NCBI RefSeq assembly: GCF_003841465.1
Contig: NZ_REFZ01000008.1
Span: forward strand, 62,001 to 126,000
DNA: 64,000 nucleotides
Origin: Natrarchaeobius oligotrophus
GTDB lineage: Archaea > Halobacteriota > Halobacteria > Halobacteriales > Natrialbaceae
Reading direction: 5' to 3'
Below the pieces are notes generated by a model. It did not search any database and was not told the origin of the DNA. It saw only the letters and a list, made by a program, of their open reading frames with translations. Below are positions 1 to 64,000 of this stretch, in pieces (positions within the stretch are counted from its first letter, which is position 1; every line of letters starts with the position of its first letter). The translations under genes were made by a program, and so were the position numbers.

Positions 1-906
1 TGGCGTCCCGTCTTCGACGACGCAGGCGTCGAGGCTCGTCCCGCCCATATCGACGGTGATGAGATCCTCCCGGCCGGTTTCGCGGCCGACGTGGGACGCG
101 CCGATGAGACCGCCGGCCGGACCCGAGAGGATCGTGTGAACCGGTGCGTCAGTCGCGCGCTCGGCGGCGAGCGTTCCGCCGCCCGACCGCGTGACGAAAA
201 ACGGCGCGTCGAATCCCTCGCTCTCGAGCGCGGCCGCGAGGTTCCCGACGTACGTCTCGAAGACGGGTTTGACGTAGGCGTCCATCACCGCCGTGCTCGT
301 CCGTTCGTACTCTCGGTACTCGCGGGAGACGTCGCTCGAGATGGAGACGCTGACGTCGGGGTCGACGTCGCGGACGATCCGAGCGGCCCGCCGCTCGTGG
401 TCCGGGTTCCGGTAGGCGTGGAGGAAGCAAATCGCGATCGCCTCGACGCCGTGGGACTCGATCAGGTGCGTCGCTGCCTCCTCGACTGCGGCTTCGTCGA
501 GCGGTTCGACCTCCGAGCCGTCGGCGGCCAGCCGCCCCGGAACGCCGACGCGTCGTCGCCGGTCGACGAGCGACTCCGGTTTCTCGTACCGAATGTCGTA
601 CATCGACCCCCGCTCGACGTTGGTGCGACCGATCTCGTAGACGTCCCTGAACCCCTCGTTCGTGATGATCCCGGTCGTCGCACCCTCGCGCTCGAGGACG
701 GCGTTCAGGCCGAGCGTCGTGCCGTGGACGAACGCGTCGGTCTCCTCGAGCGTCGCGCCGACGTTCTCGATCGAGGAGACGACGCCCGCTTCGGGCTCCT
801 CCGGCGTCGTCGAAACTTTTTCGACGGTAACCTCGCCGCTCGAGCGGTCGAACGTGATCGCGTCGACGAACGTCCCGCCGACGTCGACTGCCAGTCGTTC
901 TGTCAC
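1..906 (-). CDS. hyuA: Hydantoinase/oxoprolinase family protein, HyuA-type subunit (C-terminus beyond window)
   Basis: The first 302 residues of a HyuA-type subunit are visible. This family carries out ATP-dependent opening of hydantoins or 5-oxoproline, usually together with a HyuB subunit that would lie beyond the window. The start is the GTG at 904-906: an in-frame TGA lies three codons upstream, so no other start is possible. Visible family marks are VDVGGTFVDA near residue 8 (first phosphate-binding loop of the actin-like ATPase fold), VHGTTLGLNAVLEREGA, ITNEGFRDVYEIGR, and near the cut end ILSGPAGG and DMGGTSLD. The reading frame is open to base 1. It is divergent from the FAD oxidoreductase, with a 151-base shared upstream region. 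The family is clear; the substrate cannot be told. Confidence 0.88.
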   Translation of the reverse strand, partial: MTERLAVDVGGTFVDAITFDRSSGEVTVEKVSTTPEEPEAGVVSSIENVGATLEETDAFVHGTTLGLNAVLEREGATTGIITNEGFRDVYEIGRTNVERGSMYDIRYEKPESLVDRRRRVGVPGRLAADGSEVEPLDEAAVEEAATHLIESHGVEAIAICFLHAYRNPDHERRAARIVRDVDPDVSVSISSDVSREYREYERTSTAVMDAYVKPVFETYVGNLAAALESEGFDAPFFVTRSGGGTLAAERATDAPVHTILSGPAGGLIGASHVGRETGREDLITVDMGGTSLDACVVEDGTP

Positions 907-1057
907 GTGATATCACACCTCAATAATCGACTCGATGACGCCGAAACAAATAGACGTTGCGTCGACGAAAGCGAGAACGGAGACGGGGTGGGACGCCGGC
1001 TCGGTTTCCGCCTCGCATTCGGCCGACAGTTATGGGGATAGAGCGGCTAGGTATCGT

Positions 1058-2215
1058 ATGCACGTCGTCGTGCTCGGTGCGGGATACGCGGGGATTTCGG
1101 TGACGCGAAGGCTCGAGCGCCGGCTTCCCTCGGACGTCGAGCTCACGCTGGTCAACGACTCGCCCGACCACCTTATCCAGCACGAACTCCACCGCGTCAT
1201 CAGGCGGCCCGAACTCGCCCCGGAGATCACCGTCTCGCTCCCCGAAGTGCTCGATCGCGCGGCCGTCCAGGTCGCGCGGGTGGAACGGATCGACCGCGAC
1301 GAACGGACGGTCGTCCTCTCGAACGAGCGGCTGTCCTACGACGTCGCGGCGGTCTGTCTGGGTGCGGAGACGGCGTACTACGGACTCGAGGGCGTCCGCG
1401 AGCACGCGACGCCGCTCAAGCGACTCTCGCACGCCCACCGGATTCGCTCGCGCGCGCTCGAGGTCCTCACCGACGGCGGAGCGCGGATCGTCGTCGGCGG
1501 AGCCGGCCTCTCCGGGGTTCAGGTCGCCGGCGAACTGGCCGCGCTCGCGCGGGAGAGAGACCCCGACGCCACCGTGGCGCTCCTCGAACAGTTCGATTCC
1601 GTCGCGCCGCAGTTTCCCGCGAACTTCCAGCGAGCCGTCGATCGGGCCCTTTCGGACGCGGGCGTCGAGGTGCGCACGGGCGCGACCGTCGAGACCGCCG
1701 ACGAGCGCGCCGTTCACCTCGAAGCGGGCGAGCGGATTCCGTTCGACCAGTTCGTCTGGACTGGCGGTATCCGCGGACCGGACGCCCTCGACGGTGAGCG
1801 GCCGACGGTCCGCAGCGACCTCCGACTCGGCGAGCGCACGTTCGCGCTGGGAGACGCCGCTCGAGTCGTGGACGAAGACGGCGACCCCACCCCGGCGAGC
1901 GCCCAGGCGGCCGTACGCCAGGCGCGGACGGCGGCGGCGAACGTGACGAAACTGGTCGAGGCGCTGGGGGAAACCGGAACCGCCGACGCCGGCTTCGAAC
2001 CCGAACTGGACCGGTTCTCCTTTCGCGCACCCGGCTGGCTCGTCAGCGTCGGCGACGATGCGGTCGCACAGGTCGGGCCCGCGGTCCTCACCGGCCGCCC
2101 CGCGAAAGCGCTGAAATCCTCCGTCGGCGTGGGCTATCTCTCGTCGGTCGGCGCGACCGGAGCCGCGGTCGGCCGCGCCCGGTCGGAGTTCGATCCGCGA
2201 CGCTACCTCGATTGA
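1058..2215 (+). CDS. NAD(P)/FAD-dependent oxidoreductase, NDH-2-like
   Basis: A 385-residue flavoprotein of the pyridine nucleotide-disulphide oxidoreductase class, closest in layout to type II NADH dehydrogenases, which pass electrons from NADH to quinone at the inner face of the membrane. The FAD-binding motif GAGYAG lies at residues 7-12, a second Rossmann motif GGAGLSG near residue 147, and the late FAD motif TFALGDAA near residue 265. An open frame extends upstream to an ATG at 935, but the start at 1058 puts the FAD motif at the very N-terminus, as in the family. The C-terminal region (KSSVGVGYLSSVGATGAAVGRARSEF) is short and could be a membrane contact. It could instead be a sulfide:quinone-type reductase; I do not see the paired catalytic cysteines of that group. 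Confidence 0.85.
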   Translation: MHVVVLGAGYAGISVTRRLERRLPSDVELTLVNDSPDHLIQHELHRVIRRPELAPEITVSLPEVLDRAAVQVARVERIDRDERTVVLSNERLSYDVAAVCLGAETAYYGLEGVREHATPLKRLSHAHRIRSRALEVLTDGGARIVVGGAGLSGVQVAGELAALARERDPDATVALLEQFDSVAPQFPANFQRAVDRALSDAGVEVRTGATVETADERAVHLEAGERIPFDQFVWTGGIRGPDALDGERPTVRSDLRLGERTFALGDAARVVDEDGDPTPASAQAAVRQARTAAANVTKLVEALGETGTADAGFEPELDRFSFRAPGWLVSVGDDAVAQVGPAVLTGRPAKALKSSVGVGYLSSVGATGAAVGRARSEFDPRRYLD

Positions 2216-2305
2216 ATTCCGGAACCGACGTGGGTCGAAATCGCGCGCGGACACGCCCTCGAGTACCCACCCGAAAACGGAACGGGCCGCCCGCGAAACG
2301 CACGG

Positions 2306-3283
2306 TCAGGTCCAGCGATCCAGTCCCGTCTGCGTGACGCTCTCTTCGATGCGCTCGAAGCCGCGTTCGACCTCCTCGGCGTCGACGTCCCACTCGTCGG
2401 TGACGTACGCCCTCGCGGCCTCGAGATCCGGCTCGAGCGTCGGATCGAACGCGTAGTCGTCGGTCACGTTGGGCTGTCGGAACAGCTGTCGAACGCGGTC
2501 GCCGTACTCGACGCTGTCGCCGCGGGCCTCGAGGACGCTCCAGAGGTCGCCGTGTTCGGTGATCTCCGCGATGGCCGTCTTCGGACCGATCCCCGAGACG
2601 CCCTCGTTGAAGTCGGTGCCGATGAGGATCGCGGCGTCGACGAGCTGTTCGAGGGTGAGGTCGTGGCGCTCGAGGGTCGCCGCGAGGTCCATCAGTTCGG
2701 GATTCCCCTTGCTCGTCAGCTGGCGAAGCGTCAGCGGCGCGCCAAAGAGCAGGGCGTCGTAGTCCTCGGTCCCGACGTAGTCGGCGTCGCCGCGGCGGAC
2801 GATGTGGGCCGCCTGGGCCTCGCCCTCGGCGGGAGCCTCGATGATCGGGACGTCGAGCAGGCCCAGCAGTTCGCGGCTCGTCTCCTGGATCGTCGGCGTC
2901 AACCGCTGCGTGCGCGATTCCAGCTGGGCGATCGCGACCTCGTCACCTTCCTCGCGGGCCACCTCGAGCTGTTGTTCGTACGTCTCGCGTTGCTCGCGGC
3001 GCGACTCGATCTCGTCGGCTTTGAGTTCGGAGGGACCGCCGTCGAACACCATCACCGGCGTGACGTCGTGTTCGAAGAACTTGGGGAGTCCCTGAACGAT
3101 CCCCACGAGGTTCGCCACCTCGATACCGTCCGGCGTCGTGTACGCGGCGCTGTTGGTCCACTTGACCGTCGTCGTCAGATACCGGTAGAGCCAGTTGTGC
3201 GCGTCGACGGCGACGACGCCCTCGACCTCGTCGAAGGGAATCTCCTCGATGACGGCGATCTCCCGGAGTGCAGCGTTTCCCAT
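2306..3283 (-). CDS. fen: Flap endonuclease 1 (FEN1)
   Basis: A 325-residue structure-specific nuclease that cuts 5' flaps during Okazaki-fragment maturation and long-patch base excision repair. The N domain begins [10 protein letters not shown], then [19 protein letters not shown] and VMVFDGG, which carry metal-binding aspartates. The I domain has [27 protein letters not shown] and IGTDFNEG, supplying the remaining acidic ligands and the helix-hairpin-helix ([10 protein letters not shown]). The C-terminus ends QTGLDRWT, which fits a PCNA-binding PIP box. The frame is open a further 34 codons upstream, but the family begins at MGNA, so base 3283 is chosen. It converges with the FAD oxidoreductase across a 90-base gap. 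Confidence 0.95.
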
Positions 3284-3574
3284 CGTCGTACCGTTCGGAG
3301 GGCTGGGATTTGAATCGTTGGCTTCTCCCCGCTCGGACGTCTTACCGCGACGACCGGACGGATCACGAGCACGGACCGAACTCACGCGCCCAGTTCCGGA
3401 CCGACAGACTCGAGGCCGACGCGGGCCGTCGGCACCATCAGTCGCCAGCTACCATCAACAGTCAAGTACGTCCGTTTGAAAGTCAGGTACTACTGAACAT
3501 GCTACTCGGGGACACGATAGACGTTCGAACGGGTACTCTCAGACGGCGGACGTTTCATCGGTGAGTTCACTCGG

Positions 3575-5713
3575 ATGAACCCAGGAACGCTCAGTCGGCG
3601 ACGCTACGTGGCTGTTGCGACAGGATTCGCGGTTAGCGGTGACGGTCTACCGGGCGGAATCCACCAGGTGTCGATGGAGGACGCCGAAGCGACCGTGCAA
3701 GACCCAGAGATCGTCTGGGATCGGACGATCAACGGTGAAATCAGCGTTACTCACGACGGAGGATATCTCTTCGTGAGTGCTGGTGAACAGCCGGCGACCG
3801 CGATCGACCTGGACGATGGAACGGAGGCCTGGCAGGCTACCGATGGACGCGGCGTGCACGTGCTCGGCGAGGAGACGATGTACGTCGGTGGCCAATTAGG
3901 TGCGAGCGGTGTGCAGGATGGAACGCACGCGATCGACCGCAGCACCGGAGAAACCGTTTGGCAGGTGGACGTCGATTTCCCACCCGTCGGGCAACTCGGA
4001 AGCGTTCTGATACTGGTAGATAGAGTCGACGGTCAGCTTTTCGGACTGGACGCGAGCGACGGAGAGTCGCGCTGGGAGTTTACCGCAGATGCGCAACTGT
4101 CGAGGTGGACCGTCTCTTCGACGGACGACCTCTACGTCGGGGGTCAAGATGGACGGGTTACAGCCATCGACGTCGAGACCGGTGAACAGCGATGGAGCGT
4201 CGATCCGGAGCTCCCATCGACCTGGGTGGATCCGAACGTCGTCGACGGTGACGACGTCTACGTGGGAAGTCACTGGGGAACGGTCGTGAAACTCGACGGG
4301 GAGACCGGTGAAGAACGCTGGCGCAACGAGGTCGGAAACGCCGATATTGAAGGCGCGCCTGGTACGTCGGGGATGTACCTCGAAGATCACCTGTACGTGT
4401 TGAGCCACAGCCCGACGCAGATCGAGGCGCTCGAGCCGGAAACGGGAGAGACCGCGTGGACGCACGAGTTGGAGGGGACGCCGGAGGGCGCCGTGATCGA
4501 TGGCGAGATCGTGTATCTGGGCGCGGGCGACGAGACGGTTAAAGCGATCGACGCCGAGGACGGCGCTCTCGAGTGGCAATCCGATATACGCGGACGGAGT
4601 GGAACGCCCGCGTTGGTCGACGGTCGATTGTACGTCGGCAGCCGTACCGATCAGCTATACGCGCTCGATGCGGAAACGGGGGACGAGTACTGGTCGATAG
4701 AAACCCCCGATTGGGTTCGCCGGCAGCCGATCGTTCGGGACGAGACGATTATCGCGAGCGTGAGGGGCTTCGATCACGCCGACGGTCGCGTCTTCGCTAT
4801 CGGGGAAGCGGACGAAGAGACGGATGAAAGCCGAGAGTCCTCGCTGGTACCGGTTGCCGCTGCCGGAGGTATCGGAGCGGCCACACTGCTCGGCGGGTAT
4901 CTATTCGCACGTCGGAGACGCAGCGGAGACGATGACGCGACCGCACCCGACGCGGAATCGAACGGGAACTCGGACGAACGAGCAGCGTCGTCCGCTTCGG
5001 AATCGGAGACGACCGGCTCCGTTCCGTCGCTTCGATCGCAAGCCGAAACCGTCCGGAACGCAGCCGAGGCCGCCCGCGAGAAAGGCGACTTCGAGGAAAC
5101 GCTCGAGGCGTACGATCGGGCCACAGACCGCTATCGCGCGGCGCTCGACGACGCGGGTGACGAAGCGGCCGATCTGCGAGTCGCAATCGACGATCTCCGC
5201 GCCGAGCGCCGCTCCGTCCGACAGCTCGTCGACCAGCGAGAAGAGCTTCGGGACACGCTCGGCGTTGCCGAGCGAAGCCTTCACGAGGCGATCGTCGCCC
5301 ACGTCGAAGGGGAAGGAACCCTCCCCCGGATCCGCTACCGGCAAGCGCGTGACGCCTACGACGACGCGTTGGAACTGCTCGGAGAAGCCGATCGCGATCC
5401 GCTCGAGGCTCCCCTCTCCGTACCGATCGAGTTCGAGGGATCGCACCCCCCGTCGGAGGTGACGAACCTCCCGGGCGCGTCCGAACGGGAAATCGAGGTG
5501 CTTGCGAAAGCGGGAATCGAGACGATCGACGACCTCGCGTCTGACGACGACCTCCCGGGGAGCGTCGCCGATTCGGAGGGGCTGTCCGAGGAGTTGATCG
5601 GTCGATTGCGCCCCCTCTTGTGGTGGTACGGGGACGGCGAGGTGACGTTCGACACCCGCGAGGCGATCGAACGGCGACGGAGCCACGCCTCGACTGGACT
5701 GGACGCATTGTGA
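3575..5713 (+). CDS. Tat-type signal, PQQ-like beta-propeller, transmembrane, coiled-coil/HhH protein
   Basis: A 712-residue single-pass membrane protein. The N-terminus has SRRRYVAVATGFAV, a probable twin-arginine signal. Residues about 45-415 contain repeated blades ending in forms of ALDAxTGExxW (for example AIDLDDGTEAWQ, AIDVETGEQRW, KLDGETGEERW, ALDAETGDEYW), the signature of a PQQ/BamB-like propeller. A membrane helix (about 424-446, PVAAAGGIGAATLLGGYLF) is followed by RRRR, so the rest should be cytoplasmic. That part has an acidic linker, helical repeats with coiled-coil character (about 490-610), and a terminal helix-hairpin-helix-like region (EVTNLPGASEREIEVLAKAGIETIDDLAS). Third codon positions look less GC-biased than in neighbouring genes, which may mean recent acquisition. 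Function unknown; it could be an exterior sensor linked to a cytoplasmic partner. Confidence 0.85.
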   Translation: MNPGTLSRRRYVAVATGFAVSGDGLPGGIHQVSMEDAEATVQDPEIVWDRTINGEISVTHDGGYLFVSAGEQPATAIDLDDGTEAWQATDGRGVHVLGEETMYVGGQLGASGVQDGTHAIDRSTGETVWQVDVDFPPVGQLGSVLILVDRVDGQLFGLDASDGESRWEFTADAQLSRWTVSSTDDLYVGGQDGRVTAIDVETGEQRWSVDPELPSTWVDPNVVDGDDVYVGSHWGTVVKLDGETGEERWRNEVGNADIEGAPGTSGMYLEDHLYVLSHSPTQIEALEPETGETAWTHELEGTPEGAVIDGEIVYLGAGDETVKAIDAEDGALEWQSDIRGRSGTPALVDGRLYVGSRTDQLYALDAETGDEYWSIETPDWVRRQPIVRDETIIASVRGFDHADGRVFAIGEADEETDESRESSLVPVAAAGGIGAATLLGGYLFARRRRSGDDDATAPDAESNGNSDERAASSASESETTGSVPSLRSQAETVRNAAEAAREKGDFEETLEAYDRATDRYRAALDDAGDEAADLRVAIDDLRAERRSVRQLVDQREELRDTLGVAERSLHEAIVAHVEGEGTLPRIRYRQARDAYDDALELLGEADRDPLEAPLSVPIEFEGSHPPSEVTNLPGASEREIEVLAKAGIETIDDLASDDDLPGSVADSEGLSEELIGRLRPLLWWYGDGEVTFDTREAIERRRSHASTGLDAL

Positions 5714-6178
5714 GCAATACGCTCTCACGGAGGCGCTTTCCGGAACTGGGATCGATCCTGCGACTACTACCCGGACTCGCGCGGTGCGCCACTGGAGTTC
5801 CGGGTGCGAACGCGAGCATCCCGATACCGGCGACGCAGTCGGGGCAGTACGTTCTCGTGACGGCCGCGTAGCGGTCCGCCACGCGGAACGCGGCTCGCTC
5901 GAGGGGTGCACCACCCGGTCGTCGGGAATCGGATCGCCGCAACGATCGCAGACGGGTTCGGGACCGTCTTGGGGGTCGGGTACCCATACACCCGACGTAT
6001 TTCGTTCGCGCGTCCCTCCGTTCTGCAGTTCGGTGCGAGTAGTTCCAGCCCTGACGATCGAACTGATCGGTACTAGCAGTGCTCCGTTCGATGAATCGAG
6101 AGAGCGTCTCGCGCTCGAGTCGATCGAAACGGTTCGCGAGCGAGAATCGACAGCACGGGCGAGCGCCGACGTCGCGAC
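5714..6178. other. Gap between propeller protein and GNAT; holds a possible broken zinc ribbon
   Basis: This 465-base stretch between two convergent genes has no intact gene I can support. On the minus strand it contains the two halves of a small zinc-ribbon-like coding sequence in different frames, described separately. The stretch from about 6000 to 6178 shows nothing recognisable. Confidence 0.5.
5800..5990 (-). pseudogene. Possible frameshifted small zinc-ribbon protein
   Basis: On the minus strand one frame reads VCDRCGDPIPDDRVVHP (cysteine codons starting at 5950 and 5941). A different frame then reads ERAAFRVADRYAAVTRTY followed by CPDC (cysteine codons starting at 5846 and 5837). Joined, they make a CxxC...CxxC zinc ribbon with about 31 residues between the pairs, a normal spacing. 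The two pairs are 104 bases apart, which is not a multiple of three, so they cannot be read in one frame. The break lies at about 5890-5915. I found no ATG or GTG in frame before the first pair, and neither half ends at a nearby stop. A decayed gene is likely, but chance resemblance is possible. Confidence 0.35.
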
Positions 6179-6823
6179 TCAGCCGGTATCCGTCTCCGGC
6201 GGCCGCCGTCCGCGACGAGACTCGAGGAACGACTCCTCGGCGTCCGAGAGCTCGCGCTCGCGAAACTCCTCGAGGCCGGCCCGGTAGCGCTCGCGACGCG
6301 CGTCGTCGTCCGATTCGTCGCGGTTCGAAACCGCACCCGCGTCGCCGTCCGCGTTCGTCACCCCGGGCGAGGCTTCCTCGCTTCGATCGCCGCGCTCGAG
6401 CGGCGGCGGATACTCGAGCAGCAACTCGGCGATGCCGGTCGTCTCGCCGGTGTAGCCGAAGCCGGTCCGGTAGAGGGCCTCGTAGGCGAACGGGTTGTTG
6501 ACGGCGATCCGGAGGCGATCGTAGCCACGCGACAGGGCGCGCTCGCGGACGAGCGCGAGCAGTTCCGGACCGATCCCCTCGCCGCGACGGTCGCGGTCGA
6601 CGGTCACGTACCGAATCCACAGCGTCCGCTCGTCGGTTCGGTCCTCGTTGAACGACGCGGCGGCGACGACGTCACCGTCCGCGTTCCGGGCGACCGCCTT
6701 CCCCGTGTTCGTCATGACGAACTTCCCGGCGTAGCTGAATCGCTCGTGATCGAGTCGAAGTTTCGGACCGTCGGACGGCCAGCCGAGCAGTTCGCAGTTC
6801 ACGGCGAACCGTGGGGTCGCCAC
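6179..6823 (-). CDS. GNAT family N-acetyltransferase
   Basis: A 214-residue protein with a GCN5-type acetyltransferase domain in its first two thirds. IRYVTVDRDRRGEGIGPELLALV carries the acetyl-CoA pyrophosphate loop (RRGEGIG), followed by RIAVNNPFAYEALYRTGFGYTGE, the usual last strand-helix pair. The last 70 residues are acidic then Arg/Glu-rich (RRERYRAGLEEFRERELSDAEESF) and probably helical. The start chosen is a GTG at 6823 (VATPRFAVNCELLGW); the frame is open to a TTG at 6883, which would run close to the divergent gene's promoter. The substrate is unknown; such enzymes acetylate small molecules or protein N-termini. Confidence 0.82.
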   Translation of the reverse strand: MATPRFAVNCELLGWPSDGPKLRLDHERFSYAGKFVMTNTGKAVARNADGDVVAAASFNEDRTDERTLWIRYVTVDRDRRGEGIGPELLALVRERALSRGYDRLRIAVNNPFAYEALYRTGFGYTGETTGIAELLLEYPPPLERGDRSEEASPGVTNADGDAGAVSNRDESDDDARRERYRAGLEEFRERELSDAEESFLESRRGRRPPETDTG

Positions 6824-6919
6824 CGCAAAGAGAGTGGCGGGCGGCGCCGACCGATGGCGACCGATCTGGCTCCTGCCGGTCAAACCCTTTTGGCGACGGT
6901 CGTGGTAAGGCAGGCTACG

Positions 6920-7471
6920 ATGAGCGCCGAATCCGATAACACGTCAGCGTTCGGTATCGAGAGCTCCTGGGGCTGGTCGGTCGGCGGCGCCCTCGGCGGC
7001 GCGATCGGTGCGGCAGCGTTCGGCCTCCTGATGTGGGCGGTCGATCCGGAGGTGCTCGCCGTCGCGATTCCGGCGATCTACGGCCTCGATCCCGTCGGCG
7101 TCATCGGCTGGGGGATCCACGTCGCACACGGGATCGTCCTCGGCCTCGTCTTCGGGTTCGTCGTCACCCGCGAGACGATCGTCAGCGTCCTGAAGGCGAG
7201 CCCCGAAACGGACGCGCTCTCGCGCACGAACCTGACCCTCCGGGTCATCGCCGCCGGCTTCGTCTTCGGGCTGGCGATCTGGGCGATCCTCCCGCTGCTC
7301 GTCCTCCCCGTCTGGCTCGAGGCGGTCGGAACCCAAGCCGCCGGCGATTTCCCGGCGATCGCCGTCGAGAGCCTCCTGGGTCACGTCCTGTTCGGCACGG
7401 TCCTCGGAATCGTCTTCGCCGCGAGCGTCGACCTGCGCGATCGGGACCCCGAGACGTCTCTCGAGGAGTGA
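6920..7471 (+). CDS. Four-helix integral membrane protein, unknown function
   Basis: A 183-residue protein with four clear membrane helices at about residues 14-36, 50-75, 92-120 and 140-165 (for example GALGGAIGAAAFGLLMWAV and AGFVFGLAIWAILPLLVL). His62 and His65 (GIHVAH) and His148 (LLGHVLFG) fall in or near helices, so metal or haem binding is conceivable but not shown. The ATG at 6920 is chosen because the upstream open frame overlaps the divergent GNAT gene. I do not recognise a named family. It is divergent from the GNAT gene, and no operon partner follows closely. Confidence 0.8.
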   Translation: MSAESDNTSAFGIESSWGWSVGGALGGAIGAAAFGLLMWAVDPEVLAVAIPAIYGLDPVGVIGWGIHVAHGIVLGLVFGFVVTRETIVSVLKASPETDALSRTNLTLRVIAAGFVFGLAIWAILPLLVLPVWLEAVGTQAAGDFPAIAVESLLGHVLFGTVLGIVFAASVDLRDRDPETSLEE

Positions 7472-7547
7472 GCGGACGTCACCTCACTCGCCCATTTTTC
7501 GAAACCGTCGTGGACCACTCCGACCCACCGACGCTCGAGTGCACCGC

Positions 7548-8021
7548 TTAGAAGCGGTTCCGCCAGCGTTGCGTGCCCAACACTTCGTCTTTCATCGCCG
7601 AACAGTGTTCGTTCGCTCGCCGCTGTTCGAACTCGTGGGTGAGATCGTCGACGCACTCCTCCCAGGAGCCGCCGATCGACGACCAGTACTCGAGGACGCT
7701 GTCTCTGTCCCAGCCCTCCGGAAGACCGTCGAGGCCGTCGACGTCCTCGTCGACGACGTCCGTCAGCGCCTCGCCGTCGGTCGTCTCGGTGGCGTCGTCG
7801 TCTTCGAGATCGCTGTCTTCGAGCGCCGACGAACGATAGACCGCCGAGCCGACCGACTCGAGGCCGACGACGTAGGCCGGACTGTCGTCGCTCGCGTCCA
7901 CGTCCGTCAGTTCGTCGTCGCCCTGCGGGAACGCGACCCCCTCGGTGAGAACGGCCGCGACGACGCCGCGACCGGACGGCGTGGCAACGACGTCGCCCTC
8001 CTCGTACCTGGTGTCGCTCAT
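7548..8021 (-). CDS. Conserved-looking haloarchaeal hypothetical protein
   Basis: A 157-residue acidic soluble protein. The N-terminal 65 residues (TRYEEGDVVATPSGRGVVAAVLTEGVAFPQGDDELTDVDAS) look like a small beta domain of the kind used for binding or promoter-proximal sensing, with G-V repeats. An Asp/Glu/Thr-rich linker follows. The C-terminal part (DRDSVLEYWSSIGGSWEECVDDLTHEF) is helical and carries two cysteines. The ATG at 8021 is used because the residues before it look non-coding. No family assignment is made and no catalytic motif is evident. It is divergent from the small membrane protein at 8261. Confidence 0.75.
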   Translation of the reverse strand: MSDTRYEEGDVVATPSGRGVVAAVLTEGVAFPQGDDELTDVDASDDSPAYVVGLESVGSAVYRSSALEDSDLEDDDATETTDGEALTDVVDEDVDGLDGLPEGWDRDSVLEYWSSIGGSWEECVDDLTHEFEQRRANEHCSAMKDEVLGTQRWRNRF

Positions 8022-8260
8022 GTCTGAGCGTTCGACCGCCGGGTGCGTAATGCCGGTGCACGGACGTGCAAGTGCCGGTGCGGAGATCGATGGGAAATCG
8101 ATAAGCGGTCGTGCGACAAACACCCGCGGAGGACCGAATTACGACTGACGCACCTCGAGCGACGAACTTCGAGAAACCGATCAATGAGAGACGATCGACG
8201 CACGACGGCCCACGACGAACGGATCGCCTCGAGACGCTGGCGGCGGTCCGGAGGAACGTG

Positions 8261-8488
8261 ATGGACGTCCGCGAGTGGCTCGAGCGGGTGCGAGCACAGC
8301 GGTGGGGGATGGTGGTCGATCTGGCGTTCGCCGTCGCCTGGGTGACGATGGTCCACGCCCTCTTTCTGGTTCTCGACGGACCCGACTGGGCGTACTACGG
8401 CTTCATGCTCGCGGGCGTCGTCGCCTACTTCGGATTCATGGGAAGTCTCGAGCGCGCGCGAGCGGACCGAGAGCGGTCGAACGAGTAA
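8261..8488 (+). CDS. Small two-helix membrane protein
   Basis: A 75-residue protein with a basic amphipathic N-terminus (MDVREWLERVRAQRWG) and two membrane helices (VVDLAFAVAWVTMVHALFLVL and YYGFMLAGVVAYFGFMGSL), ending in a charged tail. The frame is open upstream to 8111, but that part lacks the GC-rich third positions of real genes here and reads as low-complexity charged sequence, so ATG 8261 is chosen. The function is unknown. It converges with the universal stress gene. Confidence 0.72.
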   Translation: MDVREWLERVRAQRWGMVVDLAFAVAWVTMVHALFLVLDGPDWAYYGFMLAGVVAYFGFMGSLERARADRERSNE

Positions 8489-8529
8489 CGAACCGGAACG
8501 CCGATCACGTTCGCGATTGCGAACGGCCG

Positions 8530-8991
8530 TCAGTCTTCCTTTCGAACGTCGACGACGAGCACCGGAATATCGGTCGTCCGGAGCGTTCGCTCGGCGACGC
8601 TGCCGAGCAGGACGCGCCGGACGCCGCCCCGTCCCGCCGAGCCCATGACGATCAGGTCGACGTCGTTGTCGTCGGCGTAGTCGGCGATCTTCCGGTGCGG
8701 GCTGCCCGCGACGATCGCCTCGGTCACGTCGACGTCGCGGTCGGCCGCGCGCCTGCTCACGCCGGAGACGGCGTCTCGAGCGCGTTGCTCGAGTTCGGGC
8801 AGGTCGCCGAAGTCGCCCTGTCTGAAGCGGTCGATCTGTTCCGCGCCGACGGCGACCCCCATCGCGTCGAGGTCGACGACGTACAGCGCGTGGACGTCGG
8901 CGTCGTAGGTGGCGGCGAGGTCGACCGCGTGTTCGATGGCGGTTTCGGCAACGGGGCTTCCGTCCGTCGGAACGAGTATCGTGTCGTACAT
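8530..8991 (-). CDS. Universal stress protein, UspA family
   Basis: A 153-residue single-domain Usp protein. It begins MYDTILVPTDGSPVAE and ends with the ATP-binding pattern GSAGRGGVRRVLLGS followed by IPVLVV, so it probably binds ATP. It lies 2 bases after the stop of the SSS symporter and is probably the last gene of the acs-DUF4212-symporter transcript. Such Usp genes commonly accompany haloarchaeal transporters and may modulate them, but that role is inferred from position only. Confidence 0.93.
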   Translation of the reverse strand: MYDTILVPTDGSPVAETAIEHAVDLAATYDADVHALYVVDLDAMGVAVGAEQIDRFRQGDFGDLPELEQRARDAVSGVSRRAADRDVDVTEAIVAGSPHRKIADYADDNDVDLIVMGSAGRGGVRRVLLGSVAERTLRTTDIPVLVVDVRKED

Positions 8992-8993
8992 GG

Positions 8994-10658
8994 TCAGTCG
9001 TCGGCGTTGGTTCCGCCGTCGGTGGCGGCGTCTTCCGCGGTTTCCATTCGACGCATCGGTTCGGGGCTGTGACACTGTCGGACGAGACGTTTGACGTCCT
9101 CCGGCGGATCGGCGGTAACGATCGACACCGCGATGATCACCGCGAAGACGATCGGCACGCCGAGCAACGCCGAGGAGGTGCCGGGGAGCCACGTCGCCAG
9201 TTCGGGAACGAGCGCGTCGTCGACGCCCGTGTACATCGGAATCGCCGTGTCGTTCAGGATCGCGCCGAACGAGAGCGCGATGCCCGCAAGCATGCCGGCG
9301 ATCGCCCCCTCCCTGGTCGTGTGTTCCCACCAGAGGCCGAGAAAGAACACGGGGAAGAAGACACAGCCCGCGATCGCGAACGACATCGCGACGAGTTCGC
9401 CGATGAGCGCCGGCGGATTGAGCCCGATGAGCGTCACCAGAACGCCGATGCCGAGGATGGTCGAGCGACCGACGAGCAGCTGCTCGCGCTGGCTCGCGTC
9501 GTCCTTGTAGAGATTCGTGTAGATGTCGTGGGCGGCCGCCGACGACGCGGTGATGAACAGCCCCGAGGTCGTCGCGAGCGCGGCCGCGACCGCGCCGGCG
9601 GCGACCAGTCCGACCAGCCACTCCGGCAATCCGGCCAGCTGCGTCGTCAACACGACGAGCGCGTCGGCTTCCTCGCCGGACATGCCGGTGAACCCGTCCG
9701 TACCGGGAACCTCGCGATCGTAGAGCAGGCCGCCGAAAGCCGCGTACGTCGCGGTTCCCCAGTACAGCAGACAGATGAAAAACAGCCCCCAGACGGTCGA
9801 CCAGCGGGCCGTCCGCTCGTTGTCTACCGTGTAAAAGCGCACGAGGACGTGGGGGAGCCCGCAGGTTCCCACGATGAGGCTGAACGCGAGCGCGATCCAG
9901 CCGTAGTAGCCCGCGCTCGCGAACGGCTCGACGAACTGAGCCTCGAGGCTCGCGGCCTCGGCGACCTGCGGGCCGGCCTCGAGGTACGGGAGGACGGTCG
10001 ACCACCCCTCCGCCCAGCCGGTGGCGTAGAGCCCCAGCGTGAAGGCGATGATGAGGATGACGTACTGGATGGCCATGTTCTTGGTCGTCCCCAGCATCCC
10101 GGAGAGGGCGACGTAGCCGATCGTGACGCCCATCAGCAGTACGACGCCGGCCTCGTAGGAGACGCCGAAGATGTACTGCGCCATCAGCCCCATGCCGCTC
10201 GCCTGACCGATCGCGTAGGTGAACGCGATCGCGAGGGTCGTGAACGCGGCGATCCCTCGCGCCCAGTCCGAGTAGAACCGATCGCCGACGAAGTCCGGCG
10301 CGGTGTACTTTCCGAATCGACGAAACTGCGCGGCCATGAAGATGAGCAGGATGAAATAGCCCGTCGTCCAGCCGACGACGTACGCGAGCCCGAAGTAGCC
10401 GAGCGTCGCGACCAGCGCCGCCACGCCGAGGTAGGAGGCGGCGCTCATCCAGTTCGCGCCGATGGCCATCCCGTTCTCGATCGGCCCGATCGACCGGCCG
10501 GCGACCCACAGTTCGTCGACCGCGGCGACCCGGAAAAAGTAGCCGACGCCGAGAAACAGCGCCAGCATCACCGCGACCGTCAGCGCCGGGATCAGCTTGA
10601 ACTCGCCGACGTCGAGCGCCGTCTCCTGTAACACGACCGGCTCGAGCACCTCGAGCAT
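8994..10658 (-). CDS. Sodium:solute symporter (SSS family), probable acetate/monocarboxylate transporter
   Basis: A 554-residue membrane protein with about 13 helices. SSS-family marks include the N-terminal helix TVAVMLALFLGVGYFF, then DELWVAGRSIGPIENGMAIGANWMSAASYLG, and GRSTILGIGVLVTLIGLNPPALI. The GxxxGxxxNWMSAASYLG type of start and the DUF4212 partner match the two-subunit acetate/lactate-type symporters (VC_2705-like). Its start ATG overlaps the stop of the DUF4212 gene (ATGA), so the two are translationally coupled. acs lies directly upstream in the same direction, so import and activation of acetate is the most likely job. The substrate is inferred from context. Confidence 0.92.
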   Translation of the reverse strand: MLEVLEPVVLQETALDVGEFKLIPALTVAVMLALFLGVGYFFRVAAVDELWVAGRSIGPIENGMAIGANWMSAASYLGVAALVATLGYFGLAYVVGWTTGYFILLIFMAAQFRRFGKYTAPDFVGDRFYSDWARGIAAFTTLAIAFTYAIGQASGMGLMAQYIFGVSYEAGVVLLMGVTIGYVALSGMLGTTKNMAIQYVILIIAFTLGLYATGWAEGWSTVLPYLEAGPQVAEAASLEAQFVEPFASAGYYGWIALAFSLIVGTCGLPHVLVRFYTVDNERTARWSTVWGLFFICLLYWGTATYAAFGGLLYDREVPGTDGFTGMSGEEADALVVLTTQLAGLPEWLVGLVAAGAVAAALATTSGLFITASSAAAHDIYTNLYKDDASQREQLLVGRSTILGIGVLVTLIGLNPPALIGELVAMSFAIAGCVFFPVFFLGLWWEHTTREGAIAGMLAGIALSFGAILNDTAIPMYTGVDDALVPELATWLPGTSSALLGVPIVFAVIIAVSIVTADPPEDVKRLVRQCHSPEPMRRMETAEDAATDGGTNADD

Positions 10659-11059
10659 CAGTCGTCACCACCCTCGGCGGCGACGGAACCCGAGTCCGCT
10701 GTTCGGTCGTGGGAGATGCCGTACTTGTCGTCGAGGCGATCGCGTTGTATCGCGTACGCGACCGAGAGGACGAGCGCGCCGAGTGGCGTCACGATCGCGG
10801 CCAGAAAGAAGTGCAACGGAAACCCGTTCAACACGGTCGTCTCGGTCAGCAGCGTCGGCTCGACGAGGAGTATCGTCGTCGGTCCGAACACGACGAGAAT
10901 CCACGCGAGAAACGACAGCCAGATCACGCGCAGGTGATCCCGCATGAACGGCGTCGCCGGCTTGAAAATGTTTATTTCCTCGTCGAGGTACGCTTCCGTT
11001 CGCACGCCGCCGTCGGACTCGGCGGACGCCGCCGTATCGTGATTGTTATCATCTGACAT
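10658..11059 (-). CDS. DUF4212 small subunit of SSS symporter
   Basis: A 133-residue protein with two membrane helices (VIWLSFLAWILVVFGPTTILLV and FFLAAIVTPLGALVLSVAYAIQ). The arrangement INIFKPATPFMRDHLRVIWLSFLAWILV is typical of DUF4212 proteins, which are encoded next to and work with SSS acetate/monocarboxylate symporters. Charged, disordered tails flank the core. It begins 61 bases after the stop of acs and overlaps the symporter by one base, supporting a single acs-DUF4212-symporter-usp operon. Confidence 0.92.
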   Translation of the reverse strand: MSDDNNHDTAASAESDGGVRTEAYLDEEINIFKPATPFMRDHLRVIWLSFLAWILVVFGPTTILLVEPTLLTETTVLNGFPLHFFLAAIVTPLGALVLSVAYAIQRDRLDDKYGISHDRTADSGSVAAEGGDD

Positions 11060-11120
11060 TTGTGGGGGAGGGGGGTACGTCCGTGACTGGTGGGTGCTGA
11101 CTGAAAGAGAAATCGAGCGG

Positions 11121-13097
<1,977 letters not shown>

Positions 13098-13125
13098 GGT
13101 CCGTCCGAATGATACACAACGATGA

Positions 13126-13132
13126 TAGTAAA
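13126..13132 (-). promoter_or_regulatory. TATA-like box of acs copy 1
   Basis: Minus-strand TTTACTA lies 29-35 bases before the acs ATG, in the position of an archaeal TATA box for a leaderless or short-leader message. It stands in an A/T-richer patch (13117-13134) within otherwise GC-rich sequence. Confidence 0.45.
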
Positions 13133-13210
13133 GCTGGCCTCTAGTTGTGCAAAATCCCCGGCCCGTTCCGGGCAGGTGCCCCGGTAGTCCGGTCCGGCGG
13201 TACCGGCTTC

Positions 13211-13281
13211 GTCCGCTACTCGTCGCCCGGACGTCCGCTACTCGTCGCCCGGACGTCCGCTACTCGTCGCCCGGACGTCCG
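13211..13281. repeat. Three tandem 22-bp repeats carrying a perfect 10-bp palindrome, upstream of acs
   Basis: Three identical 22-base units occupy 13211-13232, 13233-13254 and 13255-13276, followed by the first five bases of a fourth. Each junction makes the perfect palindrome CGGACGTCCG, at 13228-13237, 13250-13259 and 13272-13281, spaced exactly 22 bases (about two helical turns). The array lies about 115-185 bases before the acs start and about 57 bases after the stop of the Bat-type regulator. It is non-coding. Equal helical phasing suggests cooperative binding of a dimeric regulator; alternatively it is a neutral minisatellite. Confidence 0.9.
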
Positions 13282-13337
13282 TGCAGTACCTCGAGTGACT
13301 CCGCCGGTTTCGCTCCTCTCTCGACGGTCGGGAACCG

Positions 13338-15566
13338 TCAGCGTCGGTCGTCCGCCGACGAGTCGCCGAAGAACGTCCGCAGTAACTCGTGTTGAGCCTT
13401 CCGAAGGTGGTTGTGCAGCGTCGGCGAAGTGATTCCCATCGCGTCGGCTACCTCTTCGGCCGTGCTCTCTCTGGGCCAGTCGTAGTAACCGCCGAAGTAC
13501 GCCGCTCTGAGGGCCGCCTCCTGGCGATCCGTGAGCCGGTCCTCGAGACCGTCCCTGAACTCGGGGGTCGTTCGAACGGATCGATCCGTCTCTCGCTTGC
13601 CGACCAGATCCGTCTCGGGGAAGACGGCTCGCAGACCGTCGACGATCGTGCGGAGATCGGCGTTTACCCCGCACTCGGCCGTTATCTCCGCCCGCCCGCT
13701 CTCGAACGTCGCCTCGCGGACCGTCGCGCCGTACTCGGTGAGCAACAGCGTCGGCGACGACCCCTCGACGACGACTTCGAGACGAGAGCCTCGCTCGTCG
13801 GTTTCGATCACCCGACAGTCGTCGATCCCCCGTTGCGCGTCGGCGAGGTCGAAGACTGCCGCCGGAGACGCGCCCTCGAGTCGGATGAAATAGAGCTGGC
13901 TCGACTCCGAGACCGGGACGAGCGAGTCGAGTACGAACCGACACGACAGCTTCCGAGATGCGTCGACGAAGAACGATCCGGTGTCCCGACAGCTGATCTC
14001 GAGTTCCACCACCCGGTCCGACGACAGGAGCGTCCGGCGGCGTGCGGCGGCGATCGCCGCCCCGATCGCTCGAGCGGTCGTCTCGAGCCACCGTTGCTCT
14101 TCCTCGTCGAAGGCGTCCACCCGATCGGTTCCGACCGACAGGGTTCCGTACACCGTCTCGCCGTGTTCGACGGGGACGGTCGCGAGCGCCCCCTCGAAGA
14201 ACTCGTCGTCGACCGTGGCGGTGACGTCCCGCACGACGGTCACGCTCGCCCCCTCGCGTGCGGTGGGGTCGATTCCGAGAGCGTCGCTCGCTGATCCGTT
14301 GCCGTCCGTCCCCCCTCGGTCCGGAGCGATCCCGTCGACTGCGTCGGGCGCGATACCGCTCGCGGTCCGCCACTCCCGCCGGCCGTCCGAGAACGTCGCT
14401 CGCTCGATCCAGGCGAACTCGTAGACGCCGCCGTCGGCGAGCGAGGCGCAGGCGTTCGCCTCGATCTCCTCGTGGTCGGTCGACTCGGGCAGCGCGCGGG
14501 CGACGGCCCGGTGGCGTCGGGAAACGGCGTCGCGCCGGTCGAGTTCGTCTCGCCTCTCGCGAACCGCCTCGAGCGCCTCGTGGTGGGCCGAGACGTCCCG
14601 AACGAAGACGGCGAACCCCGCGTGACGACCGCGGTCGTCGCGAAGCGGCGAGACGACCTCGGTCGCGCGAAAGCGCGAGCCGTCCTCGTGGACGCGCCAG
14701 CCGTCGACCTCGCAACCCGACTCCTCGAGCGCCGTCGACAGCGTCCGTTCGGGGACGCCGTCGTCGACCGCCCCGTCGGTGTAAAACGCGGAGACGTGCG
14801 TTCCGACGATCTCGCCGGCCCGGTAGCCGAACAGCGCCGCGGCGCTTCGGTTCCACCGGTCGACGTAGCCGTCGGCGTCGAGGCGGACGAGCGCGTACCG
14901 GTCGCTCGCGGCGAGTAGCAGTCGGACGACGCTCTCGTCCGTCACGTCGGAACCGGCCCGCTCGTCGGGCGAACCGCGAGCGCCTCCCGGCTCGCGCTCG
15001 AGCGCCTCGAACGCGTCGACGAGTTCGGCGTCGGTCGGCTCGCGGAGGTAGGGCTCGAGCGCCTCGAAGCTCCCCCAGCCGCCGGCGGCCTTGACGACGC
15101 GGGGATTGACGTCGCGGTCGACGAGCGCCCGGCGCGCGAAGTAACGCCTAAGGTCGTCAGTCGAGACGGCCGAGAGTTCGGGCTCGTCGAACAGGTCGCT
15201 CGCGCGCTCGGCGACCGACGAGACGAGCATCTGGAGTCGCCGCGGCGTCACCGTGAAGATCCGATCGTCGCTCGAGAGATCGTTACAGCGGGCGTAACGC
15301 CCGAGTTCCCGCTCGACGTGACTCGGCAGGTAGGCGGTTCGCCGCTCGCGCGTTCCCGTTTCGGGGACGCGAACGAGATACCGCGGCGGATCGATCCGCA
15401 CCTGCTCGACGTCGTCGACCGTCAGGGCGACGAGTTCCGCCGGTCGGAGGCCGACGTCGCCACAGAGGCGAACCACGAGCGCCTCGCGGTACGTCTCGGC
15501 GGCCTCGAGTAGCGCGTCGTACTGCTCGTGTGAAAGCGCTACCGCGCCGGTCGTCTCCGAACCCAT
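13338..15566 (-). CDS. bat: Bat-type sensor-regulator: integrase-like, PAS, GAF and HTH-10 domains
   Basis: A 742-residue protein like bacterio-opsin activator (Bat). Residues about 5-195 resemble the catalytic domain of tyrosine recombinases: GLRPAELVALTVDDVEQ, then DDLRRYFARRALVDRDVNPRVVKAAGGWGSFEALEPYL. A PAS domain follows (YALVRLDADGYVDRWNRSAAALFGY), then a GAF domain (DHEEIEANACASLADGGVYEFAWIE onward), a Bat-specific region, and a C-terminal HTH-10 domain (LTDRQEAALRAAYFGGYYDWPRESTAEEVADAMGITSPTLHNHLRKAQ). The ATG at 15566 is preferred over an upstream TTG; a minus-strand TATTTTCG patch lies about 25-34 bases before it. It sits between two acs genes, all in the same direction, so control of acetate genes is plausible. 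The signal is unknown. Confidence 0.9.
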   Translation of the reverse strand: MGSETTGAVALSHEQYDALLEAAETYREALVVRLCGDVGLRPAELVALTVDDVEQVRIDPPRYLVRVPETGTRERRTAYLPSHVERELGRYARCNDLSSDDRIFTVTPRRLQMLVSSVAERASDLFDEPELSAVSTDDLRRYFARRALVDRDVNPRVVKAAGGWGSFEALEPYLREPTDAELVDAFEALEREPGGARGSPDERAGSDVTDESVVRLLLAASDRYALVRLDADGYVDRWNRSAAALFGYRAGEIVGTHVSAFYTDGAVDDGVPERTLSTALEESGCEVDGWRVHEDGSRFRATEVVSPLRDDRGRHAGFAVFVRDVSAHHEALEAVRERRDELDRRDAVSRRHRAVARALPESTDHEEIEANACASLADGGVYEFAWIERATFSDGRREWRTASGIAPDAVDGIAPDRGGTDGNGSASDALGIDPTAREGASVTVVRDVTATVDDEFFEGALATVPVEHGETVYGTLSVGTDRVDAFDEEEQRWLETTARAIGAAIAAARRRTLLSSDRVVELEISCRDTGSFFVDASRKLSCRFVLDSLVPVSESSQLYFIRLEGASPAAVFDLADAQRGIDDCRVIETDERGSRLEVVVEGSSPTLLLTEYGATVREATFESGRAEITAECGVNADLRTIVDGLRAVFPETDLVGKRETDRSVRTTPEFRDGLEDRLTDRQEAALRAAYFGGYYDWPRESTAEEVADAMGITSPTLHNHLRKAQHELLRTFFGDSSADDRR

Positions 15567-15581
15567 CTTTCGCGATTTCAA

Positions 15582-15879
15582 CTGTTACGAAAATAATTCT
15601 GTCGCTCGCCCGTCGTCGACGGTCGAACCGGAGGACGCTCTCTCGGACGTCGCAAACGCCGATGCAGGACGAGCGAGCGGCTACGGGCGGCCCGCTACGG
15701 GAGCCTCACAGCGACCACGGCCGCTCGAGCGTGCGGGTGAGTCGGTACGGCGACGGACGCCGTGCGATGGCGGTCCGGTGCCGACGCTCGAGACGAGCCG
15801 GGCTGTGCTCCTGTGTGGGATCGGTCTGTTACCGACCGGAAGTCCCCGTTATTTCGCTTCTATAGAAATCGCGAAACCG
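15582..15879. other. Intergenic region between Bat-type regulator and acs copy 2
   Basis: These 298 bases hold the upstream region of the Bat-type gene. A/T-rich sequence at 15585-15600 is a candidate promoter. Near the acs copy 2 stop lies a perfect 10-bp palindrome, TTCTATAGAA, at 15858-15867, in an A/T-rich patch. I see no coding sequence. Confidence 0.5.
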
Positions 15880-17856
<1,977 letters not shown>

Positions 17857-17883
17857 AGGTGGTTCGAACCGAAGGTAGTCAGC

Positions 17884-17892
17884 GGAATAAAC
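17884..17892 (-). promoter_or_regulatory. TATA-like box of acs paralogue 2
   Basis: Minus-strand GTTTATTCC, 28-36 bases before the ATG at 17856, has the position and composition of a haloarchaeal TATA box. It also argues against the longer upstream reading frame. Confidence 0.5.
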
Positions 17893-18058
17893 GTTCCTCC
17901 GAATCGGACCGGGCGCGGCTTCGGGTGGGGCCCGACGCGAACGAACGGTGCGGGCGCACAGGTCGAGTCCCCTCGCGACAGCGAGGGCACACCGCCGCAC
18001 CTCCCGAGGGAACCCCGTCGGCGCTTCGCGCCCGCTCGTCCGGAGAGCCGGCGTCCGA

Positions 18059-18838
18059 CTACGCGGGTCGTCGGATCGCGAGCACGACGAGGTCCGAAAA
18101 CGGGGTGTCGTCGCGGCCGTCGCCGCCCGCGTAGTCGGCGAGTTCCGACAGCGAAACCCGTCGGATCGTTTCGTCCGAAAGCGTCAGCTTCTCGAGGACG
18201 AGCGCCTCGAGATCGGGATCCGCGCCTCGCTCGAGCAGGAACCGGGCGACGTCGCCCGGCATCAGATCGAACGGCCGCGGCAACACGAGGAGGTGGCGGT
18301 CCCCGACCGCGGCGGCGAGTCGATCCAGGTCGTCCCCGAGATCGCCGCTTTTGTGCAGCGTCACGAACTCGGTGTCTTCCATCGGCGTCCGGGCGCGGCT
18401 CGCGGCGATCTGCAGCGAGGAGATGCCGGGGACGACGCGGACGACGGCGTCGGGGTCCTCGCGGTGGACGGCGTCCTGGACCTTCCCGACGAACTGGTAA
18501 CCGGAGTGATTCGGATCGCCCATCGCGACCGCCGTCCCCGACTCGCCGGCGGCGACGCGCCGGCCGAACGCCTCGAGCGCCTCCGCTTCGTCGCGGTAGC
18601 CACAGGTCAGCAGGTCCGCGTCGGTCAGATCGTCGACGAACTCGACGACGGTTTCGAAGCCGACGACGACGTCGGCCTCCGCGATCGCGCGCCGGCCGCG
18701 CGGCGTGAGGTAGTCGCGGTTTCCGGGACCGATGCCGACGACGGTAACCGGATCCGATTCGTCGTCGATGTCGGGTTCGGGCTCGCCGGCCGCGTACGTC
18801 GCCGGATCGGGACCCGAGTCGAGGTCGTAGTCGCTCAT
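18059..18838 (-). CDS. cbiE: Cobalt-precorrin-7 (C5)-methyltransferase
   Basis: A 259-residue SAM-dependent tetrapyrrole methyltransferase of the CbiE type, acting late in corrin-ring synthesis for cobalamin. VTVVGIGPGNRDYLTPRGRRAI gives the N-terminal family loop, AVAMGDPNHSGY the conserved GDPxxSG segment, and VRVVPGISSLQIAASR the PGISS motif. The first 28 residues are an acidic extension. The CbiT decarboxylase half found fused in CobL proteins is absent, so this is a stand-alone CbiE. No other cobalamin gene is seen in this window. It is divergent from the alpha/beta hydrolase. Confidence 0.9.
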   Translation of the reverse strand: MSDYDLDSGPDPATYAAGEPEPDIDDESDPVTVVGIGPGNRDYLTPRGRRAIAEADVVVGFETVVEFVDDLTDADLLTCGYRDEAEALEAFGRRVAAGESGTAVAMGDPNHSGYQFVGKVQDAVHREDPDAVVRVVPGISSLQIAASRARTPMEDTEFVTLHKSGDLGDDLDRLAAAVGDRHLLVLPRPFDLMPGDVARFLLERGADPDLEALVLEKLTLSDETIRRVSLSELADYAGGDGRDDTPFSDLVVLAIRRPA

Positions 18839-19055
18839 CGATCGTCGATTCTCGCCGAGGGCCGAAACGGCGTCGATCTTCCGGCGCTCGTCGGGACTCC
18901 CGAGTGGCCTTCGCGAGCCGGCGCGGGACGTTCGCACGTCCGCCGAGAGGCGAACGTGGCGGCCCGAGCGATCCGGCCGGGCGCGACGCCTCGGAGTATC
19001 CGTGCGAGCGCGCCGCTCGAGCGATCCGGTCCGTTCGAGTCGACCCGCCCAGTTA

Positions 19056-19070
19056 TGTGCGCGGGGCACA
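19056..19070. promoter_or_regulatory. Short inverted repeat before the alpha/beta hydrolase
   Basis: TGTGC-GCGGG-GCACA (5-base arms, 5-base loop) lies 12-26 bases before the ATG at 19082. It could be an operator or a hairpin over the start region; short arms make chance occurrence possible. Confidence 0.25.
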
Positions 19071-19081
19071 CAGGACCGGTG

Positions 19082-19906
19082 ATGACCGCGCTCGCGCTCG
19101 AGGACGCGCACCTGTGGTACGAGACGGCCGGCGAAGGACGATCGCTGGTCTTCGTTCACGGCGGCTGGCTGGACGGAACGGCCTGGCAGCCCCAGGTCGA
19201 GCGATTCGCCCGGGAGTACCGGGTCGTCACCCTCGACGTCCGGGGCCACGGACGAACCGGCGCGACGGACCGCGGCCGGTACTCGATCGAACTGTTCACC
19301 GACGACCTCGAGGCGCTGTGTGCCCACCTCGGTCTCGAGCGGCCGATCCTCTGTGGCCTCTCGCTCGGCTCGATGGTCGTCCAGGAGTTCTGCGCTCGCC
19401 ACCCCGACCGCGCCGCCGGCGCGATCCTGGCCGGCGCGCTCCGGTCGATGCCGCCGGTCGACCTCCCGCCGGGCGCGAAGCCGTTTCTCTCGCCGACGCC
19501 GGCGCTGTCGGCGTCGTTGTCCGTCGCGGGACCGCGGGCGACGTTCCGGTCGTTGCTCGGAGCCGTCAGGGCGACGACCGGCCGCCGGTGGCTGTCGGTC
19601 GACCCGTCGGTACGCGCGTCGGCGATGAACGCCGTCGGCGACGTCCCTCGCTCCGAGTTTCGCAAGGTGTTCGACGCGCTCTATCGGTACGATCCGCCGG
19701 CGCTGGACGGCGTGACGACGCCGACGCTCGTGATCCACGGCGACCACGAGACGCCGCTGGTCGACTCCCAGGGGGCCGAGATCGCCCGGGCCGTCGACGA
19801 CGGCCGACGCCTCGTCCTCGAAAACGCGGGCCACCTCGTCAATCAGGACCGGCCGGGCGCGTTCAACGACGCGAGCGCGACGTTTCTCGAGTCGCTACCG
19901 CCGTAA
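19082..19906 (+). CDS. Alpha/beta hydrolase
   Basis: A 274-residue soluble alpha/beta-fold hydrolase. The oxyanion region is VFVHGGWLDG, the nucleophile elbow GLSLGS has the catalytic serine near residue 98, the acid is probably Asp near IHGDHE, and the catalytic His is in LENAGHLVNQDRP. This is the standard order and spacing. An alternative start MCAGHTGPVMT lies nine codons upstream at 19055; ATG 19082 matches the usual N-terminus better. The substrate is unknown: esterase, lactonase and dehalogenase-like members all share these motifs. Confidence 0.9.
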   Translation: MTALALEDAHLWYETAGEGRSLVFVHGGWLDGTAWQPQVERFAREYRVVTLDVRGHGRTGATDRGRYSIELFTDDLEALCAHLGLERPILCGLSLGSMVVQEFCARHPDRAAGAILAGALRSMPPVDLPPGAKPFLSPTPALSASLSVAGPRATFRSLLGAVRATTGRRWLSVDPSVRASAMNAVGDVPRSEFRKVFDALYRYDPPALDGVTTPTLVIHGDHETPLVDSQGAEIARAVDDGRRLVLENAGHLVNQDRPGAFNDASATFLESLPP

Positions 19907-20104
19907 CCGTCGCTCCGGTGTGACGACGAGACGCGATCGGCGACGGCCGAACGGCGCGAGGGAAGCCGTTCGACTCGCGAAGACAGTCAGTTCCGTCGCG
20001 CCAACGTGATTTGGCGATGACACCAAGGGGGATGCGGTGGTACGGAACCTCGTGCGTACGGTCAGCCGACCGGAGACGACTCCGCCCGCGAATCCCGTGA
20101 ATCC

Positions 20105-20812
20105 ATGAGTAGCAACTGTCCGGACCCAGACGATACCGCGACGCCGGCCGAACACTGGAACGCCGTCTCGAGACACGTCGTCAACAGCTACCGCGAGGCC
20201 AACAGCGCGTTGCTCGCGGCGATGGGACTCGGCACCCCCGACGAGACGACCGGCGGAGGCGCTGATCCGTCCGCCGCCGACCCGTCCGCCGCCGACCCGT
20301 CCACCGCTGATCCGTCCGCCGACGGGGAGATCCACGCGGTCGATCCGCCGGTCGACGAACTCTCGTTCAGCGACGAAGACTGGGCGATGGAACGCTCCGT
20401 CGACGCGCCCGACGAACTCGAGGTCGGCGACTACGTTCGGTTCAGCAAACCGATCGAGGAGAGCGACGTCTCGGCGTTCGCGCAGGCGTCGGGCGACACA
20501 AACCGGCTCCACCTCGAGCCGGCGTTCGCCGAGGCGAGCCGGTTCGGCGGACGGATCGCCCACGGAACGCTGGTCTCGGGACTCATCAGCGCCGCGTTGG
20601 CCCGGCTTCCCGGACTGACGATCTACCTCTCGCAGGATCTCGAGTTCGAGGCGCCGGTCGAGATCGGGACCGAGGTCACGGCGGACTGCGAGATCGTCGA
20701 GGCGCTCGGCGACGGACGGTACCGGTTGCACACGACCGTCGTCGACGACGCCGATCGGACGATCGTCGACGGCGAGGCCGTCGTCATCGTCGAAGCGCTC
20801 CCCGACGAGTGA
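20105..20812 (+). CDS. MaoC family (R)-specific enoyl-CoA hydratase-like protein
   Basis: A 235-residue hot-dog-fold protein. Residues about 105-230 carry the MaoC/PhaJ signature FAQASGDTNRLHLEPAFAEASRFGGRIAHGTLVSGL, in which the Asp and the His are the expected catalytic pair for hydrating enoyl-CoA. The first 100 residues are an extension: a helical segment (PAEHWNAVSRHVVNSYREANSALLAAMG), then four five-residue repeats of DPSAA type, then acidic sequence. Related haloarchaeal proteins sit in polyhydroxyalkanoate or beta-oxidation gene clusters; no such neighbours are seen here. It is probably cytoplasmic. Confidence 0.9.
   Translation: MSSNCPDPDDTATPAEHWNAVSRHVVNSYREANSALLAAMGLGTPDETTGGGADPSAADPSAADPSTADPSADGEIHAVDPPVDELSFSDEDWAMERSVDAPDELEVGDYVRFSKPIEESDVSAFAQASGDTNRLHLEPAFAEASRFGGRIAHGTLVSGLISAALARLPGLTIYLSQDLEFEAPVEIGTEVTADCEIVEALGDGRYRLHTTVVDDADRTIVDGEAVVIVEALPDE
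20264..20323. repeat. Four 15-bp tandem repeats inside the MaoC gene
   Basis: Four in-frame 15-base units (20264-20278, 20279-20293, 20294-20308, 20309-20323) encode DPSAA, DPSAA, DPSTA and DPSAD. They differ by one to three bases and form a flexible linker between the N-terminal helix and the hot-dog domain. Copy number probably varies between strains, which could be tested by comparing genomes. Confidence 0.9.
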
Positions 20813-20981
20813 GTCGGGCCGTTGTCCGCCAGCGTCTGTTCACCCGAAAACCGGCTGCGATCGTCCGGTAGATGGGGACGAACTGTGAGACGTCCGCCGG
20901 TCGTCGGTCCCCCGCTCGGGCGTCTCGAGGATCCGCCGCCGAGAGAGAAACCCTTTGGCGTCTGCACCCCGTACGACGGGT

Positions 20982-21728
20982 ATGAGAGAGTTCGTCTTCG
21001 CCCTCGAGTACGAACCGGGAACGAACCCGGTCGCCGACGTGCTCGCCGACTATCCCGACACCTCCGTCCGGTCGCTGTCGTGTCACGTCAGCGCCGACAG
21101 CCTCTGGCGAGTCGATCACGCGAGCGGCTCCGAAGAGGCCCTCGAGGCCCTCGAACGGGCCTACCAGAACGCCGATTACTTCGCCGACTGCCTCGTCAAA
21201 GACGACTGCGGCGCGGACTGCGAGGTGCAGGTGCTCGACCGCTCGGACGACGCGCTCGTCGTCTACACCTACTGGGAGCGAACCGACGTCTGCACGTCGG
21301 TCCCCCACGTCGCACTCGAGCACCTGGGGGACGGACTGCTGTTCGAAACCTATCGCGAGGGACGCCGGTACCGATGGCGGATCGTTCTCGGGAACGGCGC
21401 GCCGATCCACCAGTTCTTCGCCGCGTTAGGTGACGAGGTCGGCGAGTGTACGGGCATGGAGATGCTCCGACTGACGGAACTCGATCCGGACAGACGAAAC
21501 GCCGAGCCGGAGAACACCCTGCCCGAAAAGCAGCGTGAAGCCCTCCGTGCGGCCGTCGAGCACGGCTACTACGAGACTCCGCGGGCGATCGAACTCTCGG
21601 AACTGGCCGACCGACTCGACGTCCCCCGCTCGACGCTCTCCTATCGGCTCCGACGCGCCGAAGCGGCCCTCGCGACGACGTTCGTCGACGACGACGCCTC
21701 CATCGAACGACTGGCGACGCCGATCTGA
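20982..21728 (+). CDS. HTH-10 (Bat-type) transcriptional regulator with Cys/His-rich N domain
   Basis: A 248-residue regulator. The C-terminal HTH-10 domain is clear: LPEKQREALRAAVEHGYYETPRAIELSELADRLDVPRSTLSYRLRRAEAAL. The N-terminal 170 residues hold a cluster of possible metal ligands: SCHVS, DCLVKDDCGADCEV, DVCTSVPH and GECTGMEM. The gene lies 87 bases before a Zn/Cd-type P-type ATPase on the same strand, so metal-responsive control of that pump is a good hypothesis. The ATG at 20982 (MREFVFALEYEPG) is chosen over one nine codons upstream because it gives the usual start of this family. Confidence 0.88.
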   Translation: MREFVFALEYEPGTNPVADVLADYPDTSVRSLSCHVSADSLWRVDHASGSEEALEALERAYQNADYFADCLVKDDCGADCEVQVLDRSDDALVVYTYWERTDVCTSVPHVALEHLGDGLLFETYREGRRYRWRIVLGNGAPIHQFFAALGDEVGECTGMEMLRLTELDPDRRNAEPENTLPEKQREALRAAVEHGYYETPRAIELSELADRLDVPRSTLSYRLRRAEAALATTFVDDDASIERLATPI

Positions 21729-21815
21729 GTGCGGCGCACGGTTCGGCGGCGGCCACCACTCGAGTTGGCGCACGCCAAATAACCCGTATGGTCACCGATC
21801 CACTACCCGTGAGTA

Positions 21816-24374
<2,559 letters not shown>

Positions 24375-24417
24375 TCGTCGATCCGCTCGGCGTCGAGAGG
24401 GGTCTGACGGGTGCGGC

Positions 24418-24954
24418 TTACGGACGAACCCGGCCGATCCCTCGTCGGATCGGCTCGAGTCCGGGTCGACCGTCGCGCCACCAGAGAGCGACGCCGGCGA
24501 CGAGGATCACCGCCTCGAGCCACAGCGTCGTCACCTCGAACCCGGCGACGCGTCCGAGCGACTTGGTGCCGGTGTACTCGGGCATCGGCGTGATCGGCCA
24601 GAGGAGAAAGCCGAGTTCGTGGTAGTCGCCGGAGAGAACGTGCCAGGGGATGTCAGTCGCGACGTGCGAGAGGTAGCCGATCGCGAACGCGACGCCGAGC
24701 GCCGCTCGCCCTCGAGACCGTGCGAGCAGCCAGACCGCCGCGACCAGCGGTACTGCGAACAGTAACGAGTGGCCGACCGTCCGGCCGACGTCGACGACGC
24801 CTGCGAGCCACAGCGGTTTGTCGAGGAGGTCGGGCAGCGCGGCTCCGAACACCGCGACAGCGGCCGCGCTCTCCGCCGGTCGCTCGCCCAGCTCCCACCT
24901 GGCGTAGGCCGCATAACAAATGTACCCGACCGCGAGGTGGACCACCGGCTGCAT
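24418..24954 (-). CDS. YdjM/LexA-binding-type inner membrane protein (membrane-bound metal-dependent hydrolase family)
   Basis: A 178-residue protein with about four membrane helices and family-like His/Asp residues at helix ends: MQPVVHLAVGYICYA, FGAALPDLLDKPLWL, TVGHSLLF, and YLSHVATDIPWHVLSGDYHELG. This pattern (H, D-x-x-D, H-S, H-x-x-x-D) is that of the YdjM-like predicted metal-dependent hydrolases. The ATG at 24954 starts directly at the first helix; upstream codons are Arg-rich and non-coding in character. It converges with the metal ATPase across 43 bases. Its function is not established. Confidence 0.8.
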   Translation of the reverse strand: MQPVVHLAVGYICYAAYARWELGERPAESAAAVAVFGAALPDLLDKPLWLAGVVDVGRTVGHSLLFAVPLVAAVWLLARSRGRAALGVAFAIGYLSHVATDIPWHVLSGDYHELGFLLWPITPMPEYTGTKSLGRVAGFEVTTLWLEAVILVAGVALWWRDGRPGLEPIRRGIGRVRP

Positions 24955-25085
24955 TCGCCCGGGCGTACGTCGTCGAGACCGAAAAGGGCTGACCCGGACC
25001 GGCCGTCTCGTCGGAGCGGCGGCGAACCGTCGACCGGGACGTATTTTACCGGGCAACGCCTGGCTTCGATACCACGACACCGACC

Positions 25086-25680
25086 ATGTTCGACGAGGCC
25101 GAACCCGTCCTGCGTCGCGATCCCGTGATGGCCGAGCTGCTCGACCGTCACGATCCGTACGTCGAACCGGACTGGGACGAGTACGAACGACTCTGCATCT
25201 CGATCGTCAACCAGCAGCTCTCGACCGCGAGCGCGAGGGCCGTCCGCGAGCGCGTGTTCGAAGTACTCGAAAACGAGGTGACGCCGGAGGCGGTCCTCGC
25301 GGCCGAGGACGCGGCGCTCCGGGATGCGGGCCTCTCCCGCAGCAAGGTCGACTACGTTCGGAAACGCCGCGCGCGCGTTCCAGGCGAACGACTACACCCG
25401 ATCCGGGCTGGCCGATCACACGAACGACGAGGTGATCGACGTGCTCACCGATATTACGGGAATCGGCGAGTGGACTGCGCGAATGTATCTCCTGTTCGTC
25501 CTCGAGCGACCCGACGTGTTGCCGCTCGGGGACCTCGCCGTTCGACGCGGAATCGAACGACTGTACGGCGACGGCGCGGAGCTCTCGAGGGACGAACTGA
25601 GAGAGATCGCCGAGCCGTGGCGGCCGTACCGGTCGGTCGCGACGCGATACATCTGGGCGGAGTACGAGTCGACCGACTGA
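25086..25680 (+). pseudogene. Frameshifted DNA-3-methyladenine glycosylase II-type (HhH-GPD) gene
   Basis: The coding sequence is in two frames. The first (from ATG 25086) reads FDEAEPVLRRDPVMAELLDRHDPY and continues through DEYERLCISIVNQQLS to DAGLSRSKVDYVR. The second reads NAARAFQANDYTRSGLAD and then DITGIGEWTARMYLLFVLER, with PLGDLAVRRGIERL (catalytic Asp) and a stop at 25680. Removing one base from the AAA at 25362-25364 joins them as SKVDYVRNAARAFQ, restoring a normal AlkA/HhH-GPD enzyme that removes alkylated bases. As it stands the first frame runs on with charged nonsense sequence. It may be a real inactivating mutation or a sequencing error in a homopolymer. Confidence 0.85.
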
Positions 25681-26342
25681 TCCGCCGTCCGAGCGACGCG
25701 GATGTGATCGCGCGCAGAATCGGTTCCGACGATCCGACGACTCGGTCGACGACGGCGCGTCCGACGGGAAACGGCGGTCCCGCCGGAGCTACCGTGTGGT
25801 TTCACGACCATCTGGCTTTCCATCGCGTCGGAGAACGCTCGCCCGGAAAGCCACGAAAAACGGTGTGAAAGACCGGCGTAAACGTACACCCTGCATTCGC
25901 GGTCGCGGAGCGGTAATGGATCACCAATTCCCGTAAGTAGCTACTCATCGCCGCGCCCTCGACTATATATTTTCCGCTACAAACTCACGAATAGATGACT
26001 TCCTCTCGATTCGACGGAAATTATAAAATTTGTCAAGAAAACGTTCAGACTGGCAAAATGGAGATTATTGCCCGAATTTGCGAGCGACGGACGTCGAGCC
26101 GACCGTTTCGTCGTTATCGCCAATTCTAAACGGTTCGTTTGCCGACGACGTTCTTCGGTTTTCGAACTCAACTGTCGCTTTCACGGGAGCGGGAGCGTAG
26201 ATCGGGATCGGCCGTAACAATGGCTCTCTGGATCGCTTTGCCGGGTTAACTCGTGAAATAGTCCGTCATCGAATTGGAACGGACGTTACAGTTTATGGAT
26301 ATAATCGGCCAACTGCCGGTGCCCGCAACGGGCGTGAAAGAC
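25681..26342. other. 662-base intergenic region, partly A/T-rich
   Basis: No gene is supported here. From about 25955 to 26150 the sequence is unusually A/T-rich for this genome (for example CTATATATTTTCCG near 25965 and AAATTATAAAATTTGT near 26020), and it contains only short open frames without recognisable domains. It may hold promoters for the secreted protein at 26343, or be remnant foreign DNA. Confidence 0.5.
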
Positions 26343-26957
26343 ATGAGTGATGAAGAACCACACGGAGATTCGCGGCGCTCGTTTATGAAAAAAGGGACGC
26401 TAGCTGCCACAGCGCTCGCAGTCGGTGCGGGCGCGACCGCAGGGACCACCGCGGCACAGGATAACGACGACAACGGCGAAGGCGAGGTCGTCGTGACCAG
26501 TCAGGATTACTACCCCGACGTGAACGCGGACGTCGTTGCCGAACTCGAATCCGGAACCCGCGACACCGTTCTGGAGAACTTCGAGAACCAGTTCGACGAC
26601 ATCAGCGACTGGGACGTCTACATCGTCCAGTTCGACGTCGGCGCCGGCACGGTGCTGGGGCACCTCTTCGTCGACGAAGACGAAGCCGAAGTGGGCGAGG
26701 GAGACTCGGTGACCCTGACCGGCGACGCCTCGTTCCTCGATACGGAAGCGGGGCTGATCGAAGCCGACGTCACCGTCGAAGAGGGCGAACCCGAAGACGA
26801 ACCGGACGACGACGAGGAGCCTGACGACGACGAGGAGCCTGACGACGACGAGGACGAACCCGAAAACGACGAACCGGCGAACGACAACGACGAGCCGGCA
26901 AACGACAACAACGAGCCGGAGAACAACGAGGAAGACGACGACGGAATCTTCGGCTAA
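26343..26957 (+). CDS. Tat-exported acidic protein with Asp/Glu/Pro/Asn-rich tail
   Basis: A 204-residue secreted protein. The start has SRRSFMKKGTLAATALAVG, a twin-arginine signal, with cleavage likely after TTAAQ. The middle domain (EVVVTSQDYYPDVNADVVAELESG, then FENQFDDISDWDVYIVQFDVGAGTV) has no family I recognise. From about residue 155 the sequence turns into repeats of EPDDDE and EPANDN type and ends EEDDDGIFG, which would be highly charged, disordered and perhaps Ca2+-binding. ATG 26343 fits the signal; 23 residues upstream are not needed. A pyrimidine-rich tract just after the stop may end transcription. Confidence 0.8.
   Translation: MSDEEPHGDSRRSFMKKGTLAATALAVGAGATAGTTAAQDNDDNGEGEVVVTSQDYYPDVNADVVAELESGTRDTVLENFENQFDDISDWDVYIVQFDVGAGTVLGHLFVDEDEAEVGEGDSVTLTGDASFLDTEAGLIEADVTVEEGEPEDEPDDDEEPDDDEEPDDDEDEPENDEPANDNDEPANDNNEPENNEEDDDGIFG
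26805..26935. repeat. Acidic-tail-encoding repeats in the secreted protein gene
   Basis: Two perfect 18-base units (26805-26822 and 26823-26840) and a partial third encode the DDDEEP-type repeats. A second set of related units follows and encodes EPANDN-type repeats. All are in frame, so length changes would keep the protein intact. Confidence 0.8.
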
Positions 26958-27428
26958 CTCGTTTCGTTCCCTCTTCCTTTCGACACCGCGTCGGAATCAT
27001 CGGTGACCATCGTGGTCGCCGAAGCCGTTCGTTCACCGCTGTCACTCGAGCGACCGGCGGTGGTCCTGTGGCTGCTGTTTCGTAATCGAGACTGCGATGA
27101 CGGTCACGACTCTGATACGGTCGCGATGACGGTCACCGACTCCGATACGGTCGAGACGTTCGTCGCGAGAGAGACGGGGTACGGGAGGGATCAACTACCG
27201 GTAATTCGCGATTGACGCGATCGAACGAGTCCGTTTCGACGGGAGCAGCGCCTTAGCAGGAAAAACGAAGTAGCCGTCTCGAGTCGCGTCGAGCGACGCG
27301 CCTTCGAGACGATGTACGCGGCCGCCGGTCCGACGGTGTCGACTGGGGCGGAGGGCTGTCGGTCAGTTCCGGTACAACTGCGAACCGTCAGCGGTCGCAC
27401 CGGGTACCATCCAGCGATCCGCGCGAGA
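26958..27428. other. 471-base gap between the secreted protein and katG
   Basis: No supported gene. It contains a pyrimidine-rich tract directly after the stop of the secreted protein (26959-26990, a possible terminator) and an imperfect 29/30-base tandem duplication at 27094-27122 and 27123-27152. A 70-codon open frame across the duplication has no recognisable domain. Confidence 0.5.
27094..27152. repeat. Imperfect 29/30-bp tandem duplication
   Basis: Two adjacent near-identical units, both beginning GCGATGACGGTCAC and ending GATACGGTC, differ by one inserted base and two substitutions. They are non-coding as far as I can tell. Confidence 0.75.
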
Positions 27429-29960
<2,532 letters not shown>

Positions 29961-30737
29961 ATGGTACGTGCCAGCGTTATCGGCTGTGGTAACATGGGGA
30001 GCGCCCTCGTCAGAGGTCTCTCGCGGACCGGGAAACACGAGATAATCGCGTACGACGTGGACCCGGAGGCGCTCGCCGCGATCGAGGCCGACTGTGCGGA
30101 GACGACCGAGGACATCGAACGGGCGACCGAGCCGGAAATCGTCTTCGTCGCCGTCAAACCCGGACTCGTCGACGACGTCGTGACCGATCTCGATCTCTCT
30201 CCGTCACAGACGCTCGTCTCGATCGCCGCCGGCGTGACGACCGATTTCATCGCCGAGCGAACCGAGGCGACGGTCGTTCGGCTGATGCCGAATCTGGCGG
30301 CCGAAACCGGCGACATGGCGGCGGCCGTCACCGGCTCGCAGATTCCCGAAGCGGTCGAGGCGATGCTCGGTGACGTCGGCGAGTTCGTCGAGGTCGACGA
30401 GAGCCGGATGGACGTCGCGACGGCGGTCAACGGTAGCGGCCCCGCGTTCGTCTTCTACCTGATCGGCGCGATGACCGACGCCGGCGTCGAGGCGGGCCTC
30501 GAGCCGGACGACGCCGAGACGCTCGCCGCCCAGACGTTCAAGGGGGCGGCCGAGACCGTCCTTCGCTCGGATCGGGACGTCGAGGAACTGATCGACGCCG
30601 TCTGCTCGCCGAAGGGGACGACGATCGAGGGCATGGAGGTCCTCTGGGACAGCGAGGCGGACGAAGCGGTCGCGGCCGCTGTGGCCGCAGCGGAACGGCG
30701 TTCCGCTGAACTCGCAGCGGAGTTTACCGATGAGTGA
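29961..30737 (+). CDS. proC: Pyrroline-5-carboxylate reductase
   Basis: A 258-residue NADPH-dependent reductase for the last step of proline synthesis. The dinucleotide loop [15 protein letters not shown] is at the N-terminus, followed by [21 protein letters not shown] and the C-terminal dimer domain [25 protein letters not shown]. The gene ends overlapping proB by 8 bases, and proB overlaps proA by 8 bases, so the three form a single translation-coupled operon covering the pathway from glutamate. Confidence 0.96.
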
Positions 30738-31563
30738 CGGCGTCGAGGTGGGGTCCGCCGAGGAAGCCCGTCGGCTCGCGAGCGCGGCCGAGCGGGTCGT
30801 CGTCAAAGCTGGCACGAACTCCCTCACCGACGAGACGTCCAATCTCGACGACGACAAACTCGACAAACTCGTCGACGACGTCGTCTACCTCCTGGAGCAG
30901 GGCAAGGAGGTGTTGCTCGTCTCTTCCGGTTCGATCGGTGCGGGGAAAGGGCGCGTCGGCTACACCGACGAGACGGTCGAGGAGTCACAGGCGCTGTCGA
31001 CCGTCGGACAGTCCCACCTGATGCACCGCTACACCGAGAGCTTCGCGCGCTACGATCGGAAGATCGCCCAGATTCTGCTCACTCAGAACGACCTCGACAA
31101 CCCCGACCGGTTCACCAACTTCAAAAACACCGTCGAGACGCTGCTCGAGTGGGACATCGTCCCGATCATCAACGAGAACGACGCGGTCGCCACCGAGGAG
31201 ATCCGCATCGGCGACAACGATATGCTCTCGTCGTCGGTCGCGATCGGCGTCGACAGCGATCTGCTCGTCACGCTGACGGACGTCGGCGGCGTCTACACGA
31301 GCAATCCGAAAGAGGATCCGTCGGCCGAGCGCATCGAGGCCGTCGGGCGAAACTACGGCGCGGTCCAGAAGCTCGTCGACGACAGCTCGACGGCGAGATT
31401 CGGCGGCATCCAGACGAAAGTCTCGGGTGCGCGGACGGTGAGCGAACACGGCATCCCCGCCATCATCGCCAAATCCACCGAGGAGGACGTCCTCGAGAAG
31501 ATCGTAGCCGAGAAGGCGGTAGGGACAATATTCCTCCCAACGAACGGTGTAATCGATGACTGA
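30730..31563 (+). CDS. proB: Glutamate 5-kinase
   Basis: A 277-residue amino-acid kinase phosphorylating glutamate for proline synthesis. [14 protein letters not shown] is the nucleotide-binding start, [17 protein letters not shown] the glycine-rich loop, [26 protein letters not shown] the substrate site, and [19 protein letters not shown] the late motif. It lacks the C-terminal PUA domain found in enterobacterial ProB, as expected for a short archaeal form, and may therefore be less sensitive to proline. It overlaps proC and proA. Confidence 0.95.
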
Positions 31564-32884
31564 GAAAGCCACCGAAACCAAAGTCGAGGAGGCACAGACC
31601 GCGGCGCTCGAGCTCGCGAAGTGCTCGGACGAGGTGCGTTCGGACGCGCTGTACGCCATCGCGGAGGCGATCGACGCGCGCCGCGACGAGATCCTCGAGG
31701 CCAACGAGGCGGACGTCCGCGAGGCCGAGGAACTGCTCGAGGCCGGCGAGTACACCCAGGCGCTGGTCGACCGGCTCGAACTCTCCCCGTCGAAGCTCGA
31801 GAGTATCACGGACATGGTCACGAGCGTCGCCGAGCAGGACGATCCGCTGGGCACGACCCGGACCGCCCGCAAACTCGACGAGGGGCTCGAACTCTACAAG
31901 CAGACGGTTCCGATCGGCGTCGTGGGAACGATCTTCGAGTCCCGCCCCGACGCGCTCGTTCAGATCGCCGCACTCGCGCTCAAGTCGGGGAACGCGGTCA
32001 TCTTGAAAGGCGGCAGCGAGGCCAGCGAGTCCAATCGGATTCTCTTCGAGATCATCCGCGAGGCGACGACGAACGTGCCCGACGGCTGGGCGCAGCTGAT
32101 CGAGGCGCGGGCGGACGTCGACGCGCTGCTCGAGATGGACGACGCGATCGACCTCGTCATGCCGCGTGGCAGTTCGGCGTTCGTCAGCTACATTCAGGAC
32201 AACACGAGCATCCCCGTGCTCGGCCACACCGAGGGCGTCTGTCACGTCTACGTCGACAGCGAGGCGGACCTGGAGATGGCGACGGAGATCGCCTACGACG
32301 CGAAAGTCCAGTATCCGGCGGTCTGTAACGCCGTCGAGACGCTGCTGGTCCACGCGGACGTCGCCGAAGCGTACCTCCCCGAGGTCGTCGGTCGGTACGA
32401 GCAGGCGGACGTCGAACTGCGCGGCGACGAGGCGACCCGCGGGATCGTCGACGTCGAGGCCGCGAGCGAGGAGGACTGGTCGACGGAGTACGGCGACCTG
32501 ATCCTCTCGATCCGCGTCGTCGATTCGCTCGAGGCGGCGCTCGAGCACATCAGCACCTACGGCTCGAAACACACCGAGTCGATCGTCACCGACGACGCCG
32601 ATCGCGCGGCGACCTTCATGCGGAGTCTCGACTCCGCGAGCGTCTTCCACAACGCCTCGACCAGGTTCAGCGACGGCTACCGCTTCGGCCTCGGCGCGGA
32701 GGTCGGGATCAGCACGGGCAAGATCCACGCGCGCGGCCCCGTCGGGCTCGAGGGCCTGACGACCTACCAGTACTACCTCGAGGGCGACGGCCAGCTGGTC
32801 GGCACGTACGCGGGGGCGGACGCAAAAGAGTTCAGCCACGAGGAGTTCGACGGTTCGTGGACGCCCGGATCGCGTTCGGAGTGA
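31556..32884 (+). CDS. proA: Gamma-glutamyl phosphate reductase
   Basis: A 442-residue aldehyde-dehydrogenase-fold enzyme that converts glutamyl phosphate to glutamate semialdehyde. [34 protein letters not shown] forms the NADP site, and [13 protein letters not shown] carries the catalytic Cys. [22 protein letters not shown]-type sequence ([20 protein letters not shown] here) is the family C-terminal mark. It is the last gene of proC-proB-proA and converges with the RimK fusion. Confidence 0.96.
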
Positions 32885-32922
32885 GTTCGGGGATAGACGA
32901 TTCGCGTACGGCGGCGGCGCAG

Positions 32923-34266
32923 TTACTCCTCTTCTTCGGGCGTATCCGCCACGTCGCCGTCGGTGCGGCGACTCACGTCGACCTGGTAGTTTTCGAGGAT
33001 GTCTCGGCCGAGGATGACGGGGTAGTCCATGTGGCTGCGGTCTTCGACGCTCGCCGTGACGGTGTGCTGGTTGCCGCCGACGCCGACGACGACGTCGACG
33101 ACGGGCCGGCTCTTTGCAGTCTTGCTGCTGCCGGATCTGACCCGGGTTATCGACTTGATCGGGCCGGCGCCGATGTCGGCGGCGAGGGCGGTGTCGATGC
33201 TCGTTCGCGTCGCGCCGGTGTCGGACTTCGAGACGACGGACTTCGAGCCGGCGGTCCCCGAGAGGACGACCTCCTCGGTGTAGCCGATCACGGCCGGTTC
33301 GACGTCCGGCTGGGTCGTCTGGGGCGGTAGCGCCGTTGGCTGGGAGTCGTCGAGCACCGTCGAGAGCTTCCCGACGTACTCGTCGTCGACCTCGCCCCCG
33401 GCGCGTTCGATCGCGACCTTCGCGATGTACGGCGCCGGGCTCACCCGCGTCGCCTCGTACAGCCCCTTGAACCCGGCCGTCGGGTTGACCTCGAGGACGA
33501 ACCAGCCCTCGTCGCTCTCGACGAGGTCGACGCCCGCGTAGTCGAGGTCGATTGCGGCGGCTGCGCGCTGGGCCATCTCTCGGGCCTCGGCGGGGAGGTC
33601 GTCGGTCGCGTTCTCGACCGATCCGCCGAGTGCGACGTTCGTCCGCCAGTCGTTGTCGGGCGCGTAGCGGTACATCGCGGCGATCACTTCCCCGTCGACG
33701 ACGTAGACGCGCACGTCGCGGTGACGGACGCCGTCCTGGTCGATGAGTTCCTGGAGGAACGCGTAGCGGTTGCCGACTTTCGCGTTGATCGGGTCGGTGG
33801 GGCCGACCTTCCACGTTCCGCCGCCGTGGGTTCCGATCGCCGTCTTGTAGACCGCCTCCTCGCCGTAGCGTTCGCGTACCGCGTTCAGCTTGTCGCTACT
33901 GAGCGCCAGAGTCACGTCCGGCGTCCGGACGTCGTTGGCCGCGAGCGTCGTCGCCGTCGAGAGCTTGTGGATCGCCGTCAGCACCGACGTGGGCTCGTTG
34001 AGCATCGGCACGAGCTGTGCGAAGGTGTTCGCCAGTCCGAGCTCCTCGGCGGGTTGTTCGGTGTTCGATAGCAGCATCCGGTTGGCGATTACGTCGACCG
34101 ACGGCTCGAGGACGACGCTGCCGTCCGTAACGCTGATCGACGTGTTCTCGGTTCGGAGCCACTCGGTATCGTGGCCGAGGTCTTCGACGGCGTTGAGAAT
34201 CGCCTTCGTCTCCTTGCTCGTGTGCAAACTCAGTACCCCGACGGTAACGGGATCGGTGACGCTCAT
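32923..34266 (-). CDS. RimK-type ATP-grasp glutamate ligase fused to RimB-type aspartyl-protease-like domain
   Basis: A 447-residue fusion. The first 300 residues are an ATP-grasp amino-acid ligase of the RimK/LysX class: VYKTAIGTHGGGTWKVG, NVALGGSVENA and GVDLVESDEGWFVLEVNPTAGFKGLYEA. After a linker, residues about 320-435 form a retropepsin-like COG4067/RimB domain with the catalytic-type KSDTGATRTSIDTALA and PVILGRDIL. RimK adds glutamates to proteins or peptides; RimB-type proteins are predicted to cut or guide them. ATG 34266 is chosen; the frame before it is not conserved-looking. It is transcribed opposite to proA. The target is unknown. Confidence 0.88.
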   Translation of the reverse strand: MSVTDPVTVGVLSLHTSKETKAILNAVEDLGHDTEWLRTENTSISVTDGSVVLEPSVDVIANRMLLSNTEQPAEELGLANTFAQLVPMLNEPTSVLTAIHKLSTATTLAANDVRTPDVTLALSSDKLNAVRERYGEEAVYKTAIGTHGGGTWKVGPTDPINAKVGNRYAFLQELIDQDGVRHRDVRVYVVDGEVIAAMYRYAPDNDWRTNVALGGSVENATDDLPAEAREMAQRAAAAIDLDYAGVDLVESDEGWFVLEVNPTAGFKGLYEATRVSPAPYIAKVAIERAGGEVDDEYVGKLSTVLDDSQPTALPPQTTQPDVEPAVIGYTEEVVLSGTAGSKSVVSKSDTGATRTSIDTALAADIGAGPIKSITRVRSGSSKTAKSRPVVDVVVGVGGNQHTVTASVEDRSHMDYPVILGRDILENYQVDVSRRTDGDVADTPEEEE

Positions 34267-34349
34267 ACGGGATAAACGCCGACCGATCGGATAAGTATTC
34301 TCAGTTGATCGTACGCAGGCGACCCCTTGCGCTCGTTCGGCGGGCAACG

Positions 34350-35819
34350 TTAGCCGAGAACGGAGCGCACGTCCCGCACGTCGACGAGCCCGCTGGCGAC
34401 CGCGAGCACGGCCCACGTGACCGTTCCGAGCGCGATCGCGCCGAAGAGCATCGGAACGCTCGAGATCATCGGCGTCACCAGCAACACGGCGACGGCCATT
34501 CCACCGGTGATCGTTCCGATCAGGACCATCGATCGCGCGAGTCTCGCGACTCGCAGCGAGAGTTCGACGTGGACGATGTAGAGGTTCACCGCGACGTACA
34601 CCGAGTGGGTCAGAACGGTCGCGATCGCCGCTCCGATCACCCCCATCGTCGGAATGAGCACGAGATTGAGCCCGAAGTTCGCCGCCGCGGTTCCCCCCTT
34701 CGCGATGGCTCGAGCGCGAGCGCGCCCCAGGTAGTCGAGACTGTCGCTCGTCAGGTTGGTGATCGCCTGCAACACGACGAAACCCGCGAGGATCTGTAAC
34801 ACCGGAACCGCCCCCGCGTAGTCGCCGCCGAACACCATCGTGATGAACGGGTCGGCCACGATGACGAGCCCCGTCGCGGCGGGGACGTACACCAGCATCG
34901 TGTGCGTCAGCGACGTCTCGTAGATTCGTCTGGCCTGCTCGAGTTTCCCGGACGCCTTCTGTTCGCCGAAGTTCGGCGAGATCGTGAACCCGAGCGACTC
35001 TGCGGGGGCGAGGACGAAGTCCGTGATCTGCTTTCCCAGCGTGTAGAAGGCGACCGCCGCAGGCGTGAGAAACACCCCGACCAGCACCGTGTCGATCTGT
35101 TTGTCGACGACGTTTGCGCTCCGGGTCGCCGTCAGGGGGACGCTGTACTCGAGTAATCGCCGCGACAGGCCGGACTCGTACTCGTCGGCCGGTTCGTACC
35201 GACGGTAGAACCGTTCGTAGAGGATCGCCAGCCCGACGGCGGCGGCGATGGCGTAGCCGACGACGTACCCGAACAGCGCGCCGAGAGCACCGAACCCCGC
35301 GAGGACGAACGCGACGGCGAAGACGAGCCTGAAGAGGCCGCTGATGGCCTGAATCGCCGCACTGTACTCCAGTTCGTTGAACCCCTGAAAGGAGATCTGC
35401 GCGAAGACGTTAAACGAGTTGGCGACGATGTAGATGACGCCGGCGGCGAGAAACGGTGCTGCACTCGGATCGCCCAGACGGACGGCGATCCGCTCGTAAA
35501 ACACCAACAGGAGGACCGAGACGATCCCGATGATCACCAGCTTGAACGCAACGGTCGACCGGAGCAGGTGGGGAATCTGGCCCGGATCCGTCTCGTTGTA
35601 CTCGGAAATGTACCGCGCGGCGGACTTTCCCAGCCCGAGGTCCGCAAACAGCTGGACGACGGCCAGGATGCCGATCGCCCAGTACAGCGCGCCGTAGCCG
35701 TCCGGATCCAGCAGGTAGCGAGCGAGGACGAACATCAACAGCGCGCTCGAGAGCATGTAGATCGCTCGAGCGACGAGCGTCGCCTTGAACCCCCGAACGA
35801 TGTGGTCTCGCGTACTCAT
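34350..35819 (-). CDS. Polysaccharide/oligosaccharide flippase (Wzx/MATE-like)
   Basis: A 489-residue protein with about 14 membrane helices, of the polysaccharide biosynthesis/flippase superfamily that moves lipid-linked sugars across the membrane. Typical features are the N-terminal STRDHIVRGFKATLVARAIYMLSSALLMFVLARYLLDPDGYGALYWA, a helix-rich centre, and ISPNFGEQKASGKLEQARRIYETSLTHTMLVYVP in the middle. No glycosyltransferase is next to it in this window, so the sugar is unknown. It ends 83 bases before the RimK-RimB start in the same direction and could share a transcript, but nothing proves that. Confidence 0.9.
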   Translation of the reverse strand: MSTRDHIVRGFKATLVARAIYMLSSALLMFVLARYLLDPDGYGALYWAIGILAVVQLFADLGLGKSAARYISEYNETDPGQIPHLLRSTVAFKLVIIGIVSVLLLVFYERIAVRLGDPSAAPFLAAGVIYIVANSFNVFAQISFQGFNELEYSAAIQAISGLFRLVFAVAFVLAGFGALGALFGYVVGYAIAAAVGLAILYERFYRRYEPADEYESGLSRRLLEYSVPLTATRSANVVDKQIDTVLVGVFLTPAAVAFYTLGKQITDFVLAPAESLGFTISPNFGEQKASGKLEQARRIYETSLTHTMLVYVPAATGLVIVADPFITMVFGGDYAGAVPVLQILAGFVVLQAITNLTSDSLDYLGRARARAIAKGGTAAANFGLNLVLIPTMGVIGAAIATVLTHSVYVAVNLYIVHVELSLRVARLARSMVLIGTITGGMAVAVLLVTPMISSVPMLFGAIALGTVTWAVLAVASGLVDVRDVRSVLG

Positions 35820-36552
35820 GGCTCACGTCCCGGCGGCGACGAAATCGACGCGACCGCCGACGACGAGTCACTGCTTCGGTTATCGAAGTCGCCAATTGTA
35901 ATGCGGGCACAACGGTCGCGTATCCTCGGCCAACGCTCGAGTACGTCGCCACTGTGGGACGGCGCTTCCCGCTTCGAGTCTGGGATCGACCGCACCGGTT
36001 GGTACGGGAGGACTACCGGAACCGTATCCGCTTCGTTCGAGCCCAAGCCGTGTTGGATCGACCGCTCGCAGCGGACGATCCCCCGGCCGTCAGCCCGTTC
36101 GACGGAAAAGCCGATTGCTTCGGATCGGGAGAGGAGACCGCCGACAGACGGAACGAACGCGTCCCTGGAGTCGAACGGGCCATCGTTCTCGAGTTCACAG
36201 AGAGGAGAAGGGTGTTATTTCAATCCCGACGTTCCATAGTTCACCCAATACCGCCGTATTGAACAAGTCGTTCAATCTCACGAGTAAATTTCTAGAATAT
36301 CTGTTAGAATTGCTGGACAGCCATTTCGAGTTTTACATTATCTGCCGACACCAACAGTATTTGTCTAGGTATATAGAATATTCCTAGAAATAAAGAACGG
36401 ATTATAGTCCGCGGCCAAAGCGTTCATATAGTGAGAATATGAACAGTTGTCTGAAAGGATATGACGGAGGGTCTACGATTCGCCGACCGATCTCCCGTAG
36501 ATTACGGATTCTTTTCGAGTGAAAACCGACGTCGGTCACGTTCGAGGGGGCT
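35820..36552. other. 733-base gap with A/T-rich stretch and palindrome
   Basis: No supported gene. The first 420 bases are GC-rich and show only unconvincing open frames. From about 36240 to 36430 the sequence is unusually A/T-rich and includes the 23-base inverted repeat at 36365-36387. The response-regulator gene starts at 36553. Confidence 0.5.
36365..36387. repeat. 23-base inverted repeat (10-base arms, one mismatch)
   Basis: CTAGGTATAT-AGA-ATATTCCTAG forms 10-base arms, matching at nine positions, in an A/T-rich stretch about 165 bases before the response-regulator gene. It could be an operator, an intrinsic terminator-like hairpin or a mobile-element end. The unusual CTAG cores are rare in such genomes. 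Confidence 0.8.
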
Positions 36553-37317
36553 ATGGTAACTCGGTCGTCTCCCGAACGAACGTCCATCACCGTGTTACAC
36601 GTCGACGACGAGCCGAGATTTGCCGAGATGGTCGCCGCTCATCTCGAGCGAATCGACGAGCGCATCTCCGTGTTGACGGAACGACAGCCCCGCGAGGCGA
36701 TGGCACGACTGGATACCGCCGCGGTCGATTGTATCCTGAGCGACTACCAGATGCCCGGCATGGACGGGCTCGAGTTCCTCGAGTTCGTCCGAAACGAACA
36801 CCCGTCGACTCCGTTCATCCTTTACACCGCGAACTCCTCGACCGAGGTTGCGAGAGACGCCGTCGAGCGCGGCGCGGACGCCTACGTCACGAAGGACGTG
36901 GGAACCGGCCAGTTTCTCGCGTTGAGCAAACAGATCGCGACGCTCGTCGACAGGAGTCAAGCGAAACGACGGCTCGCCGTACTCGAGGGGACGTTCGGCT
37001 CCGCGAGCGTGGCCGACCCGGACGAAGCGTCCGATTTTGACGGGGACGAGACGGCCGATGTCGACGGCGACCCGTCGTCGGTCGGTCCGACCGAGACCAC
37101 GAGCACGAGGGTCGTTAGGGCGGTCGCCGAACGCGAGGGGGTCGATCCCGTCGAGCTCTCGCCGCCGCTGTGTCGCGCCGTGGACCCGCAGGCGCTCGAC
37201 GCGCTCGTTCCAGCGTCCGGCGACGAGTCGGACGGCGGACTCGAGTCGGTAACGTTCACGTACCAGGGGTATACGATCACGGTCTCCGGCGACGGTTCCA
37301 TCACCGTCGTGGAGTAA
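36553..37317 (+). CDS. Response regulator with HalOD1 output domain
   Basis: A 254-residue two-domain protein. Residues about 10-130 are a receiver domain: VLHVDDEPRFAE (acidic pair), the phospho-acceptor Asp in CILSDYQMPGMDG, YTANSS, and YVTKDVG with the conserved Lys. After an acidic linker the C-terminal 75 residues (RVVRAVAEREGVDPVELSPPLCRAVDPQALDALVPA and VTFTYQGYTITVSGDGSITV) form a HalOD1 output domain, known almost only in haloarchaea. No histidine kinase lies next to it. The output function is unknown. Confidence 0.92.
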   Translation: MVTRSSPERTSITVLHVDDEPRFAEMVAAHLERIDERISVLTERQPREAMARLDTAAVDCILSDYQMPGMDGLEFLEFVRNEHPSTPFILYTANSSTEVARDAVERGADAYVTKDVGTGQFLALSKQIATLVDRSQAKRRLAVLEGTFGSASVADPDEASDFDGDETADVDGDPSSVGPTETTSTRVVRAVAEREGVDPVELSPPLCRAVDPQALDALVPASGDESDGGLESVTFTYQGYTITVSGDGSITVVE

Positions 37318-37425
37318 CCGTCACGTTCGCCGAGCCGAAGCTTCCGTAGGGACCGCTCTCCGTCAGTTCCGGAGGAGCCGAGATCCGTCTGCGGTCCCAC
37401 CGGGGAATCGTTCCAGCGGATCGTC

Positions 37426-38175
37426 TCAAAGATACGAGGAGTCCCACCGGGTAGCCTTCCGCTGGTTCCCACAGACGTTACACTCGATCCGTCCCATCGA
37501 ATCCATCGCGTTGTCCAGCGAGTCGCAGTTTCCACAGAGCCACGCGTACCGCTCCTCCCGGTCTTCGCCGCTGTAGGCGGTGTAAAACGGCGACTTCGAT
37601 CCGCGGGCGGCCTCGCCGTAGCTGACGTAGACCAGCTCGCCGTCGATCTCGAGTTCGTCGACCGCCCCCCATCCCTCGTCGCCGATCTCGTTCTCGACGT
37701 AGACGTTCTCGGTGAACGTCTCCGCGCCGATCTCCACCTCGCGCTGGCCCGCCCGCTCGAAGCCGTGGCTCCGGTAGAACTCGTTTCCACCTTCGTTGTC
37801 CTCGAGGACGAAACACTGGATTCGTTCGGCACCCTCCTCGAGGAGTCGTTCGCGCGTTCGAACGAGCAACCGAACGCCGATTCCACCGCCGCGGTGGTCC
37901 GGATCGATGTGGAGCCAGAGGAGCCGGCCGGTCCGGTGTTGCTGGCCGACCGCGTCGCTCTGAGAGAAGCCGATCACGTCGCCGTCGCGTTCGACCACCA
38001 GCACCAGCGAGTCGTCGTCCGCGAGTTCGTCGGCGAACGACTCCCCGTACCACTCCTCGATCGCATCTTCGACGGTCTCTTCCGCCAGAAAGTCCGTGTA
38101 GGTCGAACCGAGCGAGCGGTGGGCGATGGTCCGAACCGCGTCGACGTCCGAGTCGGTAGCCTCGCGTATCTCCAT
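37426..38175 (-). CDS. GNAT acetyltransferase with C-terminal zinc ribbon
   Basis: A 249-residue protein. Residues 1-155 are a GNAT domain with LLWLHIDPDHRGGGIGVRLLVRTRERL (acetyl-CoA loop) and CFVLEDNEGGNEFYRSHGFERAG. The C-terminus has WLCGNCDSLDNAMDSMGRIECNVCGN, a four-cysteine zinc ribbon with CxxC pairs about 15 residues apart. ATG 38175 starts exactly at MEIREATDSDVDAV, the classic GNAT beginning. It is divergent from the AstE-like gene; the intergenic space is 116 bases if the AstE start at 38292 is used. The substrate is unknown. Confidence 0.87.
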   Translation of the reverse strand: MEIREATDSDVDAVRTIAHRSLGSTYTDFLAEETVEDAIEEWYGESFADELADDDSLVLVVERDGDVIGFSQSDAVGQQHRTGRLLWLHIDPDHRGGGIGVRLLVRTRERLLEEGAERIQCFVLEDNEGGNEFYRSHGFERAGQREVEIGAETFTENVYVENEIGDEGWGAVDELEIDGELVYVSYGEAARGSKSPFYTAYSGEDREERYAWLCGNCDSLDNAMDSMGRIECNVCGNQRKATRWDSSYL

Positions 38176-38291
38176 GCACGTCGATAGCACACCATCCTAC
38201 AAAACGTATGCCCACGACACCGGATTCCGAAGACCCCCCATCCGTCGGCCGAGAAGACAAAGTTCACGTCGCTTCCGCCTCTGAATATCGT

Positions 38292-39386
38292 ATGAACGGC
38301 GACGCCTCGAGCGACGAGCCGCCCGACGATCGAACCGGGTCCGATTCCGTCGACGGTGCCTTTACTTACAACGGTGGACGGGTCGATCCCGGCGAGTCGA
38401 CGAACATTCGGTACAGCATCAGCGAGACGTACCTCGGCGATCCCGTGAAGATCCCCGTAACAGTCATCAACGGGGTACATCCGGGTCCTACCGTCTTTCT
38501 CTCCGCGGCGGCACACGGCGACGAACTCAACGGGATCGAGGTCGTCCGCGAAGTCGCCCACGACTGGGATCACTCCGAACTGTGCGGAACGTTGGTCTGT
38601 CTCCCCGTGATGAACGTTCCCGGCTTTCTCGCCCAGGAACGATACCTTCCGATCTACGACCGAGACCTCAATCGCTCGTTTCCCGGCCGCGAGGGGTCGA
38701 CCAGCGCCCGGCGGATGGCCCACCGAATCTTCACGAACTTCATCGAGCCCTGCGACCTCGGAATCGACTTTCACACTTCCACGCGCGGGCGGACGAACAT
38801 GTTGCACGTCCGCGCCGACATGGACGATTCGGTCGTCTCCCGACTCGCCAACGCCTTCAGTTCGAACGTGATCATCGCCGGCGACGGCGCGTCCGGGACG
38901 CTGCGGCGCGAGGCCACCGAGTCCGGCGTCCCCACCATCACCGTCGAGATGGGTGAGGCCCACCGCTTCCAGCGACGGCTGATCGACCGCGCGTTGACCG
39001 GTGTCGCGAGCGTGCTCGCGGAGTTCGGCTGTCATCCCGACTCGTCGGTCCACTGGCCCGGCTGGCGGACGATCATCGACGACGACGACGAGAAGACCTG
39101 GCTGCGCGCCGACGCGGGAGGCATCGTCGACATGAAGCAGGGTCGCGGCGCGCTCGTTGAGGAAGGCGACGTGATCTGTACGATCACGAACCCGTTCAAG
39201 GAAGAAGACGAGGTCGTCACCGTCGAGGCACCGTTCACCGGCCTCATCGTCGGCGTCCTCGAGAATCCCGTGGTCTACCCGGGCAATCCGCTGTGTCACC
39301 TCGTCGGGCTCTCGTCGGACACGCTCACTGCCCTCGAGCGCGAGCGAACGGCGGAGCGGTCCCTCGCGGATCTCCAGCGAAACTGA
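38292..39386 (+). CDS. Succinylglutamate desuccinylase/aspartoacylase (AstE/ASPA-like) zinc carboxypeptidase
   Basis: A 364-residue metal-dependent deacylase of the AstE/aspartoacylase group (M14-like). AAHGDELNGIEVVR carries the HxxE zinc motif, DRDLNRSFPG and DLGIDFHTSTRGRTN the remaining ligands and substrate residues, and GVPTITVEMGEA the catalytic Glu. The C-terminal part is biotinyl-like (GGIVDMKQGRGALVEEGDVI and EAPFTGLIVGVLENPVVYPGNPLCH). Start at 38292 rather than 38208: in the 28 extra codons third positions are only about half G/C, unlike the rest. Similar proteins often occur near RimK/RimB genes, and such a fusion is 4 kb away here. It may cut acyl or peptide amides. Confidence 0.87.
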   Translation: MNGDASSDEPPDDRTGSDSVDGAFTYNGGRVDPGESTNIRYSISETYLGDPVKIPVTVINGVHPGPTVFLSAAAHGDELNGIEVVREVAHDWDHSELCGTLVCLPVMNVPGFLAQERYLPIYDRDLNRSFPGREGSTSARRMAHRIFTNFIEPCDLGIDFHTSTRGRTNMLHVRADMDDSVVSRLANAFSSNVIIAGDGASGTLRREATESGVPTITVEMGEAHRFQRRLIDRALTGVASVLAEFGCHPDSSVHWPGWRTIIDDDDEKTWLRADAGGIVDMKQGRGALVEEGDVICTITNPFKEEDEVVTVEAPFTGLIVGVLENPVVYPGNPLCHLVGLSSDTLTALERERTAERSLADLQRN

Positions 39387-39515
39387 TCCGACGCGTCGCT
39401 CTCGCGCGTCGCTTCGCCGACTCCCGTCCGACGTGCGACCGCTTCGATCGGGCGTCGTTGGTTGCTGACCGGTACTGATTCGACGAAACGCTCGCGTAGA
39501 AACCGCAAAAGTAAC

Positions 39516-39523
39516 TTCTATAC
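39516..39523 (+). promoter_or_regulatory. TATA-like box of the sdh operon
   Basis: TTCTATAC 30-37 bases before the sdhC ATG, inside a GC-rich background, fits a haloarchaeal promoter for a short-leader message. Confidence 0.45.
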
Positions 39524-39552
39524 CCCCGCGGTCTAACCGTCCACATGAGCGT

Positions 39553-40017
39553 ATGAGTCAGTCTTACAATCGCGGCCTCATCGAGGACTTCGGTCGCTGG
39601 AAAGAGTTCTCGGCGGGGATGTGGGCGTGGATCTTCCACAAGTTTACCGGGTGGATGCTGATCGGCTACCTGTTTACCCACATCGCGGTGTTGAGTACGG
39701 CGATCGGTGCAGCACAGGGAGAGACGGTCGAAGTGTTCGCGGAGGATCTGCCGAACGTCGAGGGAACCGGCCTCACCGAGGTCGACATCTACACGGCGAC
39801 GCTCGGCGGGCTCGAGGGCCTGTTCATCGTCCGGCTCCTCGAGGTCGGTCTGCTCGCGGTGGCCGTCTTCCACATTCTGAACGGGCTCCGTCTGTTGATG
39901 GTCGACCTCGGAATCGGTCTCGAGGCGCAGGACAAGAGCTTCTACGCCTCGCTGATCCTGACGGGAATCATCACCGTCGCCAGCGTGCCGACGTTCATGA
40001 TGGGGGTGGGCTTCTGA
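39553..40017 (+). CDS. sdhC: Succinate dehydrogenase, cytochrome b556 subunit
   Basis: A 154-residue membrane anchor of complex II with three helices. The first helix ([25 protein letters not shown]) has the histidines expected to hold haem b or shape the quinone site; later [15 protein letters not shown] is a family mark. It is the first gene of sdhC-D-B-A, and its stop overlaps the sdhD start (TGATG). It anchors the flavoprotein and iron-sulfur subunits to the inner face of the membrane. Confidence 0.94.
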
Positions 40018-40388
40018 TGGCGGAGCGCTACTCGTCGTTCGCACCGGGCGGGACCGCGTGGCTGCTCCAGCGCATCACGGCCGCGTTTCTCGTCGTCGTT
40101 CTCGCCTTCCACTTCTTCCAGCTCCACTTCGTCAACCACGCGGCCGAGGTTACGTTCGCCGGGACAGAGGTCCGGATGAGCAACCTCGGTTACTTCCTGA
40201 CGATGGTGTTGTTCCTGATCGCCGGGGCGTTCCACGGCATCAACGGCGTCTACAACGCCCTCGTCAACCAGGGACTCGAGGGCACCCCAAAGAAGGTAGT
40301 GCTCGCGGTCCTGACGATTGCAGGTGTGGGACTCGTCGTCCAGGGTATCTGGGTCGCACTCGCCATGTCGGGCATGATCTACCAATGA
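40017..40388 (+). CDS. sdhD: Succinate dehydrogenase, hydrophobic membrane anchor
   Basis: A 123-residue protein with three membrane helices (AWLLQRITAAFLVVVLAFHFFQLHF, LGYFLTMVLFLIAGAFHGINGVY, VVLAVLTIAGVGLVVQGIWVAL). Histidines in the first two helices (FHFFQLHFVNHA, FHGINGV) are candidate haem ligands. Its start overlaps the sdhC stop, and its stop overlaps the sdhB start (ATGA), so the operon is tightly coupled. Together with sdhC it forms the quinone-binding membrane part of complex II. Confidence 0.92.
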   Translation: MAERYSSFAPGGTAWLLQRITAAFLVVVLAFHFFQLHFVNHAAEVTFAGTEVRMSNLGYFLTMVLFLIAGAFHGINGVYNALVNQGLEGTPKKVVLAVLTIAGVGLVVQGIWVALAMSGMIYQ

Positions 40389-41260
40389 GTACGCAACAAC
40401 AGGAACCGGAGACGCAGGAGGCACCGGAAGACCCCGAGATGAAGGGGGCGGAGTCGCCACAGCAGCGGCGGCTCAAGGAGAAAGAACAGGGGCTGGCCGA
40501 CGAGGAGTCGGTCGACGAATCCGACCTCGAGGGAGAGACGGTTCACATCAAGGTGTTCCGTTACGATCCCGAGGTCGAAGACAAACAGGAGCCCCGCTTC
40601 GACGACTTCCACGTCCCCTTCGAGAAGGGGATGACCGTCCTCGACGCCGTGATGTACGCCCGCGACGAGTACGACTCGTCGCTGACGTTCCGACACTCGT
40701 GTCGCCAGGCGGTCTGTGGCTCCGACGCGTTCTTCGTCAACGGAACCCAGCGGCTGGGCTGTAAGACCCAGATCTCCGACCTGGAGCAGCCGGTTCGAAT
40801 CGAACCGCTGCCCCACCAGGAGGTCGTCAAGGACCTGGTCGTCGACATGGACCACTTCTACGACCAGATGCACGCCGTCGAGCCGTACTTCCAGCAGGAG
40901 GACCTGCCGGAGGGCGACCTCGAAGAACAGCGCCAGTCGCGCGAAAACCGCGAGAAGGTCAAGATGTCGACGCGGTGTATCTGGTGTGCGGCCTGTATGT
41001 CCTCGTGTAACATCGCGGCCGGCGACAACGAGTACCTTGGCCCGGCGGCGATCAACAAGGCCTACCGCTTTGCGATGGACGAACGCGAAGACGAGGAGAT
41101 CAAAGAGCACCGACTCCGCATTCTCGAGCAGGAACACGGCGTCTGGCGGTGTCAGACCCAGTTCTCCTGCACCGAGGTGTGTCCGAAAGACATCCCGCTG
41201 ACCGAGCACATTCAGGAGCTCAAGCGGGAGGCGGTGAAGAAGAACCTGAAGTTCTGGTAA
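40385..41260 (+). CDS. sdhB: Succinate dehydrogenase, iron-sulfur subunit
   Basis: A 291-residue subunit linking FAD to quinone. The [2Fe-2S] part reads CRQAVCGSDAFFVNGTQRLGC (Asp replaces the third Cys, as in E. coli), and the C-terminal clusters are CIWCAACMSSCNIAAG and CTEVCPKDIP. The first 50 residues are a charged extension. It overlaps sdhD by four bases and ends one base before sdhA. Confidence 0.96.
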   Translation: MSTQQQEPETQEAPEDPEMKGAESPQQRRLKEKEQGLADEESVDESDLEGETVHIKVFRYDPEVEDKQEPRFDDFHVPFEKGMTVLDAVMYARDEYDSSLTFRHSCRQAVCGSDAFFVNGTQRLGCKTQISDLEQPVRIEPLPHQEVVKDLVVDMDHFYDQMHAVEPYFQQEDLPEGDLEEQRQSRENREKVKMSTRCIWCAACMSSCNIAAGDNEYLGPAAINKAYRFAMDEREDEEIKEHRLRILEQEHGVWRCQTQFSCTEVCPKDIPLTEHIQELKREAVKKNLKFW

Positions 41261-41261
41261 T

Positions 41262-43100
41262 ATGTACGAACACGACGTCATCGTGGTCGGCGCGGGCGGC
41301 GCCGGCCTCCGAGCCGCGATCGCAGCGCACGAGGCGGGAGCAGACACGGCGATCGTCTCGAAACTCCACCCGGTTCGCAGCCACACCGGCGCGGCCGAGG
41401 GGGGAATCAACGCCGCGCTCCGCGAGGGCGACGACTGGGAGTTGCACGCCTACGACACGATGAAGGGGTCGGACTACCTGGGCGACGCTCCCGCAGTCGA
41501 GACGCTCGCACAGGACGCCCCCGACGAGACGATCACCCTCGAACACTGGGGAATGCCCTTCTCGCGCGAGGAGGACGGCCGCGTCTCCCAGCGACCGTTC
41601 GGCGGACTCTCGTTCCCCCGGACGACGTACGCCGGCGCTGAAACCGGCCACCACCTGCTGCACGTGATGTACGAGCAGGTCGTCAAACGCGGCATCCAGG
41701 TGTACGACGAGTGGTACGTGATGAACCTCGCGACCACCGACGAGCCGGACCCGAACGACCGACGGTGTCACGGCATCGTCGCCTACGACGTCCAGTCCGG
41801 CGAGATCGAGGGGTTCAAGGCGAACCAGGGGGTCGTCCTCGCGACCGGCGGACCGGGACAGGCGTTCGATCACACCACCAACGCCGTCTCCTGTACCGGC
41901 GACGGCCACGCGATGGCCTACCGCGCCGGCGCGCCGCTCGAGGACATGGAGTTCATCCAGTTCCACCCGACGTCGCTTCCGTCGACCGGCGTGCTCATCT
42001 CCGAGGGCGTCCGCGGCGAGGGCGGCATCCTCTACAACGAGGACGGCGAGCGGTTCATGTTCGAGTACGGCTACGCGAACAACGACGGCGAACTCGCGAG
42101 TCGCGACGTCGTCGCCCGCGCGGAGCTCACCGAGGTCGCGGAGGGACGCGGCGTCAACGACGAGTACGTCCACCTCGACATGCGCCACCTCGGCGAAGAG
42201 CGCATCATCGACCGCCTCGAGAACATCCTGCACCTCGCTGAGGACTTCGAGGGCGTCGACGGGCTCGTCGAGCCGATGCCGGTCAAACCCGGCCAGCACT
42301 ACGCGATGGGCGGCATCGAGGTCGACGAGAACGGCCAGACCTGCATCCAGGGACTGTACGCCGCCGGCGAGTGCGCCTGCGTCTCCGTTCACGGTGCCAA
42401 CCGCCTCGGTGGCAACGCCCTGCCCGAACTGATCGTCTTCGGCAAGCGCGCCGGCCGCCACGCGGCGGGCGAGGATCTCGGCGAGCCCCAGATCCGAACC
42501 GGATACGACGACGACGTCGAGGACGAAGAGGGCGTCGACCTCCCGGTCGAACCCGGCGAGGCCGGACTCGATACGACCGGCGGCGTGGCCGCCGACGGCG
42601 GGGTCACAGCCGACGCCGAAGGCGCGCTCGAGCGCGCCGTCGAGCGCGAACGCGAACGCGTCGACGCGCTCATGCGCAAAGACGACGGCATCCAGCACGC
42701 GGAAATCCGCTCGAAGCTCCAGAACGCGATGACGGATTACGTCAACGTCTTCCGCACGGGCGACGGCATCAGGAAGGCGCTTTCGATCATCCGCGAGTGT
42801 CGCGAGCAGTACCAGGACGTCTACGTCGACGACCCCTCGCGGACGTTCAACACCGACCTCCAGCAGACCTACGAGACGCGGAACCTGATCGACGTCGCGG
42901 AGACGATCGCACTCGGCGCGCTCGTTCGAAACGAGTTCCGCGGCGCACACTGGCGACAGGAGAACCAGATTCGCGACGACGAAAACTGGCTCAAACACAC
43001 GCTCATCTCCTGGGACGAAGGCGAGCCGTCGGTCTTCTACCGCCCGGTCATCCTCGAGGGCGAGGAAAAGACCTACGAGCCGAAAGAGCGCAGCTACTGA
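41262..43100 (+). CDS. sdhA: Succinate dehydrogenase, flavoprotein subunit
   Basis: A 612-residue FAD enzyme oxidising succinate to fumarate in the citric acid cycle. IVVGAGGAGLRAAIAA binds the dinucleotide, VRSHTGAAEGGINAAL carries the His for covalent FAD, and HPTSLPSTGVLISEGVRGEGG and the region GANRLGGNALPELIVFGKRAG are family marks. Residues about 420-460 (AGLDTTGGVAADGGVTADAEG region) form an acidic insertion. It is the last gene of sdhCDBA. Confidence 0.97.
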   Translation: MYEHDVIVVGAGGAGLRAAIAAHEAGADTAIVSKLHPVRSHTGAAEGGINAALREGDDWELHAYDTMKGSDYLGDAPAVETLAQDAPDETITLEHWGMPFSREEDGRVSQRPFGGLSFPRTTYAGAETGHHLLHVMYEQVVKRGIQVYDEWYVMNLATTDEPDPNDRRCHGIVAYDVQSGEIEGFKANQGVVLATGGPGQAFDHTTNAVSCTGDGHAMAYRAGAPLEDMEFIQFHPTSLPSTGVLISEGVRGEGGILYNEDGERFMFEYGYANNDGELASRDVVARAELTEVAEGRGVNDEYVHLDMRHLGEERIIDRLENILHLAEDFEGVDGLVEPMPVKPGQHYAMGGIEVDENGQTCIQGLYAAGECACVSVHGANRLGGNALPELIVFGKRAGRHAAGEDLGEPQIRTGYDDDVEDEEGVDLPVEPGEAGLDTTGGVAADGGVTADAEGALERAVERERERVDALMRKDDGIQHAEIRSKLQNAMTDYVNVFRTGDGIRKALSIIRECREQYQDVYVDDPSRTFNTDLQQTYETRNLIDVAETIALGALVRNEFRGAHWRQENQIRDDENWLKHTLISWDEGEPSVFYRPVILEGEEKTYEPKERSY

Positions 43101-43404
43101 GTCGAATACGGTCTCTCGTTTCGCGCCGATCGAATCGAACCGACGGTTTTACGGGACGAATCCCTCGTCGACGGACGAATACCGGATTCACCGACCACGA
43201 TGGCCATCTCGAATACGGCGTTGCCTCGACTCCTCGCCGGTGAGGTACGGTGTTGCCGGTCGTAATCGCAGACTCCTCGCCGGTGATCGCCGCGACTTCG
43301 ATCGTCGCAGCGACGCCGACCGAAGTCGTCGTTCTGGCCGCCGTACTGACGGTGATCGTCGGACCGCTCGTGACGGCGGCGCTGTCGGTCCCGTCGCCGA
43401 ACCG
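43101..43404. other. 304-base gap after sdhA
   Basis: No supported gene. It holds a 16-base direct repeat (43228-43243 and 43271-43286, core GACTCCTCGCCGGTGA). A GTG-started 66-codon hydrophobic open frame (43250-43450, plus strand) overlaps the XapX gene on the other strand; see findings. Confidence 0.5.
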
Positions 43405-43599
43405 TCAGACGCCGAGCGCCTCGAGGAGGTCGACGCCAACGTCGAAGTAGTCGATCACCCTGTAACCGGCGTAGATGCCGACGATCCCCATGAGTCCGGG
43501 TAGTTCCGGCGGCGCGGGGATCGGAATGTTCAGAAACCGAAACAGGCCGCCGGTCACCAGCCCGGTCAACAGCGCCAGGATCGTAAGCTGCGTCGACAT
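43405..43599 (-). CDS. XapX domain small membrane protein
   Basis: A 64-residue protein with two short membrane segments: LTILALLTGLVTGGLFRFLNIPIPAPPELPGLMGIVGIYAGYRVIDYF. The motif FxFLxIPIPAPP..LPGLMGI is that of the XapX (DUF1427) family of small proteins found near purine transport or in free-standing form. ATG 43597-43599 gives the complete family length. Function is unknown. Confidence 0.88.
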   Translation of the reverse strand: MSTQLTILALLTGLVTGGLFRFLNIPIPAPPELPGLMGIVGIYAGYRVIDYFDVGVDLLEALGV

Positions 43600-43977
43600 A
43601 CCGTGTTCGTTCCTCGGGGAGCGTACAAAAGCGTACGCCTCCGCCACGACGACGAAATCCGAGCCCGGATCGTGAACCCGGAACGCGTCGGAGGGGCCGA
43701 CGTCGCTCGATCCGGCGCGGCGCGAGATTTGCTCCGCGATACCACGGAACACACAGCCAAGAGACCGACCACCGCGACGGTCGGTGAACCGGCCGGATGA
43801 CCGGTACGACGATCGGTACAAACCGCGAATCGGCCAAACGAACCGGTCTCGAGCCGTTTGAACGCCGTTTGCGGACTTCCAATCGCCGTTCGCGGGACGC
43901 TCGAACCCGGAAATCCGCCAGCATTTCGACGATCGTTGAAACACAGATTTATTATCGTCGAAAGTCAGGGATCGAGT
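43600..43977. other. Divergent intergenic region, XapX and winged-helix genes
   Basis: 378 bases with no supported gene. It ends with TTTATTAT at 43948-43955, 23-30 bases before the winged-helix ATG, a likely TATA box. Confidence 0.5.
43948..43955 (+). promoter_or_regulatory. TATA-like box of winged-helix gene
   Basis: TTTATTAT lies 23-30 bases before the ATG at 43978, in the position expected for a leaderless message. This also supports the ATG over a TTG 40 codons upstream. Confidence 0.55.
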
Positions 43978-44202
43978 ATGAACTCGACTGCGGCACAGGA
44001 CGTCGGCGTGTCGATGCCGGACGACATCACGTCCGCTCGAGCGAAGCTGGTTTATTACTATCTGGCGACCAACGACGGTGCGACGGTCAACGAGCTCCAC
44101 GCCGAACTCGACATCAGCAAGGGGACGGTGCTTTCGATCACCGGAACGCTCCGCGACCGGGGCCACCTCGAGCGGACGGACGGTCGGTACGTGGCGGTCT
44201 AG
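43978..44202 (+). CDS. Small winged-helix (TrmB/MarR-like) DNA-binding protein
   Basis: A 74-residue single-domain regulator. SARAKLVYYYLATNDGATVNELHAELDISKGTVLSITGTLRDRGHLERTDGRYVAV gives a winged helix: helix, turn, recognition helix (KGTVLSITGTL) and the wing (ERTDGRYV). No ligand domain is present. Its stop overlaps the stop of the convergent HD-domain gene at a CTAG. Targets are unknown; autoregulation or control of the convergent gene is possible. Confidence 0.85.
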   Translation: MNSTAAQDVGVSMPDDITSARAKLVYYYLATNDGATVNELHAELDISKGTVLSITGTLRDRGHLERTDGRYVAV

Positions 44203-45014
44203 AGTTCGATCCGTTCGACCAGTTGCTCGTGATTTTCGTTCGTGTTGACCGCGACGATGCGGATCTCGTCTTCGAGTCCGGAGCCCCTGAGCTTCGCTTT
44301 CAGTAGGTTGTCGACCTGGTAGACCCCTGCGGCGTTCGTCATCGCGATCTCGACCAGCACCGGACTGGTCTCGCCTTCGTGCAGTGAGACGCGCTTGATC
44401 GCCTGACTTGAGAGCGTGTTGATCCCTCGTCCGCCGTGTTCGTAGGGGATGCGCGAGCGTCCGCTTTCCATGTCCAGTGCGTCCGCGACGCGAATAATAC
44501 CCGCCTCGGTCGTCAACGGCGTTTCGGCCGTGTGGTGACAGAGGATCGCGTGTAACACCTCGCCTTTCACCCGCACGATCTCCGACAGGTCGTAGAACTC
44601 CTCGAGGATCCGGTCGAGAACGTCAGCTGCGAGCGGAATGGAGTAGTACACGTGTTCGTCGCGGTGGACGACGTGACCGACGTCGTGAAGCGTCGCCGCG
44701 AGCGCGATGATGACCGACTCGTCTTCTTCGGCCAGCCCCTGCTGTCGGGCACCATTGAAGTCGACGTCGCTCGCTTTGAGCAGATCGTACAGACACAGCG
44801 CGCGGTTGCGAACGATCTCGATGTGTTTCTTGCCGTGATCGTTGTACTGCATCCGGTCGACGGCGTTGACGTTCTGTGCCTCGAGGTAGGTCTGAATCTC
44901 CTCGTCGTCGTCGACGTACTCGAGAACAGCGTTCAGTTTCTCGTCGGGGAAGTTGTGGTCGGCGTCGGGGGCGTAGATCCGGTGGGAATCCCCGTCGGCG
45001 GCGGGATCGCTCAT
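44199..45014 (-). CDS. HD-domain phosphohydrolase-like protein
   Basis: A 271-residue protein. DHGKKHIEIV supplies the first His, ALAATLHDVGHVVHRDEHVYYS the HD pair and following His, and IIRVADALD the last Asp, the order of the HD superfamily of metal-dependent phosphohydrolases. The first part has the helical YVDDDEEIQTYLEAQNVNAVDRMQYND; the C-terminus (KAKLRGSGLEDEIRIVAVNTNENHEQLVERIEL) is separate. The ATG at 45014 is preferred over a GTG three codons upstream. The substrate could be a nucleotide or a cyclic nucleotide. It converges with the winged-helix gene. Confidence 0.87.
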   Translation of the reverse strand: MSDPAADGDSHRIYAPDADHNFPDEKLNAVLEYVDDDEEIQTYLEAQNVNAVDRMQYNDHGKKHIEIVRNRALCLYDLLKASDVDFNGARQQGLAEEDESVIIALAATLHDVGHVVHRDEHVYYSIPLAADVLDRILEEFYDLSEIVRVKGEVLHAILCHHTAETPLTTEAGIIRVADALDMESGRSRIPYEHGGRGINTLSSQAIKRVSLHEGETSPVLVEIAMTNAAGVYQVDNLLKAKLRGSGLEDEIRIVAVNTNENHEQLVERIEL

Positions 45015-45069
45015 ACTCGACACTCGACAGCTGACTAAAAAAGCCCTGCGACGTGGTGACGGGAACGGA

Positions 45070-45549
45070 TCAGGCGGCGTCTTCGACGGCTGCTTCGACC
45101 TCGGCGTACTCGGGTTCGACGCCGGGATCGTCGCTAACCCAGGCGTACGTGATCTCGCCGTCGGCGTCGACGACGAACACCGACCGCTTGGCGACGCCGT
45201 AGACGCCGAGGTCGTCGAAGTCCATTGCGACGTCGTACTCGTCGATGATCTGCTCGTTGAGGTCGCTCACCAGTCCGAACTCGAGGTCGTTCTGCTCGCG
45301 GAACTCGTTGAGCGCGAACGGCGAATCGCGGCTGATTCCGTAGACCGACGCGCCGACGTCGTCGAACGCCGAAATTCGGGCCTGAAACGTGCACATCTCG
45401 TCCGTACAGACGCCCGTGAACGCGCCGGGGAAGAACGCGAGGACGATCGGCGCGTCCTCTTCGAGGCGGTCGGACAGCGTGAACGAGTCGACGTCGCCGT
45501 TCGCGAGCGGTGCAGTGAAGTCGGGTGCGATGTCGCCAGTTTCTGGCAT
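45070..45549 (-). CDS. Peroxiredoxin (AhpE/Bcp-like)
   Basis: A 159-residue thiol peroxidase. APDFTAPLANGDVDSFTLSD is the typical start; FFPGAFTGVCTDEMCTFQARI carries the peroxidatic Cys and a second Cys four residues later; SRDSPFALNEFREQN and GVAKRSVFVVDADGEITYAWVSDDPG follow. It detoxifies peroxides in the cytoplasm, complementing katG. It is a single gene with no operon partner. Confidence 0.94.
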   Translation of the reverse strand: MPETGDIAPDFTAPLANGDVDSFTLSDRLEEDAPIVLAFFPGAFTGVCTDEMCTFQARISAFDDVGASVYGISRDSPFALNEFREQNDLEFGLVSDLNEQIIDEYDVAMDFDDLGVYGVAKRSVFVVDADGEITYAWVSDDPGVEPEYAEVEAAVEDAA

Positions 45550-46008
45550 CGTCGGTCTGTTTCGTTCTAGGAGGAAAGACAGTTTCGTTCGCGGACCGAT
45601 CGATCGAGGGACACAGTTTCGATCGACCGCAAATCGAAGCCCGATCGCGTCGACGCTCGGTTTTCCGATCGTACCACCGGTTTTTTGGCGCGTGCCGTCC
45701 GATCAGCGAACGAGAAGCGTATCGAATCGACTCGGTGGGGTCGGCGCGCTCGAACCGTTCTCGACGACTCCCTCGAAAAGTCGTCGGTAGATGGCGGCTG
45801 GCGTCCGAACCGGTACGAGCGTCGTGGCGGTCTCCCCACGAGGCGCGGTCGAATCGTCGCCTCGGATCCGTCCGAAACCGTCGACGTCGTCGAACGCGCT
45901 CGAAGCCGATCGCCCCGAATTCCCGCGAAAACAGGTTTTCAGCGCGCGTTCGCTTTCCTGTTCGGTCCAAAAAGGTTATAATTGCCAGCCGGTAAGCCAC
46001 GCATAGAG
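45550..46008. other. Divergent intergenic region, peroxiredoxin and tatA
   Basis: 459 bases with no supported gene; open frames here carry no recognisable domain. The last 35 bases hold the tatA promoter box. Confidence 0.5.
45976..45983 (+). promoter_or_regulatory. TATA-like box of tatA
   Basis: TTATAATT lies 26-33 bases before the tatA ATG, fitting a leaderless or short-leader archaeal promoter. Confidence 0.6.
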
Positions 46009-46308
46009 ATGGTAGCCGAAATCGCACCGCTGTTCGCCCCCATTCCAGGGGGTCCGGAACTACTGATCATCCTTTTCATCGCCATTTTGCTGTTCGGGGC
46101 GAACAAGATCCCGAAGCTGGCGCGGTCGACCGGGGAGGCAATGGGCGAATTCCAGAAGGGGCGTGAAAAGGTCGAAACGGAACTCGAGGAAATGCGCGAG
46201 GGTGACTTCGAGGACTTCGACGAGGAGGACGACTCCGACTTCGTCGACACGGAGCCTGTCACCACCGAAGAGGACGAGGAGACGGAAACGGAGACCGAGA
46301 CCAACTGA
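46009..46308 (+). CDS. tatA: Twin-arginine translocase subunit TatA
   Basis: A 99-residue TatA/E-type pore protein. A single N-terminal membrane helix (GPELLIILFIAILLFGANKIPKLARSTGEAMGEF), including the FG hinge and amphipathic helix, is followed by a long acidic tail. It carries folded proteins with twin-arginine signals across the membrane. Two candidate substrates lie in this window: the propeller protein at 3575 and the acidic protein at 26343. No tatC is adjacent. ATG 46009 is used rather than a start nine codons upstream. Confidence 0.93.
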   Translation: MVAEIAPLFAPIPGGPELLIILFIAILLFGANKIPKLARSTGEAMGEFQKGREKVETELEEMREGDFEDFDEEDDSDFVDTEPVTTEEDEETETETETN

Positions 46309-46319
46309 CGCTTTTCTCG

Positions 46320-46392
46320 GGGCGTGTGGCCTAGCGGAGAGGGCAGGAGGTTCCTAACCTTCTGATCGCGGGTTCGAATCCCGCCACGCCCG
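46320..46392 (+). tRNA. tRNA-Arg (CCT anticodon)
   Basis: A full cloverleaf of 73 bases can be drawn. The acceptor stem GGGCGTG pairs with CACGCCC. The anticodon stem GGAGG pairs with CCTTC (one G-T pair) around loop TTCCTAA, anticodon CCT at 46353-46355. The T arm is GCGGG-TTCGAAT-CCCGC and the discriminator base is G. No CCA is encoded. It lies 12 bases after tatA and reads AGG codons. Two partial copies of its T arm lie downstream. Confidence 0.93.
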
Positions 46393-47134
46393 TGCAGCGA
46401 GCCACGCAGTGGCGAGCGAACCGGCATGGCGGGATTCGAATCAGACCGAGGTTCTGCGAGCGACGGCGAGCAGGTTCTCGGGCGTGGTTCGAATCCCGTC
46501 GCGACCGCTCACTCGCTTCGTTCGCTCGCGGCCGTGACGGAGCTCGCAAACGCGTCCCGTTTGCTCGCTCCGGTCACGTCCTGAACCTGCATGCGGCCGG
46601 ACGACCGCACCGAGCACTCGAGGGTCGAGACCACGTTCGATCGGTATCGCCGTGAGCGAGCACGGATCGCGCCTCGAGTACCGCCCACCTCCTCGCTCGC
46701 CCACGGGTGTGACGGAAAACGGGTCGCAGGAACTCGTTCTGCAGGTACACGTTCCCGACACGCTCTCACAGCCATCGAACGACGCGTCCGGTCGGGCGGT
46801 CACGACGCCGAACGCGTCGCCCTCCGCGAGGGCCCGCACTCGCGGCCGTTGGCTCGAGGAGCGAACCCGGAAGCACACCGAGCGAACCGCCGCCGCGAAG
46901 GTGGGACGAGCCGACGTCAACCACGGATTCACAACAACGGTGACAAAATTAACAATGTGGACGGATTGGAAACGGATCTCGAGAGTAAAATTATAATTAA
47001 ACCGTTTCTCGATGCAGATCTTAACGAAGAAAAATAATCTATTTATTCGATGGGAAAACGCCGACTCTCGGAGGTTATCAGGAGTGATAATGTGCACATG
47101 AAATTTTTGAAGGGTGAGGGTTTGGATGGTACCA
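46393..47134. other. 742-base gap between tRNA-Arg and the pilus operon, with T-arm copies
   Basis: No supported protein gene. Just after the tRNA there are two partial T-arm copies and several hairpin-like stretches (46395-46420 and 46505-46535). From about 46920 to 47110 the sequence is A/T-rich (for example TTATAATTAAACCG near 46990), which probably holds the promoter of the pilus ATPase gene. Confidence 0.5.
46423..46503. repeat. Inverted and direct copies of the tRNA-Arg T-arm/acceptor segment
   Basis: Bases 46423-46442 match the reverse complement of 46371-46390 of the tRNA at 18 of 20 positions. Bases 46486-46503 match 46371-46388 directly at 16 of 18 positions. The two copies are opposite to each other and could pair. 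They may be traces of integration at the tRNA or parts of a degenerate tRNA. Confidence 0.75.
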
Positions 47135-50100
47135 ATGGCTATTGACGAGGCTGATCGGTCGGATGCCGGGGAATTCTCCGAGGGCGAGGCATCCGACGCA
47201 GTGTCGGAGGGACGATCGGATTCGGGTGCGGGATCGGGCTCGCGCGAGCCGGCTCGGGTGGGCGAGTACACGTGGGCGGATTTCATGGACGAATACGGCC
47301 ACGGGGACGAGGTCGACGACCTCCCGCCGTACGGCCGCGGACCGAGAGAACCCGGCGACCAGCTCGGACTCGACACCGACGAGGACGAACCGACGGTGCC
47401 ACGCGGCGACGACTGGAACCACGTCGAGTTCGATCCGCAGACCTACCTGGGGTACCATCCCGACGAACTGACCGAGTGGATCCTCCCGACGGCGGGGGAC
47501 GACGCCGAGTTCCTCGAGGACGCCTTTCTCGAGTACGTCGATCCCGCGACGACGCCGGTCGTCAAGGACGTCTGGACCTGGGAGCACTACAAGTGGGAGT
47601 ACTACTACGACGACGACGGAAGCAGACCGCGCGACGAAACCGGCGAAATCGTTCCCCACGAGCCGGAGGAGGCGCTCGGTTTCGACCCCGATCGAATCGA
47701 AGAACGACTCTCGCTGGGAGACGATATCGCCATGGCGCTGGACGAAGTCGTCGACGAGCGGACCGTCAACGTCCAGGAGGATTTCGACGAAGACGAGTTC
47801 TTCTCGACGGCCGAGGGAACGACCACCGTCACCAACCGCTACGACCTCGAGAAGGCGGTGCCGTTCGAGAAGAAAACCCACTTCCGGGAAGTCGAGCGCT
47901 ACTGGGTGAACAAACCGTACGCCTGCGTCGTGATCTTCCACTCGGAGAAAGAAAACGAAAAGAAGTACTACGTCGTCGAGCCGTATCTCAACGAGATCGA
48001 ATCCGAGCTACAGGAGTTTCTGGCGGGCAAGCTCAGGCGGGCGATCAAGTACTCCGAAGAGGGAATCAAGGAGAAAGCGAGCGAGGAGGGCAGACGAACC
48101 GTCATCGAAAACGAGACGCGCCGACTCCTGAAACGGTACGACCTCTTCGACAGGACGGCCGGGAGTACGAAGGCCGGCCTCATCGAATCGCTTCGTTCGG
48201 TCCTGGACGACGAGGACGACGAAGACGGGAACGAGCCCCTCGAACTCGAGGGGATCGAGGTCCGACCGGAACCGATCGTGCTCGCGGAGGATCCGGACAC
48301 GTTGAACGAGTACCAGATCGAAAAACTGCTCTACCTGCTCAAGCGCGATTTCATCGGATACGAGCGGATCGACGGCATCAAACACGACATCAACGTCGAG
48401 GACATCTCGTGTGACGGCTACAACTCTCCGGTGTTCGTCTATCACTCCGAGTACGAACAGATCATCAGCAACATCTACCACGGGGAGGACGAACTCGACG
48501 ACTTCGTCGTGAAGCTTGCACAGCGATCGGGGAAAGGGATCAGCAAACGGCTTCCGCAGGTCGACGCGACGCTTCCGGACGGCTCGCGCGCCCAGCTAAC
48601 GCTCGGCAAGGAGGTATCCGACCACGGGACGAACTACACGATCCGTCAGTTCAAGGACGTGCCGTTCACGCCGATCGACCTCATCAACTGGAACACCTTC
48701 AGCCTGGACGAGATGGCGTTTCTCTGGCTGGCGATCGAGAATCACAAGAGTCTGATCTTCGCCGGCGGAACCGCGTCCGGGAAGACGACCTCGCTGAACG
48801 CCGTCTCGCTGTTCATCCCGAGCAACGCGAAGATCGTCTCGATCGAAGACACTCGCGAGGTCGAACTACCCCAGCGAAACTGGATCGCGAGCGTCACCCG
48901 GCCGTCGTTCAACGACGACGCAGCCGGCGACGTCGACGAGTTCGACCTCCTCGAGGCCGCGCTTCGTCAGCGACCCGACTACATCGTCATGGGTGAGATC
49001 CGGGGTGAAGAGGGACGAACGCTGTTTCAGGTCATGTCGACCGGCCACACGACCTACACGACGTTCCACGCCGACTCCGTCGACGAGGTGCTCAAGCGTT
49101 TTACGACCGATCCGATCAACGTCTCGAAGACGATGTTCACCGCGCTGGATCTGGTGTCGATCCAGACCCAGACGCGAGTTCACGGGTCGAAGGTGCGACG
49201 TAACAAGTCGTTGACGGAGATCAACCACTACGAGGCCGAACACGACGAGATCAACGTCCAGGACGTCTATCAGTGGCAGGCAGAAACAGACGAGTTCCTC
49301 AAGATGGGCGACTCGAACACCCTCGAGGAGATTCAGTTCGACCGCGGCTGGAGTACGGAGAAACTCGAGGATGAGCTGTTCAAACGCGAAGTTATCCTCG
49401 CGTATCTCATCAAAAACGAACTCAACACGTACGCGGAGGTCGCTGCGACCGTCCAGGCGTTCATCAACGATCCCGAGACGATCCTGACGCTCATCGCGAA
49501 CGGTCAGCTCGAGGACAGCCTCGACGACCTGCGCGAGATGGAGAGCGTCCTGATCGACGTCGACCCGGAGAAAGAAGCGCTCGTTCCGCGACCGTCCTCG
49601 ACGACGGAGACGTACAACCTCTCGATGGACATCTTAGAACGCGCCGAGGAGTCGCTGTTCGAGGAGTACCGCGGCAAGGTTCCCAGCGGACTCGCGAGCG
49701 CGCTCGGCGACTTCGAAGAGGGCCAGACGATCGAGGCCGAACCCGGATCGGGTGACGGATTCGACTTCGCCAACGACCTCGACGGCGACGAGTGGCAGTT
49801 CGACGACGCGGATTTCGATTCGGACCCTGTCGACGATGACGACGAACCGGTGTGGCTCGGAGCCGACGACGCCGCGGATACCGCAATCGCGGACGCGGAC
49901 GGACAGCTCGAGCCGGCAGAGAGCAGCGACTCCGTCGACGGGGAACTCGAACCCGCGGAAGAAACGACGGCTCCCGCGAACGGATCGAGCGCGGACGTCG
50001 CGGCCGGATCCGAACCAGAGCGTCGATCGCGTTCCGACGAGGACCGTCCGAGCGACGACCGTGAACGATCGGCGACTCGAGAAACCGCGAGCGACGTCGT

Positions 50101-50581
50101 CGAGGACGGCGAAGCCCTCGGCGGACTGTTCGACGACATGGAAGAGACCCTCGACACCCTCGGCGGTTCCCGTCGAGAGCGCCCGGGCGACGATCGGCGG
50201 TCACCCGAATCGAACGAACCCGAGCCCATGTTCCCGGACGGAAAACTGGACGTGGTGTTCGATCCCGAGTCGGACGACGAGGAGCCGTCGACCGATTTCA
50301 GCGGTGAACTCGACGAGCCGTCGGATTCGGACGAAACGGAGGCGGCTGATCCGCCGGACGGGCCCGCATCGGAACCCGAAACGGAAACCGACGAAACGAT
50401 CTTCGGAACGCACCCCGAGTCGCCGTTCAGCGAGGATTCCGAACCGACCGACGACGACGAAACGTCGCTGTTCGACGCCGCCGACGAGTCCGACGCCGAC
50501 GAATCGATCTTCGGTCGCTCCGGCGGAGCCGACGACGGTGACGACGCGGTCGACGAACGCGACGAGGAAGCAGACGAATGA
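47135..50581 (+). CDS. pilB: Type IV pilus/secretion ATPase (PilB/TadA/GspE-like) with long acidic tail
   Basis: A 1148-residue motor ATPase. Residues about 1-500 are an N-terminal region with acidic start. Walker A AGGTASGKTTSLNAVSL is near residue 545, the Asp-box SIEDTREVELPQRNW follows, and Walker B-type DYIVMGEIRGEEGRTLFQVMSTGHTTYTTFHAD is near 612. The final 280 residues (from about 868) are very rich in Asp, Glu, Ser and Pro and should be disordered. It would power assembly from the cytoplasm. ATG 47135 is taken; upstream starts at 47126 (ATG) and 47114 (GTG) are possible. The next gene, PilC/TadC-like, overlaps it by four bases. Confidence 0.93.
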   Translation: MAIDEADRSDAGEFSEGEASDAVSEGRSDSGAGSGSREPARVGEYTWADFMDEYGHGDEVDDLPPYGRGPREPGDQLGLDTDEDEPTVPRGDDWNHVEFDPQTYLGYHPDELTEWILPTAGDDAEFLEDAFLEYVDPATTPVVKDVWTWEHYKWEYYYDDDGSRPRDETGEIVPHEPEEALGFDPDRIEERLSLGDDIAMALDEVVDERTVNVQEDFDEDEFFSTAEGTTTVTNRYDLEKAVPFEKKTHFREVERYWVNKPYACVVIFHSEKENEKKYYVVEPYLNEIESELQEFLAGKLRRAIKYSEEGIKEKASEEGRRTVIENETRRLLKRYDLFDRTAGSTKAGLIESLRSVLDDEDDEDGNEPLELEGIEVRPEPIVLAEDPDTLNEYQIEKLLYLLKRDFIGYERIDGIKHDINVEDISCDGYNSPVFVYHSEYEQIISNIYHGEDELDDFVVKLAQRSGKGISKRLPQVDATLPDGSRAQLTLGKEVSDHGTNYTIRQFKDVPFTPIDLINWNTFSLDEMAFLWLAIENHKSLIFAGGTASGKTTSLNAVSLFIPSNAKIVSIEDTREVELPQRNWIASVTRPSFNDDAAGDVDEFDLLEAALRQRPDYIVMGEIRGEEGRTLFQVMSTGHTTYTTFHADSVDEVLKRFTTDPINVSKTMFTALDLVSIQTQTRVHGSKVRRNKSLTEINHYEAEHDEINVQDVYQWQAETDEFLKMGDSNTLEEIQFDRGWSTEKLEDELFKREVILAYLIKNELNTYAEVAATVQAFINDPETILTLIANGQLEDSLDDLREMESVLIDVDPEKEALVPRPSSTTETYNLSMDILERAEESLFEEYRGKVPSGLASALGDFEEGQTIEAEPGSGDGFDFANDLDGDEWQFDDADFDSDPVDDDDEPVWLGADDAADTAIADADGQLEPAESSDSVDGELEPAEETTAPANGSSADVAAGSEPERRSRSDEDRPSDDRERSATRETASDVVEDGEALGGLFDDMEETLDTLGGSRRERPGDDRRSPESNEPEPMFPDGKLDVVFDPESDDEEPSTDFSGELDEPSDSDETEAADPPDGPASEPETETDETIFGTHPESPFSEDSEPTDDDETSLFDAADESDADESIFGRSGGADDGDDAVDERDEEADE

Positions 50582-52638
50582 GCCTGCAGACTGACGGTTC
50601 GAACGTCGGCGGCGACGACGTCTCGACTCGATCCGACGTGCTCGGCGACGCGTTTTATCCGCTGTACACCCGCCTCTTCGACGAGGACAGCGAATTCGTC
50701 TCGGACGTCGAGACCAAACTCGCCCAGGCCCGGATGAGCGACACGGTCGAACTCTACCTCTCGCGAGCGCTCGGCATCGGCGTCATCACCGGGTTCGCGC
50801 TGTGGTTGATCGGGATAACGCTCGGATACGCGCTGTTTGCGACCGGATTTATCGCGATCGATCACATCATCGGTATTCCGGTCGGAAGCCAGACCCTGCT
50901 CGAGATCATCGACGTGTTACGGATACCGGCGCTGGTCGTCTTCACCGGGTTCGTGTTCGGGACGATCGGGTTCGGGCTCGGATTCGGCTCGCTCGTCGCG
51001 ATTCCGTACTCGCGGGTGTCGGCGCGCAAACGCGAGATCAACATGCTGTTGACCGACTCTGTCTCGTTCATGTACGCGCTCTCGGTCGGCGGGCTGAACC
51101 AGCTCGAGATCATCGACGCGATGGCCGAAGCCGACGACACCTACGGAGAGGTGTCCAAGGAGTTCCAGAGCATCGTCAAAGAGACCGAGTACTTCGGCGT
51201 CGACTACCGGACGGCGATCCGCAAGCAAGCCCTCGAAACGCCGAGCGACGAGCTGTCGCAGTTTCTGACCGACATGCTCTCGATCGTCAACAGCGGCGGT
51301 GACATGCAGAGCTTCCTCGAGGACAAGAAAGAAAAGCACATGCGAACGGCCAAGCAGGAACAGGAGCTCACCCTCGAGACGCTCGAACTGTTCGGCGAGA
51401 TGTACATGACGCTGTCGCTATTTCCGCTGTTGTTGATTATCATCATGGTCGTCATGCAGATGATTCCCCAGGCGGACGTCTCCAACGCGATGCTCTACAT
51501 GACGGTGTACGCGTTGATTCCGTTGATCGGGATCGCCTTTCTCGTCCTGGTTTCGACGGTCAAACACGACGAGACCGGCGACGGCTACCTGTCGATGGGA
51601 AGCGACGACCGACGACATCACGACGTCCAGGACGGCGGCGTCCTCAAGCTCGGATTCGTCGAACAGTTCACCGGCGAGCACAGCGTCTTCGACCGGGTCA
51701 AAAACCGCGAAGGGACGTACGAGACGATGGAGGTGCTCAGACAGCCCCACATCTTCTTCCGGGACAACCCGCTGTACACGTTGGCGTTGACCGTCCCCAT
51801 CTCGCTCGTGATCGTCGCGTTGGCCATGGTGAACGGATCCGCGCCGCTTTCGTGGAACGAACTCGTCGCGAACCCGATCTGGGGAACGTTCATCTACGTC
51901 TACGTGCCGCTGTACGTCACGGCGATTCCGCTCTCTATCTTCCGGGAGTGGAACGTCAGGCACAGAAACGCCGTCATCAGTCAACTCTCCGAGGACCTCC
52001 GGAAGCTCTCGAGCGCGAACGACACGGGACTGACGTTACTCGAGTCGCTCAAGGCCGTCTCCGATACGACGAGCGGACGGCTTCCGCGGGAGTTCGAGAT
52101 GATGCACACGAAGGTCAACTACGGGATGAGCCTGAAAGAAGCGCTAATCGAGTTCAACAACAAGTACCACATTCCGCGTTTGGCGCGAACGACCCGACTC
52201 ATCACCGAAGCACAGGAGGCCTCGAACCAGATATCTGACGTGCTCCGCACCGCAGCACAGGCCAGCGAAAATCACGACGACATCGAACGCGAGCGAAAAT
52301 CACGAACGCGGATGCAGGTGGTGATCATCGTCATGACGTTCATGACGGTGCTTGCGGTGATCGCGATCCTCAAAACGCAGTTTATCGACACGATGTCCGG
52401 CCTCGAAAGCGGCGGCGGTGGCGACGTGGGGTCCGACAGCGAACTCGCACAGGCGGACCTCAGCGAGAACGTCAACGTCGCGATGCTGTCCGTCCTGTTC
52501 TTTCACGCGATCACGTTACAGGGGATCATCTCGGGGTTCATCTGCGGCTACATCCGCGATGCGGACATCCTGAGCGGGCTGAAGTACGTGATCGTGCTGG
52601 CGACGTTCGCGCTGTTCGGATGGACGATGGTGGCCTGA
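50578..52638 (+). CDS. pilC: Type II secretion F/TadC-type integral membrane protein
   Basis: A 686-residue platform protein with several membrane helices. SRALGIGVITGFALWLIGITLGYALFATGF and later DKKEKHMRTAKQEQELTLETLELFGEMYMTLSLFPLLLIIIMVVMQM belong to the first GspF/TadC domain. The second half repeats the pattern (FRDNPLYTLALTVPISLVIVALAMV, then the C-terminal helices ending GLKYVIVLATFALFGWTMVA). It should form the inner-membrane ring on which the PilB-type ATPase acts. It overlaps the ATPase gene and is followed one base later by the pilin-like genes. Confidence 0.93.
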   Translation: MSLQTDGSNVGGDDVSTRSDVLGDAFYPLYTRLFDEDSEFVSDVETKLAQARMSDTVELYLSRALGIGVITGFALWLIGITLGYALFATGFIAIDHIIGIPVGSQTLLEIIDVLRIPALVVFTGFVFGTIGFGLGFGSLVAIPYSRVSARKREINMLLTDSVSFMYALSVGGLNQLEIIDAMAEADDTYGEVSKEFQSIVKETEYFGVDYRTAIRKQALETPSDELSQFLTDMLSIVNSGGDMQSFLEDKKEKHMRTAKQEQELTLETLELFGEMYMTLSLFPLLLIIIMVVMQMIPQADVSNAMLYMTVYALIPLIGIAFLVLVSTVKHDETGDGYLSMGSDDRRHHDVQDGGVLKLGFVEQFTGEHSVFDRVKNREGTYETMEVLRQPHIFFRDNPLYTLALTVPISLVIVALAMVNGSAPLSWNELVANPIWGTFIYVYVPLYVTAIPLSIFREWNVRHRNAVISQLSEDLRKLSSANDTGLTLLESLKAVSDTTSGRLPREFEMMHTKVNYGMSLKEALIEFNNKYHIPRLARTTRLITEAQEASNQISDVLRTAAQASENHDDIERERKSRTRMQVVIIVMTFMTVLAVIAILKTQFIDTMSGLESGGGGDVGSDSELAQADLSENVNVAMLSVLFFHAITLQGIISGFICGYIRDADILSGLKYVIVLATFALFGWTMVA

Positions 52639-52639
52639 G

Positions 52640-53188
52640 ATGCCTCGAGCGAATCCGCGAGCCGAGCCCGCACCCGACTCGAGCCGGGGACAGACCACGC
52701 AGGATTTCGTCGTCGGAATCGGAATCTTCGTTCTGGCCGTCGCGTTCGTGTTCACGACGGTGCCGACGTTTCTGGCAACGCCGACTGGATCGGTCGACGG
52801 CGCTGACCTCGCACAGGCCGACCGCGTCGCCGCGGTGATCGTCTCGGACCTCGAGACGGATACGCCGAACGAGCTGGACGGCGAGGCGTTCAACGACACG
52901 TACGGAGCGCACTGGGACGACGAAAACGCGACCGCGTGGTTCGGCCTGCGAGCGAGCGACGACGATCACCGCTTCGACAGGGTAAACGTCACCATCCGGG
53001 AACTCGAGGACGGACCGAACGATCCGCCGGTCGAACTGAACGAGAGCGGCGTCCCGCTGACGGTCGGCGACGACTACAGAAACCAGCCGTACGTGCAGGT
53101 CGATCGGATCGTGACGGTTACCGGTATCAACGAAAGCGCCGAGCTGGAAGAGGGCGATCCGCTGCGACTCGAGGTGCGGACGTGGTAA
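52640..53188 (+). CDS. Pilin-like single-helix secreted protein 1
   Basis: A 182-residue protein. After a short charged start (MPRANPRAEPAPDSSRGQTTQDF), a hydrophobic segment (VVGIGIFVLAVAFVFTTVPTFL) is followed by an exported acidic domain. This is the layout of type IV pilin-like subunits with an N-terminal hydrophobic helix; a possible prepilin peptidase site is RGQTTQDF but it is not of the classic form. From memory this resembles a haloarchaeal DUF family (DUF7287); treat that as unconfirmed. It begins one base after the pilC stop. Confidence 0.8.
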   Translation: MPRANPRAEPAPDSSRGQTTQDFVVGIGIFVLAVAFVFTTVPTFLATPTGSVDGADLAQADRVAAVIVSDLETDTPNELDGEAFNDTYGAHWDDENATAWFGLRASDDDHRFDRVNVTIRELEDGPNDPPVELNESGVPLTVGDDYRNQPYVQVDRIVTVTGINESAELEEGDPLRLEVRTW

Positions 53189-53189
53189 C

Positions 53190-53831
53190 ATGATCGGACG
53201 AAAATCGATCGGCGAAAACGCAGAGTCGGAGCGCGGGCAGGTATACACGCTCGAGGGATTCGCCGCGGCGGCGGTCGTACTGTTCGCGCTGTTGTTCGCC
53301 ATCCAGGCGGTCGTAATCGCGCCCGGCTCCGGCGGCGCGGTCGATCGAACGGCCCAGGCCCAGACCCAACAGGAGGTCCAGGATGCGCTGGTCGTCGCAG
53401 CGTACGCCGACGACGGCGACGGATCGCTGTCCGAACTGGTCCGCTACTGGGCGAACCGCGAGGACTTCGAATCGCACAACGTCGAGGATCACTTCGTGGA
53501 GTACTTCGTTCTCGGGGAGATCCTGGACTCGCATTTCACGGGCTCCGGTACCGGCGACCGGTACGGCGTCGAGTTCGTCTACCTGAACGAGAGCGAGCCC
53601 GAGAACGTCGGCCTCGTTGGATCGTCGACGAACGATCCGACGGCCGTCACGGCGAGTTACACCGCCACAATATACGAGGGTCAGAACGTGACGAAACTGG
53701 ATAACGGTGCAGTCGTGGAGAAAACCGAAAACGCCGAGATCGAAGACGAAACTTACAGCAGACTCCCGTCCGCGGAGACGGGATCGAATCCGGTTCACAA
53801 CGTCGTGGAGGTGCGAGTGACCGTATGGTAA
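53190..53831 (+). CDS. Pilin-like single-helix secreted protein 2
   Basis: A 213-residue protein starting MIGRKSIGENAESERGQVYTLEGFAAAAVVLFALLFAIQAVVIAP: charged start, then a hydrophobic helix, then an exported acidic domain. RGQVYTLEG before the helix recalls the charged-residue-plus-glutamate of type IV pilins. The C-terminal part is of beta type (VTASYTATIYEGQNVTKLDNGAVVEK). From memory similar to DUF7288, unconfirmed. It overlaps the next gene by seven bases. Confidence 0.8.
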   Translation: MIGRKSIGENAESERGQVYTLEGFAAAAVVLFALLFAIQAVVIAPGSGGAVDRTAQAQTQQEVQDALVVAAYADDGDGSLSELVRYWANREDFESHNVEDHFVEYFVLGEILDSHFTGSGTGDRYGVEFVYLNESEPENVGLVGSSTNDPTAVTASYTATIYEGQNVTKLDNGAVVEKTENAEIEDETYSRLPSAETGSNPVHNVVEVRVTVW

Positions 53832-54730
53832 CCGACGTTCGAGATCGCGGCCAGGTACTCCTCATCGGCGCGATCGTCATCGCGTTCGTCGTTCTCGGAA
53901 CCGTCGTCGCTTACAACGGGCTGATGCACACGGAGACGCTGTCCTCGAGTTCGACCGGCCAGGACGTCGAGAGAGCGGACGTGACCGGTCACGAACTCGA
54001 ACAGGCGATCCAGGGCCGGAGCGCGTGGTACGTCGAGCGTCGAGGTGGTCTCGAGACGATGCTTCAGGCGAGCGACCCCGAGACGGAGTTCTACGACGAA
54101 GACGAGTGGGAGACGGTGATCGTCGACGAGGTGTTGCCCCACTATCGCGACGACTCGATCAAGCGAACGCCTGCCGTCGTCGACGTGACGAACGTCTCGG
54201 AATCCGCGTCGATATCCGTTCTCGAAAACGAGGGTGCGCCGGTCGGTGACTACGAGGGAGAGGAAGTGTTCAACGGTACCGAAACCGGCGGCAACGTATT
54301 CGAGTTCGAGGTCTGGAACTTCGACTACGGCGGCGGCAGTAGCGAAGTGATCACGATCGAAACGCCGGAACAGCAGATCGATTTCGTCGTCGATCAGGGG
54401 GCAGAAGAGATCAGGTACGCCGGCGACGATTGTCAGATAAACGAACGTATCGAAGGGATCGATTTCGTAGAGGGGACCGTCGTGGATCGATTCGGCGGAA
54501 CGACTAGTTGCGATTTCGGCCCGATCGAGAAAGGAATGGAAGTCGAACGAATCGTGTTTACGGATATGTCGAGCGCGTACGAGTACGATCTTCGAGGCGT
54601 AGGCGAGAGTCACGAACGTGGAAACGCTGACGAGATTCCCTGGATTGTGGATGTTACCTACACCTACGACTCAAACGACGTCTCGAGCGAGCGCACGATC
54701 GAGGTCGACCTCTACGGTGAGCTGTTATGA
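53825..54730 (+). CDS. Pilin-like single-helix secreted protein 3
   Basis: A 301-residue protein with the start MVTDVRDRGQVLLIGAIVIAFVVLGTVVAYNGLMHTETLSS: RGQ then hydrophobic helix, then a large exported domain with two cysteines (DDCQINERI and TTSCDFGPIEKG) that may form a disulphide. From memory this is like DUF7261, unconfirmed. Its codons in the last third are less GC-biased than its neighbours. It overlaps the next gene by four bases. Confidence 0.8.
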   Translation: MVTDVRDRGQVLLIGAIVIAFVVLGTVVAYNGLMHTETLSSSSTGQDVERADVTGHELEQAIQGRSAWYVERRGGLETMLQASDPETEFYDEDEWETVIVDEVLPHYRDDSIKRTPAVVDVTNVSESASISVLENEGAPVGDYEGEEVFNGTETGGNVFEFEVWNFDYGGGSSEVITIETPEQQIDFVVDQGAEEIRYAGDDCQINERIEGIDFVEGTVVDRFGGTTSCDFGPIEKGMEVERIVFTDMSSAYEYDLRGVGESHERGNADEIPWIVDVTYTYDSNDVSSERTIEVDLYGELL

Positions 54731-55203
54731 GAGGCGATCCCGTGACGACCGATCGAGCGCTTTCGACCGCCGTCACCCACGTCCTCACGATGGGGATCAC
54801 GACGATCCTCGTTGCCGGGCTGCTCATGAGTTCGGGAACGCTGATCGAGGTGCAGTCGGATCGGAGCGCAGAACAGTCGCTCGAGACGATCGGCGAACGC
54901 CTGGCCGGCGAGATCGCGGACGTCGACCGGCTGGGAGGCGACGGCGACGCGGTGAACGTGACCGCGTCGCATCCGGAGACCGTCGCCGGATCGACGTATC
55001 GGATCGAACTCGAAGAGCGGAGCGCGTGCGCCGGCGATCCGTTACTCGACGGGAACGCGGACTGCCTTCGTTTGACCGCGAACGGGGCCGACGTCGAAGT
55101 GATCGTCCCGATCGCGAGCGAGAGCGACCTCGAGTACGGAAGCACGGCGACCGGCGGCACGATCGAGATCGAACACGACGGAACCGCGATCGGGATTCGG
55201 TGA
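54727..55203 (+). CDS. Pilin-like single-helix secreted protein 4
   Basis: A 158-residue protein: DRALSTAVTHVLTMGITTILVAGLLMSSGTL, the hydrophobic N-terminal helix, then a helical VQSDRSAEQSLETIGERLAGEIADVDRL, then a small exported domain with cysteines SACAGDPLLDGNADCLRL. The DRALSTAVTHVLTMGI start is like the S-x-x-V motif of haloarchaeal pilin-like families (DUF7266-like from memory). It overlaps the previous gene and is followed eight bases later by the fifth. Confidence 0.8.
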   Translation: MRGDPVTTDRALSTAVTHVLTMGITTILVAGLLMSSGTLIEVQSDRSAEQSLETIGERLAGEIADVDRLGGDGDAVNVTASHPETVAGSTYRIELEERSACAGDPLLDGNADCLRLTANGADVEVIVPIASESDLEYGSTATGGTIEIEHDGTAIGIR

Positions 55204-55210
55204 GTAGACG

Positions 55211-56014
55211 ATGAGACAAACGCGATTCACAGCAGCGTTCGGATCGACGACGGACGATCGAGGCGTAACCGAGGTACTCAGTTTCGTGCTGGTCTTTTCG
55301 ATCGTGCTCACGTCGGTGATCCTCGTCGGACTGGTCGGCTTCCAGGCGATCGAAGACTACCAGGAAAACGAAAAGCTCGGCAACGCCGAACGAGCGATGG
55401 ACGCGTTCGCCGACAACGCAAACGACGTCGTCCGGAACGACGGGGTGACTCACCGGTCCGGAACGCTCACCCTCCGCGAGGGGACCGTCTCACCGGGAGA
55501 AGCGGGGACGACCCTCGACGCGACGGTGTACGACGAACACGGATCGCCGACGTGGAACTGGAGCGACGAGTACGCAGGCGAGGATCTCGGCGCGTTCGTC
55601 TACGAGACCGACTCGATGACGGTCGCCTACGAGGGCGGTGGCGTCTTCCGGGGGAGCGGGGACGGCTCGAGTGCCGTCATCTCCGATCCGATGGTCACCT
55701 GTCGCGAACGCACCGACACCGCGTTGGTATCGCTCGTGAAAATTTCCCACGGCGACCGGTCGATCCAGAGCACCGAGGGGATGGAGTTCAGGCTCTCGAA
55801 AGTCGACGGTGAAACGGTGCGGAAGTTCGAAACCGGAACCGAGAACGTGACCGTCGAGGTCGAGGACGGACCGCACCGCGGCGGCTGGGAGACGTACTTC
55901 GAGAACGCGGAGGGATGGGAGTGGGACGAAACCGAGAACGCGGCCGTCTGCGACGCCGACAGCGTCTCGATCGACGTCGTCGAGGTCCAGATCGACTATC
56001 CCGAACTCGGCTGA
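55211..56014 (+). CDS. Pilin-like single-helix secreted protein 5
   Basis: A 267-residue protein starting with TTDDRGVTEVLSFVLVFSIVLTSVILVGLVGFQ; DRGVTEVL followed by a hydrophobic helix is very like archaeal type IV pilin (RGVSEVL-type) N-termini. The exported domain has several aromatic residues (WNWSDEYAGEDLG, GWEWDETEN) and cysteines MVTCRER and AVCDAD. From memory it resembles DUF7289. It is the last gene of the pilus-like operon, ending 55 bases before the convergent HsdR-N-like gene. Confidence 0.85.
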   Translation: MRQTRFTAAFGSTTDDRGVTEVLSFVLVFSIVLTSVILVGLVGFQAIEDYQENEKLGNAERAMDAFADNANDVVRNDGVTHRSGTLTLREGTVSPGEAGTTLDATVYDEHGSPTWNWSDEYAGEDLGAFVYETDSMTVAYEGGGVFRGSGDGSSAVISDPMVTCRERTDTALVSLVKISHGDRSIQSTEGMEFRLSKVDGETVRKFETGTENVTVEVEDGPHRGGWETYFENAEGWEWDETENAAVCDADSVSIDVVEVQIDYPELG

Positions 56015-56069
56015 GGACGACGGTCGGCTCCGGTTTTCACTCGTAACACGTCGCAAAGAGACGACAGCG

Positions 56070-57308
56070 TCAGGAATCCTCCCAGTCGCCGGTCAACATC
56101 GCCCGGAGCCCGGCTCGAGACGCGAGCGCTCGAATCCGCTCGGCGTGGTCCTCGAGCCCACCACCGACTTCGAGGTAGAGCCCGTTGGACAGCTGATACG
56201 GGGAGGTCATTGATTCGCTGTCGGATCCCGTGGGTTCGTCGTTCAGGACGACGCGGCCGTCCTCGGTGGGACGCCACGGAACCGAGACGCCGGAGAGCCC
56301 CCGGTCGAACAGGTACTCCGCCGCGTGGACGAGCGCCCGTCCGGAACTCGAGTGGCCGATCGCGCCGATCGAACCGCGGTCGTTGAAGAATTTGACGACG
56401 AACTCGCCGTCCCCGTCCGCATCCGCCGGTACGGTTTGCTCGTCAGTGTCAGCCCGCTCTGAGCCCGTCGGTGCAGCCGGTTCGTCGGATCCGGCTACGG
56501 CGGGTTCGTCGCGCCCGATAGTCTCTCCGTCGGCGGTTTGCGTTTCGTCCGAGCCGCTCGGGACGGACGCTTCGTCGTCGCGTTCGACTGCGCCGTCCAC
56601 CGCCGACGGCTCGGAGAACCGAAACGAAACGGATCCGGTCGACGCGTCGGACTCGTCGTTCGACCCGGCTGCGAACCGATCGTACTCGTCGCCAGCAAAC
56701 GAGACGATCAACCGATCGACGAACCTGTCCGCGGCGGACTCGAACTCCTCGGCGTAGCGCTCTCCGCCGGTCGCGGCGGTCAACCGCTCGACGAACGACC
56801 GAACGATCGCCGCTCGTTCGAGCGCGAGCCGTCGTCCGACGACCTCGGGGGCGTCGCCTTCGAGCCGGCGGCTCGCGTCCGCGCGGGTGAAGTGTTCGAT
56901 CGAGGATTCGTGCTCGGGTAGCGCAGGGAGACGACACGGGAGCCGATCGACGCCCGTCGTCCCCGCCAGAAAGAAGTACTCGCGACCGTTGGTGTAGAGC
57001 GCGCGGTCGACGCCGGTCCACGACATCGCTTCGAGGAGGTCCGTCGCCCGCGCCTCCTCGAGCGCGGTGCCGTAGGGCTCGACGGCGACGAACAGCGCGG
57101 GAATCGAGTCGACCGCGAGCACGTACTCGAGGTGAACGTCCTCGACGGCGTCGTCGACGACCGTCGCGTCGGCGGAGACGTTCCAGCCGAGCGTCTCGAG
57201 GAACGGTTCGACGATCCAGGTGCGCGTCTCGCCTGCGGTCGTCGGCGGGGCGGAGTCGACCAGCGTTCGACAGCGGGTGACGAACGGGCGAAGGTCGAGG
57301 CCGGTCAT
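56070..57308 (-). CDS. HsdR-N-like (restriction-endonuclease-fold) protein with acidic linker
   Basis: A 412-residue protein. The first 200 residues (WIVEPFLETLGWNV, DVHLEYVLAVDSIPALFVAVEPYGTALEEA, MSWTGVDRALYTNGREYFFLAG) resemble the N-terminal domain of type I restriction R subunits. In active enzymes the second strand gives E-x-K; here it reads VEPYG, so the Lys is missing and cleavage is unlikely. An acidic Ser/Asp/Glu-rich linker (about 235-305) leads to a C-terminal domain (FVVKFFNDRGSIGAIGHSSSGRALVHAAEYLFDRG) of unknown function. It lies between the pilus and che genes, convergent with the former. Confidence 0.7.
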   Translation of the reverse strand: MTGLDLRPFVTRCRTLVDSAPPTTAGETRTWIVEPFLETLGWNVSADATVVDDAVEDVHLEYVLAVDSIPALFVAVEPYGTALEEARATDLLEAMSWTGVDRALYTNGREYFFLAGTTGVDRLPCRLPALPEHESSIEHFTRADASRRLEGDAPEVVGRRLALERAAIVRSFVERLTAATGGERYAEEFESAADRFVDRLIVSFAGDEYDRFAAGSNDESDASTGSVSFRFSEPSAVDGAVERDDEASVPSGSDETQTADGETIGRDEPAVAGSDEPAAPTGSERADTDEQTVPADADGDGEFVVKFFNDRGSIGAIGHSSSGRALVHAAEYLFDRGLSGVSVPWRPTEDGRVVLNDEPTGSDSESMTSPYQLSNGLYLEVGGGLEDHAERIRALASRAGLRAMLTGDWEDS

Positions 57309-57405
57309 CGTTGGGTCGTACTCGACCGACGATCATGTAAACGGTGGTCGACACTCACGCAGCGAAGACGGTCACGCGTTCGGGTCCGTTCCCGGAAACG
57401 CCACC

Positions 57406-58224
57406 TCAGTTCGGTCCCGGCGACCGCTGGTAGATCCGCAATCGCGCGTCACGAACGTCGAAGCCGGTGTCGAACGTCGGCGGGATCGTCTCGGCTTTGC
57501 CGATCACGAGAAAGCCGTCGGGGACGAGCGAGTCCGAGATCACGTTCAGTATCGAGCGCTTGTACTCGTTGTCGATGTAGATGAACAGGTTCCGACAGAC
57601 GACGAGATCGAAGCCGGATTTCGGTCCGTCGTTGATCAGATCGTGGCGCTCGAAGGAGACGACGTCGCGGACGCGGTCGGCGATTCGGTACGTGTTCTCT
57701 TCGGTCTCGACGTACTCGTCGTAAGAGTCCAGAAACTCGAGTTGCTCCCGAACGTCGACCGTCCGCGATTCGGCGTAGACGCCCCGGCGCGCCGTCTCGA
57801 GTGCGGGTTCGCTGATGTCCGTTCCGAGAATGCGAACCGACTCCCGGTCGATCACCGGATCGTCGTGGACGAGCATCGACAGCGAGTACGCTTCGCGACC
57901 GTCGGCACAGGCGGCGCTCCAGATACGAATCTCGTCGCGAGCGGCCGCGATTCGTCGAAGGACGGCACGGATACCCGACCACACGTCGGGATTGCGAAAG
58001 AACCCGGTGACGTTGATGCTCATCGCCTCGAGCAGCGCCGTCCGTTCGTCGGGGTCGGACCGCAGCAACTCGAAGTACTCGTCGTACGTGTCCGTGCGCG
58101 TGCGTCGCATTCGCGAGGAGACGCGACGGTCGAGGTAGCCGTCGTTGTAGTGGCTCGTCGCGAACGCGAGTTCTTCCTCGACGAACGAAAGGAGCTCCTC
58201 GAGGGCGTCTGTGGTCGCGGTCAC
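57406..58224 (-). CDS. cheR: Chemotaxis protein methyltransferase CheR
   Basis: A 272-residue SAM-dependent enzyme that methylates glutamates of transducers. The SAM site is IRIWSAACADGREAYSLSM, then VRILGTDISEPALETARRGVY, and VVCRNLFIYIDNEYKRSILNVI is the CheR C-terminal mark; the N-terminal domain with NVTGFFRNP is also present. It starts at GTG 58224, whose codon overlaps the stop of cheD (GTGA), so the two are coupled. It is the last gene of the leftward cheA-C-C2-D-R run seen here. Confidence 0.95.
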   Translation of the reverse strand: MTATTDALEELLSFVEEELAFATSHYNDGYLDRRVSSRMRRTRTDTYDEYFELLRSDPDERTALLEAMSINVTGFFRNPDVWSGIRAVLRRIAAARDEIRIWSAACADGREAYSLSMLVHDDPVIDRESVRILGTDISEPALETARRGVYAESRTVDVREQLEFLDSYDEYVETEENTYRIADRVRDVVSFERHDLINDGPKSGFDLVVCRNLFIYIDNEYKRSILNVISDSLVPDGFLVIGKAETIPPTFDTGFDVRDARLRIYQRSPGPN

Positions 58225-58742
58225 AGCTCGGACACGCTGCTTTCGTTCTCGTCGGAGGTTTTGACGACGAGTCGTCCCGTTCCGGGCGTGAACTCCACCG
58301 TTCGACCGTGGGCACCGCCGACATCTTCGCCGATCAGCGGAACGCCGAGTTTCTCGAGTTCCGCTTTCGCGGCATCGACGTTGCGCTTGCCGACGCCGTC
58401 GCCGAAGCTATCGAATTCGAACATGTCGCTGCCGCCCGCGATCTTGGCCTCGACGTCTGTGTAGCTCGCGCCGCGTTCGACCATCCGGCGTAACAGCGCC
58501 CTGATCGCCGTGTCGGCGTACTTGCCGGGTTTGCGGTCGCTGTTGTGTTCCGCGGCGTCGCCGTCGGGCAACATGGCGTGTGCGAGGCCGCCGATTTCGC
58601 TGTCCGGATCGTAGAGCGCGATCGCGAGACACGAGCCGAGTCCGTAGGATTTGAGCGTATCATCGCCCTCGCTGACCGCCAGCTCGGAGATGCCGACCTG
58701 GACCGGTGAGGGCGCGCCCGGTTCGCTTCCGTACGTCTTCAT
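58221..58742 (-). CDS. cheD: Chemoreceptor glutamine deamidase CheD
   Basis: A 173-residue protein acting on transducer glutamines and as a partner of CheC. LKSYGLGSCLAIALYDPDSEIGGLAHAMLPD carries the catalytic Cys and His (GSC...H), and RNVDAAKAELEKLGVPLIGEDVGGAHGRTVEFTPGTGRLVVK is the typical end. It overlaps the double cheC gene at its start (ATGA) and cheR at its end. Confidence 0.96.
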   Translation of the reverse strand: MKTYGSEPGAPSPVQVGISELAVSEGDDTLKSYGLGSCLAIALYDPDSEIGGLAHAMLPDGDAAEHNSDRKPGKYADTAIRALLRRMVERGASYTDVEAKIAGGSDMFEFDSFGDGVGKRNVDAAKAELEKLGVPLIGEDVGGAHGRTVEFTPGTGRLVVKTSDENESSVSEL

Positions 58743-59989
58743 ACGGTATCGACTTCCTGAAACTCCGCCGTGGTCGGCGTCTCCTCGATTCGATCGACGT
58801 CGAGATCGTTCAGCGCGCGCTCGAGATCGGACTCGTCCGCGATCGCGTACACTTCGCAGTCGAACTCGCGGCCGTCGGCGACGACGACGGTGTCGAAGAC
58901 GAACGCGAACTCCTGATTTGCGCCCAGTTTGACGATAACCGGATCGACCGCCGCAGCACCGTAGTCGTGGACGAACTCCGGCGTCGAGTGGTCGATCGCC
59001 GTATCGAGTACGTTCGCCCAACCGTCGAGAAATCCGCTGGCCATGATGTTGCCGAGTTCCTTGATTGCACTCGTTCCCATCTGCCCGAAGCCGTCCTCGT
59101 CGATCGACGCCGGAACCATCGCGTCGACGATCTCGTGGGCCGACTCCTCGTCGAACAGGAAGACGAGGTAGCCACTCGGAACGCCGTCGAACTCGAAGGC
59201 AACGCTGACCAGTCGTTCGTCCGGCACCTGTTGGGGGATCGTCTCGAGCGAGACGAAGTTGAGCCGACGGATCTCCACGCTGGTGTCGATGCCGGTGAGC
59301 GTCGTCGCGGTTTTTGCGACCTCTTCGGCACCGCGTTCGGCCATGCGGTCGAAACCGTCGAGTTTGTCGTACTCGATCCCGCCGCTCGCGCGCAATCGCT
59401 CGAGCAGCGACGCCATCGACGTTCGGTTGGGAAAGAGGTAGTAACTGAAACTGATCTCGGTGTCGACGGCCTCGATCCGGCTCTGGAAGAGCAACGCGAG
59501 GTCGTCGTCGTCGGGCGTCTCCTCGATGCCGTCGAAGAAGGGATCGGCCGTCCGACCCTCGACGAACTCCGGCGTCGAGACGTCGATAACGGTCTCGAGA
59601 ACGTCGGCCCAGCCGTCGATAAAGCCGCTGTTCATGATGTGGCCGACCTCGGTAGTTGCGCTTTTGCTCATCCGATCGAACGAATCGACGTCGAAGTCGG
59701 CGTCGGGATCAGCTTCGGCCAGTAGCGTCTCGATGACCCGCACCGCGTTTTCGCGCTCGAAGACGATCAGCGAGTGGCCCTCGATCGCGCCGCTGAGCTT
59801 TACCCGAACGCCGACCCGATCCGTCTCGCCGAAATCCCGACGGATCTCGCGGCCGCGCATGAAGTTCAACTTCGTCACGCCGACCCGCGTTTCGACGCCG
59901 GTCATGTGGGTCAGCCGACCCGCCGCGAGTCCGGCGCCTTCCCGCGCCATTCGATAGAACGTCCCGAGTGCGTTGACGTCGAGTTTCAT
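58739..59989 (-). CDS. cheC: Double CheC-domain phosphatase
   Basis: A 416-residue protein of two CheC units in tandem. The second unit has the exact phosphatase pattern S-x3-E-x2-N-x22-P (SAIKELGN through TP). In the first unit the corresponding sequence is SATTEVGHIMNSGF, so the Asn is His. CheC removes phosphate from CheY-P and is bound by CheD. The gene overlaps the stop of the upstream single-unit cheC by three bases, and its own stop overlaps cheD. Two-unit CheC proteins are known in archaea; the asymmetry is noted under findings. Confidence 0.92.
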   Translation of the reverse strand: MKLDVNALGTFYRMAREGAGLAAGRLTHMTGVETRVGVTKLNFMRGREIRRDFGETDRVGVRVKLSGAIEGHSLIVFERENAVRVIETLLAEADPDADFDVDSFDRMSKSATTEVGHIMNSGFIDGWADVLETVIDVSTPEFVEGRTADPFFDGIEETPDDDDLALLFQSRIEAVDTEISFSYYLFPNRTSMASLLERLRASGGIEYDKLDGFDRMAERGAEEVAKTATTLTGIDTSVEIRRLNFVSLETIPQQVPDERLVSVAFEFDGVPSGYLVFLFDEESAHEIVDAMVPASIDEDGFGQMGTSAIKELGNIMASGFLDGWANVLDTAIDHSTPEFVHDYGAAAVDPVIVKLGANQEFAFVFDTVVVADGREFDCEVYAIADESDLERALNDLDVDRIEETPTTAEFQEVDTV

Positions 59990-60591
59990 GCGGTTTGGAC
60001 TTCGATGCCGTTGACCATTTCGACGAACTCTTCCAGGTCGGGGAAGGCGTAAATTTCGGCTTCGATCTGATAGCTCGGCACGGTCAGATCCGAATCGAAA
60101 AACAGGGCGAGATCGTCGCCACCGAGGCCAGCGGTTCTGGTGACGATGTCGCCGGCCGGCGCGTAGACGAGCTGCGGAGCCGCGATGTCGATCACGCGCC
60201 CGAGGACGTCGGCCCAGCCGTCGATGAAGCCGCTGGCCATCATGTTCCCCATCTCTTCGACCGCACTCCTGGCCATCTTGCCCGAGACGTCCGACATGTC
60301 GTCGACGACGTCGCTGAGCATGATCGCCGTGATCTTCTTGGCGCTCGCTTCCGGAAAGAGGATGAGGATGTGGCCGTGGGGCGGATCGAGCAACCGAACG
60401 CGAACGCCGACGCGCTTGCCGGGCTCGAGCTGGGCTTCGATGTCGTCGACGTCGACGAAGTTCGTCTTCGTGACGTCCATCCGGGCGTCCTCTCCGGTCA
60501 GCTTGCTCATGTTGTCGGCGACGCCGTTCGTTCCGACTTTGGCCATCTCGTTTATGAAACTCAGCTTCCGAATGTCGACCATCAGCGTCAT
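59986..60591 (-). CDS. cheC: CheY-P phosphatase CheC
   Basis: A 201-residue single CheC protein. SAVEEMGNMMASGFIDGW followed by 13 residues and P matches S-x3-E-x2-N-x22-P exactly. The N-terminal half (FINEMAKVGTNGVADNMSKLTG) lacks a second full motif. It begins 40 bases after the cheA stop and overlaps the double cheC gene. ATG 60591 is used; ATG 60582 (MVDIRKLSFINE) is also possible. Confidence 0.93.
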   Translation of the reverse strand: MTLMVDIRKLSFINEMAKVGTNGVADNMSKLTGEDARMDVTKTNFVDVDDIEAQLEPGKRVGVRVRLLDPPHGHILILFPEASAKKITAIMLSDVVDDMSDVSGKMARSAVEEMGNMMASGFIDGWADVLGRVIDIAAPQLVYAPAGDIVTRTAGLGGDDLALFFDSDLTVPSYQIEAEIYAFPDLEEFVEMVNGIEVQTA

Positions 60592-60631
60592 TGCAGCCTC
60601 CGTCCGTATCTGTCGTCGTGTACGTATCCAA

Positions 60632-63600
60632 TCATAGTGTTGTCACGTCGATGATGTTGATCACTTTTCCTCTGCCGCGAACCGTCGCACCGCTGAGCCC
60701 CGGGATACCGCCCATGAACCCCTCGAAAGGTTTGACCACGACTTCCTGTTGGCCCTCGACGTTGTCGCACTGGAGGGCAACGGGGCGAACGGAATCCCGG
60801 ATGCGCACCACGACGCCGCCGTCACCGTTCGACGCGGGTTCCGGCACGTCGAGCGCCTCCTCGAGCCGAACGACGGGATAGGTTCGTTCGCCGTCGGAGA
60901 TCACCCGTTCGCCGTCGACGATCTCGATCGAACTGGCGACGTCGACGTCGTGGACCGCTTCGGTTGGAATTCCGAACTCTTCGGTTCCGCACTGGACGAA
61001 CAGCACGTCGTCGATCGCGATCGAGACGGGAAGCGTCATCGTGACCGTCGTCCCCTCGCCAGGTTCGCCGTCGATCGACACCGATCCGCCCATCTCCTCG
61101 ATCGTCCGTCTGACGACGTCCATCCCGACGCCGCGGCCGCTAACGTCGGTCACCTCCGTCGCGGTCGAGAGCCCGGGTTCGAAGATGAGCCGCGCGGCCT
61201 CGTCGTCGGAGAGGTCGGCGGCGTCCTCTTCGTCGAGAACGCCCGCGTCGACCGCCTCCGAGCGGAGGCGGTCGGGATCGAGTCCGGAGCCGTCGTCCGC
61301 GACCGTGATCGTCACGCGATCGCGCGAGCGCGTTGCCGCCACCTCGACCTGTCCCTCAGGTGGTTTGTCGACGCTCTTTCGCTTCTCGGGAGGTTCGATC
61401 CCGTGATCGACCGCGTTCCGAACCAGGTGAATCAGCGGATCCCGAAGCCGGTCGAGGATGCTTCTGTCGAGTTCGACGTCACCGCCGGTCAGCTCGAAGG
61501 CGACGTCTTTGTCCTGATCGCGAGCGATATCGCGGACGATCCGCGGGAGTCGGTTCGCGACCGTCTCGAGCGGGATCAACCGGACGTCCATCACCGTCTC
61601 CTGTAACTCCGTCGTGAGGTCGTCGAGATCCTCGAGTTCGGCTTCGATCGCCTCGAAGTCCCGGTTCGATTCCACCTCGTGGCGCAGGCGGACGCGGCTC
61701 GTGACGAGCCCCTCGACGAGGGTAACGAGATCGTCGATCTGATCGACGTCCACGCGCACCGACTGGAGGCCGTCGGCGTCGTCCTCGGACGTCGGCCGAT
61801 CGGACGGCTCGGGAACGGTGACGTCGGGAATCTCGAGCTCCGGCTCCTCGACGACTCTCGTAACGTCGTCGCCGGAGTGTGCGGATTCGTCCTCGACGTC
61901 GGCCCTCGAGGACGAATCCGCACCGACCTCGTCGAACCGGTCGTCGATGCCGACGCCGAACTCCGCGTCGTCGAAGGCGTCCTCACCGAACGTCTCCTCG
62001 AACGAATCGTCCGCATCGTCGACGAGGTCGAGCGGATCGACGTCCGCGTCCGCCGATCCGTCGACTTCGCTCGCATCGTCGGCGTCGTCGAAACCGCCGA
62101 AATCTGGCTCCGACGTCGGTTCGAACGCAGACTCCTGACCGTCCTCAGCGTCGAACCCGTCGTCGGCGTCGTCGATCGGCGAAACGGTGGTCTCGTCGTC
62201 GTCGAACGCGATGTCGGAGTCCTCGACCGACGCGTCGAACGCGCCGTCGGCGTCGGAGAACGCCCCCTCGAACTCGGCGCTCGAGGAGTCCGCGGACGCG
62301 AATCCGCCGAACTCGTCCGTCGACGAGGCCTCGGAATCCGGCGTCGCGGATTCGTCGAACTCCTGGAAACGCTGCTCGTCGGCGTCCTCGAGTTCGCCGG
62401 TCGCATCTTCTGCGTCCTCGGCCTCTTCGTCCGAATCGTCGAATTGATCGCGTTCGCCGTCCGCGCTCTCGACGTCGTCGACCGGTTCGTCGGATTCGAT
62501 CGACGACTCCGAATCGACGACCGATTTCCACTCGCTTTCGGCCGCCGTCTCGAGGTCGCGATCGGTCACCGATTCGTCGGCTTCGGAGGTCGATTCGTCG
62601 GCTCCGGTGGTCGATTCGACGTCGTCGATCTCGTCCGATTCCGCGTCGTCAGCCTCGCCCGATTCTGCGTCGACTGACGCGTTCGCTTTCGCGCCGACGG
62701 AACCGGCGACGTCCGCAGCAGGCTCGGAGTCGGCTTCCGCAGTCGTTTCGCCGACGTCCCCGCCGTCGTCGGACGAACCGAGCAGGAACTCGTCTAACTC
62801 GTCGTCGGAAACCGGATCGTCCGCCGTGGCGTCGTCGCCGCTTCCGGCGTCGTCGTCCGACGCCGCGTCGACTTCGACGTCTTCTTCGAATTCCGCGCCG
62901 GAACCGACGTTCTCGACGCTCTCCTCGAGTTCAGCCTCGGAATCGTCGTCCGCGAAGTCGTCGCCGAGGAGCTCGTCCATGCTGACCTCCTCTTCGTCGT
63001 CGAACTCGTCGAACTCGAGTTCCTCGAGTTCCTCCTGGAGTTCGTCAAAACCAACGGTGTCGACTTCGGCTTTGAGTTCGGCGAAGACCGCTTCGGCGTC
63101 CTCGACCTCATCGTCTTCGGCGTCGGTAGCGACGGATTCCTCGGGTGCGACGTCCGAACTCGAGTCCTCCGCATCGGCGAACAGATCGTCGAACGAGCCG
63201 GCGTCACCCATCTCGTCGAAGACGTCCAGATCGTCGTCCGCCTCGACTTCCTTTACCTTCTCGTCGAGGTCGTCGAACTCGTCGAACTCCGAGAGTAAGT
63301 CGTCGACCCCGAGCGATTTGGCCTCGTCCGAAGAGATCGTCGCACCGCTTACGTCGTCGTCGAGTCGCCCGGTCTCGACGGACGGCGTCGGGCCCGCGTC
63401 GGCCGCAATCGACGTGAGCCGATCCGTCACCGCCACGATCTCGAAGTCCGCCACCTCCTCGACGGACTCGAGCCCGGAGGTGATCGCGGCTTCGCCGACG
63501 GCACAGCCGAAGACGGCGTCGAACCGTCCGCCGTAGGAGCCGTCTTCGATGCGGCCGCGTGCCGGAACCGTTCCGATCAGATCGAACGCGTCGATCAGCG

Positions 63601-64000
63601 CGTCGACGACGAGCGCGCCGTTGTCGCGGCTGCGCGTCTCGGCGTCCGATGCCGCGATCGCGATCCGGGCCAGGTAGGCGTCGTGGCCGTCGTCTCTGGG
63701 CGGCTCGAACCGCGAGAGAACCGATTCGATCTCGTCGTCGCCGGGCGGATCGACCGACGAGATCGGCGCAGTATCGAGGTGGTCGCGAAGCGTTCGGATC
63801 GTCGGCGACGGATCGGTCTCGATCGATCCGCTCGCCTCGAGTTCGTCGACCATCCGCTCGAGTTCGTCGACGGCCGTGAAGACGTCGTCCATCACGTCGG
63901 CCGTGACCGCGAGATCGCCCGCCCGAACCGCGTCGAGTAGGTCTTCGATCGCGTGTGCGAGGTCGCTCGCCGACTCGAGGCCCGCCGCACCGCAGTTGCC
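60632..64000 (-). CDS. cheA: Chemotaxis histidine kinase CheA (N-terminus beyond window)
   Basis: 1122 residues are visible; the frame is open to the window edge. The first residues (GNCGAAGLESASDLAHAIEDLLDAVRAGDL) belong to the HPt (P1) domain; the phospho-His HxxKGN lies just outside. About residues 213-733 are an extremely acidic Asp/Glu/Ser-rich region. Then come P3 dimerisation (SVRVDVDQIDDLVTLVEGLVTSRVRLR), the P4 ATPase with HLVRNAVDHGIE (N box), VADDGSGLD and GRGVGMDVVRRT, and the P5 CheW-like domain ending KVINIIDVTTL. It phosphorylates CheY and CheB in response to transducers. It starts the che transcript seen here, 40 bases ahead of cheC. Confidence 0.95.
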   Translation of the reverse strand, partial: GNCGAAGLESASDLAHAIEDLLDAVRAGDLAVTADVMDDVFTAVDELERMVDELEASGSIETDPSPTIRTLRDHLDTAPISSVDPPGDDEIESVLSRFEPPRDDGHDAYLARIAIAASDAETRSRDNGALVVDALIDAFDLIGTVPARGRIEDGSYGGRFDAVFGCAVGEAAITSGLESVEEVADFEIVAVTDRLTSIAADAGPTPSVETGRLDDDVSGATISSDEAKSLGVDDLLSEFDEFDDLDEKVKEVEADDDLDVFDEMGDAGSFDDLFADAEDSSSDVAPEESVATDAEDDEVEDAEAVFAELKAEVDTVGFDELQEELEELEFDEFDDEEEVSMDELLGDDFADDDSEAELEESVENVGSGAEFEEDVEVDAASDDDAGSGDDATADDPVSDDELDEFLLGSSDDGGDVGETTAEADSEPAADVAGSVGAKANASVDAESGEADDAESDEIDDVESTTGADESTSEADESVTDRDLETAAESEWKSVVDSESSIESDEPVDDVESADGERDQFDDSDEEAEDAEDATGELEDADEQRFQEFDESATPDSEASSTDEFGGFASADSSSAEFEGAFSDADGAFDASVEDSDIAFDDDETTVSPIDDADDGFDAEDGQESAFEPTSEPDFGGFDDADDASEVDGSADADVDPLDLVDDADDSFEETFGEDAFDDAEFGVGIDDRFDEVGADSSSRADVEDESAHSGDDVTRVVEEPELEIPDVTVPEPSDRPTSEDDADGLQSVRVDVDQIDDLVTLVEGLVTSRVRLRHEVESNRDFEAIEAELEDLDDLTTELQETVMDVRLIPLETVANRLPRIVRDIARDQDKDVAFELTGGDVELDRSILDRLRDPLIHLVRNAVDHGIEPPEKRKSVDKPPEGQVEVAATRSRDRVTITVADDGSGLDPDRLRSEAVDAGVLDEEDAADLSDDEAARLIFEPGLSTATEVTDVSGRGVGMDVVRRTIEEMGGSVSIDGEPGEGTTVTMTLPVSIAIDDVLFVQCGTEEFGIPTEAVHDVDVASSIEIVDGERVISDGERTYPVVRLEEALDVPEPASNGDGGVVVRIRDSVRPVALQCDNVEGQQEVVVKPFEGFMGGIPGLSGATVRGRGKVINIIDVTTL

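Follow-up and report, generated by a model that had tools for sequence, protein, structure and literature searches.

A probable PilB4-type archaeal type IV pilus operon with five prepilin-like proteins in Natrarchaeobius oligotrophus

The seven-gene operon and its ATPase

We analysed a stretch of 64,000 nucleotides from Natrarchaeobius oligotrophus (the window), which corresponds to G000:C8:62001-126000. At 47135-56014, on the + strand, it contains a seven-gene operon in which genes for a secretion ATPase (pilB) and a platform protein (pilC) are followed by genes for DUF7287, DUF7288, DUF7261, DUF7266, and DUF7289 proteins, in that order (Table 1). Neighbouring genes overlap by at most 7 nt or are spaced by at most 7 nt. 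The coordinates and the number of genes in the first-pass annotation of this DNA agree exactly with ours. That annotation also described the operon as pilus-like and possibly multi-component, and it was right to do so.

Table 1. The operon and its flanking features, by position in the window. Cleavage sites are predicted.
Feature	Position	Strand	Product	Pfam match	Predicted cleavage
tRNA-Arg (CCT)	46320-46392	+	tRNA
pilB	47135..50581	+	PilB4-type secretion ATPase, 1148 aa (ATG start)	T2SSE, PilB3_C
pilC	50578..52638	+	PilC/TadC platform, 686 aa	T2SSF (two stretches)
DUF7287	52640..53188	+	pilin-like, 182 aa	DUF7287	G17/Q18 (SSRG|QTTQDF)
DUF7288	53190..53831	+	pilin-like, 213 aa	DUF7288	G16/Q17 (SERG|QVYTLE)
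DUF7261	53825..54730	+	pilin-like, 301 aa	DUF7261	G9/Q10 (RDRG|QVLLIG)
DUF7266	54727..55203	+	pilin-like, 158 aa	DUF7266	A11/L12 (TDRA|LSTAVT)
DUF7289	55211..56014	+	pilin-like, 267 aa	DUF7289	G18/V19 (DDRG|VTEVLS)
412-aa protein and chemotaxis cluster	56070-63895	-	412-aa protein, CheR, CheD, CheC-like, CheA-like	none for the 412-aa protein
CheA-like gene of this cluster	60632-63895	-	CheA-like protein

The ATPase contains the Walker A motif, the Asp box, the Walker B motif, and the His box, and its PilB3_C domain scores above the Pfam cut-off. (An alternative GTG start at 47114 would give a protein of 1155 aa.) The core of the enzyme corresponds roughly to residues 240-790 and is flanked by an acidic N-terminal region and by an acidic C-terminal tail that is poor in hydrophobic residues. 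The ATPase had been singled out as unusually long, and these additional N- and C-terminal parts account for its length: the published PilB4 ATPase of Haloferax volcanii, which is specific to Halobacteria, has such extra parts as well (PMC4858521). Counted as the residues beyond query position 866, the tail spans about 20-40 in most Haloarculaceae, mostly about 60-225 in Haloferacaceae, and about 220-600 in Natrialbaceae. Over this whole range of tail lengths, from about 20 to about 600 residues, the set of genes does not change. In a tree of ATPases, the nearest named relative of the operon's PilB is from Natrialba swarupiae, and the protein clusters with its counterparts from two Haloferax loci (L090 and L091), apart from the branches of the other paralogues.

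Prepilin sites and outer domains of the five small proteins

Archaeal prepilins are processed at sites with G, A, or S at position -1 and a charged residue at position -2 (PMC4371748). We aligned the five families around the predicted sites (70-72 rows per family and 357 sequences overall). Position -2 is arginine in 356 of the 357 sequences and lysine in the remaining one, and position -1 is G or A throughout, except for serine in two sequences. All five small proteins thus have a conserved R-[GAS] site directly before the hydrophobic helix, and because of these conserved residues we consider all five to be prepilin-like. The first-pass annotation had seen no perfect classic cleavage site except perhaps in the last protein (DRGVTEVL), which was incorrect. 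Beyond the site itself, glutamine at +1 is invariant in DUF7287, DUF7288, and DUF7261, as are an aspartate at +5 in DUF7287 and a glutamate at +6 in DUF7288. As a check on the background, we ran a crude scan for a strict prepilin pattern across 41 tiled ORFs of the window; five had it, all but one of which encode pilins of the operon. The remaining pilin, DUF7266, probably fails the strict pattern because of a histidine in its helix.

The operon does not include a prepilin peptidase, as had been remarked before. A profile search of the genome identified a single one (PF01478), which is encoded on another contig (G000:C20:11241-11621) and carries a GxHyD-type motif, GGAD. In most archaea, one prepilin peptidase serves all of the prepilins (PMC4371748), so its location away from the operon is ordinary. 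The same source mentions two relatively large FlaFind-positive pilins for PilB4-C4.

The five proteins had also been described as having unrelated outer domains, and our comparisons fit with this. Profile-profile comparisons, which covered five of the ten pairs of families, gave weak similarities of low probability for DUF7288 with DUF7287 (E = 0.00017) and for DUF7289 with DUF7266 (E = 0.00031) and little for the other compared pairs; across these five pairs, there was no clear similarity outside of the N-terminal region. The two outer domains that we modelled differ from each other. The DUF7289 model (mean pLDDT 91) has a 60-residue helix and a beta domain, which is the usual lay-out of a pilin, and the DUF7288 model (mean pLDDT 80) has several helices and then a beta sheet. 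Fold searches did not match either model to a solved pilin: for DUF7288, the Foldseek E value was at best 0.14 and the VIA-align Z score at most 4.7, and for DUF7289 these were 0.03 and 2.6. Such missing matches are no proof of a new fold. Similarly, searches of PDB sequences with four of the pilin profiles gave nothing significant; DUF7266 had weak N-terminal similarity to PilA2 of Natrinema (8gi2), which was non-significant (E = 1.6). DUF7261 evolves quickly and is very variable in length.

In both DUF7287 and DUF7288, an invariant tryptophan is the last residue (window 53183-53185 and 53826-53828, respectively), and it follows strands that are rich in V, R, and T. This hints at a last strand that the two families share.

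We found no paper under the names of the five DUFs, and arCOG numbers led to PMC4858521 only. Going by the description published there, DUF7266 is probably arCOG03926, the predicted major pilin, and DUF7289 is probably arCOG02911.

Conservation of the operon and of the five-pilin cassette

A scan with the ATPase yielded 80 loci in other haloarchaea. All seven genes are present at 69 of these loci, and at 68 they are in the same order and on the same strand, which is far beyond chance. The platform gene was detected at 79 of the 80. The first-pass annotation had made its reading depend on the five proteins being conserved together with the ATPase, and they are. At the 69th complete locus (L092), the best match to DUF7289 is an extra copy on the opposite strand, and a weaker match lies in the expected order.

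Seven of the 11 incomplete loci run short of sequence at the end of a contig. At the Haloarcula pellucida locus (L093), the stretch that we fetched contains no pilins, and the genome has two DUF7288 genes; judging from the coordinates, one of these is on the same contig and probably lies just past the fetched stretch. DUF7261 went undetected at two loci (L094 and L112), the first of which also has no detectable DUF7266. In Haloterrigena sp. H1 (L082:9977-16844), the ATPase gene is interrupted, the platform gene is short, and DUF7288 is absent from the whole genome, so this strain appears to have lost the entire system naturally. Conversely, Haloferax marinum has a second full copy of the seven genes (L158).

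The pilin genes also occur more widely. Among 197 genomes from the phylum, we found DUF7287 in 141 and DUF7288 in 142. We fetched 20 loci around such matches, and the members that we detected were always in the order DUF7287-7288-7261-7266-7289, with none out of place. At about half of these loci, DUF7261 or DUF7266 went undetected, and the models that we built for these two families missed the genes at some of the loci. For ten such gaps, an ORF that passes the crude site pattern was present in four (several with a DUF7261-like start) and nothing was found in the other six. An ATPase gene was visible in just 4 of the 20 stretches, so the cassette often has no adjacent motor, as judged within 15 kb or less. 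N. oligotrophus itself has a five-pilin cassette of this kind (G000:C1:168437-172985, or L132:8438-12986), and next to it, on the other strand, comes a DUF7289-like protein of greater length (439 aa). Another genome (G055) carries one operon plus a cassette that stands by itself. Makarova et al. (2016, PMC4858521) had already pointed out that motor modules and pilin sets evolve separately. To this we add that the order of all five pilins is fixed through the phylum and that the cassette also occurs without an adjacent motor.

Assignment to a known type and probable function

The PilB4 (HVO_1160) locus of Haloferax volcanii was described as a clade 2 archaeal type IV pilus (Makarova et al. 2016, PMC4858521). 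Like the operon in our window, it has an extended ATPase specific to Halobacteria, a platform gene, and its own set of pilins (PMC4858521). The Haloferax loci L090 and L091 share with our operon all seven genes and, upstream of them, the neighbours HD, peroxiredoxin, and TatA, whereas the ATPase tail is longer here (about 280 residues past query position 866, versus about 200-225). We propose that the operon encodes an archaeal type IV pilus of the PilB4 type (probability about 0.85); the PilB4 name is carried over by way of these two other Haloferax species, the neighbouring genes, and the published description. The class of the system is highly probable, and operons of this type are already known. 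The first-pass annotation had supposed that such a system was not described in detail. This holds for experiments, but the type of locus has been published as a PilB4-type archaeal type IV pilus with its own pilins (PMC4858521).

From the established biology of type IV pili, the five prepilins would be inserted into the membrane via Sec and lose their short leader to PibD, whose gene lies outside the operon; PilB, acting via PilC, would then pack their helices together as a filament crossing the S-layer. With less certainty, the small DUF7266 protein may be the main building block (a candidate major pilin), and the remaining four may act as minor pilins in initiating and capping the filament; of these, DUF7261 is perhaps the most exposed. 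We lean towards the view that PilB4 and PilC4 build a surface filament for attachment from these pilins, and contact with surfaces or with other cells is its most likely role. The accounts of PilB4 systems that we consulted report no filament, and PMC4371748 only suggests a pilus-like structure. These papers include expression data but no deletion phenotype: PilB4 was detected only in cells grown in one medium, the minimal medium GMM (PMC7305310), and in H. gibbonsii infected with HFTV1, pilB4-C4 transcripts decrease (PMC12542753).

It is possible, if rather doubtful, that all five proteins are minor pilins that form an initiating and tip complex, that a PilA-type major pilin comes from elsewhere, and that the cassette serves more than one motor. 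The motor-less cassettes described above are consistent with this, and in the bacterial Com pilus, four minor pilins probably make up a tip complex. Furthermore, the PilB3-PilC3 adhesion pilus of H. volcanii, whose ATPase belongs to the same clade 2 family, uses pilins encoded in trans: its operon contains no pilin genes and it relies on PilA1-6 (PMC4858521). In contrast, the operon here has five pilin genes. (The likely PilB3-like copy in N. oligotrophus, L133, is on a separate branch of the ATPase tree.) Against all five being minor pilins, the published analysis predicts a major pilin within the PilB4 set itself (PMC4858521), and at most haloarchaeal loci the cassette lies directly behind the motor.

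It is unlikely that the machine builds, in place of a long pilus, a short pseudopilus made of these five proteins that expels proteins from the cell in the manner of type II secretion. A motor, a platform, and five pilin-like proteins likewise make up the core of a type II secretion system. The closest solved relative of our ATPase, 2oap, is even named "Type II secretion system protein", but this decides nothing because archaeal ATPases of the PilB family are common to pili and archaella. On the other side, no gene for a secreted cargo was found in the operon, and haloarchaea are not known to have an outer membrane. We give similarly little weight to a reading in which the five assemble into a single fixed hetero-oligomer, either a tip complex or a short pseudopilus. 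This unit would be the truly conserved entity of the system, could work with different motors, and would serve some process besides adhesion, for instance the export of proteins or transfer between cells.

A pilus for DNA uptake is very improbable. The bacterial comG operon, which encodes the Com pilus, also specifies a motor, a platform, and five pilin-like proteins, of which four are minor pilins. Our operon has the archaeal type of ATPase and of prepilin site, and the resemblance is one of lay-out only. We set this reading aside on finding a ComEC-type channel (PF03772) in 0 of 31 haloarchaeal genomes, versus 10 of 14 control genomes.

The ATPase and platform are also related to those of the archaellum (arl operon). 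We discarded the archaellum as a candidate on the scores against its equivalogs, which were 394 bits for the ATPase (cut-off 550) and 76 for the platform (cut-off 550). Judging from the tree, a separate ATPase encoded on another contig (G000:C10) is ArlI-like.

Under the preferred reading, a PilB4-type type IV pilus, the conserved prepilin sites and the single gene order across the phylum turn five Pfam families of the DUF kind into testable subunits, and which pilin forms the filament becomes a question that can be answered directly in H. volcanii.

The tRNA-Arg (CCT) gene sits between tatA and pilB, and in several relatives the interval from this tRNA to pilB is enlarged to several kb, with varying gene content; the interval is possibly an insertion hot spot. 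On the other side, the 412-aa protein and the chemotaxis cluster are encoded directly downstream of the operon and convergently with it. This arrangement is kept at many Natrialbaceae loci and differs from what lies downstream of the Haloferax PilB4-type loci. The kinase part of the CheA-like protein is preceded by a very long acidic stretch, which recalls the acidic tail of the ATPase.
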